DNA of 64,000 bases from Synechococcus sp. RedBA-s. GTDB taxonomy: Bacteria; Cyanobacteriota; Cyanobacteriia; PCC-6307; Cyanobiaceae. The notes below the pieces were generated by a model. It did no database searches. It was not told the origin of the DNA and saw nothing but the letters and a program-made list of their open reading frames with translations. The position numbers and the translations under genes are program-made. Of this stretch, positions 1-64,000 are shown in pieces; the first letter of the stretch is position 1, and each line of letters begins with the position of its first letter. The stretch is taken from positions 1 to 64,000 of the forward strand of contig NZ_JAGQBF010000016.1 in assembly GCF_024345495.1 (NCBI RefSeq), in the 5' to 3' direction.

Positions 1-186
1 CACGATGGAGCCGGGTCTGGGGATCCACTGGGGATTGGATTGGTTTCGCAGCCCCAAGCTCCCATGGCTCCCTGCCCACCCCATTGACTGAGACGCATGC
101 TGTTGCAAGGGTTCTCAGACTTGTGTCGGGCAGTCAGGTGAGAAGGTCGTCGGCGGCGGGGTTGGGCTCGGGGGTCTTGGCCATGG

Positions 187-489
187 TCACAGGCTCCTGA
201 TAGCGGCAGCCGCCGCGCTGGCTTGCTCAAGGTTGCTGAAGACGACGAAGGTGCAGCAGCAGCCCGCCTCCAGGAGCCCCAGCGCCGTTGGGTGCGGGCT
301 GTAGGCCGCCAGGGCCTGAGCGATGCCGGAGGTTCCGTGCTGGGCCAGCAGGGCCTGGGGTATGGCCAGCTTCCACCGCCAATGGGTCGGGTTCAGCATC
401 TCAGTTACGTACGGGTCGGCGGTTGGGCGAGTCCTGCGGCGGGCGGTGGCGGTGGGGATGGCTGGGGCTCCGGGTTGAGGTTGGGTCAT
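187..489 (-). CDS. Hypothetical protein, 100 aa
   Basis: I do not recognise this protein. The start at 489 is preferred to an in-frame ATG at 573 because a perfect AGGAGG lies seven bases before it on the reading strand. The N-terminal third is Pro/Thr/Ala/Arg-rich and looks unstructured. The rest could fold, with a hydrophobic stretch (GCCCTFVVF) holding three adjacent cysteines near residue 76. There is no signal peptide or membrane segment. A 16-codon ORF (134-184) follows on the same strand with GGAG before its ATG, but it is too short to call. The gene lies in the scarred left edge of the window next to a DUF1651 remnant and an IS3 fragment, so an accessory origin is likely. Confidence 0.5.
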   Translation of the reverse strand: MTQPQPGAPAIPTATARRRTRPTADPYVTEMLNPTHWRWKLAIPQALLAQHGTSGIAQALAAYSPHPTALGLLEAGCCCTFVVFSNLEQASAAAAAIRSL

Positions 490-560
490 GCGGCCACCTC
501 CTAGGCGGTGCACCGTAGCGGGGCTCCAGGGGGCTGAATACCTGTCCTGGGAGCAGGGGC

Positions 561-713
561 TCAGGTGGTGCATCGGAGTGCCGGGTCGGGCAGGCCCATT
601 AGGTGCTCCAGCTCATCTCTCTTAGTCTCCAACAGGATCGGCCTGAGCCACTCCAGGAAGGCCAGATCACCTGGACTTAGGCGTTGCTTCAGGCGAAGGC
701 GGCTCATGGTCAT
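561..713 (-). CDS. Small hypothetical protein, 50 aa
   Basis: Short ORF with two in-frame ATGs (713 and 707). The second gives MSRLRLKQRLSPGDLAFLEW as its start. The composition is protein-like: a basic N-terminus, then a probable amphipathic helix ending in LETKRDELEHLMGLP. There is no strong Shine-Dalgarno before either ATG. It ends 72 bases before the start of the next gene on the same strand, so the two may be cotranscribed. The family is not recognised. It could also be a chance ORF, but the sequence reads as genuinely coding. Confidence 0.4.
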   Translation of the reverse strand: MTMSRLRLKQRLSPGDLAFLEWLRPILLETKRDELEHLMGLPDPALRCTT

Positions 714-940
714 CAGTGGCGACAGCTGAGAGTGTTCCCCGCTCGGCCGCCGTTCAGCACCAGGGAGTCAGCGATGGCTGCTGGCTGCTGAGCGTCGGCG
801 GAGCCCCGCCAGAGGGCCAGGGGCTGCGCCAGGACGGAGGCCTCGATCACAGTCAGGCCTGCAGGGGCCAGCCGTGAGGCGGGTGCTGAAGGAGCTGCTT
901 GCGGTGCTTGACCGCACCAGCCCCGATGGGGTGATCTGAG

Positions 941-1205
941 CTACCACTGGGCCTCCACCCGCCTCCAGCCCGCCTGGAGAAGCTTCTGCCACTGCTCCGA
1001 TCGCTCGCTTGCGGGAAAGCCTCTCCCGCCGCTTCAGCAGGGCTGTCTGACCCGGGATCGGCTCCCCACGGTCGATGAGGACGTAGGCCTCGTAGCGGGC
1101 AGTGTGGTCACGGTGGAAGCGGAGGACATTGCGGCCATTGAGCTCCTGCAGCCATCCATCCATCCATTGGTGCGAGAGCCGAATGGACCGCGTGATCGAC
1201 GGCAA
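941..1205 (-). pseudogene. DUF1651 family protein, frameshifted
   Basis: Residues after the start read WLQELNGRNVLRFHRDHTAR, then VLIDRGEPIPG and ALLKRRERLSR, which is the layout of the small picocyanobacterial DUF1651 family. The typical family ending (a Trp-rich helix, then GWRRVEAQW) is present but in another frame, running to a TAG at 941-943. The frame is lost near 1010, just after the ALLKRRERLSR block. The function of DUF1651 is unknown. Its presence supports a marine or freshwater Synechococcus/Cyanobium host. The long open frame continuing to 768 is the out-of-frame tail and is not coding. Confidence 0.6.
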
Positions 1206-1252
1206 TCTCTTGGATCGTCTTGCGGTCAGTGATCGAATCTATGGCGCCACTG

Positions 1253-1365
1253 GCCCTGAACTAGGGCTGTGTGTGCGGCGCATGCTCATCGATGGGAGCC
1301 CCTTCTCAGGGGCGGTGCCCCGCCTGAGAGGTTAACGATAGGGGCTGTGTAGAAATACAAGTCCA
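1253..1365 (-). mobile_element. IS3-family terminal fragment
   Basis: This stretch matches the right end of the IS3 element at 15.3-16.6 kb: the 5' start of orfA with the same GGGAGCCCCTTCTCAGG run, then GTTAAC and the terminal repeat. The element-inward side has diverged and the rest of the element is absent. It is a solo end left by an old insertion or a deletion. The match is by eye, so the boundaries are approximate. Confidence 0.65.
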
Positions 1366-1673
1366 GCATAGTTTGCCCTGATGTTCGCATGCTTGATGAA
1401 GAATTGTTTGGCCAATTTGTCGGCTGGCCTCCTCCATATTTTGCATGGGGAATCAGACATTGGGGAAGCTCGTTGCTGCTCTGAATTCAGGGTTGAGTGG
1501 GAGGCATAAGTATCTGCACTCCACTCGCTTAAATGTGGGCAGGGGCGTATAGCGACCCAGACGGCAGACTATCAAGTAATGTGACGATGGTAGGGAGAAT
1601 TGATCAAATTGAACGTCTTACTTTTGGAGGACAATGCTAGAGACTTGAAACATTAGAAAAGAAATGGAACACC
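1366..1673. other. Intergenic leader before the LodA-like gene
   Basis: About 300 bases, AT-richer than the flanking genes and without a plausible ORF. A GGAGG at 1626-1630 is too far from the ATG at 1674 to serve it. I see no clear operator or terminator. The promoter of the quinoprotein operon should lie here. Confidence 0.4.
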
Positions 1674-4235
1674 ATGCTGGTCTCCCGCAGAACGTTTCTG
1701 AAAATCGGCACAGCTGGAGTGGGGGTGATGATCACAGGCTCGGGTCAATTGGCCCGTGCAGCGGGCACCCAATCTTTGATCACTCGCGTCAGCGCTGCTT
1801 GCCAGCGACTCGCACCCCAAGGATGGCAACAGTTGCTGCTGGAGGCAACTGATGGTCAACTGAACATTGGTTCCACGAACCTAAAGGATGAGCTAACCAA
1901 GCCGTTACAGATTGACCGGACAGTACCGGGCTTTGGCGATTTCAATCTCTCTGCCAAGCGAGCGATTGAACCTGGGTTCCCCGATCGCAGTCTGCTGTAC
2001 CACGCCTTCGCGTCGCCAGCTGTGGTGGCTGGTCGCAACGGACTCCAACTAAAGAGCTTTCCGACACTGGCCGAGATCGAGGCAGTTTTGAATTATGTGT
2101 ATGGCGTGAATCCTCCAACGATGGATATCCTGCGTCGGCGCGCCGCCGGACGGCCGCTGGGCATCGTGGCTTTTGCCCTGCAGTATGAGGACGGACCTGA
2201 TTCCGTTCATGGTACCCATGCGGAACTTTGCTTTGCCCGTGCTGGTATCGCAAGGCTGGGCAACATTGAACCGTTCTACGACTCACGCAGCAGGAGCTTT
2301 TTATCACTCGATCCCGCGAGGCCCTTTGATTTCCGGGTCATGCCGCGACAGTTCGCGCCCTACCTGGCCATTCAGATGAGTGGTTCGGACGTGGAACGAG
2401 AGCAGTTTGGGCCCCAGGATGCGTTGAAAAGTGTGGACGGTGATCTTAAGTTTTGGGTGCCGATTCACAAGCTGTTCGATGGTCGCGAATGCCTAGCAGG
2501 TCTCGACTTGGACGTCACACTCGAGCGGGGACTGCGCAACGACGCATTGGCCATGTTCCACAAGTGGCTGATGGTGCAGGGCTTAATGAACAATTGGTCG
2601 GGCGATGACCTGGAGAACTATCCGTTCCTAATCAAGGACGAGTCCATCGGCTCGTTGTCACAAAAGTCTGATTATGGTGCAGGGCTACTGATACCGCGAC
2701 CGCAACCCTTGACCAGCGAGGCCCGCTACAAAGGTCAGTTGCTGACCTTCCCAGTGGATGGTAGTTACACTGAGGACTCCGAAAATATACAACTATCATC
2801 ACTGCAGGTGCTACCAGCTCCCCCATCTGGCCTGCCAAGGTATGGCATTAAGGACGCAGCGCAGGATTCGCAGCGGCCCGCTCCAGGCTTTACCAATATT
2901 CGCCATCGTGTGCTGCCGGGAGGGCATGTCCAAAACCTCAATGACCAGCCCAAATTGAAAGAGATTATTAAAGAGGGAGGCTACAATACGCTGCATTATA
3001 CAGATGGAGCTGGCGATGGTTGGATTGAGGCAAAGTGCTCCCAGTTGACGGGTCTTGTTGATGCGAATATTCCTGCCTATTGCATGGTTGGACTGCCAGA
3101 CTTTTTCCCCAAGGTGAAACAAAGAGATCTTATGCTGTGGTGGAATCAAGACGTGCCGAAGCCGATTCGTGACGCACTCTGGGCGATCCCCCCGCTGGCG
3201 TTATCGCAGACGCGAATTGCTGCCAACATTACGCTTCCCATTGGATTCAGCATCAATGATGTGACCGTGACAGCAATGATTACCCAGCCGGATAGGACCA
3301 CCTCACCCGGCAGTGCGATCAAGGCCAGAGCGGGTGCCGTGCAGACGCCGAACGGTCCATTGAGACGGGGAAAGACAGGGATGCCTGATGGCGCGGCAGG
3401 GGTCTTTGATCCCGGTTGGGAGACAAGCCAAGGCATCTACTTTTCTTCTCCGTCTGAGCAGACGCCGCTACAGAAATTCCTTGCAGGTTATGCTCTAGGT
3501 TCGCCGTTTATTGAAGATGCCAAACTTTGCGCCGCCCTGGGTGCCTATTGGCCAGGTGTGGCGCCGGACTCCACACGCGTGTTCCAACCAGACAAGCAGA
3601 TTTCTGGAAATGTCTATCCATACCCCACCATTGCCCCGCTCACCGATCAGGAGATCGGCAGCGCCCCTTTGCCAAATGGTCAGTTCATGCCCTGGGATGG
3701 CGTGCGCGGTCCCGATCTGAAGTTCCGCGTCATTTCAGGCCAGCGCCATGCCGTTTATACCGATGCGTGGCGGACGGACTACATCGACTTGGCCGGTACC
3801 ATGACCGCCGCATTGACGTCGCAGATTGATCTTGCGGAGTACAAAGCCCGTATCTTGGCAATGGAGGCCGTGTACTGGGGCCTTGGCATTCACGACACTG
3901 AATTCAAAGATGGAGTTGATCTAACCGCAACAGAGAAAATTTTGTCGGTAAAGGCGAAATGGGCTGTACTTTCGTTCCGCAACGCAGTTGAAAGTGACAA
4001 GGACGCGATAGTTGCAGCCGCAGCTAGTTCCGCAGCCAGTTGGCAGGTCAATGGTCCTAAATTGTATTTCTTCCATGTTTATCGCTGGGAAGGAAAGGAA
4101 TTCACTGATCCTAGTGATATGCGCAAGGTCCTCGTCAAGGTTGTCGAAGAGGCCACCGCTTACGTTTCAGGCACTGACATTCTGATCAAGCGTGAAGGCC
4201 AGCCATGGAAGCTCGACACCTCGATGCCGATGTGA
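1674..4235 (+). CDS. LodA/GoxA-like CTQ quinoprotein oxidase with Tat signal
   Basis: 853 residues, near the 700-850 usual for LodA-like amino-acid oxidases. Family members oxidise free or peptide amino acids, releasing H2O2 and ammonia, using a cysteine tryptophylquinone built from one Cys and one Trp of the same chain. The block KLCAALGAYWPGVAPDSTR with Cys619, followed by MPWDGVRG with Trp674, fits the cofactor pair (55 apart here, 65 in Marinomonas LodA, from memory). FWVPIHKLFDGREC is another family-like block. The N-terminus carries a twin-arginine signal, SRRTFLK at residues 4-10, then a hydrophobic run to ARA, implying folded export. The next gene overlaps it and encodes the matching flavoprotein needed for cofactor maturation. 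The substrate cannot be read from sequence. No strong Shine-Dalgarno is seen. Confidence 0.8.
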   Translation: MLVSRRTFLKIGTAGVGVMITGSGQLARAAGTQSLITRVSAACQRLAPQGWQQLLLEATDGQLNIGSTNLKDELTKPLQIDRTVPGFGDFNLSAKRAIEPGFPDRSLLYHAFASPAVVAGRNGLQLKSFPTLAEIEAVLNYVYGVNPPTMDILRRRAAGRPLGIVAFALQYEDGPDSVHGTHAELCFARAGIARLGNIEPFYDSRSRSFLSLDPARPFDFRVMPRQFAPYLAIQMSGSDVEREQFGPQDALKSVDGDLKFWVPIHKLFDGRECLAGLDLDVTLERGLRNDALAMFHKWLMVQGLMNNWSGDDLENYPFLIKDESIGSLSQKSDYGAGLLIPRPQPLTSEARYKGQLLTFPVDGSYTEDSENIQLSSLQVLPAPPSGLPRYGIKDAAQDSQRPAPGFTNIRHRVLPGGHVQNLNDQPKLKEIIKEGGYNTLHYTDGAGDGWIEAKCSQLTGLVDANIPAYCMVGLPDFFPKVKQRDLMLWWNQDVPKPIRDALWAIPPLALSQTRIAANITLPIGFSINDVTVTAMITQPDRTTSPGSAIKARAGAVQTPNGPLRRGKTGMPDGAAGVFDPGWETSQGIYFSSPSEQTPLQKFLAGYALGSPFIEDAKLCAALGAYWPGVAPDSTRVFQPDKQISGNVYPYPTIAPLTDQEIGSAPLPNGQFMPWDGVRGPDLKFRVISGQRHAVYTDAWRTDYIDLAGTMTAALTSQIDLAEYKARILAMEAVYWGLGIHDTEFKDGVDLTATEKILSVKAKWAVLSFRNAVESDKDAIVAAAASSAASWQVNGPKLYFFHVYRWEGKEFTDPSDMRKVLVKVVEEATAYVSGTDILIKREGQPWKLDTSMPM

Positions 4236-5254
4236 TTGTGGTTGGAGGCGGGCCTGGGGGCGCCTCGGCGGCCATCGCCTGCGCCACCCGTGGGCTAAAG
4301 GTTTGCCTGCTCGAGCGCAGTCGCAAGGCGGAAGAACGGCCAGGGGAAACATTGCACCCTGGAGTGGAGCCATTGCTGTCCCAGCTGGGCGTGGGCGACC
4401 GCTTGGAGTCGGTGGTTGGTGCGCGTCATCCGGGGATTTGGGTAGATTGGGGCAAACAGCGTCGCTTCGTGGCCTTTGGCGGCGATGCCGTTGGTCCTTG
4501 GAGCGGCTATCAGGTCAGGCGTGCCGAATTCGACGCGTTGTTACTGGCCCGTGCCGCTGAGGTGGGTGTCGTGATCAAGCGGCCCTGCGCGGTCACGGGT
4601 GTGTGTCCGTCGGATGGGCGCAGACACGGGGTCCTGACCAGCGCTGGGCCTCTGACGGCAAGGATGCTGGTCGATGCGACCGGACGTGCGCGCGCTCTGT
4701 GCCGCATGCGTGGCCTGGCGTGCCCCGCGTATTCATCACGGCTCGTTGCCAACTATGGGTACGTAGGTGGTTCCTGTCCGGTCCGCGACGACGCACCGGC
4801 GCTTGTGGGCGATGCCTTTGGCTGGACGTGGACGGCGATGGTCCGCCCGGGCCTGTATCAATGGACGCGACTGTCCTTCAGCGGGCCTATTGATCCATAC
4901 TGGATGCCGGAGGAGTTTCAGGGACTACCTATCCTCAGGAGAACTCGTGGAGTCGATGTGAGCTGGAGGATGCCGTCCAGAGTGGCTCACGACGGTTGGT
5001 TTCTGGTTGGTGATGCGGCGGCCACGCTGGATCCGGCGTCCTCCCACGGGGTGCTGCGATCAATCATGTCCGGCATGATGGCGGGTCACCTCATTGGAGC
5101 TGTTTTGGCAGGCACGGCTCCTGAGAGTGAAGCGGCTCGGGCTTATCACGACTGGGTCGCACAATGGTTCCAGGCTGACTTGGCCAGGATGAAAACGTTC
5201 TATGCCGATTTAGGTGTCTCGGTGTTGGCAGGTCCAGATTCAGCTCACGAGTGA
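4205..5254 (+). CDS. LodB-like FAD-dependent modifying oxidoreductase
   Basis: 349 residues of the FAD monooxygenase/tryptophan-halogenase fold. The dinucleotide-binding loop VIVVGGGPGGASAA is at the N-terminus, a GETLHPG block lies near residue 50, a DATGRAR block in the middle, and the second FAD motif GWFLVGDAAATLDP near residue 270. In LodA systems the partner LodB hydroxylates the tryptophan to start cysteine tryptophylquinone formation in the cytoplasm. That role is inferred here from the 31-base overlap with the upstream LodA-like gene. There is no signal peptide, consistent with acting before Tat export of the partner. Taken alone the sequence could be another class A flavin monooxygenase, but the operon context makes the LodB role the best call. 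Confidence 0.8.
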   Translation: MEARHLDADVIVVGGGPGGASAAIACATRGLKVCLLERSRKAEERPGETLHPGVEPLLSQLGVGDRLESVVGARHPGIWVDWGKQRRFVAFGGDAVGPWSGYQVRRAEFDALLLARAAEVGVVIKRPCAVTGVCPSDGRRHGVLTSAGPLTARMLVDATGRARALCRMRGLACPAYSSRLVANYGYVGGSCPVRDDAPALVGDAFGWTWTAMVRPGLYQWTRLSFSGPIDPYWMPEEFQGLPILRRTRGVDVSWRMPSRVAHDGWFLVGDAAATLDPASSHGVLRSIMSGMMAGHLIGAVLAGTAPESEAARAYHDWVAQWFQADLARMKTFYADLGVSVLAGPDSAHE

Positions 5255-5334
5255 ACGCAAAGCGACTGAGGCTGTTTGATCTTGAATCGGCTTCGTGGCC
5301 AGTGCTCTCAACAAGGAAGCTGCGATCCAGAAGA

Positions 5335-5546
5335 ATGCCAAGTGTGACGGTGCCAATGCGATCAAGCCTTAGGGGTGCGCTTGCACTGTCCATTTGGGTC
5401 CTGTTCGCTGTCGGCCCAGCCGTGGCGGCCACACTCATCTCAGTCGGTGATGGCGACACGCTGCGGGTGCTTGATGGCGTCCAGAAAGTGACGATCCTCC
5501 TAGCCTGCATCGCCGCCCCGGAGATGGTCCAGGCTCCCTATGGCGC
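5335..5546 (+). pseudogene. Thermonuclease (SNase-like), N-terminal fragment
   Basis: The start reads as a signal peptide (MRSSLRGALALSIWVLF then PAVAA) followed by the opening of a staphylococcal-nuclease domain: ATLISVGDGDTLRVLDG, then ILLACIAAPEMVQAPYG. GDGDTLRV and the ACI-APE block hold conserved calcium-site and catalytic-region residues, although the usual IDAPE has become IAAPE. Homology stops abruptly after PYG near 5546. The rest of the domain resumes at 8417. ATG 5335 and ATG 5356 are both possible starts. The intact gene would encode a secreted nuclease. Confidence 0.8.
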
Positions 5547-6461
5547 CCTGCTCCCACGACGAACTGCCTTCATGACCTCACGGATCGCGTTGATTACCAG
5601 TTGAGGCTGCTCCTTGTGAATGTCGTGGCCGCTGTTGGTGTTGCTGATGTGTTTCGCCTGAGGCACGAGTTCGGCGAGCCGCTTCTGAGCCTTTTTTTGT
5701 GCGGCATCGGTCACGTAGCCGAAGTCCGGCGGTACATCAGCCGGGAGCAGGCCCGCAGCAATCATGGACGGCAATTGCGGGCCCCAGGCACGGTCGGCGG
5801 ACAGGACGATCAGCGGGAGTGAACGTAGCCCTGAGGCTGCGCGGATCTGGTCGAAGCTGTGGTCTGGATCGATTCGTTCCAAGGCTGGGTACAGGAGCAG
5901 GCTTTCCCGAATCTCGCCTTCCATCAGTCTTCGCTGGATCGACCACTGCTCAGGCGTTTCCGCATCCCGAAGCCCTTCAGCGAGAGCGTCGACGAGAACG
6001 AGACCAGAGACTTCTTTGGGATAGGTGCTCGCATAAAGCCTGACGACCAGACCTCCATACGAGTGCCCGACTAGCACGTACGGTCCGGCCTCACCACTGA
6101 CGTTCAGCAGTGCATGCAAATCCGCCACCGCATCAGCCGCTGTGGTGGGTTGCGGAACCGGATCGCTGCGGCTCGGCTTCTCACCGACCGGCGTTCCGGG
6201 GCGGTCATAAGCACACACCCGGGTGACTTTCGAGACCCCTGAGAAGACTGTCGGTTCTGATCGCTTCGTGCTTTTCCAATCCTCGGTGGAACCCTTGAGG
6301 CCGGCCACCAGCACGACAACCGGGGAACCCGTGCCCCGGCACTCCATATACATCTTGCGGCCGCCACCGATGGTGACCAGGCCGGCAATGTCGGCGTTCG
6401 CCATAGCCAGGGTGCCGGCGCTAGCGGCGACGAGAAGAACAGGCAACGGGTTCACGGCCAA
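5538..6461 (-). CDS. Secreted alpha/beta hydrolase
   Basis: 307 residues with an N-terminal signal-like stretch (PLPVLLVAASAGTLAMANA). The nucleophile elbow GHSYGG lies near residue 130, an oxyanion-region block VVVLVAGLKGS near 50, and the probable catalytic His in SGHDIHKEQP near 285. The substrate is unknown, as the fold covers esterases, lipases and haloperoxidase-like enzymes. Its first 10 bases overlap the end of the upstream protease gene, so the two form an operon. The last residues (RRGSRAP, stop at 5538) are read from the antisense of the broken nuclease gene, so the native C-terminus was probably lost or altered when the segment inserted. AT-richer than the core chromosome. Confidence 0.8.
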   Translation of the reverse strand: MAVNPLPVLLVAASAGTLAMANADIAGLVTIGGGRKMYMECRGTGSPVVVLVAGLKGSTEDWKSTKRSEPTVFSGVSKVTRVCAYDRPGTPVGEKPSRSDPVPQPTTAADAVADLHALLNVSGEAGPYVLVGHSYGGLVVRLYASTYPKEVSGLVLVDALAEGLRDAETPEQWSIQRRLMEGEIRESLLLYPALERIDPDHSFDQIRAASGLRSLPLIVLSADRAWGPQLPSMIAAGLLPADVPPDFGYVTDAAQKKAQKRLAELVPQAKHISNTNSGHDIHKEQPQLVINAIREVMKAVRRGSRAP

Positions 6462-7798
6462 GCTCGCACGACATTGGATGGCAGCTTCTGCTGCAGGAGA
6501 AGCTGCATCGCCTGAAAATCAAATGTCACCGCATAGGGCTTGAAGAAATCATGGCCAACCATGCCAGCAAGCTGGAAGTCAAATGTGTTTTGCCAAGGAA
6601 ACGGACCATCGTAGAGACCGGCAACGTTTTTTTGCTGTATTTTGCCGAGGGAGACTTGCCGCACCGTATACGGCACGATTCTCAGTGATCCACCACCGCC
6701 AGCCCCTTGGTAGGCCTTGGTCTCCTCCAGTTTGATTCCCGCTTCCTTGATCACTGACTCTGCCAGTTTGACCCCTGCTCCCGTCAGTCCGGTATCAATG
6801 AAGAGGAGCGTGGGTGGAAGGCTATCCACACGGCCCCAGGCCACCATGAAGTGATCACCGGCTATCCAGAACGGGATGGCGACCATCTTGCCGGATGAGG
6901 AAGCCGCCAACTGGTCACGACTTTCTTCACTTTTACGGCGCAGTACAAGCTCACCTTTCGGATAGTCCAGGGTCGCCAGGAAGTGATAGAAGAGGGTGGT
7001 GCCGATGATTCCATCAATCCGCTTCACGCCTAAGTCCTGGGAGAGTTGACGCAGGGCAAGTGTTGAAACTGGCAGGTTCTTGATGGTCCAATTCCCGAGG
7101 CTGAGTGACTCGATCCGCCCCAGCTGAACCTCTCCATGCTGTCCGCCCGAGAAGGTTCCTTGCACGACCCCGAACGGCTTCATGCCCAGCTCCCTGGCAA
7201 AGTCCCTGTCGAGCGTGACCTCCGAAGCACCGGTATCAACGAAGAAGGTGACGGCGTCACCGCCGTTGACGCGCACGCTGACTACCGGCAGTGGATCGGT
7301 TTTCACGAACGGTAGTCGCGTGCTTTGGCCAGAGCCATGTAGTTCATAGGGCTTTTGATCCTTGAAACTCTCCAGCAACGCAATGTTCAGTGTTGGATAC
7401 TGCGACGTCAGCAGCTTGTTGGTGCTGACGTCGACGCCGTTCAAGGAAGCTGCCGCCTCTTGGAATTCGCCGCCGCGATAGAAGACTGCGGCCAGCATGA
7501 CCTTGGCCTCGTCGTCATCTGGCCTAAGTGCAATTGCTTTCGTCAACCACTTCTGTGCATCGTCAAGCCGGTTGGAAAGAATTGCGATACGTGCCAACTG
7601 GAGCGTTGCGTAATAGTCCTGCGAGTTTTCAGATGCCTTGAGCGCGTAAAGCTTGCTAGCTTCGGCAAACTTCCCAGACTGGAACAGCTGAGTTGCGGTA
7701 TGGATTTCTGGTGGACTTGTTTGGGATGATGCTTCCTGTGAGCAGCTACTCAAGCCAAGGATCAGGGCAAGTGCAATGGACATCCTGGCGGCGTTCAT
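6452..7798 (-). CDS. TPR lipoprotein with two retropepsin-like aspartyl protease domains
   Basis: 448 residues. A lipobox (LSSC, Cys19) predicts a lipid-anchored envelope protein. Residues about 30-130 form tetratricopeptide-like helices (FAEASKLYALKA; LDDAQKWLTKAIALRPDD). Two aspartyl-protease motifs follow: FVDTGAS near residue 188 and FIDTGLT near 333, each with a downstream hydrophobic-GG/GHD flap-type segment (IDGIIGTTLFYHF; MVGHDFFKPY). This is a single-chain, double-domain retropepsin-like protein, a layout common in Gram-negative envelope proteins of unknown substrate. GAGGG precedes the ATG at 7798. It overlaps the hydrolase by 10 bases. The pair lies inside the disrupted nuclease gene, which points to horizontal arrival. 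Confidence 0.8.
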   Translation of the reverse strand: MNAARMSIALALILGLSSCSQEASSQTSPPEIHTATQLFQSGKFAEASKLYALKASENSQDYYATLQLARIAILSNRLDDAQKWLTKAIALRPDDDEAKVMLAAVFYRGGEFQEAAASLNGVDVSTNKLLTSQYPTLNIALLESFKDQKPYELHGSGQSTRLPFVKTDPLPVVSVRVNGGDAVTFFVDTGASEVTLDRDFARELGMKPFGVVQGTFSGGQHGEVQLGRIESLSLGNWTIKNLPVSTLALRQLSQDLGVKRIDGIIGTTLFYHFLATLDYPKGELVLRRKSEESRDQLAASSSGKMVAIPFWIAGDHFMVAWGRVDSLPPTLLFIDTGLTGAGVKLAESVIKEAGIKLEETKAYQGAGGGGSLRIVPYTVRQVSLGKIQQKNVAGLYDGPFPWQNTFDFQLAGMVGHDFFKPYAVTFDFQAMQLLLQQKLPSNVVRAWP

Positions 7799-8054
7799 GT
7801 CAGCCCTCGCGATACGAGATTCTGGTTATAGCGTAAGACAAAAGGTATCAGAAGCAGCGCATCGGGTCGATTTTCTCGCCAGCGCCCCACGGCTGCTCGT
7901 AATCCGCAAAGCTCCCCAAAACCGTGTTTACCGCTGCCTGGGCTTTTGCAGTGATGGTGCTGCTGAGCGATGCGATCAGTTCCACCGCTCACTGCTCTAC
8001 CGCTACCGCACGCTGCCAGCTATTCACCACCATTCGGCTCAGCCGCTGCGCGAG
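7799..8054. other. Non-coding upstream region
   Basis: About 250 bases between the lipoprotein start and the ISAs1 remnant. No convincing ORF, operator or terminator is visible. The promoter for the protease-hydrolase operon should be here. Confidence 0.3.
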
Positions 8055-8340
8055 CAGGGCTGATTCAAAATTTCAGCAAGGGCTTGGCTCCGGCTGTCGC
8101 CGCGCCATCACCAGTAGCGCCGTGATGTCGTGGGTTACGGCCTGCATGCCGGCTCGGATCGACTGAAATTCAGCCAGCCGCAGCAGGTTCAAAGCCGCTG
8201 TCCGCAGTGTCGTCATTGCGCCAGCACCATTATCCCGGTAGCGATGGGTGTCCTCGTGCAGCTGGGTGTCACGAATCCAGTGCCAGCCCACAATGCTCCA
8301 GCGATCCCGCCTGCTCCCGCTGCAGCAGCTGCTCAAACGT
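8055..8340 (-). mobile_element. ISAs1-family remnant (transposase C-terminus plus end)
   Basis: Begins with a terminal-repeat variant (CAGGGCTGATTCAAA at 8055) and runs into the C-terminal part of an ISAs1 transposase on the reverse strand: RWSIVGWHWIRDTQLHEDTH, then GNGAGAMTTLRTAALNLLRL and SIRAGMQAVTHDITALL. The N-terminal part with the DDE Asp residues is absent, so it cannot move by itself. It closely matches the same segment of the fuller copy at 62630-63881 and another remnant at 28150. It marks one edge of the segment splitting the nuclease gene. Confidence 0.85.
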
Positions 8341-8416
8341 GCGGCAGCCGGGAGATGGTGATCGCCTCTTGGGCTGTTGTTGCTGCCGGGGAGCCCTCGG
8401 CCGGTGGTGGGCTGCG

Positions 8417-8641
8417 CCGGTGACGCTCCTTCCCCAGACGGTCGACCGCTACGGCTGCACCGCGGCGGAGGTGATCGGGGAGGTGAATCTGAACCTGGCG
8501 ATGGTGGATGACGGCCAGGCGTTTGCCTACCGTAAGGACCTGGGTGAGTGCGATGCCAGGGAGTATCTGGATGCCGAGTACCGGGTCTTCCGCCATTGCT
8601 TTGGAGTGTGGCAGTTTCCAGGAGGCATCACGCGGCCTTGA
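8417..8641 (+). pseudogene. Thermonuclease (SNase-like), C-terminal fragment
   Basis: The frame reads PVTLLPQTVDRYGCTAAEVI, then NLAMVDDGQAFAYRKDLGEC, DAREYLDAEYR and [12 protein letters not shown] before a TGA at 8639. This is the second half of the SNase domain: the DRYGR region (Arg here replaced by Cys), the GQAFAYR block, and the typical GVW...PGGITRP ending. It continues the fragment that stops at 5546; only about 15-20 residues seem missing at the join. The arginine substitution suggests decay after the split. Its end overlaps the 3' end of arsJ by 14 bases. Confidence 0.8.
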
Positions 8642-9881
8642 GCTGCTGTCGTAGGGGCGGTGGCAAACGAATCCCCGAAAGGAAGGCCAGGGCCATGAGC
8701 AGGCACGAGGCCCACAGGCAGGCCTGCAGGCCGCCCACCAGGAATAGGGCACCGGAGAGCAAGGTGCCCAGCAGCCGGCCGGCCGCATTGGCCATGTAAT
8801 AAAAGCCCACGTTGAGGCTCACCGATTCGGCATCGGTGTAGGCCAGCACCATGTAGCTGTGGATGGAGGAATTCATCGCGAACACGGCCCCGAAGGCGGC
8901 CAGGCCCACCACCACGGCGATGCCGGGGCTGCCCACGTCACGCCATAGGCTGATAGCGATCAGGCCGGGGATGGCCGTCAGCACAGCGCTCCAGAACTGC
9001 ACGGCGGACACCCCCGGGGGTGCACTTTCCCCCCAGCTGCGCCGCAGGGCCGGGGCCGAGGCCTGGATGATCCCGTAGCCGATCACCCAGAGGCCCATGA
9101 AACCGCCCACCTCCCAGTACTTCCAACCCAGGGCCGCCTGCAGGAACACCGGCAGGGCCACCACGAACCAGACATCACGGGCACCGAACAGGAAGAAGCG
9201 GGCCAGAGAAAGAACGTTGATGCCCTTCGATTTGGAGAACAGGGCCGTGATGGCGGGCTTCTCCTTCATGCGTCCGATCTCGCCAGGCAGCACCAGGGTG
9301 ATCAGGAAGGAGAGAAACAGGCCGGCGGCCATGGCCCCAACGGCTGCGCTGAAGCCAATCGTGGTGAGCAGCAATCCCCCCAGGAAGAACCCCACCCCCT
9401 TGAGGGCGTTCTTGGAGCCGGTGAGGATCGCCACCCATTTGAACAGCTGGGTCTCGCCCCGGCTGTGGTCTTCCGGGGTTTCCGGCACCACGGTCTTGAT
9501 GGCGCTCTTGGCGCTCATCTTGTTGAGGTCCTTGGCGATGCCGCTGATCGCCTGGGCCACCATCACGTAGGCCACACTCCACCAGCGCGGCCAGTCGTCG
9601 GCCACCGGAATCAGCATCAGCAGGGCCGCCACCTGCAGCAGCGTTCCGGCCCAGAGGGTAAGCCGCAGCCCAAAGCGGGCCCCCAGCCAGCCGCCGTAGA
9701 GGTTGGTGACGATGCCGAAGAACTCATAGAAGAGGAACAGAAAGGCGATCTCCAGGGTGGAGTAGCCGAGCTGGTGGAAGTGGAACACCACCAACATGCG
9801 CAGGGCCCCATCGGTGAGGGTGAAGGCCCAGTAATTGGCCGTCACAACCGCGTACTGCTGCAATCCCGTGAGGTGTTTCAT
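8628..9881 (-). CDS. arsJ: ArsJ, organoarsenical efflux MFS transporter
   Basis: 417 residues with about twelve hydrophobic segments. It opens with [20 protein letters not shown] and contains [19 protein letters not shown] (MFS loop 2-3) and [18 protein letters not shown], blocks characteristic of ArsJ. ArsJ exports 1-arseno-3-phosphoglycerate, the unstable product made from arsenate by its partner GAPDH, giving arsenate resistance without reduction. The start ATG overlaps the stop of the upstream GAPDH gene (ATGA at 9878-9881), so translation is probably coupled. Inner membrane. Expression is expected to follow ArsR through the divergent operator at 10954. Confidence 0.92.
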
Positions 9882-10924
9882 CGGGCGGGATCTTCCAGGG
9901 CGGCACTTTCCAACGCAGCCACGTGGCAGGCCAGGTCAGCCATCCGGCAGCTGTAGCCCCACTCGTTGTCGTACCAGGCGTAGACCTTGAGCTGGGTGCC
10001 GCCCGTCACCATCGTGGAGAGGCCATCGACGATGGCGCTGCGGGAGTCGTTGACGTAGTCGATCGACACCAGCGGCCGGGTTTCGTAGCCGAGTATTCCC
10101 TGCAACGGCCCGTTGGCGGCGGCCTCAAAGGCGGCGTTGACCTCGTCCGCAGTCACGGCACGCTCCAACTCGAACACCGCATCGGTGAGGGCGGCATTGA
10201 GCAACGGCACCCGCACGGCGTGGCCGTTGAGCTTGCCCTGCAACTCGGGGAAGATCATCCCGATCGCCCGGGCCGAGCCGGTGGTGGTGGGGATCAACGA
10301 TTGCAGGCAGGAGCGGGCCCGGCGCAGGTCGCTTTTGAAGGCATCCACCACCACTTGGGTGTTGGTCACATCGTGAAGGGTGGTAATCGAACCGTGGCGG
10401 ATGCCGAAGCTTTCCTGCACCACCTGCACCACCGGGGCCAGGCAGTTGGTGGTGCAGGAGGCGGCGGTGAGCAGTCGGTGGCGGCTGGGTTCGTAGAGGT
10501 GGTGATTGACTCCGTACACCACATTCAGGGCTTCCTCACCGGCGATCACCCCTTTCACCGGGCAGGCCACGATCACCCTCTTGAGGCCCGCCGCGGTGAA
10601 GTAGGGCTCGAGAGTTTCGGGGGTTTTGATCTTGCCGCTGCATTCGAGCACCAGATTCACACCGGCGCCGGCCCAGGCCACGGCGGTGGGATCCTTCTGC
10701 TGGCTGTAGCCCACGGGCTGGCCCTCCACTAGGAAGCCCGTCCCGTTCGCTTCCACGGCTTGGGGCCAACGGCCATGCACCGAGTCGAACTCCAGCAAAT
10801 GAGCGGCGGCGGCGGCATCACCGGCCGGGTCGTTGACGTGCACCAGCTGAATGCCGGGGCGGCCCCAGAGGGCGCGGAACAGCAGGCGGCCGATGCGTCC
10901 GAAGCCATTGATGCCGATCTTCAT
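9878..10924 (-). CDS. ArsJ-associated glyceraldehyde-3-phosphate dehydrogenase
   Basis: About 348 residues of the classical GAPDH family. The NAD-binding start [20 protein letters not shown] fixes the start at 10924 rather than an in-frame upstream codon at 10951. The catalytic Cys is in [11 protein letters not shown] and the C-terminal [12 protein letters not shown] is intact. Next to arsJ, this enzyme is expected to use arsenate in place of phosphate, forming 1-arseno-3-phosphoglycerate for export. It differs clearly from the housekeeping GAPDH at 50584-51579, for example in lacking the [13 protein letters not shown] loop, which reads [11 protein letters not shown] here. Cotranscribed with arsJ and divergent from arsR. 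Confidence 0.9.
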
Positions 10925-10953
10925 TCGGAAAGCCCGCGGTGCTACGACCATAG

Positions 10954-10969
10954 ATCAACTAGAGTTGAT
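10954..10969. promoter_or_regulatory. ArsR operator in the arsR/GAPDH-arsJ divergent region
   Basis: The sequence ATCAACTAGAGTTGAT has 7-base inverted arms around a 2-base centre and contains ATCAA-N6-TTGAT, the usual ArsR/SmtB-family half-site arrangement. It lies 30 bases from the GAPDH start and 22 from the arsR start, so one repressor dimer could control both directions. Release is expected when As(III) binds the CxC of ArsR. Confidence 0.8.
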
Positions 10970-10990
10970 TCAAGGCGTGTTGCTGATCAC

Positions 10991-11323
10991 ATGGCCGATC
11001 CAGGGGCTGTTGCCAGTCCGCCCATCCAATCCGATCAGGCCCGAGCCCTGCTCAAGGCCCTCGCCGAGCCGCTACGCCTGCGGGTGATCGAGGCACTCGG
11101 CGGCGGCGAGCGCTGCGTCTGCGATCTCACCGCCGATCTGGGCCTGGCCCAGTCGAAGCTCTCCTTCCACCTCAAGGTGCTCAAGGAGGCGGGGCTGCTG
11201 GCCGATCGGCAGGAGGGTCGCTGGATCTACTACAGACTGCGCCCAGAAGTGATCGAACAACTGCGCAGTTGGCTGGCGGAGCTGGGCGCCCAGTGCGGCA
11301 AGCCGGCGAGCCCCTGCGAATGA
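10991..11323 (+). CDS. arsR: ArsR arsenic-responsive repressor
   Basis: 110 residues, winged helix-turn-helix. Residues about 18-45 give ALLKALAEPLRLRVIEAL then ERCVCDL. Cys42 and Cys44 form the CVC arsenite-binding pair found in ArsR. The recognition helix region is LAQSKLSFHLKVLKEAGLL, followed by the wing GRWIYYRL. The C-terminus adds two further cysteines (AQCGKPASPCE). The frame is open far upstream, but ATG 10991 matches the family start and leaves the operator free. The stop overlaps the acr3 start (ATGA), so translation is coupled. It should repress itself, acr3 and the divergent GAPDH-arsJ pair. Confidence 0.92.
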   Translation: MADPGAVASPPIQSDQARALLKALAEPLRLRVIEALGGGERCVCDLTADLGLAQSKLSFHLKVLKEAGLLADRQEGRWIYYRLRPEVIEQLRSWLAELGAQCGKPASPCE

Positions 11324-12394
11324 GCGGCCCAACCCCCAAAGAACGTGCCGTGCTGGCCAGGCTGTCGCTGCTGGATCGGTACCTGCCGCTCTGGATCCTG
11401 CTGGCCATGGCCGGCGGGCTGCTGCTTGGCCGCTTCTTCCCCGCCATCCAGGGGTGGCTCGATGCCGTGAGGATCGGTAACACCTCCCTGCCGATCGCCC
11501 TGGGGCTGCTCTTGATGATGTACCCCGTGCTGGCGAAGGTGCACTACGAGGAGCTTGGCCGGGCGGCGCGGGATCGGGGGCTGCTGCGGTTGTCGTTGCT
11601 GCTGGTCTGGGGTCTGGGACCAGCGCTGATGTTCGCCCTGGCCTGGCTGTTCCTGCCCACCCAACCGGAGTTCCGCACCGGGCTGATCCTGATCGGCCTG
11701 GCCCCCCTGCATCGCCATGGTGCTGATCTGGATCGATCTGGCCCAGGGGGATCGGGAGGCGGCCGCCCTGCTGGTGGCGATCAACTCGATCGTGCAGGTG
11801 CTGGCCTATGCCCTGCTGGGCGGGTTCTACCTGAAGATCCTGCCCGGCTGGCTGGGCCTGGCCACCGAAGACGTGACCTTCTCTATGGAGGAGATCGCCA
11901 AGGCGGTGCTGGTGTTCCTGGGGCTGCCGCTGGCCGCGGGCTTCCTCACCCGCCGGATCGGCCTGCGCCTCAAAGGGCCCCGCTGGTACGAGCAGCGCTT
12001 CATCCCGTTCATCAGCCCGTTCGCGCTTTACGGCCTGCTGTTCACGATCGTGGTGATGTTCGTTCTGCAGGGGCAGGCGATCACCTCCGATCCGCTCACG
12101 GTGGCCAGCGTGGCCGTGCCTTTGCTGCTCTACTTCGCGATCATGTGGACCGTGGCCTTCGCGTTGGGTCGCCGCAGCGGACTCAGTTATGCGAAAACCG
12201 CCACCCTGGCGTTCACCGCCGCCGGCAACAACTTCGAGCTGGCCATTGCCGTGAGCATCAGCGTTTGGGGCGTCAGCTCCCGCCAGGCCCTGGCCGGTGT
12301 GATCGGCCCCCTGATCGAGGTGCCGGTGCTGGTAGCGCTGGTGTACGTGTCGTTGTGGCTCAGACGCCGCTTTTTGGCCAGCCCCGGGATCTAA
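11320..12394 (+). pseudogene. acr3: Acr3 arsenite efflux permease, single frameshift
   Basis: A bile-acid/arsenite permease of about 357 residues once a +1 shift is removed. The first frame gives LSLLDRYLPLWILLAMAGG, then SLPIALGLLLMMYPVLAKV and FRTGLILIGLAP. The second gives CIAMVLIWIDLAQGDREAAA and AFTAAGNNFELAIAVSISVW. The Acr3 motif with the conserved Cys (LAPCIAMV) is split by one extra C in a run of six (11702-11707); five Cs would restore it. Everything else looks intact with about ten membrane segments, so this is either a sequencing or assembly error, a slippery site, or a very recent mutation. It exports As(III) in the arsR operon. Confidence 0.85.
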
Positions 12395-12468
12395 ACGGCA
12401 TCAACGCCTTGTCGATGGTCGACACTCCATCGGATCCAGCCGGGTCATCCTGAAGGCAACCCAGCCTG

Positions 12469-15303
12469 TTGAACCCGGTGCTGCTTTCTGCCGCCCAGCC
12501 GATCTGGTCACTGCCGCTGGAGCAGGTGTATCCGAGCCTGCACACCACTCCCGAGGGCCTCAGCCAACCGGAGGCGGAGCAGCGCTTGGAGGACTTTGGC
12601 GCCAACCGGCTGCCGCCCCTGAAACGCCGGCCCCTGGCCCTGCGATTCCTCGACCAGATGGTGCACTTCATGGCCCTGCTGCTGTGGATCGCAGGGGTGC
12701 TGGCCTTCGTGGCCGGAACGCCGCAGCTGGGTTGGGCGATCTGGGCAGTGGTGCTGATCAATGGCCTCTTCTCGTTCTGGCAGGAGTTCCAGGCGGAGCG
12801 AACCCTGGCCGCCCTCACCCGCTCCCTGCCCCGCCAGGTGCAGGTGTGGCGCGACGGAACGCTGGGCTTCCGCTCCGCTGAGGAACTGGTGGCCGGCGAC
12901 CGGCTGCTGCTGGAGGAGGGTGATCGGGTGCCGGCCGACTGCCGCGTCAGCGTGAGCCATGAGCTCCGCGTCGACCTTTCGGTGCTCACCGGTGAATCGG
13001 TGCCGGTGGCGCGTGAGGCCATCGACCTGCCTGCCGATCAGGCCGAGCTGCGCCTGCCCACCGGCGAGCGGCCCAACCTGTTGCTGGCGGGCAGCACGAT
13101 TGCCTCCGGCCGGGGCGAGGCGATCGTGTATTCCACCGGCTCCGAAACCGAATTCGGCCAGGTGGCCCATCTCACAGCAGGCACTCCGCGCAGCGCCAGC
13201 ACCCTCGAGCAGCAGGTGGCCCGCATCGTGCACACGATCAGCACGATCGCGATCACCATGGGCCTGCTCTCCTTCTCCTTGAGCCTGGTGTTCGTGGGCA
13301 TGACACCCCTGGAGAGCCTTGTCTTCGCGATCGGGATCATCGTGGCCAACGTGCCCGAGGGTCTCCTGCCCACCGTCACCCTGGCGCTGGCCTTGAATGT
13401 GCAGCGGATGGCGCGGCGGAAGGCGCTGGTGCGGCGTCTTTCGGCAGTGGAAACGCTGGGTTCGGTGAGCGTGATCTGCAGCGATAAGACCGGCACCCTC
13501 ACCTGCAACCGCATGGCGGTGGAGGAAACCTGGCTGCCGGTTCCCGGCGAGGAGCTGCATCGGCTGCTGCTGGAGGGGGCTGCCCTGTGCAGCAACGCCC
13601 GCCTTGATGCCGGTGGTGCCGTAGGTGATCCCACCGAAACGGCAATGCTGCAAGCTGCGCAGGCCGCCGGCCTGGATGTGGCGGAGCGGCAGCGCCTCCA
13701 CCCGCGCCTACGCGAGATTCCCTTCGATTCGCATCGTCGCCGCATGACGGTGCTGGTGACCTGGAACGACCCGTCGCTGCCGATCGCCGCCGGCGGCAGC
13801 CTGGTGATCACGAAGGGCGCGCCGCTGGAGGTGCTGGAGCGCTGCGACGACTGGCTCACACCTGCTGGCAGCGAACCGCTCGATGGAATCCGACGCCAGC
13901 GGGTGGTGGCCGCTAACGACGACCTGGCCGCCCGGGGCTTCCGGGTGATCGCCGTGGCCCTGCGACCCGGGGCGGTTGAGCTTGATTCGGCGCCGGCGGA
14001 GGTCCTGGAATCTGGCCAGACCCTGCTCGGCCTGCTGGGCCTCTACGACCCGCCCCGACCCGAAGTGCCAGACGCCATCCGCCGCTGCCGCGACGCCGGC
14101 ATCAGGGTGACGATGGTGACGGGTGACTACGGACTCACGGCCCAGGCGATCGCCCTCCAGATCGGTCTGCTGGAGCCGCCATCCGCCGAGGGGCGCGGAC
14201 CCAACGCGCATCTCGGCAGTGCCGGTGCCGATCCCGTAAGGGTGATCGAGGGCTCCACCCTGGCCCAGATCAGCGACGTTCATCTGCGGCAACTTATTAA
14301 ATATCGCCACCGTCTGGTGTTCGCCCGCATGGCCCCGGAACAGAAACTGCGGCTCGTGCAGGCCTATCAGGCCCTGGGCGAAGTGGTGGCTGTCACCGGC
14401 GATGGCGTCAACGACGCACCGGCCCTGCGGGCCGCCGATGTGGGCCTGGCCATGGGCATCACAGGCACCGACGTGGCCCGCGAAGCTGCCGACATCGTGC
14501 TGCTCGACGACAACTTTGCCACGATCGTGGAGGCCGTGCGTTTCGGCCGCTCGGTGGTGGCGAACATCGGCAAGTTCATCACCTACATCCTGGCTTCGAA
14601 CGTGCCGGAGGTCGTGCCGTTCCTTGCGATGGTGCTGCTGCGGATTCCGGCCGCCCTCACGGTGCTGCAGATCCTGGCGGTGGATCTCGGCACCGATCTG
14701 CTGCCGGCCCTGGGCCTAGGCTCCGAGGCCCCAGAGGCGGGGGTGATGCACGAACCACCACGCCCACGCGAACTGCCCCTGCTCAACAGGCCCCTGATGG
14801 TGCGGGCCTATCTGGTTTTGGGGCTTGTGGAGGGACTGACCTCGATGGCGGGATATCTGCTGGTGTGGCACAACAACGGCGTCGACCTGGCCGCCCTGCA
14901 GCAGCTGGCACCCGATCTGCTGCACCACCGCGCCGCGCCTGCGGTGCAGGCAATTCAGCACCAGGCCTCCACGGTGGCCTTCTGCCTGATCGTGGCCGGC
15001 CAGATGGGAGCGCTGCTGGCCTGCCGCAGCGACCGGCGCCCCTTCTGGGAGCTGCTGTCCATCCCCAATCCGTTGCTGTGGGTGGGCTTTCTCAGCGAGC
15101 CCGTGGTGGCCGGCACCCTGGTGCTGGTGGCCCCGATCGCCGCCACGTTTGAAATGGCCCGCTTCCCGCTCGACTACCTCGGTCCGATCGCGCTGGCACC
15201 GGTGGTGGTTCTGCTCGCGGACACCTTGCACAAGCTGCTGATCCGGAAGTCCGGGCGGGGTCAACGTCCGTCAAGGCTGGCTGCGGCGGCGCACTTTTTG
15301 TGA
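12469..15303 (+). CDS. P2-type cation-transporting ATPase
   Basis: 944 residues. All core motifs are present: TGES in the actuator domain, DKTGTLT with phosphorylated Asp339, KGAPLEVLERC in the nucleotide domain, MVTGDYGLTAQAIA and GDGVNDAPAL. The M4 motif VANVPEGLLPTVT resembles Na+/K+-type (P2C) and related bacterial pumps rather than heavy-metal P1B ATPases. Likely ions are Na+, K+, Ca2+ or Mg2+; sequence alone does not decide. The start is a TTG at 12469 with AAGG upstream, giving the normal N-terminal cation-ATPase domain (WSLPLEQVYPSLHTTPEGLS). It follows acr3 by 74 bases on the same strand and may be cotranscribed. Inner membrane, about ten segments. Confidence 0.9.
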   Translation: MNPVLLSAAQPIWSLPLEQVYPSLHTTPEGLSQPEAEQRLEDFGANRLPPLKRRPLALRFLDQMVHFMALLLWIAGVLAFVAGTPQLGWAIWAVVLINGLFSFWQEFQAERTLAALTRSLPRQVQVWRDGTLGFRSAEELVAGDRLLLEEGDRVPADCRVSVSHELRVDLSVLTGESVPVAREAIDLPADQAELRLPTGERPNLLLAGSTIASGRGEAIVYSTGSETEFGQVAHLTAGTPRSASTLEQQVARIVHTISTIAITMGLLSFSLSLVFVGMTPLESLVFAIGIIVANVPEGLLPTVTLALALNVQRMARRKALVRRLSAVETLGSVSVICSDKTGTLTCNRMAVEETWLPVPGEELHRLLLEGAALCSNARLDAGGAVGDPTETAMLQAAQAAGLDVAERQRLHPRLREIPFDSHRRRMTVLVTWNDPSLPIAAGGSLVITKGAPLEVLERCDDWLTPAGSEPLDGIRRQRVVAANDDLAARGFRVIAVALRPGAVELDSAPAEVLESGQTLLGLLGLYDPPRPEVPDAIRRCRDAGIRVTMVTGDYGLTAQAIALQIGLLEPPSAEGRGPNAHLGSAGADPVRVIEGSTLAQISDVHLRQLIKYRHRLVFARMAPEQKLRLVQAYQALGEVVAVTGDGVNDAPALRAADVGLAMGITGTDVAREAADIVLLDDNFATIVEAVRFGRSVVANIGKFITYILASNVPEVVPFLAMVLLRIPAALTVLQILAVDLGTDLLPALGLGSEAPEAGVMHEPPRPRELPLLNRPLMVRAYLVLGLVEGLTSMAGYLLVWHNNGVDLAALQQLAPDLLHHRAAPAVQAIQHQASTVAFCLIVAGQMGALLACRSDRRPFWELLSIPNPLLWVGFLSEPVVAGTLVLVAPIAATFEMARFPLDYLGPIALAPVVVLLADTLHKLLIRKSGRGQRPSRLAAAAHFL

Positions 15304-15326
15304 AGGGATAGTGAGGTGGATGGCTT

Positions 15327-16226
15327 TTATTGGACAGATTTAGCCCCTGACATCGTTAGCCCAGGGCGGGAGGAAAAGGGTTCGCTCTCAATGTAGACCT
15401 CTTGGGGAGTTCTGCCTCCCAGTGCACTGTGGGGTCTTACATGGCAATCCCTCCACAGGAAGCGGGCCAGGCTGACTTCCGCCTCCCAGCCATCGCTGTA
15501 GGTACGCAGCTACACCTCCTCATACTTGACGGTGCGCCACAGCCTCTCCACCAAAATGTTGTCGTAGCAGCGTCTATGGCCCGACCAGCTGATCTCAATC
15601 TCTTCTGCCTTGAGCCTGCCCACGAAGGCCGTAGAGGTGAACTGACAGCCCTGATCGGAGTGGAAGATCTCTGGCTTGCGGCCATTGCCCAGCGCCATGC
15701 CCAAGGCATCCAGGCAGAACTCCGTGTCAAGGCTGTTGGAGAGCTTCCAGCTGAGCCCATGCCTGGAGAAGAGATCAACCACCGCCACCAGGTACAAAAA
15801 GCCCTTCTGCAGCGGGATGTACGTGATGTCGGTTGCCCATACCTGATCGACTGTCGTGACCTGATTGAGGTCCACCAGGCATGGAAATCTCTCCGCTGGC
15901 TCGCCTGGCACCGTGGTGCGAGGCTTCTGGTAGATCGCCCGTAAACCCATGCGGCACATGAGGTTTCGCACGCGGTCGCGGCTGATCGGGATTCCTTCTC
16001 TGGCCAGGTAGCCCACCATTCGGCGACTGCCGCTGCAGGGATCCTCCAGGTAGAAAGCGTCGATCCTGGCCATGAGCTGCAGCGTCGATTCGCGCACCGG
16101 TGCAGGTCGGTAGTAGAGCGTGGATCGAGGCAGTCCCAGCAGCTCACATTGACGGCTGACCGTGAGCTCAGGGTGGTGATGGTCGACCAGTTTGCGCAGT
16201 TCACGGGCATCAGAGCAGTTGAGACT
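15327..16226 (-). pseudogene. IS3 transposase OrfB with premature stop
   Basis: The frame reads KSLNCSDARELRKLVDHHHP, then CELLGLPRSTLYYRPAP, the IS3 OrfB N-terminus. The rve/DDE core follows: TTVDQVWATDITYIPLQKG (first Asp), FHSDQGCQFTS (second Asp), and the Glu near NILVERLWRTVKYEEV. A TAG at 15510 interrupts just after YEEV. Beyond it the same frame continues with the usual IS3 tail (LRTYSDGWEAEVSL, RPHSALGGRTPQEVY). A Tyr codon changed to amber is the simplest explanation. An A6G slippery run near 16225 is the expected -1 frameshift site joining orfA to orfB. Confidence 0.85.
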
Positions 16227-16268
16227 TTTTTAAGCCACTCCAGCTCCATCTGAAGCTTGCCGTAGCCG

Positions 16269-16583
16269 TCAGGTTTCTGCGCAGCAGTACTGCTGGAACA
16301 GCTCAGCCTCCTTGGCCTGGCTTTCGTCCTTGGCCTGCGTCGTCTTCCCCCGCGTGAACAGCTCGCTGGCGCCTTCCAGCAACTGCTTCGTCCACTGGCT
16401 CACTTGGATCGGGTGCACCGCATGGTCGGCAGCGATCTCCTGGAGCGTCCTGCGACCTGAAATCGCCTCCATGGCGACCTTGGCCTTGAACTCGGGGCTG
16501 TGCGTGCGGCGTTTGCTCAACTCCTTCGGAGAAGGCGTCGCCAACGGTGGGAGCCCCTTCTCAGGAGCGGTGCCCCGCCTCAC
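16269..16583 (-). CDS. IS3 OrfA, altered C-terminus
   Basis: 104 residues of the helix-turn-helix OrfA family: SKRRTHSPEFKAKVAMEAIS, then TLQEIAADHAVHPIQVSQW and a coiled-coil start LFTRGKTTQAKDESQAKEAE. After LFQQ the frame runs into an unrelated YCCAET and stops. In relatives the helix continues GKLQMELEWLKK; those codons are present just downstream (16231-16255) but out of register, so a short insertion separates them. OrfA supplies DNA binding for the fused OrfAB transposase, which this copy probably cannot make. Confidence 0.75.
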   Translation of the reverse strand: MRRGTAPEKGLPPLATPSPKELSKRRTHSPEFKAKVAMEAISGRRTLQEIAADHAVHPIQVSQWTKQLLEGASELFTRGKTTQAKDESQAKEAELFQQYCCAET

Positions 16584-16651
16584 AGGTTAACGATGGGCCC
16601 TGTCCAGAAAAGTCAGACCACCTCATAACTAGACACCACTAGCTTGAAGGG

Positions 16652-18750
<2,099 letters not shown>

Positions 18751-18751
<1 letters not shown>

Positions 18752-19215
18752 TGCTGATCCTTGCTGCCACAGCGCCCCTCTGGCGCACCATCGATCAACC
18801 CGTGGCTCTCAAAGGGCTGGTGGCCATGGTTGGCTTGCTGCTAATCGTCTGGGAACTCTGGTGGTTCCTCGGTCGCCATGGCGGTGGCGTCACCGCTCGC
18901 GACGGCGAGGCCGGAGTACAGGAGATCACCATCACCGTCGATGGCGGCTATGCGCCCTCGAGATTTCAGGTGAAGGCAGGCAGGCCGCTGAGGCTGTCGT
19001 TTCACCGCATCGATCCGAGTGGCTGCGTGGCCCAGGTGATCTTCCCCGATTTCCACAAGACCCTTGATCTACCCCTTGAGGCCACCACCAGCCTGGAGTT
19101 GCCGCCCACGGAGGCTGGCGTCTATCCCTTCCACTGCGGCATGAACATGGTGCGAGGTGTGCTGGAGGTGGTGGATGAGAACGCCAACAATCAGAGCGCA
19201 AAAAGGGCGTCGTAG
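18751..19215 (+). CDS. Membrane-anchored cupredoxin-like protein
   Basis: 154 residues. One membrane segment (GLVAMVGLLLIVWELWWFLG, about 22-41) anchors a periplasmic cupredoxin-fold domain: EITITVDGGYAPSRFQVKAG, then LRLSFHRIDPSGC and the copper-site region YPFHCGMNMVRGVLEVV. The FHCGMNM block supplies His, Cys and Met ligands as in small blue-copper or plastocyanin-like resistance proteins. It overlaps copA by one base and is surely cotranscribed, suggesting a periplasmic copper-binding partner. Its 3' end overlaps the convergent DUF305 gene by 25 bases. Confidence 0.82.
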
Positions 19216-19928
19216 TTGTGAAACTCGCTCTTGCGTAATCCATCCACCGCCAGCATCCGCCGCAGTTCGATGATCTCGGCCCGCTGGGCCACGATCACGC
19301 CTCGCGCGAAACGGCGGATCGTGGGATTGGTGCTCTTGGCAAGGGCGTCGTGGGCCATGATCAGCGCCCCGCCGTGGTGGTGGAGCATCCCTTCGAGGAA
19401 CCACACCACCCGGTTGTCCCTCGTGGGGAGCTCACTCATCATCCGCATGCCATCGATCTGGGCTTGGCTCATGCGGGTTAGGCCCGCCAGGCGGTTGGGA
19501 TCGCCTCCCGTGGCCAGGGCCACTGGATAAACAGGCGCCTGGGGATACCAGGCCTTGCGCCAGAGCCCCATCGCCCGGATCTCGTTGGCCTGATCGCGCC
19601 AGATGGTTTTGCCGAGCGCTCCCACACCGGGCTGGCCGATGCCAAAGACGAACTCGCTCATGCGCAGGGCCCCGGTGTGGTGCTGCACCATGCCGTCGAT
19701 GAAGCGCAGGTCGTAGGTGGAGCCGGCGGGGCCCACGTCATGGGCATGGCCGGCATGGGCCGGGGCGGATCCGGCAGGGGCAGACATCCCAGGCATATCC
19801 ATCATCCCTGGCATGCCTTGGTGCCCTTCGTGATTCATGCCTCCTGGCATCTGGGCCAGGGCAGGAGCCACCACGCTGAGAGCAGAGGCGAGCCCGATCA
19901 AGGTGGCGGCGAAGCGGGACGGGCGCAT
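19191..19928 (-). CDS. DUF305 periplasmic copper-binding protein (CopM-like)
   Basis: 245 residues. Signal peptide MRPSRFAATLIGLASALSVV ending ALA. A Met/His-rich linker follows (residues about 26-65, with repeated GM and MPGM units), as in periplasmic copper binders. The DUF305 ferritin-like helices then carry paired His motifs: DGMVQHHTGALRMSE and LEGMLHHHGGALIMAHDAL. In Synechocystis the DUF305 protein CopM binds copper outside the cytoplasm. ATG 19928 is chosen over an upstream in-frame codon because it starts a clean signal peptide. A MerR/CueR-like promoter lies just upstream. Confidence 0.88.
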   Translation of the reverse strand: MRPSRFAATLIGLASALSVVAPALAQMPGGMNHEGHQGMPGMMDMPGMSAPAGSAPAHAGHAHDVGPAGSTYDLRFIDGMVQHHTGALRMSEFVFGIGQPGVGALGKTIWRDQANEIRAMGLWRKAWYPQAPVYPVALATGGDPNRLAGLTRMSQAQIDGMRMMSELPTRDNRVVWFLEGMLHHHGGALIMAHDALAKSTNPTIRRFARGVIVAQRAEIIELRRMLAVDGLRKSEFHNYDALFAL

Positions 19929-19950
19929 GGCGACAGTGTCAGGACACCTC

Positions 19951-19982
19951 ACCGTATGGCCTCCCCTTGGCTGGAGAGTCAA
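19951..19982 (-). promoter_or_regulatory. MerR/CueR-like promoter of the DUF305 gene
   Basis: On the reverse strand TTGACT (-35) is followed by a 20-base spacer holding the dyad CTCC...GGAG and then TACGGT as a possible -10. The overlong spacer with a central CTCC/GGAG dyad is the hallmark of MerR-family activated promoters such as those of CueR. The regulator is not in this window. Confidence 0.55.
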
Positions 19983-20032
19983 GGGCCAGGGCCGCAGCAA
20001 ATCTGCGGCGGTCGATGCCGGTCCTCCAGGGC

Positions 20033-20064
20033 TTGACTCTCCTTCTGACTGGAGACCTTAGGTT
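20033..20064 (+). promoter_or_regulatory. MerR/CueR-like promoter of the DUF411 gene
   Basis: TTGACT at 20033-20038, then a 20-base spacer containing TCTCC...GGAGA arms, then TAGGTT. The first ten bases, TTGACTCTCC, are identical to those of the divergent promoter about 50 bases away, so one copper sensor probably drives both genes. It lies 25 bases upstream of the DUF411 start. Confidence 0.6.
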
Positions 20065-20088
20065 AAGAGCAAGCCCTGTCGTCATTCC

Positions 20089-20586
20089 ATGGATACCGAT
20101 CACTTCTTTCGGTCTTCCCCCCTCTTTGGCTGGCTTGCCGGAATCAGCGCGCTCACGGCTGTCACCACAGGAGTCGGCTCACCCCTGCCAGTGGCGGCGG
20201 CCACCGCCCCGGTGCCGATCACCTCGTATCGATCAGCCAGTTGTGGGAGCTGCAAGGGCTGGATCCAGCACATGCGCGACAAAGGCTTCCAGGTGCGTGA
20301 TCTCGTCATCACCGATTCCGACAGTGTCAAGCGTCGACTGGGAGTCCCCAGTCGCCTGGCTTCCTGTCATTCCGCCCAGGTGGCTAGTTATGTCCTCGAG
20401 GGACATGTTCCTGCCGCTGATGTCAAGAGGCTGCTTCGCAGTCGCCTCCCGGTGGTGGGCCTTGCCGTACCGGGAATGGTGTTGGGTTCTCCTGGGATGG
20501 AATCGGCCAAAGCAACAGAGGCTTTCAGCGTTCTCGCCTTCTCACCCACCGGACGCACCAATGCTTTTTCAAGCCACTTCCCTTGA
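20089..20586 (+). CDS. DUF411 metal-binding protein
   Basis: 165 residues, secreted: an N-terminal hydrophobic segment precedes SPLPVAAATAP. The DUF411 domain starts with VPITSYRSASCGSCKGWIQH, whose CxxC is the likely metal site, and continues with MRDKGFQVRDLVITDSD, LASCHSAQVASYVLEGHVPA and RLPVVGLAVPGMVLGSPGME. DUF411 genes are often found with copper resistance genes and are thought to bind metal in the periplasm. The promoter upstream looks CueR-type. A degenerate multicopper oxidase follows 10 bases later on the same strand. Confidence 0.85.
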   Translation: MDTDHFFRSSPLFGWLAGISALTAVTTGVGSPLPVAAATAPVPITSYRSASCGSCKGWIQHMRDKGFQVRDLVITDSDSVKRRLGVPSRLASCHSAQVASYVLEGHVPAADVKRLLRSRLPVVGLAVPGMVLGSPGMESAKATEAFSVLAFSPTGRTNAFSSHFP

Positions 20587-20595
20587 GATCTTCCC

Positions 20596-21483
20596 GTGAC
20601 CTCTCCCCTCAAGCTCCGGCAGGTGCTGGGCCTGGGGCTCGCCGGCTTGGGTGCGGCGCGGCTGGCCTCCCGCGGCGGCGCGGCTGATCTGGAGCTGGTG
20701 GCCCGTGCCACGCGGGGCCTGCTTCCCGGTGGCCCCGCCACGATGCTCACCTACAACGGCCGCTCGCCCGGCCCTCTGCTGGAGGTGAATGCCGGCGATC
20801 AGATGCGGCTCCTCCTGCGCAACGACCTCAAGGAGCCCACCAACCTGCACTTCCACGGGCTGCGCATCTCCCCCACCGGATCAGGCGACAATGTGTTCCT
20901 GTGCGTCCCGCCCGGCGGGTCCACCACCTACGCCTTCAAGCTCACTGCCGACCATCCGGCCGGCCTCTTTTTCGCGCACCCCCATCACCACGGCCACATG
21001 GCCGATCAGGTGTTCACAGTTCTCGGCGGCACCCTGCTGGTGCGCGGTGATCTCAACCGAATTTCTGAAGTAGCGGCTGCCAGTGAAGCCGTGCTGGTGC
21101 TCAAGGATTTCGCCAGCGCAAGCGCCGCCGTCACAGCTGAAGCCGGCATGGGCCTCGTTATCAATGGCCAGCCCTTCGATCCCGATCGCATCGACACCTG
21201 AGTTGCCCTCGGAAGCACGGAAGACTGGCTGATCGTCAACGACGACGTGATGGATCACCCCGTCCATCTGCACATCAATCCCTTCCAGGTGATCAGCCGT
21301 GATGGCCGCCCCGAAGCCCAGCGCCGCTGGAAGGACATGGTGCTGATGAAGGCGGGCGAGGAGGTGCGAATCCGGGTGACGTTCCGGGATTTTCTGGGGC
21401 GTACTTTTTATCACTTCCACAACCTCGATCACGAGAATCTGGAGATGATGGGGATGCTGCAAATCGATACCCCTACCGGCTGA
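20596..21483 (+). pseudogene. Multicopper oxidase, internally deleted and interrupted
   Basis: The first cupredoxin domain is good: TNLHFHGLRISP and FAHPHHHGHMADQVF hold type 2/3 copper histidines. After VLVLKDFAS the second domain (roughly 150-200 residues in relatives) is missing, and the text jumps to GMGLVINGQPFDPDRIDT. There a TGA (21199-21201) stops translation where relatives have Arg (CGA). The same frame continues VALGSTEDWLIVNDD, HPVHLHINPF and FYHFHNLDHENLEMMG. In that last motif the type 1 copper Cys of HCHxxxH is Phe. Three independent lesions mean no working oxidase. It would have been a periplasmic cuprous oxidase-type enzyme for copper tolerance. Confidence 0.88.
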
Positions 21484-21623
21484 TACTGCAGGGTGACATG
21501 GATCACGAGCCGGGGCAGTCGAGGCTCCGTCGATAAGTGCTCACCGGCTCTCCCCAGGGCCATCAGACGCCCCACCGATGACGAACCCCACCCCGTCCAC
21601 CCCGCCGCCAAGGCCGTAAGGCC

Positions 21624-22436
21624 CTACCCGCCGACGTTAAGCAAACGATCGAGCCGTAGTTGATGGTCGGCGCTGGTGAGCCGCCTGTAGGCCAGGCCAA
21701 CGACTCCGAACACCCCCAGCGCCGTCGCCGAAGCGATCATGAACAGGATCACGATCTGGTAGCGAACGGCCGCCTCCGGCGCCGCCCCCTGGAGGATCTG
21801 GCCGGTCATCATCCCCGGCAGGCTCACCAGTCCCATCACCATCATCGAGTTGATCGTCGGGATCATCGCCACGCGGATGGCGTCACGCACCACCTCCTGG
21901 CAGGCCTCCCAGCGGGTCGCTCCCAGGGCCAGGGCTGTTTCCACCCGATCGCGCCCGGTGCGCAACCCCTCCATGAAGCGATCGAGCCCCAGGGAGATGC
22001 CGTTGAGCGTGTTGCCCAGCACCATCCCGAGCAGGGGGATCAGATATTGGGGGTCATACCAGGGCTGGGGCTGGATCAGCCCTGTCACCGCCAGGCCAGT
22101 CACCAGCGCGGAGGAGGCCATCACCGCCAGCAGGCTATTGAGGTAGATGCCAACGAAGCGGCGCCGGGTGCGCTGAACGGCCGAAACCCCTGCAATCATG
22201 GCCATCGCCGCCCCCACCAGCACGATCAGCGGCGCATTGTCTTGGCGGAACAGCCACTCGAGCACGTAGCCCACCAGCAGCAGCTGCACCACCATGCGCA
22301 GGGAGGCCACCAGCAGGCTGCGGGCCAGGCCCAGGCGCAGCGCCACCGAAAGCCCGACGTTCACCAGGATCAGCAGGGCGGAAAGCGCCAGGCGGCCATC
22401 GCTGATCGTCAGGGCTCCGGAACTTAAGGGGGTCAT
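21624..22436 (-). CDS. fetB: FetB-type (UPF0014) ABC permease
   Basis: 270 residues, about seven membrane segments. Family blocks: VASLRMVVQLLLVGYVLEWLF near the start, LIPLLGMVLGNTLNGISLGL and ALALGATRWEACQEVVRDAI in the middle, and MVMGLVSLPGMMTGQIL. This is the UPF0014/FetB (YbbM) iron-export permease. ATG 22436 overlaps the fetA stop (ATGA) and replaces a longer in-frame start. With FetA it forms an ATP-driven exporter implicated in iron homeostasis and oxidative-stress resistance in E. coli. Its place at the end of the copper block fits a metal-homeostasis cluster. Confidence 0.88.
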   Translation of the reverse strand: MTPLSSGALTISDGRLALSALLILVNVGLSVALRLGLARSLLVASLRMVVQLLLVGYVLEWLFRQDNAPLIVLVGAAMAMIAGVSAVQRTRRRFVGIYLNSLLAVMASSALVTGLAVTGLIQPQPWYDPQYLIPLLGMVLGNTLNGISLGLDRFMEGLRTGRDRVETALALGATRWEACQEVVRDAIRVAMIPTINSMMVMGLVSLPGMMTGQILQGAAPEAAVRYQIVILFMIASATALGVFGVVGLAYRRLTSADHQLRLDRLLNVGG

Positions 22437-23083
22437 GGGCGGAGCTCCAGGGTGCGGGTGGCGAAGCGTTGAATCTGCTCGCTGTCGTGGCTGGTGAACA
22501 TCGCGGCGCGCTGGCCTGCAGCGAGCCACTCGATCAGCAGGGTCTCGAGCGCGGCAGAGGTGGCCCCATCGAGGGAGGCGGTGGGTTCATCCAGCAGCAG
22601 CACGGTGGGATCGAATTGCAGGGCCCGCAGCAGCGCCATCAGCTGCAGCTCGCCGCCAGAGAGCCGCTCGGCGTCGTAGGCCAGGAACGATGGATCGCGC
22701 CCCAGGGCTGCCAACCATTCCTTGATCCGCTCGCGCCGCCAGCCCCCACGCCCGCGCAACTCCTGGAATGTCCAAGGCGAGCGCAGGTTCGCCTCCACCG
22801 TGCCCCCATGGGCGACGGGCCCCTGGCTGAGATAAAGCACCATCGAGCGCCAGCGGGGTAAACCCCAGGATGTTGGCGTGCGCCCCTGCAGGCTGATCGT
22901 CCCGTCCTGAAGAGGATCGAGCATGGCCAGGGCGCGCAGTAACAAGGTCTTGCCCGCCCCCGAGGGCGCCACCAGCCCCAGGCGCTCACCGGCGGCCAGC
23001 TCCAGATCGAGCTGGCTCCAGAGGAGTCGATCCCCCAACTGACGCTTGAGCTCCGTGGCGCGTAGGAGCAGTGGGCGGTCCAA
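22433..23083 (-). CDS. fetA: FetA-type ABC ATPase
   Basis: 216 residues. Walker A reads APSGAGKT (near residue 40), the Q-loop region VLYLSQGPV, the signature LSGGELQ, Walker B VLLLDEPTASLD and the switch His in MFTSHDSEQIQRF. All are intact apart from Ala for Gly at the first Walker A position. Short single-domain ATPases of this type pair with UPF0014 permeases, and fetB overlaps its stop by four bases. The 5' end overlaps the pterin dehydratase frame by 98 bases, which is unusual and suggests that the dehydratase 3' end has drifted. Confidence 0.88.
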   Translation of the reverse strand: MDRPLLLRATELKRQLGDRLLWSQLDLELAAGERLGLVAPSGAGKTLLLRALAMLDPLQDGTISLQGRTPTSWGLPRWRSMVLYLSQGPVAHGGTVEANLRSPWTFQELRGRGGWRRERIKEWLAALGRDPSFLAYDAERLSGGELQLMALLRALQFDPTVLLLDEPTASLDGATSAALETLLIEWLAAGQRAAMFTSHDSEQIQRFATRTLELRP

Positions 23084-23423
23084 GGCGGGCTACAAGGCAG
23101 GACTCACTTTGATCCCAGCCGCTCTGGTCAACGCCAACACGTTCGAACATGACGGCATCGGCTCGCGTCAGGCCATCGGCTTTGTGGGTATGGATGTCAA
23201 TCTCCACGTAGCCCCAACCCACCCGAAAGTCGCCGTGGTGGCCCTGGTCTTCACAGATGGCGCCGGCATGATTCAGCCAAGCCAATGCCGCACAGAAGTC
23301 GGGGAAGCTGAGGTGCTTGTGGAGGTGGTGGCCTTCAATCACCTCCCAACCCGGCAGCTCAGCCTGCAAGGAGGCCAGTTCCTCTGCTTCAAGCCTAGGG
23401 CACCATCTCGGCAAGGCACACAT
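22986..23423 (-). CDS. Pterin-4a-carbinolamine dehydratase, altered C-terminus
   Basis: The core spans residues about 10-95: LPGWEVIEGHHLHKHLSFPD, then ALAWLNHAGAICEDQGHHGD and VGWGYVEIDIHTHKADGLTR. The E-D-Q-x-H-H...Y...H...GLT pattern is the dehydratase active site, which dehydrates 4a-hydroxypterins. Members usually end soon after THK..GLT..D, at about 95-110 residues. Here the frame runs 40 residues further into the fetA start. One base shift after ADAVMFER gives a short ending (VLALTRAAGIKVSPAL, stop) more like relatives, so a frameshift near 23135 is likely. The domain itself may still fold. Confidence 0.7.
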   Translation of the reverse strand: MCALPRWCPRLEAEELASLQAELPGWEVIEGHHLHKHLSFPDFCAALAWLNHAGAICEDQGHHGDFRVGWGYVEIDIHTHKADGLTRADAVMFERVGVDQSGWDQSESCLVARLGPPTAPTRHGAQASVGGSTPLEPARSGAGRR

Positions 23424-23878
23424 GGTTCATCGCTAAGCGGCATTGGGTTGACATCCAACAAGGCTACTTTCATCGCCTCTGCGGCGGGCTCATCCGCCTC
23501 CTCACATCAGCCTTGACGGCCTCGCTGTGACGACGCATTAGTCATGTCCTCAAGCCCTCGGGTGTACTGATGAGAGGGGTGACATCTTTCCTGAACCCGG
23601 GGGGATCCAGCCGGAGCTTTTTCACGCAAGCTGCGCCTCCATTTTCTGTTCATTTCTCTCAATAATGACTCCAGGGCGCTCCTGCGAGGTCTGACTTAAA
23701 GGCTGCCCTGTCACTGCCTTGTGATCGCAGCTATGCCAACAACTCAGACTGCCAAGCCAGGGAGGTGACGCTATTACTACAGTTTTGTGTCTCTCGGACT
23801 TCTATGATGTTCCCCTGAGGCCATCGCACTGCCTCGATAAAGTTTTAACATTCTTCCTTGCATTAAGCCCGCTGATCA
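23424..23878. other. Intergenic region
   Basis: About 450 bases without a convincing gene. Base composition changes across it, from the GC-rich metal island to the AT-richer cyclase/channel pair, so it may contain an insertion boundary. No inverted repeat, tRNA or attachment-like duplication was recognised. The promoter of the cyclase-like gene must lie here. Confidence 0.35.
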
Positions 23879-26023
23879 ATGTACTTACTGAGCCATTTGA
23901 GCATCAAGTCAAAGCTAATCTTGATGTTGCTCGCTGTCAGCGGATTTTCAATCTTTGTAACCGCCGCACTTGGCTATCGGAGCGGCAAAGACAATCTCAC
24001 TAGCCGTGTATCCAATCAACTGACCAGTGTTAGGGCCTCTAAGGCGCACCAGATTGAGTCCTATTTTAACACCATTCGAAATCATACTCAGACCCTCAGT
24101 GAAGATCCGTCGATAATATCTGCAGTTCAAGAGTTTTCTGCGGCATACAAGCAGTTGGACGAAACCTCATTATCAAAGGAAGCAGACCGGAAGCTATCAG
24201 ACTACTACGCTCAGAACTTCCTGCCGCGTCTCATGCAGGGCCGCTCGGGAACACCGATTCTGCAGTCTTATCTACTTAAGCCGCCAGCTTCCCAATATCT
24301 TCAGTTTCAATACATTGCTGCCAATTCCAATCCAGTTGGCAAGAAGCAACTTCTCTACAAAGCTTCTGACAGCAGCGCCTATTCGAAGGTACATGCTACT
24401 TACCATCCAATCTTCCGTAACATAATCGAGCGATTCGGATATTATGACATGTTTCTGATCAATCCAGAAGGAACAATCGTCTACACTGTCTTCAAAGAAA
24501 CTGACTTTGCTAGCAATCTTTTAAGCGGACCCTATAAAGCCACAAACCTCGCGAATCTTGTGCGAACAGTGATGGATTCAAAGGAGCAGAAGTACACCAG
24601 GCTCGTAGACTTTGCGCCCTATGCACCATCCTATGATGCCCCCGCTGCATTCATCGCTGCGCCTATCTATAGAGGATCTGAGCTGATAGGAATCCTGGCG
24701 TTTCAGATGCCGGTGAACGAAATCAACAATGTGATGACAGGTAATCGTAACTGGAAGGAAGATGGTCTCGGCAACTCTGGTGAAACCTACTTGGTCGGGA
24801 ATGACCAGCTGATGCGGTCAATTTCAAGGTTCTTGATCGAAGATCCTAAGGCTTTTTTTGCTAATCTTCGTTCGCTGAACATCAATGAAGATATAATAAA
24901 AAGAATTCAGCGATTTGATACCACAATCCTTCAGTTGCGGGTTAATACACAGGGAGTCAACCAGGCTCTGTCTCGACGAAAGGGTACAGAAGTAATTAAG
25001 GACTATCGAAATATACCCGTTCTTAGCTCATTCGCTCCACTCAAGATTAAGGATCTGGATTGGGTAATTCTTGCCGAGATGGACCTGGACGAGGCCTATG
25101 CACCAATCCACTCTTTTCAGCGCCAGATACTGATTTCGGCAACACTCTTGATCCTGCTCACTACGTTGGTGGCGATGTGTCTCGCACACTTCTTCGTGAA
25201 ACCGATCAATGCTCTGATCAGTAGTGCCCGCAAGGTATCAACTGGCGAGCTGGAGTCGATCCCCACCCTGGAAACCGGAGATGAGTTTGGTGAACTCGGT
25301 CGTTCGTTCAATTCGATGCTGCACAGCTTGCGATCCCAGCGAGTACTGGTCGAACAAAAGAGCCAGGAAAATGAGCGCCTTCTCCTGAGCGTATTTCCGG
25401 CAGCCATATCCCGTCGCCTACAGCTCGGCGAGAAGCAAATCGCCGAAGATATTTCTAATGTAGCAGTGTTGTATATGCAAGTCACAGGATTTTCAGAGCT
25501 GGCCGCATCCCTAAGTGCTTTCGAATCAGTTGCAATCCTCAATGATCTAGTTTCATCATTCGATGATATTGCACTCAGTCATGGTATCGAAAAGATCAAG
25601 ACGATTGGCGATCGTTACCTGGCAGTTTGTGGCTTATCCACCCCGTATCTCGATCATGACAGGCGAGCTGTAGACTGTGGTGTCGAGATGTTTGGTGTGA
25701 TCCGCCGCTTTAATCTAGAGCGTAGTTTTCACCTTGATTTAAAAATTGGCATCGACTCCGGCGACATCGCAGTTGGCATCGTTGGCAAGAGCAAGGTGGT
25801 TTATGACGTCTGGGGGAAAACCATGAATCTCGCTGTCGCGCTAAAGGATGCATGTCCACCAGGTTCAATTCTTGTTTCGCAGACTGTGCATCATCGCCTC
25901 GAAGATCTTTATCCCTTCGAAAAACTCGACAAGGTTCCTGATCATGAGCCAATCACACTCAGTGCCTGGTGGCTGAATGGCACCGTGATGCCTGTGGCAA
26001 CCGAGCCTGGCGAGCGCTCCTGA
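23879..26023 (+). CDS. Membrane sensor with HAMP and degenerate class III cyclase domain
   Basis: 714 residues. Membrane helix at about 7-30, a large extracytoplasmic double-Cache-like sensor to about 415, a second helix (ILISATLLILLTTLVAMCLA), a HAMP segment (KPINALISSARKVSTGELES) and a cyclase homology domain from about 515. Aligning to mammalian cyclase numbering, the first metal Asp is Gln534 (LYMQVTGFS instead of F-A-D-I). The second metal Asp is kept (Asp578, KTIGDRY), exactly 44 residues on as expected. The adenine-recognising Asp643 and Asn650 are kept seven apart, but the transition-state Arg is Ala654. Loss of one metal Asp and the Arg argues against cyclase activity. The stop overlaps the channel gene start (TGATG), so the two are translationally coupled. 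Confidence 0.85.
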   Translation: MYLLSHLSIKSKLILMLLAVSGFSIFVTAALGYRSGKDNLTSRVSNQLTSVRASKAHQIESYFNTIRNHTQTLSEDPSIISAVQEFSAAYKQLDETSLSKEADRKLSDYYAQNFLPRLMQGRSGTPILQSYLLKPPASQYLQFQYIAANSNPVGKKQLLYKASDSSAYSKVHATYHPIFRNIIERFGYYDMFLINPEGTIVYTVFKETDFASNLLSGPYKATNLANLVRTVMDSKEQKYTRLVDFAPYAPSYDAPAAFIAAPIYRGSELIGILAFQMPVNEINNVMTGNRNWKEDGLGNSGETYLVGNDQLMRSISRFLIEDPKAFFANLRSLNINEDIIKRIQRFDTTILQLRVNTQGVNQALSRRKGTEVIKDYRNIPVLSSFAPLKIKDLDWVILAEMDLDEAYAPIHSFQRQILISATLLILLTTLVAMCLAHFFVKPINALISSARKVSTGELESIPTLETGDEFGELGRSFNSMLHSLRSQRVLVEQKSQENERLLLSVFPAAISRRLQLGEKQIAEDISNVAVLYMQVTGFSELAASLSAFESVAILNDLVSSFDDIALSHGIEKIKTIGDRYLAVCGLSTPYLDHDRRAVDCGVEMFGVIRRFNLERSFHLDLKIGIDSGDIAVGIVGKSKVVYDVWGKTMNLAVALKDACPPGSILVSQTVHHRLEDLYPFEKLDKVPDHEPITLSAWWLNGTVMPVATEPGERS

Positions 26024-27570
26024 TGAACACGAACAACTTCATTCTTTGGGCGTCTATACTGGCAGTGGGCTTCCCGCTGGTATCTGTTCTGCTCGGCGAA
26101 GCGATTCACCGACTACGTCGGCATGGAGAAGGCTTGGCTGAAATATTGAGGCTGCTGCGCAACTTGATTATTCCCATTTTCATTGGGTTGTTGTTTCTGC
26201 AGCATGTTCTCGGTCTCAGTACCAGCACCCGCATCTTCAAGGGCGGAGAGACAGTCCTCTGGATCTGCATTATTCACGCAGCACTCTCTCTGCTCAACTT
26301 GACTCTCTTTGAGAAAGCAGAAGCTGATACATGGAGATCTAGAGTCCCCAAGTTGTTAGTAGATCTTGCCCGTCTGTTTTTGATTCTTCTCGGCACAGCC
26401 TTCGTTCTGGCCACTGTCTGGGATGCTGATTTAGCCGGGCTGGTGACGGCGTTAGGTGTGAGCTCGATCGTTATCGGTTTGGCGCTTCAAGACACACTGG
26501 GAAGTGTGATGTCGGGTATAGCGCTTCTGTTCGAGAGGCCATTTTTCGTAGGTGACTGGCTTGAGGTGAATGGGGTGGTGGGTCAGGTGATCGATATCAA
26601 CTGGCGTGCCGTGCGCCTGCTGACCCTTGAACAAGAGATGGTTGTGATCCCCCACAAGCTGATCAGTAGTGAAATTATCCGTAACTTCACGCAGCCAACT
26701 CCAATACATGCTGAGCGTATCAAGCTTGGTTTCTCCTATAATGATCCCCCAAATCTCGCTCGACAAGTGCTTAAGAGCACCGCCTTGGAAACTAAGGGAG
26801 TCCTGACCGATCCGGAGCCCAGTGTCTTTACACTCGATTACTCCGATTCAGCGGTTACATACGAGGTTAAGTTTTTCATCCGAGACTATGCCGACATTGA
26901 AAATATCCGTGAGCGATTTATGACCAGAGTATGGTATGCCGCCAAGCGGAGTAATCTTTCAATCCCTTTTCCGATTCGTACTCTCTACCACTTCAATGGC
27001 CCATCGTCTCAGCAGAAGGGGATTTCCAAGAAGTTCGCAGAAAGCTTGCAGGCTCTACCGTCCTACGTGCCGCTCAACAAGGAGCAGGAAATGATGCAGG
27101 CTCCTTCCATGGGTATCTCCCTTCAGCATTTTGCCGCTGGGGAGAAAGTGGTGCGTCAAGGCCATTCTGGGAATGCACTTTACATCATTGTTTCAGGCCA
27201 AGCAGTGATGTCCACCTCCGATACCCATAACCTGGATCGGGAGGTACTCTCATTGCGATCTGGTGAGTTCTTCGGTGAGATGGCCTTGTTCTCGGGCGAT
27301 CCTAGCTCCGTCACGATAACGGCACTTTATGACCTTGAAGTGATGAAAATATCTGCTCAAGTGGTCAACCAGATGATCGATCGCCAGCCCAGCTTTGCCC
27401 GTGAAATAGGTCATATTCTTGAGATCCGACGTCGCGCTATCCATGAGGCCTCACTACTCCAAGAGAAATCAAGCCAGCAAGTCAATACTACTTCGCAGGG
27501 CCCAAAGCCAGATGAAACGTATGGCAACTCCATTGGCCATGGGCGTTTTGAAGTTAGCCAAGGAAACTGA
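26023..27570 (+). CDS. MscS-family channel with C-terminal cyclic-nucleotide-binding domain
   Basis: 515 residues. Three or four membrane helices, then the MscS pore and beta domain: LGVSSIVIGLALQDTLGSVM (about 142-161), FVGDWLEVNGVVGQVIDINW and VVIPHKLISSEIIRNFT. A CNB fold occupies about 365-480: FAAGEKVVRQGHSGNALYII, then FFGEMALFSGDPSSVTITA. This is the architecture of bacterial cyclic-nucleotide-gated (bCNG) channels. In the phosphate-binding cassette the usual PR(A/T)A reads PSSV, so the Arg that contacts the cyclic phosphate is Ser. Ligand binding may be lost or changed. The upstream partner overlaps by one base. AT-richer than the surrounding chromosome, suggesting the pair moved together. 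Confidence 0.87.
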   Translation: MNTNNFILWASILAVGFPLVSVLLGEAIHRLRRHGEGLAEILRLLRNLIIPIFIGLLFLQHVLGLSTSTRIFKGGETVLWICIIHAALSLLNLTLFEKAEADTWRSRVPKLLVDLARLFLILLGTAFVLATVWDADLAGLVTALGVSSIVIGLALQDTLGSVMSGIALLFERPFFVGDWLEVNGVVGQVIDINWRAVRLLTLEQEMVVIPHKLISSEIIRNFTQPTPIHAERIKLGFSYNDPPNLARQVLKSTALETKGVLTDPEPSVFTLDYSDSAVTYEVKFFIRDYADIENIRERFMTRVWYAAKRSNLSIPFPIRTLYHFNGPSSQQKGISKKFAESLQALPSYVPLNKEQEMMQAPSMGISLQHFAAGEKVVRQGHSGNALYIIVSGQAVMSTSDTHNLDREVLSLRSGEFFGEMALFSGDPSSVTITALYDLEVMKISAQVVNQMIDRQPSFAREIGHILEIRRRAIHEASLLQEKSSQQVNTTSQGPKPDETYGNSIGHGRFEVSQGN

Positions 27571-27669
27571 ACAGACACTAGGTGATGGTCCCCATTCCCC
27601 ACAGCCGAACTGGGAAGAGGAAAATATGTCAGGTCCATGACGGAAATGCCACAATCAGGGAGAGCCTGA

Positions 27670-28001
27670 TCACTCGTTGAGCACCGGCTCGACCTGTGCC
27701 AGAAGCGCAGGCAGTTGCTCACTCAAGGTGATCCATCCCTCCTCCAGGCGCACTCGGTCATAGGCTTGAATCAACACATCCCGCATCCCTGCCATCTCCC
27801 GACAGGGATCAGCGGATGTTGCTGGCGGCAGGTGTCGCTCAGCCGCTTGGTGGCTTCTCCAATGATCTCGAGATTGCGTACCACAGCGTCCTGGAGAACG
27901 TCGCTTGCCAGAAACGCTTCGCGATCGGGGATGGGAAAGCCTTGAAACCGTCGGATTGCGGTCAGGATGTCGCTCAAGGAATGATGGTCCCTTAGCTCCA
28001 T
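27670..28001 (-). pseudogene. HepT (DUF86, HEPN) toxin, frameshifted
   Basis: The first frame reads MELRDHHSLSDILTAIRRFQ, then LQDAVVRNLEIIGEATKRLS. Near 27805 one base is lost and the other frame continues REMAGMRDVLIQAYDRV and WITLSEQLPALLAQVEPVLN. Together these are a complete HepT-like HEPN protein. In the RNase/AMPylation-target motif R-x4-H the His is Gln (RDVLIQAY), a further lesion. HepT is the toxin of MntA/HepT modules. Its start overlaps the upstream mntA stop, the usual arrangement. Confidence 0.82.
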
Positions 28002-28149
28002 CACAGGGGAATCGCATCCCGCTCAGTAGAGGCCAGAGCGGTTGGTTTGAGATTGCGGCGGCGTATCAGATCCACGCGGCAATGCAGCGTGTCCCCTAGG
28101 GTCAGCTTCAGGGCGATGCTCTCCAGCAGGCAGGTGCGGGGGGCAGATC
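28001..28149 (-). pseudogene. MntA-like nucleotidyltransferase antitoxin, C-terminal fragment
   Basis: About 45 codons in frame to a TGA at 28001: LLESIALKLTLGDTLHCRVD, then LIRRRNLKPTALASTERDAI. This matches the tail of minimal nucleotidyltransferases, where a VDLV-type strand holds the last acidic residue, and the stop overlaps the hepT start (TGATG). The front with the GSxxxG and D-x-D motifs is missing; the ISAs1 remnant begins exactly where homology ends. The module is therefore broken in both partners. Confidence 0.65.
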
Positions 28150-28645
28150 CAGGACTGATTCAAAGTCTTAGCTCGAGCTTGGCTCCGGCTGTCGCTGCGC
28201 CAGCACCATTACCCCGGTAGCGATGGGTGTCCTCATGCAGCGGGGTGTCACGGATCCAGTGCCAGCCCTCAATGCTCCAGCGGTCGCGCACCTGTCGCAG
28301 CAGGGCTTCTGGGGTGGTGCGGAAGCTGGTGAGGACGAAATGGGACTGCCGGAAGGTCTTGCCGCCGCGGGTGCCGACGGCGATCACTTTCACGATCCAG
28401 CTGGTGCCGCTCCAGGCCTCGCGGATGTGCTCCGGTGCCTGTTTGGCGCGGAGCGTCCAGGTGATGACACGACGATGACCTTCCTCGAAAACACCTGCCT
28501 CAACAGGGATGTGGCGTTTCCCCTGGACCTGGCATCGGATCTGGCGATGCAGGGTCTTCTGGTTCCCGTTGACGGTCAGGAGGAAGTCGGCCCCCTGCTC
28601 CTGGAGCTGTTGAAAAACGGGCGCTGCGTGTGCAGGGCATCCTTC
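28150..28645 (-). mobile_element. ISAs1-family remnant
   Basis: Starts with a terminal repeat (CAGGACTGATTCAAAGT) and holds the last third to half of an ISAs1 transposase on the reverse strand: RQSHFVLTSFRTTPEALLRQ, then WSIEGWHWIRDTPLHEDTHR and GNGAGA. Compared with the fuller copy at 62630, homology stops at the GTGCAGGGCATC sequence near 28645, and the part encoding LRLAGFQSIRAGMQAVTH is deleted. It cannot encode an active transposase. Confidence 0.82.
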
Positions 28646-28869
28646 TGGCGGTAGATCCGCAGGATCAAATTGAGGTCCAGCTGATCGATCAGTTCAAGTT
28701 ATTCAACTCAACCGCGGTGACCGACACGAACCCTGGAATAGCTCCAGAGGCTTTGCTGACAGATTTCTGGGAAGCTATACGAGGCCCGCTGCAGGGTCTC
28801 GATCAACAAGAACAGGCCGAGTTGGCTGATGGAATGGTTGGCACTTCAGCTCCATCTCTCTGGAGGTGA
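28646..28869 (+). CDS. Hypothetical fragment
   Basis: An open frame that emerges from the ISAs1 remnant and stops at 28869. It has protein-like text such as DQFKLFNSTAVTDTNPGI and LTDFWEAIRGPLQGLDQQEQ. No start codon of its own with a ribosome site is evident, since the only nearby GTG lies inside the IS fragment. It may be the 3' end of a gene cut by the insertion. The family is not recognised. The stretch from 28870 to 29002 holds nothing I can identify. Confidence 0.25.
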
Positions 28870-29002
28870 TACCCAGAGGCACCAATTACGCCAGCACAAA
28901 ATCCAGTGACAGGGCCAGCGGCCACCGTCCGCTGCGAGGAGTCCGATGCCCCATGCAAGTCGTTGTGGTCGCTGCAAGACCTGACCAGCGTGCCAATCGC
29001 CC

Positions 29003-29737
29003 TCAGGAAAAGCCCCCGGGCTTGGGGCGACGGCTGGAGAGGGAGAGGTTCACGCTGGCGCTGGGAGTGACGTTGGGAATGACGTTGACCGGGGCACCGG
29101 GGGGGCGCAGCCCAGCCGGCTGCGGCACGGCGATCACGTTGAAGGCCAGCGACCAGCGCTCCCCCTCGCCTCGGAACGGTGGCACCGAATGGGGTTGCCA
29201 GGCGGGGAACACATAGAAGTCACCAGGCACCGGATGGGCGTAGTGCACCATGCCGGTGTGGAAGCTCTGGATGTGCCACTCCTCCGGTCCGTGGAAGCAG
29301 AGCTGGCCATCGAAGCTGTCAGGACGGATCTGGGGGGGCACCTTCAGGAACACCACCCCGGAGAAGCTACCTCCATGGGTGTGGACCGGGTTGTAGTCAC
29401 CGGCGCGCTGAGCATTGAGCCAGACATCCACCAGCTGCAGGCCGTAGCGCCCGGGAATCCAGGGACCACGGCCCTGGGGGGGCTGCCGCTCGATCACATG
29501 GCGAATCCAGTGGTCACAGCCCGGCAGGATCACCGTGCTGGCCAGGCTGGTCACGGCCGGGTGCTGGGGAGCCAGCTCCCGCTGCTGATCCAGCTGACCG
29601 GCCAGCTTCACCGACGCATCAGGAGAGGTGTCCGGATCGGCCAGCACCTGGCCCGCCAGGGTGATGAGCTGGCTGAGCAGAGCGTCCGGCAGGTGCCCCT
29701 TGAGCACGTAGCGGGGGAACAGGCTCAGCATCTCCAT
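29003..29737 (-). CDS. Putative 2OG-Fe(II) oxygenase
   Basis: About 244 residues of the group related to TIGR02466 proteins, cupin-fold dioxygenases also found in cyanophages. The core reads LQLVDVWLNAQRAGDYNPVH, then THGGSFSGVVFLKVP, WQPHSVPPF and GERWSLAFNVIA. HTH supplies the first iron His, PHSV the second His, and Arg in GERW would bind 2-oxoglutarate. In picocyanobacteria such proteins are unassigned hydroxylases. ATG 29737 (MEMLSLFPRYVLKG) is preferred to an upstream codon. The Pro-rich tail after FNVIA is probably disordered. Confidence 0.7.
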   Translation of the reverse strand: MEMLSLFPRYVLKGHLPDALLSQLITLAGQVLADPDTSPDASVKLAGQLDQQRELAPQHPAVTSLASTVILPGCDHWIRHVIERQPPQGRGPWIPGRYGLQLVDVWLNAQRAGDYNPVHTHGGSFSGVVFLKVPPQIRPDSFDGQLCFHGPEEWHIQSFHTGMVHYAHPVPGDFYVFPAWQPHSVPPFRGEGERWSLAFNVIAVPQPAGLRPPGAPVNVIPNVTPSASVNLSLSSRRPKPGGFS

Positions 29738-29793
29738 CGAGGGGGCGTCCTGCAAACCCGTTCCAGCAGAGGACTTTCAGCCTAAGGGACCCA

Positions 29794-30207
29794 TCAGAGA
29801 GCTTCGTAGCGCACGTTGAGGTTGAGCGTGCCCGGTCCCAGCGCCGTGGCCTGCAGCACCAGCACAGAGGTTTTGCCGGCCGGGGTGCCATCGACGCTGG
29901 TGCCAGTCGGAGGGTCGAAGACCAGATTCAAGCCCCACGGACCTGAAACCGTGTTGACCGTACGCTCCCTGTAGCCCTGGCTGCTGAGCGAAGCGCGCAG
30001 CTTGGCAAGCAGGCCCTCGGGCGTGCCGCCCAGCTGGCCGTTGAGGCTGATCTGGCCCAAGGCGTTGGCGGCGAACAGGCTGGGCAGGCCGCTGGGGACA
30101 GGCAACTTCAGTCCCTTGAGCAGGGAAGCGGCTGGAGCGGCGAAGGCCGCGCTGGCGGCCAGCAATACCGCCGCGCTGGCCGTGATCAGGGTACGCAGAA
30201 CGCTCAA
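29794..30207 (-). CDS. Secreted hypothetical protein, 137 aa
   Basis: A clear signal peptide (MSVLRTLITASAAVLLAASA, then AFA) precedes a small domain with alternating polar and hydrophobic strands: GYRERTVNTVSGPWGLNLVF, then SVLVLQATALGPGTLNLNVR. It is probably an all-beta periplasmic protein. The family is unrecognised. The gene lies on the same strand between a small membrane ORF and the oxygenase. No catalytic motif is visible. Confidence 0.65.
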   Translation of the reverse strand: MSVLRTLITASAAVLLAASAAFAAPAASLLKGLKLPVPSGLPSLFAANALGQISLNGQLGGTPEGLLAKLRASLSSQGYRERTVNTVSGPWGLNLVFDPPTGTSVDGTPAGKTSVLVLQATALGPGTLNLNVRYEAL

Positions 30208-30228
30208 GGGGGGAGGTGCGGCAGGGGA

Positions 30229-30411
30229 TCAACCTAAGGCGGTTGGCTGGTGGAGAACGGCGTCATCGGCATGGGCGGCCTGGTGCGAGGGGCGCTGGGG
30301 ATGCTGCCAGCTGAGCCAGCCCGATCCGCTCAGGCAGAGGGTCATGAGAACCCCGGCGATCAGCCACCAGGGCGGACGGGGGGATCGGTGGCGGCGATGG
30401 AGATCAAGCAC
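30229..30411 (-). CDS. Small single-span membrane protein
   Basis: 60 residues from a GTG start: a basic N-terminus (LHRRHRSPRPP), one probable membrane helix (WWLIAGVLMTLCLSGSGWLS), then a short His/Gln-rich tail. It ends 21 bases before the next gene on the same strand. The composition is plausible for a real small membrane protein, but there is no recognised family and no strong ribosome site. Confidence 0.4.
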   Translation of the reverse strand: MLDLHRRHRSPRPPWWLIAGVLMTLCLSGSGWLSWQHPQRPSHQAAHADDAVLHQPTALG

Positions 30412-30524
30412 GGACCAACGATGCCGCCCACCTGTGGCTGTGGTGTGTTCCCGGTGGCCACAGCTGTGGCCGGATGTGACCGAGCTCAGGCCATTGGACG
30501 GCCCAGTTATGAGCCAGGCCGTGG

Positions 30525-30551
30525 AAAGGCCCCGGTTGTCCGGGGCTTTTT
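30525..30551 (+). terminator. Rho-independent terminator hairpin
   Basis: GCCCCGG / CCGGGGC stem (29-35 and 40-46 after 30500) with a TTGT loop, extended by A/T pairs and followed by five T on the + strand. On the reverse strand the same hairpin is followed by TTTCC. It sits about 100 bases after the cpcB stop, so it may end the cpcB transcript despite the weaker T run on that strand. Confidence 0.55.
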
Positions 30552-30650
30552 ACTGCACCGTTCCCGTGCTGCTGGGGCTGTTGCGACAGCCCTTCGCCCG
30601 CCGGTGCCATTTGAGTTTCGCGCTTTTCGCGCAGGATTGTGGGTATGGGC

Positions 30651-31169
30651 TCAGCCGACAGCGGCGGCAGCGCGGTCGAAGTAGGTGCCGATCTCGGAAG
30701 CGAGGGCGGAGCAGTCACCGGGGGTGATGCCGTTGAGATCGTTGACGAGGGCCATGGCGGCGTCCTTCATCTTGCGGACCCCTTCAGCCACGGAAGCGCC
30801 TGGGACGCCGAGGGCGAGATAGGTTTCACGCAGGCCGTTGAGGCAGCGATCTTCCAGGACGGAAGCATCGCCGGTGAAGACGGCGTAGGTGACGTAGCGG
30901 AGGATGATCTCCATGTCGCGCAGGCAGGCAGCCATGCGGCGATGGGTGTAGGCGTTGCCGCCGGGGGCGATCAGGGCCGGCTGCTGATCGAACAGATCAC
31001 GGGCAGCGTTGGTGACGATCTTGGAGGCGTTGGAGGTGATGCGGTTGACGGAGTCCATCCGCTTGTTGCTGTCTGCGACGACCGACGCCAGGGCATCGAT
31101 CTGGGCAGAGCTGAGGAATTCGCCGCGGGCATCAGCCTGAGCCACAACCTTGGTGAAGGCGTCGAACAT
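30651..31169 (-). CDS. cpcB: C-phycocyanin beta subunit
   Basis: 172 residues, exactly the family length when started at [20 protein letters not shown]. Bilin-attachment Cys82 (in [16 protein letters not shown]) and Cys153 (in [13 protein letters not shown]) are present, and Asn72, the methylated residue, is in PGGNAYTH. It forms alpha-beta rods of the phycobilisome and carries phycocyanobilin. No cpcA lies next to it: downstream is a short membrane ORF and upstream the strand switches. An in-frame GTG at 31211 would add 14 residues and is judged wrong. No strong Shine-Dalgarno precedes ATG 31169. It may be an extra copy beside a normal cpcBA operon elsewhere. Confidence 0.93.
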
Positions 31170-31289
31170 GAAGATGATGCGCTCAAGGTAGACGCTAGGG
31201 ATCAGAGCCACTGCAGCGCGAAGGATCCTCTCTGGGCTCCTAGCCTTTCAGGATCGGGTTGATGCGCGTTGGCTGGTGTGACTGAGCAG

Positions 31290-32558
31290 ATGGGGAACGC
31301 CCCAGCACCTGAGGCGACTGAACCGCTGAGCTGGGAAAAACTGGCCGCCCTGGCGCCGGCTGAACCCGAGCGGGTCAACGGGCCGGCCAGCGCCCAGGCC
31401 CTGTTGCGCCTCTTCGGGGCCACCGAAGCGCAGGTGAGGGTCACCCTCTTCCGCGACCACCACGCCTGGTGCCCCTACTGCCAGAAGGTGTGGCTGTGGC
31501 TGGAGGAGAAGCGGATCCCCTACCGGATCCGCAAGATCACGATGTTCTGCTACGGCGAGAAGGAGCGCTGGTTCCGCCAGCTGGTGCCCTCCGGCATGCT
31601 GCCGGCCCTGCAGCTCGATGGCCGCCTGATCACGGAGAGCGACGACATCCTGCTGGCCCTGGAGAGAGCCTTCGGCCCCCTGGCCTCGGGCATGACCGAT
31701 GCGGCGGTGCTGCCCCTGCGCCAGCTGGAGCGGGTTCTGTTCCGCGCCTGGTGTCAATGGCTGTGCAGCCCAGGGCTGAGCCCTGCCCAGGAGGAGCGGG
31801 CTGCCGCCCAGTTCGATCGGGTGGCCGCTTCGGTGGAGGAGGCCCTGCGCTCCACTCCGGGCCCTTACCTGCTGGAGAGCTTCAGCAGCGCCGATGTGGT
31901 GATCACCCCCTACATCGAGCGCATGAACGCCAGCCTCTTCTATTACAAGGGCTATAACCTGCGCTGCCGGCACCCCGCCATCGCGGCCTGGTTCGCGGCG
32001 ATGGAAACCCGCACCACCTACCTGGCCACCCAGAGCGACTTCCACACCCACTCCCACGACCTCCCGCCCCAGATGGGTGGCTGCCACGCCTGGATCACGC
32101 CGGAGCAACAGGCCGCCCTGCGGCGCGTGGATGAAGGGCCCTGGCCCATGGCCAGCCCTGATCCGGAAACCTCCCAGCCGGAGCCGGAGGGCTCGGCCCT
32201 GGTGGCCCTGGAGCGGGTGCTGAAGCATCGCCAGGCGATCGCGGCGGTCAACCCCGATGTCCCGGAGCGCTTTGATCGGGCCCTGCGCTGCGCCCTCACC
32301 GCCCTGGTGGGCTTGTCCCTGCCCATGCCGCCGGCGGGCTCCGCGGCGGGCCTGCGCTACCTGCGCGATCGCATCAGCGTGCCCCGGGACATGCCGCTGC
32401 ATGCTGCCCGGCGGCTGCGCCAGGCCCTGGGGGCCACAATCGCGGCGGCAGAGGGACCGAAGGATGCGTTGTCGGTTCTGCCTCGGCAGCATCGCCGCGA
32501 CCAGGACCCCAGGCCATTCCTTGGGCACGATCGCGCCCCGGCAGCGATCACCCCATGA
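31290..32558 (+). CDS. Glutathione S-transferase-like protein
   Basis: About 422 residues. The thioredoxin-fold N-terminal domain has LFRDHHAWCPYCQKVWLWLE with a CPYC site (Cys61, Cys64), then VPSGMLPALQLDGRLITES (cis-Pro and ESDD-type glutathione contacts). A GST helical domain follows (PYLLESFSSADVVITPYIER), then a C-terminal extension of about 150 residues with no recognised fold, including TRTTYLATQSDFHTHSHDLP. The CPYC pair suggests glutaredoxin-like or Omega/Lambda-type redox chemistry. The start is uncertain, with TTG 31269 and ATG 31290 both in frame. The stop overlaps the DedA gene (ATGA). Confidence 0.8.
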   Translation: MGNAPAPEATEPLSWEKLAALAPAEPERVNGPASAQALLRLFGATEAQVRVTLFRDHHAWCPYCQKVWLWLEEKRIPYRIRKITMFCYGEKERWFRQLVPSGMLPALQLDGRLITESDDILLALERAFGPLASGMTDAAVLPLRQLERVLFRAWCQWLCSPGLSPAQEERAAAQFDRVAASVEEALRSTPGPYLLESFSSADVVITPYIERMNASLFYYKGYNLRCRHPAIAAWFAAMETRTTYLATQSDFHTHSHDLPPQMGGCHAWITPEQQAALRRVDEGPWPMASPDPETSQPEPEGSALVALERVLKHRQAIAAVNPDVPERFDRALRCALTALVGLSLPMPPAGSAAGLRYLRDRISVPRDMPLHAARRLRQALGATIAAAEGPKDALSVLPRQHRRDQDPRPFLGHDRAPAAITP

Positions 32559-33211
32559 GTGCACCATGGATCGACCTGATCAGCCTGGAGCAGCTGCAGA
32601 ATCTCTTGGCCCAGTGGGGATACCTGGTGGTGTTCCTCGGGATGCTGCTGGAGAATGCCGGGCTGCCCCTGCCGGGGGAAACGCTCACCCTGCTGGGGGG
32701 CTACGCCGCCGGCAGCGGTCAGCTCAACCTGCTGGGCGTGATCGCAGCCGCCACTGGGGGAGCCGTCCTGGGCGACAACCTGGGCTATCTGGTGGGGCGT
32801 CGGGCCGGCTGGGGCCTGGTGCAGCGCGCTGGCGCCATGCTGGGCCAGAAACCTGAGCAACTCGAGAAGCTCCGTCAACGGTTCCTGCGCCATGCGGAGC
32901 TCTCGGTGCTGCTCGGACGCTTCGTGGCGGTGCTGAGGGTGTTGGCAGGACCCATGGCAGGCGCCGTGGCGATGCCTTACCGCCGCTTCGTCGTGTGCAA
33001 CCTGCTGGGGGCGATGCTCTGGGCCAGCTCCATGGTCACCCTGGCCTGGCTGGGGGGTCGCTGGATCCCTCTGGAGCGGATGCTGCGGGGTGTGGTCGAG
33101 TTCGGCCTGGGGGCGTTGGTGCTGGTGGTGGTGATCCTGGTGCTGCCGAAGCTGCTATCACGCTGGGAGAAGCGCTGGATCGAGCCGCCTTCCGCCGTCG
33201 ACCCGCCATGA
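32555..33211 (+). CDS. DedA-family membrane protein
   Basis: 218 residues of the DedA/SNARE-associated family: YLVVFLGMLLENAGLPLPGE, then GAVLGDNLGYLVGRRAG, and FLRHAELSVLLGRFVAVLRV leading to LAGPMAGAVAMPYRRFVV. The E..G.PLPGE and GRFxxxxR motifs are conserved. DedA proteins are linked to lipid flipping (undecaprenyl phosphate or phospholipid) and membrane homeostasis. The gene is joined by ATGA overlaps to the GST upstream and the DUF2808 gene downstream, making a three-gene operon. Five or six membrane segments. Confidence 0.88.
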   Translation: MSAPWIDLISLEQLQNLLAQWGYLVVFLGMLLENAGLPLPGETLTLLGGYAAGSGQLNLLGVIAAATGGAVLGDNLGYLVGRRAGWGLVQRAGAMLGQKPEQLEKLRQRFLRHAELSVLLGRFVAVLRVLAGPMAGAVAMPYRRFVVCNLLGAMLWASSMVTLAWLGGRWIPLERMLRGVVEFGLGALVLVVVILVLPKLLSRWEKRWIEPPSAVDPP

Positions 33212-33786
33212 CTCACAGTCGCCTCAAGAGCGCACGACTCCTCGCGCCCCTGGCCATTGGCCTGAGCCTGATGGTCACAGGTATGGGCCTTGCGGCACCT
33301 GCTGCGGCCAGGGGGGATGACCTGGCCGGCCAGACCCAGTTCCTGCGTGCCCCCTGGAAGCTCCACTGGCGCACCTATTCCTCCACTGTCTTTGATCGCG
33401 GCGGCGAGTATTACGTCACGATCGAGATGCCCGAGGAGGCCGGTGCGGGGCTGGGGGCACTGGAGATCCGTCAGATCTCGGGAGCAGACTGGCGCTTCTC
33501 CTTCGACGACTCCCGCACCCGCTCTTTCCTGGGCCAGCCCAGGCGGGAAGGCCCGCCGGTACCAGTCCAGGCCAGCTTCGACGACGCCAGCCGGCTATTT
33601 CGCATCACCTTCCCCTTGCCGCCCGCTCCGGGGCAGACCGTGACGGTGGCGCTGCGGCCTTGGAGCAACCCCTCCAGCGCCGATGTCTATCAATTTTCCG
33701 TGGTGGCCTTCCCGGCCGGTCCCAATCCCGTGGCCCAACAGGTAGGCATTGCCAGGATGTCGATCTACGCGCTGGTGGATTTCTAA
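33208..33786 (+). CDS. DUF2808 secreted protein
   Basis: 192 residues with a signal peptide (LLAPLAIGLSLMVTGMGLAA to ARG) and the cyanobacterial DUF2808 domain: WRTYSSTVFDRGGEYYVTIE, then WRFSFDDSRTRSFLG and FPLPPAPGQTVTVALRPWSN. The family is restricted almost entirely to cyanobacteria and its function is unknown; it is predicted to be periplasmic and beta-rich. It starts inside the DedA stop (ATGA). Its end overlaps the convergent VOC gene by four bases. Confidence 0.85.
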   Translation: MTHSRLKSARLLAPLAIGLSLMVTGMGLAAPAAARGDDLAGQTQFLRAPWKLHWRTYSSTVFDRGGEYYVTIEMPEEAGAGLGALEIRQISGADWRFSFDDSRTRSFLGQPRREGPPVPVQASFDDASRLFRITFPLPPAPGQTVTVALRPWSNPSSADVYQFSVVAFPAGPNPVAQQVGIARMSIYALVDF

Positions 33787-34241
33787 TCACCGCCTGAGGG
33801 GCGATCTCCCCGGCGTTCGCCCACCACTTGGTGATCCTCCAGACCGGTGATCGCCTCGGGGGTGCTGTAGTGCTTGAACTCCAGCCAGTTGCCCGAGGGA
33901 TCGATCAGAAACAGACTGCGGTGCTCCAGGGCAGTGCCGGCAAAACGCAGGCGCGGCGCCCCCCCCAGTCTCAGGCCCCGGGCGCGGGCCCTCTGCTCGA
34001 GGGCCATGAGCTCCTCGGCGCTGGCGAACACCAGGCCGAAATGACGGGGGTAGATGCCCGTCTGGTGCTGGGGCCCGCCGGGCTCGAGATGGGCCACCAG
34101 CTGATGGCCGCCCAGCTCCAGCACCAGGGCCTCGGCACTGCGACGACCGCGCCGGCAGCCCAGCCCCTGCACGTACCAGTGCTCGGTGGCCTCCAGGTCG
34201 ACGACGGGAAAGGCCAGATGAAACAGGGGCGCGGTCGACAT
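33783..34241 (-). CDS. VOC (glyoxalase/dioxygenase) superfamily protein
   Basis: 152 residues. The betaalphabetabetabeta repeats read FHLAFPVVDLEATEHWYVQG and FGLVFASAEELMALEQRARA, with metal-ligand candidates His8 (LFHLAFPV), His in YPRHFGLVF and Glu in SGNWLEFKHY. The LIDPSGNWLEFK ending is typical of fosfomycin-resistance or catechol-dioxygenase relatives. The substrate is unknown. ATG 34241 is used because it begins the fold directly; longer in-frame starts run through the terminator at 34279-34311. Confidence 0.8.
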   Translation of the reverse strand: MSTAPLFHLAFPVVDLEATEHWYVQGLGCRRGRRSAEALVLELGGHQLVAHLEPGGPQHQTGIYPRHFGLVFASAEELMALEQRARARGLRLGGAPRLRFAGTALEHRSLFLIDPSGNWLEFKHYSTPEAITGLEDHQVVGERRGDRPSGGD

Positions 34242-34278
34242 CGCGGCGGAGCTCAGCCCCTGCATTCTGATAGCCACA

Positions 34279-34311
34279 GGAAAGCCCCCGGTGGACACGC
34301 GGGGGCTTTCC
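34279..34311 (-). terminator. Rho-independent terminator
   Basis: A perfect 12-base stem (GGAAAGCCCCCG and its complement) with a 9-base loop. It lies 11 bases after the stop of the gene at 34322-34825 and ends with TTTCC on the reverse strand. It separates that gene from the VOC gene, which must have its own promoter. Confidence 0.75.
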
Positions 34312-34321
34312 GGAGTCGCCC

Positions 34322-34825
34322 TCAAAGGCGGCGACGGAAGCCGTCGCTGAAGCCCACCGAGGGGGCGGAGCGCTCGTCACTGGCGCGGCTGAGCTGCCAG
34401 ACATTGCGGCTGAGGCGCTGGGCGGTGATGCCGGCCCGGCGCACCACGGCGGTGCCGGGGCGGGCCCCCAGCAGCAGGGTCACCTCCTGGGTAGAGAGGG
34501 GTGCCCCTGTCTCGACCGCCAGGGAGATCACCTCCAGGCGACCCTTCAGGGTCAACACCGTGGCGGAGCCTTCCGCTTCGGCCTCGAGGTCGAGCAGAGG
34601 CAGTTCAACGCCCGTGCTGGCCATGCCGCGCATCAGGCCCAGCCCCACCACGGCCAGAGCCTGCTCAGGCTTGACGCCCTGCTCGATCGCGCCGCTGATC
34701 CACTCGGAGAAAGAGCTCTGCGCCTCGCTGCGAACGCTGCCGGCTGACTTGACACTGGAGGCGGGGTTCACCGTGTTGGTGGTGGTGCTGGCGGAGTTCA
34801 CCGTGCTGCTGGATTTCGAAGCCAC
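34322..34825 (-). CDS. Hypothetical protein, 167 aa
   Basis: The N-terminal 35 residues are a low-complexity Ser/Thr/Val/Asn stretch. The rest has a helix (FSEWISGAIEQGVKPEQALA) followed by a compact region with alternating strands (ATVLTLKGRLEVISLAVETG; STQEVTLLLGARPGTAVVRR). No membrane segment or catalytic motif. It is likely a cyanobacterial conserved hypothetical of soluble type. It ends in a strong terminator and is transcribed away from csoS1D. Confidence 0.65.
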   Translation of the reverse strand: MASKSSSTVNSASTTTNTVNPASSVKSAGSVRSEAQSSFSEWISGAIEQGVKPEQALAVVGLGLMRGMASTGVELPLLDLEAEAEGSATVLTLKGRLEVISLAVETGAPLSTQEVTLLLGARPGTAVVRRAGITAQRLSRNVWQLSRASDERSAPSVGFSDGFRRRL

Positions 34826-35017
34826 GGCGCTGATTCTCAGGGGTCTTGAAGTGAAGGTATCGGCTGATCCCGGGCGCGCAAGGGGGCAGCGGTTCAGGAG
34901 CAGGAAATGGAAAGGGCCCGAAGGGTAGGATCCACTTGCTTCCTTGAGAACCCAGTCCCCTGGGGATTCGGCCCACTCATTTAGGCCGTTGCAGCACCCA
35001 TCCCTCAGGTCTCGTTG

Positions 35018-35734
35018 ATGCCCCGTTCGTCACGGATGGATTCCCGCCCGCCGAACGATTCAGGCCGAGGTCGTCAAGTTCGTCTCACCGGCAGTCATAG
35101 CCCGGCAGTACAACCGCGCCAGGGCATTGAGCTGCGCGCCTTCGTCTTTCTCGACTCGCTGCAGCCCCAGTTGGCGGCCTATATGGGCACGGTGTCCCAG
35201 GGCTTCCTGCCCATTCCAGGTGATGCCTGCCTCTGGCTGGAGGTGGCTCCCGGCATGGCCGTGCACCGCCTCACCGACATCGCCCTCAAGGCCAGCACCG
35301 TGCGCCTTGGCCAGAAGGTGGTGGAGCGGGCCTTCGGGTCACTGGCCCTCTATCACCGGGATCAGAGCAGCGTGCTGCTCTCCGGCCAGGCGGTGGTGGA
35401 CGCGATGGGCACCACGGTGGAGCAGCGCGGTCGTTGCGAGGTGACCTGGGACGAGATCATCCGGGCGATCACCCCCGACCATGCGGTGCTGATCAACCGC
35501 CAGAACCGGCGCGGCTCGATGATCCAGGCCGGCATGAGCATGTTCATCCTTGAGACCGAACCCGCCGGCTACGTGCTGATCGCCGCCAACGAGGCCGAGA
35601 AGTCGTCGAACATCACTGTGGTGGATGTCAAAGCCGTGGGCGCCTACGGGCGCCTGACCCTGGCGGGCCGGGAGGGCGACATCGACGAGGCCGCCGCCGC
35701 CGCCATGCGCGCGATCGAGATCATCAACCGCTGA
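35018..35734 (+). CDS. csoS1D: Carboxysome shell protein CsoS1D (tandem BMC)
   Basis: 238 residues. After a short disordered start come two bacterial-microcompartment domains in tandem: [20 protein letters not shown] with [20 protein letters not shown], and [20 protein letters not shown] with [20 protein letters not shown]. CsoS1D forms pseudohexamers that stack and have a gated pore in the alpha-carboxysome shell. In picocyanobacteria it lies apart from the main cso operon next to rdgB/ham1, as here. Possible starts are TTG 35015, ATG 35018 and ATG 35036. The convergent rdgB overlaps its end by 11 bases. Confidence 0.9.
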
Positions 35735-36335
35735 AGGGCCGGCTGTTGCCGTTCAGACCCAGGGCCCTGGGCAGATCAGACGCCAGGGTGCGCAGGGCCT
35801 TGGCGCGGCTGCCGAGCTTCTCCAGCTGATGGGGGGGCATCTCGGCGAGGGTGCAGCCGGCCTCGCGCACGTGCAGCAGACGGTTGTAGCCGTAGCCGGG
35901 GGCCTTCACGGGCTGACGCAGGATCTCCCCCCGGCAGATTCCCTCCGCCTCCAGGACGGTGCTGCCGCTGGGGTCAGCCAGGGCCACGGCGCTGATCAGG
36001 GCTGCGCTGCGGTAGGGGGTGTCCCCCAGCTCCCGCAGCAGACGTGCCATGCGCTGCTCATCACCCTTGGCGTAGCGGGCTGAATACACCCCCGGAGCAC
36101 CTCCGAGGGCATCAACCGCCAGGCCCGAATCATCGGCCAGGGCCCAGCGACCGGTAATGCGGGCCACGGTTTCGGCTTTCAAGCGGGCGTTCTCAGCGAA
36201 GGTGCTGCCGGTTTCCTCCACCTCCAGTCCCTCGGGCTGAGGGATCACCAGCAGATCCAGTGAGGCCAGCATCGCCTCCATCTCCTGGATCTTGTGGTGG
36301 TTGCCGCTGGCGATCACCAGCACGGGCCTGGCCAT
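35724..36335 (-). CDS. rdgB: XTP/dITP diphosphatase (RdgB/HAM1)
   Basis: 203 residues. N-terminal phosphate-binding [14 protein letters not shown], then [20 protein letters not shown], the catalytic [20 protein letters not shown] and [16 protein letters not shown]. It hydrolyses non-canonical purine triphosphates to monophosphates, keeping inosine and xanthosine out of DNA. The C-terminal [20 protein letters not shown] differs a little from the usual GFGYDPxF but keeps the TxAEM motif. Convergent overlap with csoS1D, the usual picocyanobacterial pairing. Confidence 0.9.
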
Positions 36336-36341
36336 GGAAAC

Positions 36342-36731
36342 TCAGGCCTGGGTGGCCAGCGGGCGCGGTCCCTGCCTGGGCACGGGGCCGTCGCGGTCGG
36401 AGCGGAAGATCAGCTCCAGGTCGCCGGCGTGGTCGGGCAGCAGGGAAATCAGCTCGGCAAAGGCCGTCTGGGTCTGGGGTGCCCCTTTGATCATCGTCTC
36501 GGAGCTCATGAGCACCACATCCAGCTCGGGGCCATCGGCCTGGGGCTGCACATCGGCAAAGATCTGAACCACCAAGCCCTGGGGGGGGAGGCGCATCACG
36601 CCGCTGAGGTGGGCCGGGCCCTGGTGCTCCAATTCGGCATTCAGGCGCTGCAGTGCAGGCATCAGCTTGGGGATCAACTCATGGCCCGCCGCCGGCCCCC
36701 GGGGTTTGAGCACGATGATCAGACGAGCCAT
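36342..36731 (-). CDS. Hypothetical protein, 129 aa
   Basis: Starts MARLIIVLKPRGPAAGHELI. ATG 36731 is preferred to the in-frame codon at 36758. It reads as a soluble alpha/beta protein with strands LVVQIFADVQPQADGPELDV and GDLELIFRSDRDGPV. No motif is recognised. Its stop is six bases before the rdgB start on the same strand, so the two are probably cotranscribed. A link to carboxysome genes is possible from position only. Confidence 0.65.
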   Translation of the reverse strand: MARLIIVLKPRGPAAGHELIPKLMPALQRLNAELEHQGPAHLSGVMRLPPQGLVVQIFADVQPQADGPELDVVLMSSETMIKGAPQTQTAFAELISLLPDHAGDLELIFRSDRDGPVPRQGPRPLATQA

Positions 36732-36788
36732 CTCCGCCGCTGCGTTCGAGGACCGCATCCTTGCGCAGCGTCGTTCCCATAGGGGTCC

Positions 36789-37487
36789 TCAACGCTCTCG
36801 CTGACAACTGATGGCCAGCTCGAAGGGCACCGCAGTGGTCGGCAGGTCCAGCAGCAGGCTCACCTGGGCGGCCAGATCCTCCGGCTGGGTCATCTCCTGG
36901 GGCGGGATGGCCTCAACTGCCGCCGCCATCTCGGTGTTCACCCAGCTCGGGCAGATGGCCGTGACCCGGATGCCCGCCTCCCAGCCCTCCTGGCGCATGC
37001 AGTCGCAGAGGGCCATCAGGGCGAATTTGCTGGTGGCATAGGCCGCCAGCCCCCCTCTCACGCGCTTTCCGCTCATCGAGACGAGTGTGATGATCCGGCC
37101 CTGGCCGCTGCGGACCAGCCAGGGCCAGGCCGCCCGCGTCAGCCACCAGGGACCCATCAGGTTCACGGTCCAGAGCCGCTCCGGCTCCGCTGCTTCTGTC
37201 GCGCTGAACAGCAGCCCGGCGCGGGAGAACACTCCAGCGCAGTGGATCAGACCATCGATCGCGCCAAAACGCTCGGCCGTGGCCGCAACCCAGGCCTCGG
37301 CGCTGGCCGGCTCGGTGGCCTCATAGGGGTGCAGAAGCAAAGGCGCCGAGGCCTCCAATGGCGTGCCCGCCACCTCCTGGGGGGAGCGCACCCCCAGGCT
37401 CAGGCGGTGGCCCTCAGCCGCAAGGCGCGTGGCGATCGCCCGGCCGATGCCGCGGCTGGCGCCACTGATCAACAGCGTGCGAGGCAT
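36789..37487 (-). CDS. Short-chain dehydrogenase/reductase
   Basis: 232 residues, classical SDR. The cofactor loop is ISGASRGIGRAIATRLAAEG at the start, IHCAGVFSRAG replaces the NNAG motif, the catalytic Ser lies in ITLVSMSGKRVRGG, and the active-site Tyr/Lys are in YATSKFALMALCDCMR. The Arg in the Rossmann loop region (LGVRSPQE) suggests NADP. The substrate is unknown. The start is one base from the end of the upstream gene, so they form an operon. Confidence 0.88.
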   Translation of the reverse strand: MPRTLLISGASRGIGRAIATRLAAEGHRLSLGVRSPQEVAGTPLEASAPLLLHPYEATEPASAEAWVAATAERFGAIDGLIHCAGVFSRAGLLFSATEAAEPERLWTVNLMGPWWLTRAAWPWLVRSGQGRIITLVSMSGKRVRGGLAAYATSKFALMALCDCMRQEGWEAGIRVTAICPSWVNTEMAAAVEAIPPQEMTQPEDLAAQVSLLLDLPTTAVPFELAISCQRER

Positions 37488-37697
37488 TCAGCCCTGGTGG
37501 TAGGCCGGGTCGAGCCAGCAGCGGGGCATCGCTTCATCCGAGGGGAACACCAGGTCAGTCTTGGTGAACGACTGTGGATCCTGCATCTCCTCGCCAGCGT
37601 GGAAGCGCCCGCTCAGGCAAGCGGCGAAGGGGTCCATCAATTGCTTGACGTCGAGCACCTCCACCAAGCTGCCGTCAGGACGGTACTTCAGGAACAT
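37488..37697 (-). CDS. Small conserved-type hypothetical protein, 69 aa
   Basis: Starts MFLKYRPDGSLVEVLDVKQL; an upstream in-frame codon at 37754 would overlap the permease remnant and is rejected. The protein ends RCWLDPAYHQG. It contains one Cys pair spaced far apart and no membrane segment. The text is well formed and the gene abuts the SDR start, so it is likely a real small cytosolic protein of unknown function. Confidence 0.6.
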   Translation of the reverse strand: MFLKYRPDGSLVEVLDVKQLMDPFAACLSGRFHAGEEMQDPQSFTKTDLVFPSDEAMPRCWLDPAYHQG

Positions 37698-37753
37698 GGG
37701 GCCCTCCAGGGGATCTATCTCCGCTGTAGATCCGCCCCGGGCTCTCTGGAGCA

Positions 37754-37975
37754 TCAGCGTGGTGGAGCGTCACCGACTGAGCGGACGCCAGGGAGGGAGC
37801 ACCGTTGCGCCCAGGCCGCCGCAGCGAACACCGCCGCCATCACCAGGAACACATCGGCGAACAGGCTTACGGTGTTGATGCCGTAGGGCAGGGCAGGGCG
37901 GTGCGGTCGGAGCGGCGCTCCAGCTGGCCGAGCCGGTAGGCCTGCCAGGCAAAGGCGGAACCGGGGGCTGTGAAC
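37754..37975 (-). pseudogene. NCS2-type xanthine/uracil permease fragment
   Basis: On the reverse strand one frame reads FAWQAYRLGQLERRSDRTAL and, after a small duplication of CCTGC near 37890, the next frame reads LPYGINTVSLFADVFLVMAA. Joined, this is the first periplasmic-loop and membrane region of AzgA/NCS2-like permeases (R-x-x-x-ALPYGINT...FxxVFLVM). The rest of the gene is absent on both sides. A stop follows at 37754. It is a short relic of a purine or pyrimidine transporter. The remaining bases to 38049 hold no other gene. Confidence 0.55.
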
Positions 37976-38049
37976 CCTTGTGACCCTGGCGGTCCGGCGC
38001 CCCTTTCATCCCTCAGGTTCAGAGCTGGAATCCCGCCCGAAGGGCCGTG

Positions 38050-40971
38050 ATGGAGTTAGTGCTGGCGCTGCTCGCCCTGATCGGGTTCACCGTCCTGCTG
38101 CTGGTGTTGGCGGTGCTGGGCCTGGGCTGGCTACTGAACCGAAGCCGGCGGGGGAGCTCCAGCGGGGCCATGGCGGAGGCGCTGCTGCAGCGGCTGGAGA
38201 GGGTCGAGGCGCGGCTGGAGAGACTGGAGGGGCTCGAGGGTCTTGGTCAGACCGAGCGGTTGGAGCGGCTGGATCAGACCGAGCCGGCGCAGCTTCGGGA
38301 ATTGGAGGCGCGGCAGCGAGCTGAGACTGGTGTCGGCTCAGCCGGCGTGAGGCCGCCGAGGCTGCCGCCGCTGGCTTCACCAGCAGCCTCCGCTCCGCCC
38401 CCATCTTCGGAGCCGGCCCCTCAGGGACGCTCTTTGGCCAAGAGGCTGGAGCAGGGCATCGAGAACTGGACCGGACGGCTAGGGGCCGCGGCGGTGGTGG
38501 CCGGGGTCACCTTTCTGCTGCTGCACAGCGCCTATCGGCTGGAGCCCGCCCAGCGGTTCCTGCTCACCCTGCTGGCGGCGGCGGCCCTGGCGGGGCTCTC
38601 CCTCTGGCTGGCCCGCCGGCCCAGCTGGCAGGAACTCTCCGAGTGGATCCGCAGCGCCGCCGGGGCCATCGTCCTGCTGGCCTGCGCCGCTGCAGGGGGA
38701 TTGCCCGGACTGGGGTTGCAGTGGATTGATCAACCTCTGCCCGCCCTGGCGATTCTGCTGCTGGGCATCGGCCTGAACCTTCTGCTGGCCTGGCGATCAC
38801 GGCGTCAGGCCCTGGCAGCCGCACACCTGGTGGTCTCGCTGGTGCCCCTGGCGATTGTGCCCCCCTCGGCGATGGCCCTGGCAATCGCCAGCGCCATCGT
38901 CCTGATCGGCCTCGGCCTGGCCCAGCGCCGTCGTTGGGATGGGGAACTCCTGCTCGTGAGTGGAGCTGCGGCGCTGCAGCACTGGTTCTGGTTTCTGCAG
39001 ACCGATCTGCCCTTCCGCAACGAGGGCCTGCGCCCCGTTGGGCTGGCCGCTGCCGTGGTGGTGTTCGGCGCCGGTGTGCTGGTGGTGCACGGGCAGCGGG
39101 CCAGGCCCGCCTTGAAGGTGCTGCCGCTGCTGGCCCTGCTCACAAACTGGCTGGCCCTGGCGCTGGCCCTGCTGGCCTATCCCGCCAACCCGCTGGGCCG
39201 GGCCCTGGGCTGCGGCCTGGCGGCCCTTCTGGCCCTTGGTCTGGCCCGGCGCGCGGGCCGCCGCGGCGAGGCCTGGTTGCAGCGGGCCGAGCAGTTGATC
39301 GCCCAGTTGCTGGTGATCAGCGCGCTCTTCAGCCTCGGACCGCTGATGGCCAACGGGCTGGTGCTGCTGCTGGCGGTGCTGCTGGCCTGCCTGGTGTTCC
39401 TCCGCATCTCCTCTGCCGGTGGCGAGAGCTGGTGGCCACGGATCAGCTGGGGACTGAGCCTGGGCTTCGGAGTGCTGCTGGCGCTGGTGGGCCTGATCCC
39501 AGCGATCGGACCCAGCAGCAGCCAGAACGCCATCACCCTGCTGCTGGGGGCGGGGGCAGCGGCAGCCAGCGGCGTGGATCTGGCCAGGGCTGCTCCAGAA
39601 AAGCCCCAGGCCCGAGCCAGGCCCAGCCTGGGCTGGCTCAGCGCTGGGCTGGTGGTCAGTGCGGCGGTGCAGGCCCTGGCGGGCGGTTGGATGGAGTGGC
39701 TGGCGCTGGCGGCGCTGGGCACGATGGTGGTGGTGGCGAAGCGGGTACGGGCACCGGGAGTGCTGGTGGGCGCCCAGGCCGCTGGCCTGGTGGTGCATGG
39801 GCTGGCCTGGCTGAACCTGCTGCTGGCAGCCCCCTGGCCGGCCGGACCCGTGAGCTTGCGTTTGTTGCCGCTGCTGCTGCTGGCGGGGCTGTTGCTGCAG
39901 GCCGGGGCCGGGGGGCGGGAGCGCCAGGCCGCCATCGTGCTGCTGGCGATGGATCTGGGGCTGGCCGCCCAGCTGCTGCTTGCTCCGCTCTCGTCGCTGC
40001 TGCCTGCCACGGCCTGGTTGCTGCTGGCGCTGCCCCTGGCGGATCTGGCAGCACGGACCTCGGCACGAACGGCACGGACCCTGCTGCTGGTGGGAGCGGG
40101 GTATCTGCTGGCGGTGCTGGTGGTCTGGCCCGTCTGGGTGCTGCCCTCCACGGCGCAGCTCGGGCTGATGCTCTGGAGATGGCCACTGGAAGGGCTGGGC
40201 CTGGCGGTGCTGCTGCGCTGGTGGCGAATCAGCCACCAACAGCCACTGAGCAACGACCCCGGCTGGAGGCGCCTTCGCCCCTACTTGCTGGAAGCGGTTC
40301 TGCTGAATCTCAACTTGATCCTGCTCTGGGAGTTCTCCCCTGCCGCGCGGACCCTGGCCTGGGCCGCTCTGGCCCTGCTGCTGATCAGCCGCTACGGCAG
40401 CCGCTTCTTCCAGCCACGGGGAAGGCTCTATGCACTGCCGATCAGCTGGCTCGGCCTGCTGCAGCAGGTACTCGCCCTGCGCGGCCTGCGCCTCAACGGC
40501 GGCGAGTGGGGCACAGGCGATCAGCTGCTGATCGGGCTGGGAGTGCTGCTGCAGATCGCTTTCGTGGTGTGGCAACACCGGCAGACGCCCCGGGAGGCCA
40601 TCGATGCCCCAGGAGTTCTGGCTGGTCCCACGGCCCTGCTGCAGCGGCTGGAGGGTCAGCGACTCGCGGCCATTGATCTGCCGATGCTGGTGGGGCTGGC
40701 CCTGGCGATCTACTGGCGCTTCGATGCCGGCCTGCTGACGCTGCTCTGGTCAGCCCAAGCGTTCCTGGTGTTCTGCCTGGGGGCCTGGTTGCGCAACAAC
40801 CCCCTGCGCCATTTGGCTCTGGCAGGACTGGGGCTCTGCCTGCTGCGGCTGCTGGTGATCGACCTGGCCCGGGCCGACATGGGCCTGAAGGGGGTGGTGT
40901 TCGTGGGGGTGGGGCTGCTGCTGCTGGCGATGAACGCCCTGGTGAACCGCTTCAGCGACCGCTTCGGCTGA
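38050..40971 (+). CDS. DUF2339 polytopic membrane protein
   Basis: 973 residues. One N-terminal membrane helix, a coiled coil at about 35-90 (LLQRLERVEARLERLEGLEG), a Pro/Ala/Ser linker, then KRLEQGIENWTGRLGAAAVV, the start of DUF2339, followed by more than twenty hydrophobic segments to the C-terminus. DUF2339 proteins are large bacterial integral-membrane proteins of unknown function. Leu/Ala codons are extremely G+C-rich, giving long but meaningless open frames on the other strand. ATG 38050 is preferred to the GTG one codon upstream. Monocistronic by context. Confidence 0.82.
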   Translation: MELVLALLALIGFTVLLLVLAVLGLGWLLNRSRRGSSSGAMAEALLQRLERVEARLERLEGLEGLGQTERLERLDQTEPAQLRELEARQRAETGVGSAGVRPPRLPPLASPAASAPPPSSEPAPQGRSLAKRLEQGIENWTGRLGAAAVVAGVTFLLLHSAYRLEPAQRFLLTLLAAAALAGLSLWLARRPSWQELSEWIRSAAGAIVLLACAAAGGLPGLGLQWIDQPLPALAILLLGIGLNLLLAWRSRRQALAAAHLVVSLVPLAIVPPSAMALAIASAIVLIGLGLAQRRRWDGELLLVSGAAALQHWFWFLQTDLPFRNEGLRPVGLAAAVVVFGAGVLVVHGQRARPALKVLPLLALLTNWLALALALLAYPANPLGRALGCGLAALLALGLARRAGRRGEAWLQRAEQLIAQLLVISALFSLGPLMANGLVLLLAVLLACLVFLRISSAGGESWWPRISWGLSLGFGVLLALVGLIPAIGPSSSQNAITLLLGAGAAAASGVDLARAAPEKPQARARPSLGWLSAGLVVSAAVQALAGGWMEWLALAALGTMVVVAKRVRAPGVLVGAQAAGLVVHGLAWLNLLLAAPWPAGPVSLRLLPLLLLAGLLLQAGAGGRERQAAIVLLAMDLGLAAQLLLAPLSSLLPATAWLLLALPLADLAARTSARTARTLLLVGAGYLLAVLVVWPVWVLPSTAQLGLMLWRWPLEGLGLAVLLRWWRISHQQPLSNDPGWRRLRPYLLEAVLLNLNLILLWEFSPAARTLAWAALALLLISRYGSRFFQPRGRLYALPISWLGLLQQVLALRGLRLNGGEWGTGDQLLIGLGVLLQIAFVVWQHRQTPREAIDAPGVLAGPTALLQRLEGQRLAAIDLPMLVGLALAIYWRFDAGLLTLLWSAQAFLVFCLGAWLRNNPLRHLALAGLGLCLLRLLVIDLARADMGLKGVVFVGVGLLLLAMNALVNRFSDRFG

Positions 40972-41000
40972 CGCCCCTAACGCAAGCTCCGCCTTGAAAG

Positions 41001-41648
41001 TCAGCGGTGCTCGATCAGTTCCTTCAGGGGGTATCGCACCTTCTCGAGACTGGCGTACTTGTCTTTGGCGCTGCGATAGCCGGCGGCGCAGACCACACAA
41101 CTGCGGTAGGGGGTGCCGTCGAGGGCGAGCAGGCGGTCGTAATCGGGCGGTGAAAAGCCTTCAATCGGGCAGGTGTCGACCCCGAGCAGGGCCGCTGTCG
41201 TCATGAAATTGCCCAGGGCAATGTACGTCTGATTGCTCGACCAGGCATCGATCTGGGCGCTGCGGTGACCCACCACCAGGTCCTTGTGCATCAGCTCGCG
41301 GTAGCCGGCCAACGACTCCGGTTCAAGAGCGCGGGCGGCGGCGGTGGCGGTGATCAGGCGGTCGAGATCACTGTCCTCGATCTGGCGCCGTGTCAGGAAC
41401 ACCACCAGTTGGGAAGCCTCAGTGATCTGGGCCTGGTTCCAGGAGAACGGCCGCAACTCCTTGCGCAGTGCCGGATCGTCGATGACCAGGAATGTCCAGG
41501 GCTGCAGGCCATAGGACGAGGGGGTCAGCACCAGGGCCTGCTCAAGGGCCTCCCATGTTTCGGTGGGGATCTTGCGCTCAATGTCGAACTGCTTGGTGGC
41601 ATAGCGCCACGTCAACGAGTCGAGCAGATCGGTGTTGGCGATCGGCAT
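41001..41648 (-). CDS. NAD(P)H-dependent nitroreductase family protein
   Basis: 215 residues. Starts MPIANTDLLDSLTWRYATKQ with a good AGGAGA six bases upstream, which rules out the longer frame. RYATKQFD, then LTPSSYGLQPWTFLVIDDP and NQAQITEASQLVVFLTRR give the FMN-binding face. The C-terminal Cys cluster (GVDTCPIEG and CVVCAAGYRS) and the GYRS block near the end match NfsB/YdgI-like enzymes. It reduces nitroaromatics, quinones or flavin using NAD(P)H. Likely cytosolic, FMN-containing homodimer. Confidence 0.88.
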   Translation of the reverse strand: MPIANTDLLDSLTWRYATKQFDIERKIPTETWEALEQALVLTPSSYGLQPWTFLVIDDPALRKELRPFSWNQAQITEASQLVVFLTRRQIEDSDLDRLITATAAARALEPESLAGYRELMHKDLVVGHRSAQIDAWSSNQTYIALGNFMTTAALLGVDTCPIEGFSPPDYDRLLALDGTPYRSCVVCAAGYRSAKDKYASLEKVRYPLKELIEHR

Positions 41649-41801
41649 GGGATTCTCCTGTGAAGAAAATCTTAAGGAGCTTCGATCAGACTGTGGTGCT
41701 TGTGCCAACCTTGGTGCCGTCACAGGGCCCGTTGGACCGGCTGGGGCAAAGCCCCTCGTGGCCGCGGTCCCCGTTTCCCACTCACCCACCGCTCAGCACC
41801 G

Positions 41802-42011
41802 ATGGAGCACTGTTCCTTCACTGGCCAGGCGATCTGGCTGAAGCGCTCCAGAATCCAGGCGCTGCGCAGCCGCCTTCTGGACCTCCAAATGCGGCTGCAA
41901 GGCCAGATTCAGAACCTGCCGCTGGGCAACGAGGACTGGCTCGACACGGAGCGGGAGCTCAATGCGGCAGAAGCTGCCCTGTCCCAGTTAGGGGACTGGC
42001 GGCTGGGCTGA
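41802..42011 (+). CDS. Small hypothetical protein, 69 aa
   Basis: Starts MEHCSFTGQAIWLKRSRIQA and is almost entirely helical, with a heptad-like LRSRLLDLQMRLQGQIQNLP and ERELNAAEAALSQLG. It is possibly a short coiled-coil protein. The longer frame from 41700 runs across the probable promoter of the divergent nitroreductase and is not used. Family unknown. It ends 10 bases before the convergent MliC-like gene. Confidence 0.5.
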   Translation: MEHCSFTGQAIWLKRSRIQALRSRLLDLQMRLQGQIQNLPLGNEDWLDTERELNAAEAALSQLGDWRLG

Positions 42012-42021
42012 ACAACGGACC

Positions 42022-42372
42022 TCAGCGACTGCAGGGAAACTCATCCCGGGAGCCCACCAGCAAGCTGAACTGGGGTCGCTCGGGATCGGCGGCAGACCAG
42101 TACCACTTGCCGTCGGAGTAGCTGGGAGCGCCATTGGTGTTGGTGCGCGGCAGCTGCAAGCTCAGATCGCGCCAACGCAGCACTAAGAAAGCACCCGGAG
42201 CAGTGCCGGCACTGGTGTTGGGGATGCCCGGCGCATCAACGGCACCGGCATGAACTTCGGCCAGCATGGGATCTCCGGCGCAGAGGTAACGCTCCGGCGG
42301 AGCGGCCCAGGCGGGAGACACCAAAAAACCGCCCAGAAGCAGGGCGGCCAGCAGAACAGCAAACAAGCGCAT
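42022..42372 (-). CDS. MliC-like secreted protein
   Basis: 116 residues. Signal peptide MRLFAVLLAALLLGGFLV to AWA. The mature domain begins PPERYLCAGDPMLAEVHAG and ends QFSLLVGSRDEFPCSR, with two Cys placed to bridge, and has GAPSYSDGKWYWSAADP, close to the S-G-x-x-Y-S-x-G-x-x-x-W motif of MliC/PliC lysozyme inhibitors. It is probably a periplasmic eight-stranded barrel. Lysozyme inhibition is inferred from the family and is not demonstrated for cyanobacteria. Confidence 0.6.
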   Translation of the reverse strand: MRLFAVLLAALLLGGFLVSPAWAAPPERYLCAGDPMLAEVHAGAVDAPGIPNTSAGTAPGAFLVLRWRDLSLQLPRTNTNGAPSYSDGKWYWSAADPERPQFSLLVGSRDEFPCSR

Positions 42373-42412
42373 AGCAACGGAGGGGCTCAGCATTCGCTGA
42401 GCCAGGCGTAGA

Positions 42413-42697
42413 TCAACCGATGCCGAGTAGGCCGCGGGTGAAGGCCTCGCCGCCCAGGGCAAATTCAGTGGCCAGGAGGGCAATGAAGCCAAGCATGGCC
42501 ATGCGGCCGTTCAGCTTCTCGGCGCGGTCATGGAAACCCCAGCCACTCTCGGGGCTCACCACTTCCATGCGGGGCTCGGTGGCGAAGGCATTGAGGCGGC
42601 CGCCATCTTCTGTGGTGACGGTGGCACCGCGGATTGTGGCGCGCTCGCTGGAGGTCACAGGAGCCGCGCTGGGAGCGGTGGCGGTGGCTTGAGCCAT
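42413..42697 (-). CDS. hli: High-light-inducible protein (one-helix chlorophyll-binding)
   Basis: 94 residues. After an unstructured Ala/Thr-rich start, the chlorophyll a/b-binding helix reads [20 protein letters not shown], with the ExxNGRxAM motif supplying the chlorophyll ligands, and ends [17 protein letters not shown] 42697 has GGAG upstream. Hli proteins sit in the thylakoid near photosystem II assembly complexes and quench excess energy; expression is usually stress-induced. Divergent from the carotenoid-isomerase-like gene, sharing a 110-base upstream region. Confidence 0.93.
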
Positions 42698-42807
42698 GGG
42701 GGTCTCCGTTTCGATGAAACTAATGTAACACATTGTTGCGGATCATTGCAAGCCTCCCCGGGCCTGCGGGCTCGCCATCATCAAGAGCAGATCCCATCAG
42801 CTCTTAC

Positions 42808-44367
42808 GTGTCCGCCCCCTCCTCCAGCTGTGATCTGGTCGTGATCGGCAGCGGCCTTGGCGGGCTCAGCTGTGCCGGCCTGGCCGCCCTGCACGGACTC
42901 GATGTGGTGGTGCTCGAAGCCCATGACCGCGCCGGCGGGGCCGCCCATGGTTTCGAGAGGCGCGGCTTCCAGTTCGAATCGGGGCCTTCGCTCTGGAGCG
43001 GTCTGGGCCGCTGGCCCAGCAGCAACCCCCTCTCCCAGGTGCTGCGCGCCCTCGGCGAGAGCGTGCCCGTCGCCACGTATCACGACTGGGGGCTGCTGCT
43101 GCCGGAGGGTTCCCTGCGAATCGGTGTGGGGCCCGAGCCCTTCATCGCCGCGGTCCGTGAGCTGAGGGGGATGGCAGCAGCCGAGGAATGGAGCGCCTTC
43201 ATGACCTGGCTCCAGCCCTACAGCCAAGCCGCCCTGGCCTTGCCACTGCTGGCCCTGCGCCCGGGTCTGGGCATGGCCGCCGTGCTGGGAGTGCGCCGCT
43301 CCGCCCGGCTGGCCCGGCTAGCCCCGCAGCTGGCCGCCCTGGGGGGCGCCTTCGGGCCGATGGCACGCCGCCACCTGCGTGATCCCTTCCTGCTGCATTG
43401 GGTGGACCTGCTCTGTTTCCTGATCTCGGGCTTGCCGATGGATCAGACCAGCGCCGCCGCCATGGCGACCCTGTTCGCCGACTGGTTCGACCCCGGCGCC
43501 TGCCTGGAGTACCCCTTCGGCGGCAGCCCCGCTGTGGTGGCCGCCCTGGTGCGGGGCCTGGAGCGCCACGGCGGAGCCCTGCACACCAGCTGCCCCGTGG
43601 CCGAGGTCATCCTGGAGGGGGGTGCTGCCCGGGGGGTGCGCCTGGGTGATGGCCAGCTGATCCGCGCCCGGCGCGGGGTGGTGAGCAACGCCAGCCCCTG
43701 GGACACCCTCGCCCTGCTGCCCCCTGGATCTGGCCACAGCCGCTGGCGCCAGCAGCGAGCCGCCACTCCGGCCTGCGCCAGCTTCCTGCACCTGCACATG
43801 GGCCTGCGTGGCGAGGGACTGCAGGATCTGCCGGTCCACCACGTCTGGGTGGGCGACTGGGAGCGGGGGATCGGCGCCGAGCGCAACATGCTGGTGCTCT
43901 CGATGCCATCGCTGCTGGATCCCTCCCTGGCCCCCCAGGGTCAGCACGTGCTGCATGGCTACACCCCGGCCAACGAACCCTGGGAGCTGTGGCAAGACCT
44001 GGAGCCTGGAACGGAGGCCTACGAGCAGCTCAAGCGCGAACGCTGTGCACTCTTCCGCCAGGTGCTCGGCGACATCATTCCCGATCTGGAGGAGCGCGTG
44101 GTGATCGAACTCCACGGCACCCCCCGCAGCCACCAACGCTTCCTGCGGGTGCATCAGGGCAGCTACGGCCCGGCCCTGGGGGCAGGGCAGGGGACCTTCC
44201 CCTCCGGATCCACGCCGATTGAGGGGCTCAGTCTCTGTGGGGCGGGGGTGTTCCCCGGCATCGGCGTGCCGCCGGTGGCGGTCAGCGGAGCGATGGCCGC
44301 CCATGGCTTTGTTCCCGTTTCCCGGCACAGGGCGCTGCTGGAGAGCCTGGATCTGCTCAGGCCTTGA
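42808..44367 (+). CDS. FAD-dependent carotenoid isomerase/desaturase-like oxidoreductase
   Basis: About 519 residues of the CrtISO/phytoene-dehydrogenase group. The FAD-binding start CDLVVIGSGLGGLSCAGLAA is followed by VLEAHDRAGGAAHGFERRGF and the substrate-domain text FQFESGPSLWSGLG. The C-terminal FAD motif is GLSLCGAGVFPGIGVPPVAV. CRTISO converts poly-cis lycopene to all-trans; paralogues also include retinol-saturase types, so the substrate is not certain. The frame is open to a TTG at 42733, but GTG 42808 leaves the shared promoter with hli free and starts just before the Rossmann fold. Confidence 0.8.
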   Translation: MSAPSSSCDLVVIGSGLGGLSCAGLAALHGLDVVVLEAHDRAGGAAHGFERRGFQFESGPSLWSGLGRWPSSNPLSQVLRALGESVPVATYHDWGLLLPEGSLRIGVGPEPFIAAVRELRGMAAAEEWSAFMTWLQPYSQAALALPLLALRPGLGMAAVLGVRRSARLARLAPQLAALGGAFGPMARRHLRDPFLLHWVDLLCFLISGLPMDQTSAAAMATLFADWFDPGACLEYPFGGSPAVVAALVRGLERHGGALHTSCPVAEVILEGGAARGVRLGDGQLIRARRGVVSNASPWDTLALLPPGSGHSRWRQQRAATPACASFLHLHMGLRGEGLQDLPVHHVWVGDWERGIGAERNMLVLSMPSLLDPSLAPQGQHVLHGYTPANEPWELWQDLEPGTEAYEQLKRERCALFRQVLGDIIPDLEERVVIELHGTPRSHQRFLRVHQGSYGPALGAGQGTFPSGSTPIEGLSLCGAGVFPGIGVPPVAVSGAMAAHGFVPVSRHRALLESLDLLRP

Positions 44368-44409
44368 GCCCACGGCACGTACTCTTCCCCCAGTGCGACA
44401 GATCAGCGG

Positions 44410-45099
44410 GTGCTGAAGGGCAGTGACAACCGGGTCGAGGAACTGAAGGCTCTGGGCTGGTCAGCCGAGGACCTCAGCAAGTACGAGGAACTCTGGGAGT
44501 ACCGCCAGCGCTGGGGTGCGATCAACCTGGAGCTGGCGGAACGCGTCTTCCTGCGTCAGGCCGAGGCGGCCCTGCCCAAACGGTCCGCCCATGGCAAGGG
44601 TGGAGGGCGCAAGACGATCCAGGAGAAATCCCACTACCGCTGGCTCAGTGCCCAGCTGGAGGCCATGCGCAGCAGCCCCGTCGAGACGGGCCTGGAAAAC
44701 GGCCGCATCGGTGCCTGGCCGATCGTGCTGGAGGAAGAACTGCGTGCCCTGGCCTACTACCAACCGGTGCTGGGCCTGCCAGACACGCTCAAGGCCAAGG
44801 CCCTGATCCCCGCCCGGGAGCGCTGGATCGAAGCCGCCGCCGTCAGCGGCGAAACCCTGTCCTTTGATTTCCCCGCCGCCCTTGAGGCCATCCGCCAGAG
44901 CGGCACGCCCAGCTGGAAATCCCTGCGCTCCGAAGCCGCTGAGAATCCTCTGAGTTATCCGGTGCTCGATGCCGAAGCTGCCGCCAGCTTCCGCGCCACG
45001 GTGCGCCAGGAGGTACTGGCGCTTACCCGCAGCACCTTCCCCTCCCTGGCCGAAACCAGCAAACCCGAACCTCCCGACGACTGGCAGCCCAGCCACTGA
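44410..45099 (+). CDS. Conserved-type hypothetical protein, 229 aa
   Basis: From a GTG at 44410. Largely helical and soluble: VEELKALGWSAEDLSKYEEL, then WEYRQRWGAINLELAERVFL, HYRWLSAQLEAMRSSPVE and a C-terminal LDAEAAASFRATVRQEVLAL. It contains a Gly/Lys-rich loop (HGKGGGRKTIQEKSHY) that could bind nucleic acid or phosphate. It resembles cyanobacteria-specific hypothetical proteins, but I cannot assign a family. It lies in line with the upstream oxidoreductase, 42 bases away. Confidence 0.65.
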   Translation: MLKGSDNRVEELKALGWSAEDLSKYEELWEYRQRWGAINLELAERVFLRQAEAALPKRSAHGKGGGRKTIQEKSHYRWLSAQLEAMRSSPVETGLENGRIGAWPIVLEEELRALAYYQPVLGLPDTLKAKALIPARERWIEAAAVSGETLSFDFPAALEAIRQSGTPSWKSLRSEAAENPLSYPVLDAEAAASFRATVRQEVLALTRSTFPSLAETSKPEPPDDWQPSH

Positions 45100-45141
45100 G
45101 GATCTGGAAGAGGATCAAGGGGAGCTGTCGATGCACTCACC

Positions 45142-46680
45142 ATGCTGACGATCATGCCCATGGGTGATTCGATCACCCATGGTTTCAATGTTCCAGGCGG
45201 CTACCGCAAACCGCTCGACGAGCTCCTGATCTCCTTGGGCCTCAGCCCCAATTTCGTCGGTCGCTATTCCCAGTCAGGCGATACGGCATCCGACCGCGAT
45301 CACTGGGGACGGCCCGGATGGGGGATCTCCCGTACCGATGCCACGATCGGCGGCAGGAGTTACGTGTCGCTGCAGGCCAATGAAGGACCCCAGGGCGCGA
45401 TTCGTGACGGGCTGTTCCAGGACCTGGATCAGGCCATCAGCACCAGCTACTTCTCCAGAGAGCAAGAGTCGATCAACATCCTGTTGCTGATGGTCGGCAG
45501 CAACGACATCGTCCACCAGGTGGTGGAAAGGCAGGATGGAGCTGTCGCGGCCGGCGACCGCAACAACGATGGCCAGGGTGAGCAGCAGAACAGGATTGCC
45601 GAAGCCACTATCAACCGCCTCAAGGCTTTCCTAGATGAGGTGAACCGCCTGGCAGCCAGGGATGCGCTCCAGCTGGAGTTGATCGTGGCCACCATTCCCA
45701 CCATCACCCAGGACTGGAACCAGGATCGACTCAGGGACCCCATCAGTTCCGTGATTCTCCAGGAACTCCGCGAGTACAACGACTTCATCCGCGACACCCT
45801 GCCGGATCTGCGTTTCTCCCAGCTGCGGCTGCGGGTGGTGGATCAGTTCAAGACCGTCGGCAACGATCTGATTGATGGCCTCCATCCGTCGAGCCAGGCC
45901 TTTGAACGCATGGCCGCCACCTGGGCGATGGCCATTGAGCAGGTCGCGGCAGAGCGAGTCCCTACCCCGATATTGATGCCGTTGGTTCATGGCCTCCAGG
46001 TGAATGAGGCGGGGCAGCTGGCGGTGGTGCCTGGCGATGCAGCCATCAGCGGTATCGAGCTCAACGGCGATGCTGTCGCCGACGATCTGCTGCTGGGCAG
46101 CGCGGACCTGGATCAACTCAGGGGTCTGGGCGGCAATGACAGCATGCGGGGCCTGGCTGGGGACGATCGCCTCTTCGGCAACCAGGGCGATGACCTGATC
46201 CTGGGCAATCAGGGCCACGACTACCTGGTGGGCGGCCAGGGCGATGACCTGATCCGCGGTGGCCGGGGGCGCGATCTGATCAGCGGCGGGCTCGGATCCG
46301 ACATCCTCTTCGGAGGCTTCGGGGCCAATATCGTTCTCTCGTCGGTTGATGGCTACGCTGACACCCTGGTGATCAGCAGTGATCGATTCTTCGCCAATCC
46401 GTTCGATGGCGGTGCAGCTACCAACCTGCTGGGAGTGAAGGTGGATGTGATCGAAGCAATCGACGACCTTGACCAGATCGTGATCCTGGGGGTGGACTCA
46501 GCCGATCTTTCCCTGGCACCCACCCGCATCACCGACTCCGGAGGCCGCGGCCTCGAGGGCCTGGGGATCTACGCCCGCGGCAGCCTTGAGGCTCTCCTAA
46601 TGGGCAGCAGCCTGGATCCTGGGGTCCTGGCCGGCCGGATCAGCGGAGTGATCAACGAGGATCTCCTACAGCTGGGTTGA
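45142..46680 (+). CDS. SGNH/GDSL hydrolase with RTX calcium-binding repeats
   Basis: 512 residues. The N-terminal domain is a GDSL esterase: MPMGDSITHG (block I, Ser10), VGSNDIV (block III) and DGLHPS (block V, Asp/His). Residues about 328-395 hold RTX nonapeptides (GLGGNDSMRG, LAGDDRLFGN, QGDDLILGN, QGDDLIRGG, LGSDILFGG) that bind Ca2+ in a beta roll. A 115-residue C-terminal region follows. There is no N-terminal signal peptide, so export by a type I system using the C-terminus is expected; no type I transporter is in this window. Substrates may be extracellular esters or polysaccharide acetyl groups. ATG 45142 starts directly at the catalytic block. Confidence 0.87.
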   Translation: MLTIMPMGDSITHGFNVPGGYRKPLDELLISLGLSPNFVGRYSQSGDTASDRDHWGRPGWGISRTDATIGGRSYVSLQANEGPQGAIRDGLFQDLDQAISTSYFSREQESINILLLMVGSNDIVHQVVERQDGAVAAGDRNNDGQGEQQNRIAEATINRLKAFLDEVNRLAARDALQLELIVATIPTITQDWNQDRLRDPISSVILQELREYNDFIRDTLPDLRFSQLRLRVVDQFKTVGNDLIDGLHPSSQAFERMAATWAMAIEQVAAERVPTPILMPLVHGLQVNEAGQLAVVPGDAAISGIELNGDAVADDLLLGSADLDQLRGLGGNDSMRGLAGDDRLFGNQGDDLILGNQGHDYLVGGQGDDLIRGGRGRDLISGGLGSDILFGGFGANIVLSSVDGYADTLVISSDRFFANPFDGGAATNLLGVKVDVIEAIDDLDQIVILGVDSADLSLAPTRITDSGGRGLEGLGIYARGSLEALLMGSSLDPGVLAGRISGVINEDLLQLG

Positions 46681-46682
46681 CC

Positions 46683-47192
46683 CTAGGGGGAGGAACGACC
46701 TTGACAGGCCTCCTTCAGCAACTGGGTCTCAAAGGCGGCCTGGGGCTTCTCCCAGCCCTTCCAGGCCATCGCTGCGCCGGTGACGTTGATCTGGCCGGCC
46801 TTGCAATGGACCGAGAGATACATCATCTGGCCCTTGGCATTGCGGCTGCGGGTCACCAGGCTGCCGTCCATCAGCTGCCAGCTGGACGAGTCGATCGAGA
46901 GCGGGCCATAGGCGCGCCAATCGGCCGCCATCGCCGGCTGGGCCGGCAGGACCAGAGACAGCATCCACCCCGGCAGGAGCCCAGAGGCCGTGGGGCCGGC
47001 CGGGGGTTGCGGGCGGAGTCTTGGATCAGGGGCTGCTGGCGCCAGCAGCATGCGCACGATCACTACCGCCAGATTGACGGCAATCAGGGCGAAGGCCAGG
47101 GCCCCCACCCCAGCCAGAACCCGCAGCCCCAGGGGGCGGGAGGGGGCATGGGCCAGTTCGAGGTCGTCGAGATCGTCGAGGTTCTGGGGCAT
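46683..47192 (-). CDS. Hypothetical membrane-anchored protein, 169 aa
   Basis: An acidic N-terminus (NLDDLDDLELAHAP), one membrane helix (VLAGVGALAFALIAVNLAVV), a Pro-rich linker, and a periplasmic domain: DWRAYGPLSIDSSSWQLMDG, then MYLSVHCKAGQINVTGA and FETQLLKEACQGRS with two Cys that could pair. The Trp-rich domain looks like a small beta fold. Not recognised. It lies on the same strand as two further envelope genes (47211 and 47506), suggesting a shared envelope context. Confidence 0.6.
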   Translation of the reverse strand: MPQNLDDLDDLELAHAPSRPLGLRVLAGVGALAFALIAVNLAVVIVRMLLAPAAPDPRLRPQPPAGPTASGLLPGWMLSLVLPAQPAMAADWRAYGPLSIDSSSWQLMDGSLVTRSRNAKGQMMYLSVHCKAGQINVTGAAMAWKGWEKPQAAFETQLLKEACQGRSSP

Positions 47193-47210
47193 TCAGTGGA
47201 TCGGCGGGGC

Positions 47211-47474
47211 CTAAGGGGTGGGTTTGGCGGCAGGCGGGCTGGTGGTGTACTCAACGCTGCAGCGGTAGCGGAAGCTGTCGCCGGGGGTGACGATCTGCTG
47301 GCAGCGGCTGCCGGTCACCGTGGCGCCCTGGGGGACCTGGCTGGTGGCCGCTTGAAGGGCACTGTCCTGGTCGATGATCGAATCGGCCGTGACGGAGCCG
47401 GCGCTGGCGGGAAGCGCTCCCAGCAGCAGGACGGCCGCGAGGCCGCCGAGGGACCGAAGCATGGTTGCCGTCAT
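47211..47474 (-). CDS. Small secreted hypothetical protein, 87 aa
   Basis: Signal peptide LRSLGGLAAVLLLGALPASA, then a mature part of about 65 residues (ATSQVPQGATVTGSRCQQIV and DSFRYRCSVEYTTSPPA) with two Cys about 18 residues apart, likely a disulfide. ATG 47474 or 47462 may be the start; the frame upstream is not coding. Unrecognised; probably periplasmic. It lies 18 bases upstream of the next gene on the same strand. Confidence 0.55.
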   Translation of the reverse strand: MTATMLRSLGGLAAVLLLGALPASAGSVTADSIIDQDSALQAATSQVPQGATVTGSRCQQIVTPGDSFRYRCSVEYTTSPPAAKPTP

Positions 47475-47505
47475 GTGATATGAGGAGGGTGGAATCGGGA
47501 CCGCC

Positions 47506-48417
47506 TCAGGGTTTGGTCGGCACCTCTTCCTTGAAGTCAACCATCAACTGCATGGTTTCGGTGAACAGCCCAGTGACGTCCTGGGTGAGGGGAGTTTTGC
47601 CCTGGGGGCCGAACCAGCGGTCGAAGATGCCCCGCTCCCTGGGCTGCTGACGTAAAAACCCCTGCATATAACGGATCAGGGCCAGGTCTACCACCCGCTG
47701 GAAGGAGGAGTTGTTCTGGGGCACCATGCAGGCGATGCCCTCCCGGGAGTAGGTGTCCGCTGACACCTGGAAGGGAGACTGGCCGCCCTGACGCTGCAAC
47801 CAGGCGTAGAGCAGCATGCCGTCGTCGGCGAAGGCATCGATGCGGCCCTGCTGAAGCGCCTCATAGCCCGCCTGCCTGTTCTTGAGCAGCACCACCGAGG
47901 CGGCCGGCTGGCGGCTGGCCACCGCCAGGGCACTGGTGGTGCGTGGCATGGCACCCACTCGCTTGCCCGCCAGCGATTCGGGAGAGGAGAGGCCAGAGCC
48001 CTTGGGCACCAGCAACTGGGTGCCGGTGATGCCGTAACTCACTGAGAAATCCACCTTCTCATCGCGGCTCCAGGTGAAGCTGCTTGCATCGCAGACCAGG
48101 TTCACCGCCCCCGATTCCAGGCTGGAGAGGCGCTGGTCGGTGTCGAGGGGCACCAACTTCAGCTGGATCGGGCGGCCGGTCTGACGCTCGATCTCCTCCC
48201 GGATCAGGTTCATCATGTCGATCGAGTAGCCCACCAGCTGCCCCTGCTCGTTCTGGTAGGCGAAGGGGAAGGCATCCCGGCTGGTGCCTCCCACCAGGAC
48301 ACCCGAGGCCGCCACCGACTCCAGCAGGGAGGTGGCGGAAGCCGGTGCCGCCAGGGCCAGAGCGGCGAGGAGTTGCAGCAGAGGGAGCAGACGTTTCACC
48401 AGCAAGACTCGACTCAC
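47506..48417 (-). CDS. Amino-acid ABC transporter-type solute-binding protein
   Basis: About 303 residues, SBP family 3. Signal region LLPLLQLLAALALAAPASA, then LLESVAASGVLVGGTSRDAF, FAYQNEQGQLVGYSIDMMNL (ligand-binding lobe), LVPLDTDQRLSSLESGAVNL and the hinge block FSVSYGITGTQLLVPKGSGL. Such proteins deliver glutamate, glutamine or other polar amino acids to ABC permeases; none is adjacent, so it is an orphan or serves a distant permease. gltS, a glutamate symporter, lies 0.9 kb away. The start is uncertain: GTG 48417, TTG 48405 and GTG 48399 all lead into the signal peptide. Confidence 0.82.
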   Translation of the reverse strand: MSRVLLVKRLLPLLQLLAALALAAPASATSLLESVAASGVLVGGTSRDAFPFAYQNEQGQLVGYSIDMMNLIREEIERQTGRPIQLKLVPLDTDQRLSSLESGAVNLVCDASSFTWSRDEKVDFSVSYGITGTQLLVPKGSGLSSPESLAGKRVGAMPRTTSALAVASRQPAASVVLLKNRQAGYEALQQGRIDAFADDGMLLYAWLQRQGGQSPFQVSADTYSREGIACMVPQNNSSFQRVVDLALIRYMQGFLRQQPRERGIFDRWFGPQGKTPLTQDVTGLFTETMQLMVDFKEEVPTKP

Positions 48418-48460
48418 CAACTGAATTGAACTGGAATCAACATAGTCCAAAGGCCCCAAA

Positions 48461-49215
48461 TCAGAGGGCCTGAAAGTAAAGACTAGCCGCCATAATCACG
48501 TAGGCGGCCAGCAGCACCCCCCCTCCAGCCAGTCGGAGCGGCCATCGAGGCTCACCAGATTGCTCACCAGCACCGCCGTGATCACCGCCACCAGCTCAAA
48601 GATCTCGAAGCTGAGGTCGAGGGGATGCCCCAGCAGGGGACTCGCTAGCACCAGCACTGGCACCGCCAGCAGGGCCACTAGCAGGGTGGAGCCCATCGCC
48701 ACAGACACCGCCAGGTCCATCTGATTGCGGCGGGCCATGGTGATCGCGGTGAGGAATTCCGCCGCTCCGCCCAGCAGCGGCAACAGCACCACCCCCGTGA
48801 ACAGAGCCGTGGGCACGAGCTGGCTGGTCACGGATTCCACCACGCCAACGAAGATCTCCGACACCAGCGCCAGGGCGGTGGTAGCCCCGATCAGCACCAG
48901 CAGCAAGGGCAGCGGACTGACGGCTGCTTCCCCATCGCGGCACTCCGCCTCCGCCACCTCATAGAGGGCCCGGTGGATGCGCAGCGAATAGATCAGGGTC
49001 AGTCCATAGACCAGCAGCAGCACCCAGGCCACGAATCCCGAGAAGGCCTGGGTGCGCTCCAGCGCCACCCCTGTGGAGAACATGGCAATGCTGGGAATCA
49101 GGATCGCCAGCCCAGAGCAGGCGAAGACCACGCTTTCTCCCCAGTGCAATCGCTCAGCCGCCCATGAGAGCGGTACCAACACCAGCCCAGCCGTGGCAAG
49201 GTCCGTCGGGTGAAC
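48461..49215 (-). pseudogene. CaCA (Ca2+/H+ antiporter) C-terminal half, frameshifted
   Basis: The text begins abruptly at ATAGLVLVPLSWAAERLHWG and contains only the second half of a Ca2+:cation antiporter: AWVLLLVYGLTLIYSLRIHR, an acidic loop, and the second alpha-repeat GGAAEFLTAITMARRNQMDL with AMGSTLLVALLAVPVLVLAS. The first repeat (GNATE-type) is missing; gltS starts divergently instead. At the 3' end the frame breaks in a run of seven G (seven C at 48518-48524). One more G would restore VLLAAYVIMAASLYFQAL and a stop at 48461. Only a half-transporter remains, so transport is very unlikely. Confidence 0.75.
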
Positions 49216-49294
49216 ATCGGCAGCGATCTGGCTGGGGGCATTCTGTGCCGAACCAGGCCAGTAGGCTCTGCCGGCCAACAGAGGACTGAATAGC

Positions 49295-50515
49295 TTGGAG
49301 GTGGGTAGTTTCGCCACATTCAATATCGCCATCGTGGTGCTGGCGATCGGGCGTTGGCTCAACCAGCGCGTGGCCGTGCTGCGCCAGTTCAACATTCCCG
49401 AGCCGGTGAGCAGTGGTCTGCTGGTCTGCGTGCTGCTGGCGCTGGTGCATGCCATCAGCGGGCTGGAGGTGGGCTTCAACCTGGCCACCCGCGACTTTCT
49501 GCTGCTCTATTTCTTCGCGGCGATCGGCCTCAGCGCCGACGTACGCACCCTGATCGCCGGCGGCCGGCCGCTGCTGGTGCTGGTGGGGTTAACCCTGGGC
49601 TACATGGTGCTGCAGAACCTCACCGGTGTCGGCGTCGCCAGCCTGATGGGGCTTGATCCCCTCAAGGGGCTGCTGGGGGGTTCGGTGTCGCTGCTGGGGG
49701 GGCACGGCACGGCAATCGCCTGGGCACCCCGCTTCGTGCGCGACCACGGCATCGACAACGCTCTTGAGATCGGCATCGCCTGCGCCACCCTGGGTCTGGT
49801 GCTGGCCTCGCTGATGGGGGGGCCGGTGGCCCGCTTTCTGATCCGTCGCCATGGGCTGCGCTCCGGCCCCACCGATGGCCCCAGCACTGGCCCCAGCACT
49901 GGCGCCGGAGAGCGGGCCGACACCCCCTCGGATCTGCGGCCGGTGACCTATTTCAGTCTGCTGAGCACGCTCTTCTGGCTGAACATGAGCCTGGCGGTGG
50001 GTGAAGTGCTGCACAGCGGCCTGCAGACCATCGGCAGCAACCTGCCACCGTTCGTCTGTGCCCTGTTCGGCGCGATCCTGCTCACCAACCTCGTGCCGCG
50101 CCTGCTGCCCCGGATGCGCTGGCCGGCTGGATCCCGTCCTCTGGCGCTGATGTCGGAGATCTCCCTGGGCATCTTCCTGACGATGTCGCTGATGAGCCTT
50201 CAGCTCTGGACGATCGCGGGCCTGGCGGGTCCGATTCTGATCATCCTGGCGGCCCAGTTCCTGGTGGCTCTGGTCTTCGCCGTGGTGGTGGTGTTTCCGG
50301 CGATGGGCAGCAGCTACGACGCCGCGGTGATCTGCTCCGGCTTCGGTGGGATTTCCCTGGGGGCCACCCCCACGGCCATGGCCAACATGGCGGCGGTGAG
50401 CCACCGCTACGGTCCCTCTCCCCAGGCGTTCATCATCGTGCCGCTGGTATCAGGGTTCTTCGTGGACATCAGCAACGCGGTGGTGATCCAGCGCTTTCTC
50501 AACTGGCTCGGCTGA
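49295..50515 (+). CDS. gltS: Sodium/glutamate symporter
   Basis: 406 residues, GltS family, about ten membrane segments in two inverted repeats. Key blocks are VLRQFNIPEPVSSGLLV, LLGGSVSLLGGHGTAIAWAP (first Gly-rich reentrant loop) and the second loop GSSYDAAVICSGFGGISLGA leading to TPTAMANMAAV. It imports glutamate with Na+. The central cytoplasmic loop contains a short GPSTGPSTG repeat absent from E. coli GltS. The start is TTG 49295 or GTG 49301; both fit the family N-terminus. It is divergent from the CaCA remnant. Confidence 0.9.
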   Translation: MEVGSFATFNIAIVVLAIGRWLNQRVAVLRQFNIPEPVSSGLLVCVLLALVHAISGLEVGFNLATRDFLLLYFFAAIGLSADVRTLIAGGRPLLVLVGLTLGYMVLQNLTGVGVASLMGLDPLKGLLGGSVSLLGGHGTAIAWAPRFVRDHGIDNALEIGIACATLGLVLASLMGGPVARFLIRRHGLRSGPTDGPSTGPSTGAGERADTPSDLRPVTYFSLLSTLFWLNMSLAVGEVLHSGLQTIGSNLPPFVCALFGAILLTNLVPRLLPRMRWPAGSRPLALMSEISLGIFLTMSLMSLQLWTIAGLAGPILIILAAQFLVALVFAVVVVFPAMGSSYDAAVICSGFGGISLGATPTAMANMAAVSHRYGPSPQAFIIVPLVSGFFVDISNAVVIQRFLNWLG

Positions 50516-50550
50516 GGCTGTAACGGATCTGGGGGCAGCCGGTAGGGTGA

Positions 50551-51579
<1,029 letters not shown>

Positions 51580-51645
51580 GGGGCTGGCGGATGCGGGGAT
51601 CTGCGGTTGATTGAGCTCTGCAGGTCCCCTGCACCGCACCCCTCG

Positions 51646-51843
51646 ATGGAGTTCCCAACCTTGTTGGTCAGGCTCGTGAGCCGCCCGCCCGGCCATGACC
51701 GGGCCCTGGTCCTGCGCAACCGCCAGGGCCGTGTCACCGGGGGGTACCACAACGCCAGGCTGCTCGACCCGGAGCAGACCAAGGCGCTGATGGCCGACCA
51801 TCACTGGGATGTGGTGCCCGGCATGGACGCCAGACGGGGCTGA
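51646..51843 (+). CDS. Small hypothetical protein, 65 aa
   Basis: Starts MEFPTLLVRLVSRPPGHDRA and continues LVLRNRQGRVTGGYHNARLL, then WDVVPGMDARRG. A longer in-frame TTG start at 51607 is less likely. The text suggests a small beta-rich cytosolic protein; no family is recognised. It lies 66 bases after gap1 on the same strand and ends five bases before the convergent polyferredoxin gene. Confidence 0.5.
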   Translation: MEFPTLLVRLVSRPPGHDRALVLRNRQGRVTGGYHNARLLDPEQTKALMADHHWDVVPGMDARRG

Positions 51844-51847
51844 TCCC

Positions 51848-54562
51848 TCAGCTCTGCAGCGAGCGCATCAGGCTCTGGAGGTGGCGGCTCTCCAGTTGCA
51901 GCACCCGCCGGGCAAAATCGGGGTCACGCTCCAGCACCGCATCGAAGCCATCCACGGGCACCGCCAGCAGCCGTGTCCCCTCCTCTTGGGCCACGATCGT
52001 GTTCTCCGAGGCGCTGTGGCTGAGCACCTCCAGCTCATCGAGCACCATGCCGGGGAGCAACGGCTCCAGGCGAAGGCCATCGGCCTCCTGGTAGCGAACC
52101 GCCGCCCGCCCCGCGATCAGCAGCAGCAGTTCGCGGCAGGTGTCACCGGTTTCAGTGATCAGCTCCCCGGCGCCGAAGCGGCGCAGCTGCGAGACCGCCG
52201 CCAGCTGCTCCAGGCTGGCGTGGCTGGTGCCGCTGAAGAAATCGCTGGCGGCCAGGTGAGCCCGCATTTCCAGCTCCGGCAGATCCTCGAGCTCGGGCAG
52301 CGGCGCTTCGGGCGGGCCCACAACCTTGAGCACCTCCGCCAGGGGCACGGGCGCGGTGGCGGGATCGAGGCCACTGGCCAGCAGGCGGGCATGGTTGGGA
52401 TCAAGCCGTGCCAACAGGAATAGTGCAGCGGCCCGCAGAAGCGGTGTGCGCTCCTGCAGCAGATCTTCCAGGCTGGAGAGGGTGGCGGCGAGGGGACAGG
52501 CCGGCGGCTCCTCCGCGGCAGCTGGCGGCTCCTGTTGCAGGAGCGCCAGCACGGGCGCTGAGAGTTGTCGCTCCCAGCCGCCCTCGGCCAGCACCACGGG
52601 CAGGTTCACCGGCCTCAGGGCGTGAAGCCTGGAGGCCCACTCCAGCGCTTCCGGCTGCTCCTTCAGCTCAGCCAGAACGCTGAGCATGGCGCGCACGCTC
52701 AGATCCTTTCGCTGCAACAGGGAATCAGCGAGCAGATCACGCACCAGCGGCTGATCCGCCAGCACCGGCTGCAAGAGGCTCAGGCGGACCTGTCTCAGCT
52801 CGGAGAAGCGCGACAGCATCGCCTCCAGCTTCTGCAGGGCCGAGATGCTGGGGTCCAGACCCTCGAGCACGCTGGCCGCTTCATCCGGGCTGATCGAATA
52901 CTGATTGCGCAGGCTTCGGATCACCTCGGGATCGGCCTGACGGCTCTTGAGCAGCATCAGCCGTTCCAGGGATTTGCTGTAGCCGCTGAGGCGCACCTGA
53001 TCCTCGAGGCTGCGGCGACCGTCGGGATCGAGCAGGTCGGGGTTCTCCACACCCACCGACTCGAGCAGCAGGCTGTGTTCCTCGTCGCTGATGCCGATCT
53101 CCCGGCGCATCTGGCTCAGCACCTCCAGACTGCTGGAGGCGTTGGCGTAGCCCTCCTGGAGCGCCTCCCTCACTACCTCCTTGTACACCTGCTGGCGTTT
53201 CTCGCGGGTGAAGGCCGGCAGCACCTTGGCGAGCACGTAGACCTCATGGGGGCTGAGGTCGGCCAGCTGGCGGCCATCGAGGTAGCGCCCCACATCGAGA
53301 TCGAGCTTCTCCAGCTGGCGGCGGAAGCGGCTGGCCAGGTTCTCGCGCTGGTGCAGATCGGCGCTGCGCTCCCAGGAGCGGTAGAGCCAGAGGCTGCTCA
53401 CCGCCACCACTACGGCATCGAAGAGGGTCTGCACCCAGGCAGGCAGCAACAACAGCAGGGGCCGGCCAGAGAAAAGAAAGAAGAAGTTGAACACCAGAAA
53501 GGTGGACAGCACGAAGATCTGATGCCGCCCGAAGCGGCCGCTGCGCTCAATCCAGCGGCCCACTCGCACACCAAGCCAGGTGAACAAACCGAGCACCAGC
53601 GGAACCGCCACCAGCCGGGGCACATTCAGGCTCTGGCCGAAGAGGAACAGTCCGGGCCGCAGCAGCCTCGACAACTGATCGCTCTGGCGCAGCCAGGCCC
53701 CCGAGAAGTAGTAGTCCCAGGTGCCGGCGTAGAGGTAGTAATAGAGGAAATAGCCCACCACCAGGCCCACGTAGGCATAGCGCTCGAAGCTGAACTCTCG
53801 GGTGCCAAGCCGAGTCCAGTACATCCTCTCGGCGTCGATGTCGATGCAGGGTTGCTGGCAGGCCACGCAGGCGCTCTGTTCACTGCCGTCGGCTAGCACG
53901 GTGCGGCACATCGACTGGGTGATCGGTTTCTCGCTCAGGTGGGCTTTGCTGCCGAGCAGGCCCGCCGGAGTGGAGTAGACGCTCTGCACCGGCGCCATCG
54001 GGCAGAAGTACTGGCACCAGGCCTTGCCGCCATAGAGCCAGCCCACGCTGATGGCGGCGGCGATTGTGAACAGCAGCCAGCCGGCCAGCACCAGCCGATC
54101 GGCATTGAAGAAGAGGATGCGCCCGCAGAGACCCACGAACAGCCAGCCGAACTGGAGTTGGGGGTAGTGACGAGCCAGCCAGGAGTCGTCGGCCACCTTG
54201 GCCAGCTGCTGGCGGCGCTCACCGGTGCGCGGGTTGACCTTGGTGCGCTGACGCTGCAAGCCCAGGGCCCGGGGGATCTGCGAGAGAAAGGAGAGGGGGC
54301 AGATGCGCCGCCAGAGCTCATGGCCGAAGAGCAGCAGGATCAGCACCGCCGCCGGCACCACCACCCCCCAGAAGGCGGTGGTGCCCAGGGGATAGGGGGT
54401 CTCACTGAGGCAGACGCCCTGCACCGTCACGCAGCCGTCGGGCAGGCGCAGGGGGCTCCAGGGGTGATCCGCCTCGGTGAAGCGCGGCGTCCAGGGGTCG
54501 TAGAAGAGCGAGGCGATGATCAGCAGCCAGGCACTGGTGAGAATCCAGCGGATGCCATGCAT
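51848..54562 (-). CDS. Membrane polyferredoxin fused to helical repeats and a cNMP-binding-like domain
   Basis: 904 residues. The first 450 form a membrane polyferredoxin of the NapH/NosR/YccM kind: several helices plus Cys clusters HELWRRICPLSFLSQ, GKAWCQYFCPMAPVQSVY and SACVACQQPCIDIDAERM that could hold [4Fe-4S] or related centres. The middle is a long helical region with a repeat, seen as MRREIGISDEEHSLLLESVG and LRNQYSISPDEAASVLEGLD, then HEAT-like helices. The last 130 residues are a CNB fold (LRRFGAGELITETGDTCREL; PGMVLDELEVLSHSASENTI) whose cassette lacks the phosphate-binding Arg. TGAGG lies five bases before ATG 54562. It probably passes electrons at the membrane under control of a soluble sensor domain. 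Divergent from the phytochelatin-synthase-like gene. Confidence 0.75.
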   Translation of the reverse strand: MHGIRWILTSAWLLIIASLFYDPWTPRFTEADHPWSPLRLPDGCVTVQGVCLSETPYPLGTTAFWGVVVPAAVLILLLFGHELWRRICPLSFLSQIPRALGLQRQRTKVNPRTGERRQQLAKVADDSWLARHYPQLQFGWLFVGLCGRILFFNADRLVLAGWLLFTIAAAISVGWLYGGKAWCQYFCPMAPVQSVYSTPAGLLGSKAHLSEKPITQSMCRTVLADGSEQSACVACQQPCIDIDAERMYWTRLGTREFSFERYAYVGLVVGYFLYYYLYAGTWDYYFSGAWLRQSDQLSRLLRPGLFLFGQSLNVPRLVAVPLVLGLFTWLGVRVGRWIERSGRFGRHQIFVLSTFLVFNFFFLFSGRPLLLLLPAWVQTLFDAVVVAVSSLWLYRSWERSADLHQRENLASRFRRQLEKLDLDVGRYLDGRQLADLSPHEVYVLAKVLPAFTREKRQQVYKEVVREALQEGYANASSSLEVLSQMRREIGISDEEHSLLLESVGVENPDLLDPDGRRSLEDQVRLSGYSKSLERLMLLKSRQADPEVIRSLRNQYSISPDEAASVLEGLDPSISALQKLEAMLSRFSELRQVRLSLLQPVLADQPLVRDLLADSLLQRKDLSVRAMLSVLAELKEQPEALEWASRLHALRPVNLPVVLAEGGWERQLSAPVLALLQQEPPAAAEEPPACPLAATLSSLEDLLQERTPLLRAAALFLLARLDPNHARLLASGLDPATAPVPLAEVLKVVGPPEAPLPELEDLPELEMRAHLAASDFFSGTSHASLEQLAAVSQLRRFGAGELITETGDTCRELLLLIAGRAAVRYQEADGLRLEPLLPGMVLDELEVLSHSASENTIVAQEEGTRLLAVPVDGFDAVLERDPDFARRVLQLESRHLQSLMRSLQS

Positions 54563-55364
54563 CCGTGCCTCAGACACCTCAAAGGCCATCAGGCGGGGCC
54601 ACACTGGCGCGAACCCTAGATGGATCGCCCTGACCCTGCCTGCCACCCGCCGCTACCTTGCCCTGCCGGCCGTTCTGGGTCTGGCGCTGGTGGCCCTGCC
54701 GCCGCTGCTGCCCCGTGCCCTGGCCCAGAGCGGGGTCACCATTCCCCTGCCGGAGCCCCAGGGCCAGACCCTGCTGCTACAGAGCGCCGATCGCGCCGAC
54801 TACGGACCCCTGGCGGAGCAGTTCCTCACCCAGGCCAACCTCGCCTACTGCGGCGTGGCCAGCATGGTGATGGTGCTCAACAGCCTGGCGGTGCCGGCCC
54901 CGGCGGCGACGGGTTACGGCAGCTACCGCTTCTGGACCCAGGAGAACGTCTTCGAGGCCGCCACCACCCGGGCGGTGCTCAGCCCGGAGGTGGTGGCCCG
55001 CCAGGGCATGACCCTGCAGGAGCTGGGGGCCCTGCTGGCCAGCCACGGGGTGCAGGCCCGGGCCATCCACGGTGATCGGCTGAGCCTGCCCCAGTTCCGC
55101 CTGCTCGTGCGCAGCAACCTCAGCCAGAGCAGTGATCGCCTACTGGTGAACTACGACCGCAAGGCCCTGGGCCAGGCCGGCGGCGGCCACATCTCCCCGC
55201 TGGCCGCCTACAACGCCGCCACGGATCGGGTGCTGGTCCTGGATGTGGCCCGCTACCGCTACCCGTCGGCTTGGGTGCCCCTGGCGGATCTCTGGCAGGC
55301 GATCCGCACCACCGACAGCAGCTCCGGCCGTAGTCGCGGCGTGGTGGTGGTGCGACGGATCTGA
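54552..55364 (+). CDS. Phytochelatin-synthase-like cysteine peptidase
   Basis: About 270 residues with a secretory segment (LALPAVLGLALVALPPLLPR to ALA). The catalytic domain matches bacterial PCS-like proteins: FLTQANLAYCGVASMVMVLN with nucleophile Cys100, GGGHISPLAAYNAATDRVLV with the His, and LDVARYRYPSAWVPL with the Asp. In cyanobacteria (Nostoc NsPCS) the enzyme mainly cleaves glycine from glutathione, giving gamma-glutamylcysteine. The exported form here would act in the periplasm. The start is unclear: the only canonical in-frame ATG (54552) overlaps the divergent gene by 11 bases, and no GTG/TTG precedes the signal segment. Confidence 0.82.
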   Translation: MPCIRASDTSKAIRRGHTGANPRWIALTLPATRRYLALPAVLGLALVALPPLLPRALAQSGVTIPLPEPQGQTLLLQSADRADYGPLAEQFLTQANLAYCGVASMVMVLNSLAVPAPAATGYGSYRFWTQENVFEAATTRAVLSPEVVARQGMTLQELGALLASHGVQARAIHGDRLSLPQFRLLVRSNLSQSSDRLLVNYDRKALGQAGGGHISPLAAYNAATDRVLVLDVARYRYPSAWVPLADLWQAIRTTDSSSGRSRGVVVVRRI

Positions 55365-55428
55365 GGGCGGTACAACGCCACCATCTGCAACGCCACGGTC
55401 CGTGGCGAGTCGGCCTGTGCTGCACTCG

Positions 55429-56181
55429 ATGGCCCCTGCCCGCTCCCGGCTCAACCCGGCGATGCTGGTGCTCATGCTGCTGGGCGGTCTCTGCGGGGCC
55501 GTACTGATCCACGCGCGGCCAGCCATCGCCGCGCCGCTGATCCCCGACTCGGCCAGCGGCGCGGGCTCTGAAAACGAGACCTGGACTGAGGCCATTCGGC
55601 AGCAGCCAGGCGATGGTTCACCAGCGACGCCCCCCAGGCCCGAGCGGCCGGCAACGGTTCCCCCCGTGGTCGCCGTGGGAGATCTTGCACTCGAGGGGCA
55701 ACCGCCTTGGCCTGGCGAGGCTGCCGCGAGGCCGCCGGAGCCGTTGCATTACCCCCTGGCCCGCCCCGCCAGCGAGCAAGACCCCTGGGGCTGGCGATAT
55801 GCGAGCGCCCGCGGGGCCTGGCGCATGCACACCGGAGTGGATCTGATCGCGCCAGAGGGCACCGCCGTGCTGGCCGTGAACGGGGGCCGGGTGCAGCGGG
55901 TCGATGTGATTTCGGGCTACGGCCTCACGGTGCTGATCGACCACGGAGCTGGCTGGTCAAGCCTCTATGCCCACCTGCTGGAGGCCAGCGTGAGCCCAGG
56001 CGAGAGCCTGCGGGCCGGACAGCCCCTGGGTCTGGTGGGCCAGAGCGGCAATGCCAGCGGTCCGCACTTGCACCTGGAGCTTCGCCAACGGCAGCCTCAG
56101 GGGCTGGTGGCGGTGGACCCCACACCGCTGCTGCCCGCGCCTCCCTCCGCTGGGCCCATCGCTGGTGACCTGCGCCCATGA
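55429..56181 (+). CDS. M23 family metallopeptidase (LytM-like)
   Basis: 250 residues. A membrane anchor or signal (LVLMLLGGLCGAVLIHA), a Pro/Ala-rich linker, then the lysostaphin-type domain: GAWRMHTGVDLIAPEGTAVL (first zinc His and Asp), SGYGLTVLIDHGAGWSSLYA, LLEASVSPGESLRAGQPLGL and GNASGPHLHLELRQR (HxH catalytic/zinc). Its complete metal set suggests an active peptidoglycan endopeptidase in the periplasm. ATG 55429 is the best start; the open frame upstream overlaps the PCS-like gene and is non-coding. It is followed by a transglycosylase gene. Confidence 0.86.
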   Translation: MAPARSRLNPAMLVLMLLGGLCGAVLIHARPAIAAPLIPDSASGAGSENETWTEAIRQQPGDGSPATPPRPERPATVPPVVAVGDLALEGQPPWPGEAAARPPEPLHYPLARPASEQDPWGWRYASARGAWRMHTGVDLIAPEGTAVLAVNGGRVQRVDVISGYGLTVLIDHGAGWSSLYAHLLEASVSPGESLRAGQPLGLVGQSGNASGPHLHLELRQRQPQGLVAVDPTPLLPAPPSAGPIAGDLRP

Positions 56182-56263
56182 GCGCTGATGGCCAAGCTCA
56201 GTCGGCCACTGGTCAACCCACCTGGGAGCCGATACCGTCCGACGCAATTGGCCGGGTGGATGG

Positions 56264-56659
56264 ATGCCGTTTCACGCTGTTTCTGCCGGACGAGCCATCC
56301 GCCTGCTGCTCGGTGCAACCCTGGCCCTTGGGGCCACTCCCTGGGTGACTCCCGCTGCTGAAGCCAATCAAGCGGGCCAATCCCAGGTGCTTACGGCCAT
56401 CCGCCAGGTCTGGCCCGCTGCGCACCACGAGTCCGCCATCCGGCTGGCGCGCCTGGAGAGCGGCCTGTCCCCCACCGCCCGTGGCTGCGCCGGGGCCTGC
56501 CTCGGGCTGTTCCAGATCCACTACACGGCCAACCGTCAGCTGATGGCCGCGATGGGCGTCCACACGCCGGACCAGCTGCTGGATCCGGTCGTCAACAGCA
56601 CCGTGGCCTATCGCCTGTTCCGCGAGTCGGGTTGGAGCCCCTGGGGGGGTCAGCCCTGA
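56264..56659 (+). CDS. Lytic transglycosylase-like (SLT) protein
   Basis: 131 residues. Signal region AIRLLLGATLALGATPWVT. The short lysozyme-like domain has IRLARLESGLSPTARGCAGA with the catalytic Glu in LESGL, CLGLFQIHYTANRQLM (GLFQI motif) and NSTVAYRLFRESGWSPWGG. It is smaller than full Slt domains but has the E-S-x and GLxQ hallmarks. It cleaves glycan strands in peptidoglycan. It lies 82 bases after the M23 peptidase, so a cell-wall gene pair is likely. Confidence 0.8.
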   Translation: MPFHAVSAGRAIRLLLGATLALGATPWVTPAAEANQAGQSQVLTAIRQVWPAAHHESAIRLARLESGLSPTARGCAGACLGLFQIHYTANRQLMAAMGVHTPDQLLDPVVNSTVAYRLFRESGWSPWGGQP

Positions 56660-56860
56660 GTGCTGGTTCATTCAGCGATCAGCAGCCGTTGTCGGCACTG
56701 CCAGGCGTTGAAGGAAGCGAGATCCACAGTGCCGCGTTGATCTGATTTGTTGGCGGCAAAGTCAGGCCCATCGCTTTGGCTGCTGCTGAGCGTGACTCGA
56801 TACCCCAAAGGCCCTCACCCCAGGCAGGCTCCTGTCAGCGAGGCCAGACCTGATCCATCC

Positions 56861-57466
56861 ATGCCCGATCAGGACCAGCTGAACGATTTCCTCGAAGCCC
56901 TGGAAACGGCCGGCAGACCCGCCAAAAACTCAATCCTGCGCGCAGAACTCGGTTGGGATGAGCCCCTTTACGAGGAGGTGAAGGGGGAACTGGTAGCCAA
57001 GAGGATCGTGGTGCGCGGCAGGGGCCGCAGCGACAGCGTGTGGCTTGTGGGAGCCGAGCCGGTGGCGAAGGCAGACGCACCGACCAGCAAGGGCTGCGAG
57101 GTCAAGACGCTAGGCAACGGCACCGCCAACCTCGGCTTTGAGGCCAAGCTCTGGCTCACGGCCGACAAGCTGCGCAACAACATGGACGCGGCCGAGTACA
57201 AGCACGTGGTGCTCGGGCTGATCTTCCTCAAGTACATCTCAGACAGCTTCGAAGAGCACCGCGCCAAGCTGCTGGCAGGCGTTGGCGACTACGAGGGGGC
57301 CACCCAGGAAGACCCTGACGAATATAAGGCCGAGAACGTATTCTGGGTGCCGGCCGAGGCCCACTGGAGCCACCTGCAGGCCAACGCCAAGCAGCCCACG
57401 ATCGGCAAGCTCGTGGACGACGCCATGGTGGCGATCGAGCGCGACAACCCGCGCCCCCCTATCTAA
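56861..57466 (+). pseudogene. hsdM: Type I restriction methyltransferase HsdM, N-terminal fragment
   Basis: 201 residues. Residues 1-70 look like a small winged-helix extension ([20 protein letters not shown], then [11 protein letters not shown]). The HsdM N-terminal domain follows: [20 protein letters not shown], then [20 protein letters not shown] and [20 protein letters not shown], ending [14 protein letters not shown]. Relatives continue with LKGVLPKDYA and the AdoMet domain with NPPF; both are missing. The truncation is abrupt after ERDNP. Without the catalytic domain it cannot methylate. The matching hsdR start is 4.9 kb downstream. Confidence 0.85.
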
Positions 57467-57807
57467 TCGTCACCGAATACCAAGGGGTCACGATCAAGGA
57501 GCACCAGGAACGACGTCGCAGGTGGCTTCTGCTGTGGGAGCCGGGTGAGAGCCACTCGTGCCGACATACCAACGGCCCTTGCTCCCTTTGGCCAGAGAGC
57601 AAGCCACCTGCAAGCCCTGGGCAGTCACCCCCAGAATGTTTTCTAAAGCTGAGCCGTTCGATCGCCCCGCGCAGCCCCATCGGCTCCAGCCACATGCGCA
57701 TCAGCTGGTTGGCGTTGCCCGTGGTGCGGATCTACGACGGCTAAGTTGGCTATGGCGGGCTGTGTCAAGGGATGCTGCAGGTCGCTTAGCATGAATGTCG
57801 AACCGAG
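57467..57807. other. Junction region after truncated hsdM
   Basis: About 340 bases. One + frame ([20 protein letters not shown], and later SSHMRISWLALPVVRIYDG) stays open from the hsdM end to a TAA near 57742 and looks partly protein-like, but I cannot identify it and it has no start. It probably holds relics of whatever replaced the rest of hsdM. Base composition drops sharply at its right edge. Confidence 0.35.
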
Positions 57808-58401
57808 ATGACGAGACCATTGATGAGGAACGCAAAATATAGTGTCATGCTCATTGCACTTTTCAGCCTGTGTCACATGGATGGGAGCAAAGCAGAACCT
57901 CCCATAATCACGCAACTACAACCTACCGCGAGCGCTCAAGATGCCAGCGGGGCGGAAACAGACTTTTTTGCTATTGGCTGGGAATTGCTGAAAACAGAAA
58001 GCTTAGGTCCCCTCAGAATCGGATTATCTTCTGACGAAACCATTAAACTTCTCGGAAATCCTGAGACCAAATCGAAAACGAAAGTTTGGGGAGCGGATGC
58101 CCAGGAACATCAGCAATGGAGTTATAACAAGGTGGGTCTTTCCTTCGACATGGTAACCGAAGCTGGTGGACAAAGAATCGCCATGATCAAAGCTAGCAGC
58201 CCTTGCGAATTCAAAACAAACAGAGGGGTTGGCATCGGAACTGATGCCCTAACCGTGATGAGCGCTTACAAGGCTGAGATCAATTTATCAGAGAGCGATT
58301 CCTCTCAGTCCATAGTCGCCGGGTCGGTCTATGGGGGGCTTATCTTTTCTCTGCAGGATGGCCGAGTATCCTCAATCTTCCTGGGAGCAGCTGCAGAATG
58401 A
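57808..58401 (+). CDS. Secreted hypothetical protein, 197 aa
   Basis: Signal peptide around SVMLIALFSLCHMDGSKA. The mature part has a segment reminiscent of SmpA/OmlA-type small domains: LGPLRIGLSSDETIKLLGNP, then WSYNKVGLSFDMVTE and GVGIGTDALTVMSAY, a repeated G-(I/L)-G-(L/T)-x-x-D pattern often seen in such proteins. The gene is clearly AT-richer than neighbours before 57 kb. It overlaps the next gene by four bases (ATGA), so the pair is an operon. The true function is unknown. Confidence 0.65.
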   Translation: MTRPLMRNAKYSVMLIALFSLCHMDGSKAEPPIITQLQPTASAQDASGAETDFFAIGWELLKTESLGPLRIGLSSDETIKLLGNPETKSKTKVWGADAQEHQQWSYNKVGLSFDMVTEAGGQRIAMIKASSPCEFKTNRGVGIGTDALTVMSAYKAEINLSESDSSQSIVAGSVYGGLIFSLQDGRVSSIFLGAAAE

Positions 58402-58997
58402 TTGGTCGGTTATCGTCTGCCATGATCAATAAAGCGACCGTACTTCGTGCCGCCGCCAACTTCAGTACTTTGTACGGCATAGGCTTGCGAACCGTCCTGC
58501 TACTGTCCGTGGCGCTTAGTACGAAGTTTGCCTTTTCAGCTGAGCTACCCACTGGTTGGCGAGTTCCCACAGCGAAGGAATTGGCCGCAGAACCATTAAG
58601 GAAGAAGTCACCAACGAGAAACGCGAAGGCCGTTGGTGACTTCAATGGCGATGGAACACCAGATCAAGCATACCAAGTCATCAGTAGAAAGTTTTGCGGC
58701 GAGGGCTTGGTAGTTAGACTGTCCTCTCCAAAAGGATTCACTTGGAAGATCATTAACCAAATTGACTGGGGCAAAGACTGTACATCTTCAGCCCTTGACA
58801 TGGGCATCGACTTAGCCAAGCGAGGAGACTACATGACAGCATGCGGAAAAGGCTATTGGGAATGTGGCATCAATGAGCCGAAAGTTCTGAAGCTGAAGAT
58901 GCCAGGAATCTGGCACTTTCGCTTCGAAAGCGCCGCATCCATATGGTACTGGGATCACAAGAGCAAAGAGTTCATGCAAGTATGGATAAGTGATTAG
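58398..58997 (+). CDS. Secreted hypothetical protein, 199 aa
   Basis: A hydrophobic export segment (TVLLLSVALSTKFAFSA) precedes LPTGWRVPTAKELAAEPLRK and an FG-GAP-like calcium loop, AVGDFNGDGTPDQAYQVI (D-x-N-x-D-G-x-x-D). Later CTSSALDMGIDLAKRGDYMT and ACGKGYWECGINEP carry four Cys. It may be a small periplasmic Ca2+-binding protein. It starts inside the stop of the upstream gene. AT-rich like its partner, suggesting joint transfer. Unrecognised family. Confidence 0.65.
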   Translation: MIGRLSSAMINKATVLRAAANFSTLYGIGLRTVLLLSVALSTKFAFSAELPTGWRVPTAKELAAEPLRKKSPTRNAKAVGDFNGDGTPDQAYQVISRKFCGEGLVVRLSSPKGFTWKIINQIDWGKDCTSSALDMGIDLAKRGDYMTACGKGYWECGINEPKVLKLKMPGIWHFRFESAASIWYWDHKSKEFMQVWISD

Positions 58998-59611
58998 TAC
59001 CGTGCAACTGAGGCTTCAAGGCGACGTCAGGCGGAGATACAGTGGCTCCAAAGCCTGAGTTTCTTGGGTCATGGAATACCACCTCAGAATATATTCATAT
59101 TGTGAAATATGGTCTACTTGATGCCTTATCTATCAGCGAAGTAGTGCTTGGGCTGTGGTGAGCTGAGCTTCGAATTGCCGCCTGCTGCATGTTGAAGCTT
59201 ACGGGCCGAGTTGACGCGGGCTGACTGTTGCGGTCTGGACGGTTCATTTCAATGACAGCATAAACAGCAGCAGTAAGTTCACGGCACAGGTCAGCAGCTC
59301 AGTGTGTAGACCTCCCTGGGGATAAGCAATCGGAGTTGGCCCAGTCTGCCACCGTGGCGACGGGCGTCGTTGTCGACGCCATGATGAAACAGGGCTGACG
59401 GTCCGATCTGTGCCACCGAGCTCGCTGATCCCATCTCTGCCGATCGGCGGTGGGACAACCAATCAGCGTGGCAACTGTACAGATCTGGTGGGACGCATTG
59501 GCCACACGCTTGATCAAGCAATGACATTGCCCTGCTGGACGGAGATCGTCAGTATCTGTTTGTCGTGTGGATCATGTAGCTGATTACATCCCCCCTCGGT
59601 CCAGCAGGCGA
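58998..59611. other. Non-coding stretch
   Basis: About 610 bases with only short frames and no consistent coding text on either strand. Several overlapping reverse frames at 59244-59527 share no family resemblance and lack ribosome sites. I see no tRNA or operator. Confidence 0.35.
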
Positions 59612-59863
59612 CTAGGAGGCTGTTGCGCATAGATTGCAGACGTCAGCAGACACACGCAAAAGACCGGATCCAGCCAACATGGGGCGCAGGCTGATCCTGG
59701 TGAGACTGGCCTGACAATAAGAGTCGGCTCAAATTGATTACTGTGACTGCGATTTGCGGGCTAGCCAGTGTTGTACGGCCACAGAATATCTCAGTATCAT
59801 TCTACTCTGGTCGCACTGTCTGTGGATTTGCTCATAAAAAATCTATGCGCAACAGCCTCCTAG
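59612..59863. mobile_element. MITE-like element with 24-base perfect inverted repeats
   Basis: 252 bases bounded by perfect 24-base inverted repeats (59612-59635 and 59840-59863). Each repeat reads outward-in CTAGGAGGCTGTTGCGCATA plus ATT. The interior of about 204 bases has no transposase frame. The outermost CTAG is self-complementary and fits the YTAR targets duplicated by IS5-type elements, so it may be a target duplication. A non-autonomous element mobilised by an IS elsewhere is the best reading. Confidence 0.7.
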
Positions 59864-60113
59864 CCAAGAGTAAGACCCCGCTCACGACAATCAACTATGA
59901 GCTCGGTGATCTTGAAGCCATCGGGCTCTAGGCCAACGATGTGCTTGTTGGTGGCAGCGCATCAACCATATGGAATCCTCTTGGTCCCGGGCTACTTTCC
60001 CTGTATCAAACTGTCAATCTCGGCCGTTTGCCTGACTTTGCGTATTATTTTATCAGTCAGCAGCCAGTCATCTGGTCGCTGGCCATCAACAAAACCGTAT
60101 CAAGGACGACAAA
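59864..60113. other. Leader region before the Cys-rich gene
   Basis: About 250 bases, AT-rich, with no gene. It presumably contains the promoter of the gene at 60114. No clear ribosome site precedes that ATG beyond GGACGAC a few bases upstream. Confidence 0.3.
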
Positions 60114-61145
60114 ATGAGGACTGTGTTGCGTTCCGCTTTACTTGCCTTTACTATCGGTTTCGGCAGTATTTTTGCAGCATCATCTCCCTCTTTTGCCCAG
60201 CAATCGATACCTCAAATACAATTGATTCCCGGCAAACAATGCGTATACAACAAATCAGGTTACTCCGCGACAGTTTCGTGGTACAATCCTGGCACAGTTA
60301 TATTCACCGGGGAATCGAGGACGGAAGAAAAAGATTATACAAAATATTCTATTGTAAAAGGCGCTAAGCCTGCGGAGGCAAAAACTATAACCGTTGGCTT
60401 TAGTAGCTGTACTCAGTATGCCAACCGCATAGCTGTTGTAAGGATTGTTGGGTATGATAAAGTAAATAGTTTGATTACTAATCTTACTGGGGCTGCTGTT
60501 GGAATTGGCACTGCTGTAGGTGGAGCCTTCGTATGTGCTGCGTCTCTCGGAGCTGGCTGCATAGCACTCACGGCCATTGGTCCTGCAGCTGGGGGCGCGA
60601 TTGCACTGGTCGGTGATGCGCTGCCCGAGGTCAAGGAGATTGCCTATATTGGCTCTCCTGGAACAAAAAACTATCTGGATCTTGGGGGTACCGTCTGGGA
60701 CCCTTCTGCTAGTATCGCCACCTCTTTACCATTGGGTAATGGTAGATGCCCGGATGGCAAAGTGAATGATGCCGGACTTTGTTATGTCCCTTGCAAGGCG
60801 GGCTTTAAGGGAGTCGCCACCATGTGTGTTCCATCGTGCCCTTCTGGCTTCACGGACACAGGATTGCACTGCGCAAAGCCTGCGGCTTATGGGCGGGGTG
60901 CTGGTTTCCCCTGGCAATTCGGTGATAAGGCGTTCAGCTTGGATGGAGCGAGACAGCGGTGTGCAGCGGCGAATCCCCAGGGCTGTGAGGTTTCCGGAGC
61001 GATTGTCTATCCTAAGTGCAGGTCGGGTTTCAACCCTATTGGCTCCAACATCTGTACGCCCCAATGTCCATCCGGCATGCTTGATATCGGCGTATCGTGT
61101 CAGAAGCAAACCTACGATCGCGGTGCCGGCACGGTTATCCAATAG
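60114..61145 (+). CDS. Secreted cysteine-rich repeat protein, 343 aa
   Basis: Signal peptide LRSALLAFTIGFGSIFAASS to FAQ. Residues about 30-110 form a soluble domain with two Cys (GKQCVYNKSGYSATVSWYNP; FSSCTQYANRIAVVRI). A long hydrophobic Gly/Ala-rich segment follows (LTGAAVGIGTAVGGAFVCAA to GAIALVGDAL) and could insert into membrane. The last 120 residues are Cys-rich repeats: CYVPCKAGFKGVATMCVPSC, CPSGFTDTGLHCAKPAAYGR, then CRSGFNPIGSNICTPQC and CPSGMLDIGVSCQKQTYDRG. The spaced C-P-x-G-(F/M)-x-D-x-G-x-x-C units suggest disulfide-locked modules. The signal, glycine-rich hydrophobic stretch and repeats suggest an exported, perhaps membrane-active or surface protein. Family not recognised. 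Confidence 0.65.
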   Translation: MRTVLRSALLAFTIGFGSIFAASSPSFAQQSIPQIQLIPGKQCVYNKSGYSATVSWYNPGTVIFTGESRTEEKDYTKYSIVKGAKPAEAKTITVGFSSCTQYANRIAVVRIVGYDKVNSLITNLTGAAVGIGTAVGGAFVCAASLGAGCIALTAIGPAAGGAIALVGDALPEVKEIAYIGSPGTKNYLDLGGTVWDPSASIATSLPLGNGRCPDGKVNDAGLCYVPCKAGFKGVATMCVPSCPSGFTDTGLHCAKPAAYGRGAGFPWQFGDKAFSLDGARQRCAAANPQGCEVSGAIVYPKCRSGFNPIGSNICTPQCPSGMLDIGVSCQKQTYDRGAGTVIQ

Positions 61146-61297
61146 ACTTGAATTATTTTCGTGGGGTCGCTAAGCTGTGGCCCCGGAGATCTTAGATCAA
61201 TCGTGCGCGATCTTCTTTGGTTTTGAATGCGCTATCTCAGTCCAGTTCAACTGGACTTTTTTGAAATCCCCTCTTAGGGGATCGATGATAGATAACT

Positions 61298-61330
61298 CTC
61301 TCAATCGCACGCCCTGGGCTTGATTGAGAG
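61298..61330. repeat. Hairpin with 9-base stem
   Basis: CTCTCAATC at 61298-61306 pairs perfectly with GATTGAGAG at 61322-61330 around a 15-base loop. A smaller hairpin (CCCCT-CTT-AGGGG) lies 20 bases upstream. No T run follows, so this is more likely a transcript-end or element-end structure than a classic terminator. Confidence 0.35.
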
Positions 61331-62025
61331 GATTAACGCATCGTTATTACGAGGCTGTGACGGCTGATGTCCGCAGGCGGTTGAGCCTGCTTCATGCCCA
61401 GGGGTGGCCAGGATTTCCTTGGCGCTGAGCGGCCATGTCGTCACTCTCTAAAATTGAAGTAAGGTATGGCGGCTGGAGGTACAGGTGGTGCCCGCGTGAT
61501 AGAAGGAGCAATACGGCTGTAGCGCTGCCGACAAATTCACGGTGGTGCAAATGACCGCTGGCCTCAATGACACCGAGCTAGGGCCTACTGCCGCGAGCGG
61601 AGCCTCCTTCCTGAGCAGGTGATCCAGTTATAGTCAACCGACTCAGAATGCCAACGCTAAACTGGTGCTGACTGTGGCCGAGCATAAAACACTGGATGAG
61701 CTCTGCGCCCAGCATCTGCAAGAGATCAAGCATCCGCACGAGTAGCTGCAGCCCGAGGAGAAAGCCCTTGCGGATACGGAGGCGTTGCTGGCAATAAAAT
61801 ACGTGGAATGCCATCTGCTTGGAGGACGCGGAAGCCGGAAGGCTGACGAGTGGCGTGCACCGGCGGAAGGCGATCAAGCTCTGATGAAAAGGAACAGTGG
61901 TGCTCCGCCCAAGGGCATACCCTCACTGATTGCAGGATCCCCTCTGCCTGATCTCAACGAAACCCAAGTACATCACAATCCTCACCACTTCCGCAGTCTT
62001 CAGAACAGGTAGCTGGCCCAATATC
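61331..62025. other. Degenerate region
   Basis: About 700 bases of broken frames. One + frame (QNANAKLVLTVAEHKTLDEL, then a TAG, then EEKALADTEALLAIKYVECH) looks like decayed coding sequence but is not identifiable. No RNA gene seen. Confidence 0.3.
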
Positions 62026-62210
62026 TCAGCTCGCTACACAGATCTGCTGCAAGCCAACGAAATCACCTGCCAGCTTGGGTTCGCCATCCTCAGGGAGCAT
62101 CTCAATCACCTCATGGAGGTTGGCCTGCAATTCCTCAACGGTCTCTCCCTGGCTATGGGCCCCTGGGAATCCAGGCACATAGCCAACGAGCAGTCCGGTG
62201 CCGGGACAGC
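62026..62210 (-). pseudogene. HicB-family antitoxin remnant
   Basis: On the reverse strand: GTGLLVGYVPGFPGAHSQGE, then TVEELQANLHEVIEMLPEDG and EPKLAGDFVGLQQI before a TGA at 62026. This is the HicB-type RNase-H-like fold found in antitoxins (V-P-x-x-P-G...G-x-T-x-E-E-L...N..E.IE). A TAG precedes the first strand and there is no start codon, so the N-terminus is lost. No HicA toxin is recognisable beside it. Confidence 0.6.
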
Positions 62211-62320
62211 GCTAAATCACAGCCGAAAACGTACGCAAGGGCTTGTTTCTGAACGGTTTGGCCCCATTCTGGTGCACATCTGGGTCCAGACGTTCGTTTC
62301 GGCGCCAAGCGCCAACCCCC

Positions 62321-62638
62321 ATGACCCTCACCGAATCCATGGTCGAAGCGGCGGCCCTCGGCTGGTTCCAGCAGCTGGGCTACGCGGTGCTCCCCGGCCC
62401 CCAGCTGGCCCCCGGCGAACCGGCAGCCGAGCGGGAGTCGTTCGGCGATGTGGTGCAGGTGGGCCGCCTGCGCGAGGTCATCCGCCAGCTCAACCCGGCC
62501 ATCCCTGAGGTCGCCCGCGAAGAAGCCCTGCGCAAGCTGCTGCGCCTGGCCCTGCCCTCGCTCGTGCAAACCAACCGCGCCTTCCACCGCCTGCTGCGGG
62601 AAGGCGTCCCGGTGGAGTACCCCCGCCCCCAGGGCTGA
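62321..62638 (+). pseudogene. hsdR: Type I restriction endonuclease HsdR, N-terminal fragment
   Basis: 105 residues: MTLTESMVEAAALGWFQQLG, then PQLAPGEPAAERESFGDVVQ, LREVIRQLNPAIPEVAREEA and TNRAFHRLLREGVPVEYPRP. This is the start of HsdR, where the TES..E.A...L..LGW opening and NRAFHRLLxxGVxVEY block precede the nuclease (PD-(D/E)xK) and DEAD-box motor domains. The frame runs into the ISAs1 end at 62630 and stops in its terminal repeat. All catalytic parts are absent. With the hsdM fragment it shows a dead type I system. Confidence 0.85.
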
Positions 62639-63881
62639 TTCAAAGTCTTAACTCGAGGTTGGTTCTGGCTTTCTCGTCGCCATCGTCAGTAGCGCCGTGA
62701 TGTCGTGAGTTACGGCTTGCATGCCGGCTCGGATCGACTGAAATCCAGCCAGTCGGAGCAGGTTGAGGGCTGCCGTCCGCAGCGTCGCCATCGCTCCGGC
62801 GCCGTTGCCCCGATAACGGTGGGCGTCCTCATTGAGCTGGGTGTCACGGATCCAGTGCCAGCCCTCAATGCTCCAGCGGTCTCGCACCAGTTGCAGCAGG
62901 GCTTCTGCGGTGGTGCGCAGGCTGGTGAGGAAGAAATGGATCTGCCGGAAGGTCTGGCCGTCGCGGGTTCCGGTGGCGATCACTTCCACGATCCAGCTGG
63001 TGCCGCACCAGGCCTCACGGATGTGCTCCGGTGCCTGTTTGGCGCGGAGCGTCCAGGTGATGGCACGGCCATGACCCTCCTCGAAAACACTTGCCTCTAC
63101 AAGGATGTGGCGTTTCCCCTGGAACTGGCTGCGGATCTGGCGATGCAGTGTCTTTTGGTTCCCCTTGACGGTCAGGAGGAAGTCGGCCCCCTGCTCCTGG
63201 AGCTGCCCGTAAACGGGCGGTGCGTGTGCAGGGCATCTGCCTGGATCAGCACCCCTTCGAGATTCACCTCCCCGAGCAGTTGCCGGAGTACTGCCCGCTC
63301 GTGGTTCTCACCGGTGGCGTAGCAGGCCTGCGAGATCGCCACACCCAAGGCGGCCGAGTACTGCGTCACCTGGGCAATGAACGCTGAACCACCACCGGCA
63401 GTGGGCTCGATCGAACCTCGCAGGGTCTTGCCAACCGCTTCGCGGAAGCCAAGGGCTACACACACAAGCTGATCGAGATCCGCTGCGCCACCCGGAATCT
63501 GGGCGATCGTCCAGTCACGGATGGCCGCGCACAGCGCCGCCACATCCACCTGCAGGAAGAAGTAGCGGAACGCCGAATCCGATGGAGGCCGCCGCAGTTC
63601 AAGACCAAGCGATTGGGTGAGCACGCCATGGTGACGGCGAGAAAACCGCTCCAGATCCCGCAGGCTCTGGCCGAGCACTGCCACCAGCAGCAGATACCAG
63701 GCCGGGATGCGGACCCCACGCCGCATGCGGGCATCCGGTATCGCCTGCAGGTAACTGATCAGATCAAGATCAGTTACCTGCAGAGGCGGTTTCGGGCACA
63801 AGGAGGAGGGAATACCACCGAGCAAACCCCATGCGGGCAGCTCAGGCCAGAGTGCCTGTGACACACTTTGAATCAGCCCTG
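62630..63881 (-). mobile_element. ISAs1-family insertion sequence, nearly complete
   Basis: 1252 bases with perfect 17-base terminal inverted repeats: CAGGGCTGATTCAAAGT at 62630-62646 and its complement at 63865-63881. A single transposase gene fills it on the reverse strand with one frameshift. No target duplication is visible in the flanking GC-rich bases. It truncates hsdR. Two shorter copies of its transposase 3' end are at 8055-8340 and 28150-28645. Confidence 0.9.
62648..63864 (-). pseudogene. ISAs1 transposase with one frameshift
   Basis: About 400 residues across two frames. The first (from 63864) gives the DDE_Tnp_1-associated N-terminal domain: LISYLQAIPDARMRRGVRIP, then LRRPPSDSAFRYFFLQVD and the first catalytic Asp in VLIQADALHTHRP. 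One base appears to be missing near 63210, in CGTTTACGGGC. The second frame then continues GADFLLTVKGNQKTLHRQIR, WSIEGWHWIRDTQLNEDAHR and TLRTAALNLLRLAGFQSIRA to the end. ISAs1 transposases need no ribosomal frameshift, so this copy is probably inactive unless the base is a sequencing error. The start could be further inside (MRRGVRIP). Confidence 0.85.
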
Positions 63882-64000
63882 GGCCGGGGGCTGATCAGGC
63901 GGAGATGCACGTACCAGAGAAGGCCCATTGTGTCAGTCCCCCATTACAGCGCCGGATGGACAGCTGAGCAGAACAGATCACTGCTGAGCTCAAACTGATT

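Follow-up and report, generated by a model that had tools for sequence, protein, structure and literature searches.

A sensor with a predicted non-catalytic class III cyclase domain and its co-encoded MscS channel: a probable cyclic-nucleotide-independent signaling unit

The window, that is, the whole stretch of 64,000 nucleotides from Synechococcus sp. RedBA-s that was analyzed, contains two adjacent genes on the same strand, the first encoding a Cache-HAMP-cyclase sensor and the second an MscS channel with a C-terminal cyclic-nucleotide-binding (CNB) fold that lacks the phosphate-binding Arg (Table 1); this is the arrangement by which we define the gene family analyzed here. The genes share a single base, as a preliminary description of this locus had noted; the longest open reading frame of the channel begins upstream of the ATG used here, at a GTG at position 25969.

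Table 1. Features of the sensor-channel locus (window coordinates)
Feature	Position	Strand	Remark
Sensor pseudo-cyclase gene, 714 aa, TM helix - Cache - TM - HAMP - class III cyclase fold	23879..26023	+	
dCache_1 match, extracytoplasmic sensor, residues 187-309	24437..24805	+	E 3.6e-9
HAMP domain, residues 435-485	25181..25333	+	
Class III cyclase domain, residues 523-687, predicted non-catalytic	25445..25939	+	PF00211, E 5e-36
Gln534 (CAA) in the first metal-Asp position	25478..25480	+	
Ala654 (GCG) in the transition-state Arg position	25838..25840	+	
Stop/start overlap TGATG	26021..26025	+	TGA 26021-26023, ATG 26023-26025, one base common
MscS channel gene with C-terminal CNB fold, 515 aa from ATG	26023..27570	+	
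MscS beta domain (MS_channel_2nd), residues 157-223	26491..26691	+	above Pfam cut-off
MscS C-terminal domain (MS_channel_3rd), residues 236-314	26728..26964	+	above Pfam cut-off
Cyclic-nucleotide-binding fold (cNMP_binding), residues 368-454	27124..27384	+	above Pfam cut-off
Ser428 (AGC) in the phosphate-binding Arg position	27304..27306	+	

Both proteins are modeled with high confidence, with mean AlphaFold2 pLDDT values of 85.1 for the sensor and 84.7 for the channel. The class III cyclase fold is identified by the PF00211 match and by structure comparison, in which the model of the domain matches mammalian VC1 (1azs_A; Z 26.2, 187 residues, 2.4 A) and Rv1625c (Z 24.1). The dCache_1 match in the window protein scores 37 bits, under the Pfam cut-off of 45 bits; the same profile is matched at E<=0.01 by all 46 aligned family cyclases (46/46). 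The channel combines the MscS domains with a CNB fold whose model is similar to the CNB of the Mesorhizobium loti channel (4muv; Z 17.2, 2.8 A, 137 residues), the Trypanosoma brucei CNB 6flo being also among the structural matches, and MS_channel_2nd and cNMP_binding are both present in 47 of 47 family members.

In the window sensor, the six catalytic positions are occupied by Q534, K574 (the substrate Lys), D578, D643, N650 and A654, abbreviated QKDDNA, with D578 located 44 residues after Q534, N650 7 residues after D643 and the Arg position 4 residues after N650. Thus, only the second of the two metal-binding Asp residues of catalytic class III cyclases is present (Q534/D578), and, of the Asn and the transition-state Arg, only the Asn is kept. 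The CNB cassette of the channel, GEFFGEMALFSGDPSSVT, aligns with GDIFGEMTVFAGTPRSAT such that the Arg characteristic of bCNG cassettes corresponds to Ser428. The five catalytic positions other than K574 and the spacings of 44 and 7, as well as the missing cassette Arg, had been correctly read in the preliminary description. Other proteins from the same genome retain the respective motifs: the two other MscS-CNB channels keep the Arg (LPRSAS, SQRSAT), and the four further class III cyclases all show DKDTNR, the pattern of class IIIb, with no residue missing. Judging from the residues lost, the window sensor is predicted to no longer make cyclic nucleotides, and the CNB fold of the channel is predicted not to bind them.

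Full-length relatives of both proteins were gathered from cyanobacterial genomes and from named genome contigs, and removal of near-identical entries left 125 non-redundant loci with adjacent cyclase and channel genes. In all 125 pairs, the two genes are on one strand, with the cyclase upstream in 124, and the genes overlap or are separated by a gap of up to 50 bases in 77. The divergence matrices of the cyclases and the channels are closely correlated (r = 0.95; as high in 0 of 500 permutations). In five cyanobacterial genomes where no cyclase was found beside the channel within the stretch examined, an orthologue of the cyclase is encoded elsewhere in the genome, 4.5 kb to 1.7 Mb from the channel or on another contig, and the same holds for one more genome (G105). 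The pairs are found in cyanobacteria and actinobacteria (Mycolicibacterium, Curtobacterium, Microbacterium, Herbiconiux), including isolates in both groups, and additionally in metagenome-assembled genomes assigned to gammaproteobacteria, Poribacteria, Saprospiraceae, Anaerolineales, Ignavibacteria/Kapaibacterium and Kuenenia, assignments that may in part reflect contamination. We conclude that the sensor and channel genes form one functional unit that is probably independent of cyclic nucleotides. In a side observation, the sensor half is also joined to other outputs: L259-L282 match only approximately the first 500 residues.

The preliminary description had interpreted the missing residues of the two proteins as matching degeneration of a pair that changed together, a view that the family at large does not support. 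The CNB Arg does not occur in any of the 132 family channels, 100 of which carry Ser instead, and is present in 4 of the 4 unpaired canonical MscS-CNB channels aligned with the family. Because the CNB Arg does not vary, no correlation can exist between its loss and the loss of the cyclase Asp and Arg; nor are there any pairs with both an intact cyclase and an intact CNB (0/132 channels with the Arg), the finding that the preliminary description would have taken as a sign of mere decay of the window copy. All six catalytic residues are present in nine family cyclases, namely, two unpaired ones (L234, L239) and 7 of the 125 paired ones (L059-L062, L211 from Hassallia, L216 from Tychonema and L217 from Oscillatoriales), and these seven always adjoin an Arg-less channel, which argues that the CNB change is old and fixed and that the cyclase losses came later.

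The state of the cyclase differs from lineage to lineage. The commonest paired state is DKDDNA, in which only the Arg is gone and which most of the closer cyanobacterial relatives of the window protein share; other Cyanobiaceae have DKDDK followed by Gly, Ser, Ala or Leu, with both Asn and Arg gone; and the window protein and its two approximately 90% identical relatives have QKDDNA/E. Entire clades carry HNTSYS, STEYAQ, DRSDTA or NRSENQ. Within the cyclase domain, position 654 (Arg) is more variable than 91% of the columns, 650 (Asn) than 70%, 534 (Asp) than 59% and 578 (Asp) than 56%, so that conservation at the catalytic positions is low for an enzyme, the best kept being the substrate Lys574 and D643. 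Two other residues, R596, at the beginning of the helix that follows the DH motif, and W697, in the last strand, occur in 94-95% of the paired members and are not found in unpaired or outgroup cyclases, which makes them candidate contact residues. D592 was dropped from the set of paired-specific residues because one outgroup cyclase carries it.

In a cyclase tree built without the catalytic columns, a quick reconstruction with some long branches and a distant outgroup, the unpaired intact cyclases L234 and L239 form the sister group of the remaining 129 family members (SH-aLRT 99); no Arg-less channel is present in the respective genomes. The unpaired intact cyclases thus represent a single lineage, and the link between pairing and catalytic loss is one contrast, in a sample with few unpaired members. 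Without rooting, the tree requires a minimum of 13 changes at Arg654, 16 at the first Asp, 8 at the second Asp, 17 at Asn650, 9 at Asp643 and 5 in the complete set; if regain is excluded, the complete six-residue set must have been lost at least 9 times and Arg654 at least 22 times. Regain of the Arg may have occurred in the L059 clade, whose sisters carry Lys. These observations fit a scenario in which an intact sensor-cyclase acquired an MscS partner once, the partner having lost its CNB Arg before or during this step, and then repeatedly lost catalytic residues. By the distribution of residues, the cyclase losses are later than the CNB change, repeated, and different between lineages.

To assess the selective pressure on the window pair, we compared it with its two approximately 90% identical relatives (L104 and L105), which share Gln534 and also lack Arg654. 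The dN/dS ratios are 0.08-0.10 for the cyclase gene, 0.05-0.08 for the cyclase domain alone and 0.07-0.09 for the channel gene. Thus, the window pair evolves under strong purifying selection and is not decaying.

With the fold, the pairing and the selection kept and the first metal Asp, the transition-state Arg and the phosphate-binding Arg gone, direct action of the pseudo-cyclase on the channel is the simplest reading. We therefore favor, with a probability of roughly 0.55, the view that the sensor and the MscS channel are one signaling unit that works independently of cyclic nucleotides and in which gating most likely occurs by docking; gene coupling, co-inheritance, residue loss, purifying selection and intact predicted folds are its basis. 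The periplasmic Cache domain would sense a ligand or condition, the HAMP domain would relay the signal through the membrane, and the cyclase-fold domain, predicted to be non-catalytic, would serve as the output surface of the sensor. Channel gating would be altered by this surface, most likely through docking to the cytoplasmic part of the co-translated protein, the putative docking site being the MscS vestibule or the CNB fold without its Arg; the channel CNB would thus have been converted from a ligand-binding to a regulatory or docking domain. The preliminary description had left a choice between gating by direct contact and binding of a different ligand: its view of the pair as a single unit, probably free of cyclic nucleotides, stands, and direct contact is the best of the readings that are left. 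Several points speak against the favored view: seven paired cyclases are complete, so that some lineages may still make cAMP; the link between pairing and catalytic loss is a single contrast; the conserved cyanobacterial cassette with its Glu could mean that a ligand still binds; and loss of the Arg alone lowers the activity of class III cyclases but may not abolish it.

The main rival is that the pair signals through a small molecule other than a cyclic nucleotide made by this cyclase, with either the cyclase fold binding or processing a nucleotide or the CNB binding another ligand, such as a nucleoside or metabolite, via the Glu and the cassette. We regard this as unlikely overall, albeit as an explanation to be taken seriously. 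The ribose-binding Glu (Glu419) is found in 71% of the family channels, and cyanobacteria show good conservation of the cassette (GEFFGEMALFSGEPSPV), this Glu included; the two best-kept catalytic residues of the cyclase are compatible with such a role as well. However, the actinobacterial family channels have lost the GE motif, including the Glu, and no single pocket is kept across the family. A precedent comes from the regulatory subunits of trypanosomatid PKA, which have the same CNB fold, also have a polar residue in place of the cassette Arg (Arg209 in PKA RIalpha numbering; Ser428 in the window protein), and bind nucleosides, the T. brucei CNB 6flo being one of the structural matches; in the trypanosomatid proteins, the nucleoside switch depends on a Glu that replaces Ala202 at the ribose-binding position (PMC10959531). 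Assignment of the window channel to this type was rejected: it lacks that Glu and has Ala421 at the position in question (sequence GEMALFSGDPSSV).

It is improbable that the window cyclase retains activity in vivo in spite of the substitutions, as a slow or unusual enzyme, with a CNB that responds to the product without the Arg. In favor of this reading, only the Arg is gone in most of the closer cyanobacterial relatives (DKDDNA), and seven paired members are complete; the window protein, however, lacks the first Asp as well as the Arg, and many members that lost both metal sites or nearly all the residues (HNTSYS, STEYAQ) still retain the pair.

We find it harder still to accept that the cyclase domain forms a heterodimer with a second cyclase of the cell that is intact, the CNB being vestigial. 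Class III cyclases do work as dimers with shared sites, and four candidate partners are encoded in the genome, but these are class IIIb-like (DKDTNR), and the fixed channel partner would go unexplained. Furthermore, given the known architecture of the class III site, neither site of a window-protein homodimer would have the first metal Asp or the Arg, and a heterodimer would lack the Arg in one site (A654) and the first Asp in the other (Q534), leaving no complete site. Finally, a functionless, decaying pair in the window genome is very improbable: the pair is indeed patchy (2 of the 8 genomes of the genus among those listed, the window genome included) and broken copies exist in some relatives (L065, L121), but dN/dS ratios of 0.07-0.10 for both genes, open frames and confidently predicted folds exclude mere decay.

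Genes for a periplasmic binding protein (PF12849, PstS-like superfamily) are located near the pair in 13 loci. In cyanobacteria, these genes mostly lie immediately after the channel gene, as in L070 (3 bases downstream) and L072 (4-base overlap), and they are also found in Anaerolineales and Thiotrichaceae loci. The encoded protein may deliver a ligand to the Cache domain. The window pair has no PF12849 neighbor, and four PF12849 genes are present elsewhere in the genome. Most of the apparently conserved neighboring ORFs were antisense shadow ORFs and were discarded. Extending the direct-contact reading to the family as a whole, we tentatively propose, at somewhat less than even odds, that class III cyclase pseudoenzymes that gate dedicated MscS channels by contact, with no second messenger, are widespread, and that in some lineages the neighboring periplasmic binding protein may deliver the signal.

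Genes of this kind carry the annotations adenylate cyclase and cAMP-gated channel, which, by the comparative evidence, are probably incorrect for the majority of the family. If direct contact is confirmed, these pairs would represent a bacterial transmembrane sensor hard-wired to an ion channel via a pseudoenzyme. Moreover, the family cyclases naturally range from intact to fully degenerate while the partner stays unchanged, so that the loss of a second messenger can be tested directly. A literature search yielded no study that treats the pair as a unit or as independent of cyclic nucleotides, or that describes the shared residue loss; thus, the parts are known, and the near-obligate, repeatedly decatalyzed sensor-channel module appears to be undescribed in the literature searched.

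Among the known systems, the bCNG channels (MscS-CNB, such as Synechocystis Ss-bCNGa) share with the family channels the succession of the MscS beta and C-terminal domains and the CNB fold; they differ in that the canonical members analyzed here carry the cassette Arg and are unpaired, whereas the family channels lack this Arg and have a near-obligate sensor-cyclase partner. Class IIIa adenylyl cyclases (Rv1625c and mammalian C1/C2) resemble the sensor in the fold and in the presence of an N-terminal transducer region; unlike these enzymes, the window protein has both the first metal Asp and the transition-state Arg replaced, and the catalytic positions are poorly conserved across the family. 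The Pycsar systems, to which the locus has weak PADLOC matches, likewise encode a cyclase (PycC) beside a CNB-bearing effector. Pycsar requires an active soluble cyclase with an intact pyrimidine cyclase site, and membership was rejected: the window enzyme is a degenerate membrane sensor, and its effector is an MscS channel. A further counterpart is mycobacterial. Pairs from mycobacteria (L241, L247, L261, L263, L265 and L271) belong to the sensor-channel family, and the Rv2435c (dCache cyclase) and Rv2434c (MscS with CNB) genes of Mycobacterium tuberculosis, as described in cyclase surveys, presumably have the same architecture and neighborhood. This pair, counted among the many M. tuberculosis cyclases, is probably a known but unexplained example of the family, and the misannotation probably extends to it as well. 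Compared with Rv2435c/Rv2434c, the cyanobacterial members presumably retain more of both the cyclase and the CNB motifs. The literature describes Rv2435c both as an adenylate cyclase with a dCache domain that belongs to the cAMP network (PMC4822843) and as one of two cyclases of the mammalian type (PMC3961136).

A PstS-like periplasmic binding protein gene (PF12849) is located directly after or close to the cyclase-channel pair in 13 loci, most of which belong to clades with fully degenerate cyclases, and its product may be a partner that delivers the ligand to the Cache sensor. Residues ~1-500 of the window protein, its sensor half, are also found fused to different output regions (loci L259-L282), in hosts that include Bacteroidota, Verrucomicrobiota, Thermoanaerobaculales, proteobacteria and others. 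Two otherwise complete genomes carry the pair in broken form, with a split cyclase gene in one (L065, genome G255) and disruption of both the cyclase and the channel genes in the other (L121, genome G526).

The FetAB-like gene pair lies immediately upstream of the sensor gene in the window. A 201-aa reading frame with a GTG start and an early end contains the multicopper-oxidase-like motifs HFHGLR and HPHHHGH, is located near a P-type ATPase gene, and may represent a truncated or frameshifted copper gene.

Coordinates of genes and domains near the pair and elsewhere in the window
Feature	Location	Strand	Position
PF12849 periplasmic binding protein gene	L070:9540-10643		adjoins or near pair
PF12849 periplasmic binding protein gene	L072:1932-3011		adjoins or near pair
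PF12849 periplasmic binding protein gene	L185:5539-6597		adjoins or near pair
PF12849 periplasmic binding protein gene	L229:5741-6721		adjoins or near pair
PF12849 periplasmic binding protein gene	L274:3908-4930		adjoins or near pair
P-type ATPase	window 16652-18751		
201-aa reading frame	window 20596-21201		
FetAB-like pair: UPF0014 membrane protein, ABC ATPase	window 21624-22529 and 22433-23083	-	
Further CNB domain	window 51923-52183	-	within 934-aa open frame

Elsewhere in the same genome, a cluster (G000:C2:59000-76000; L079, L084) encodes three class IIIb-type cyclases together with several CNB proteins, among them a canonical MscS-CNB channel that has the Arg, and is likely to be a genuine cAMP/cGMP locus.
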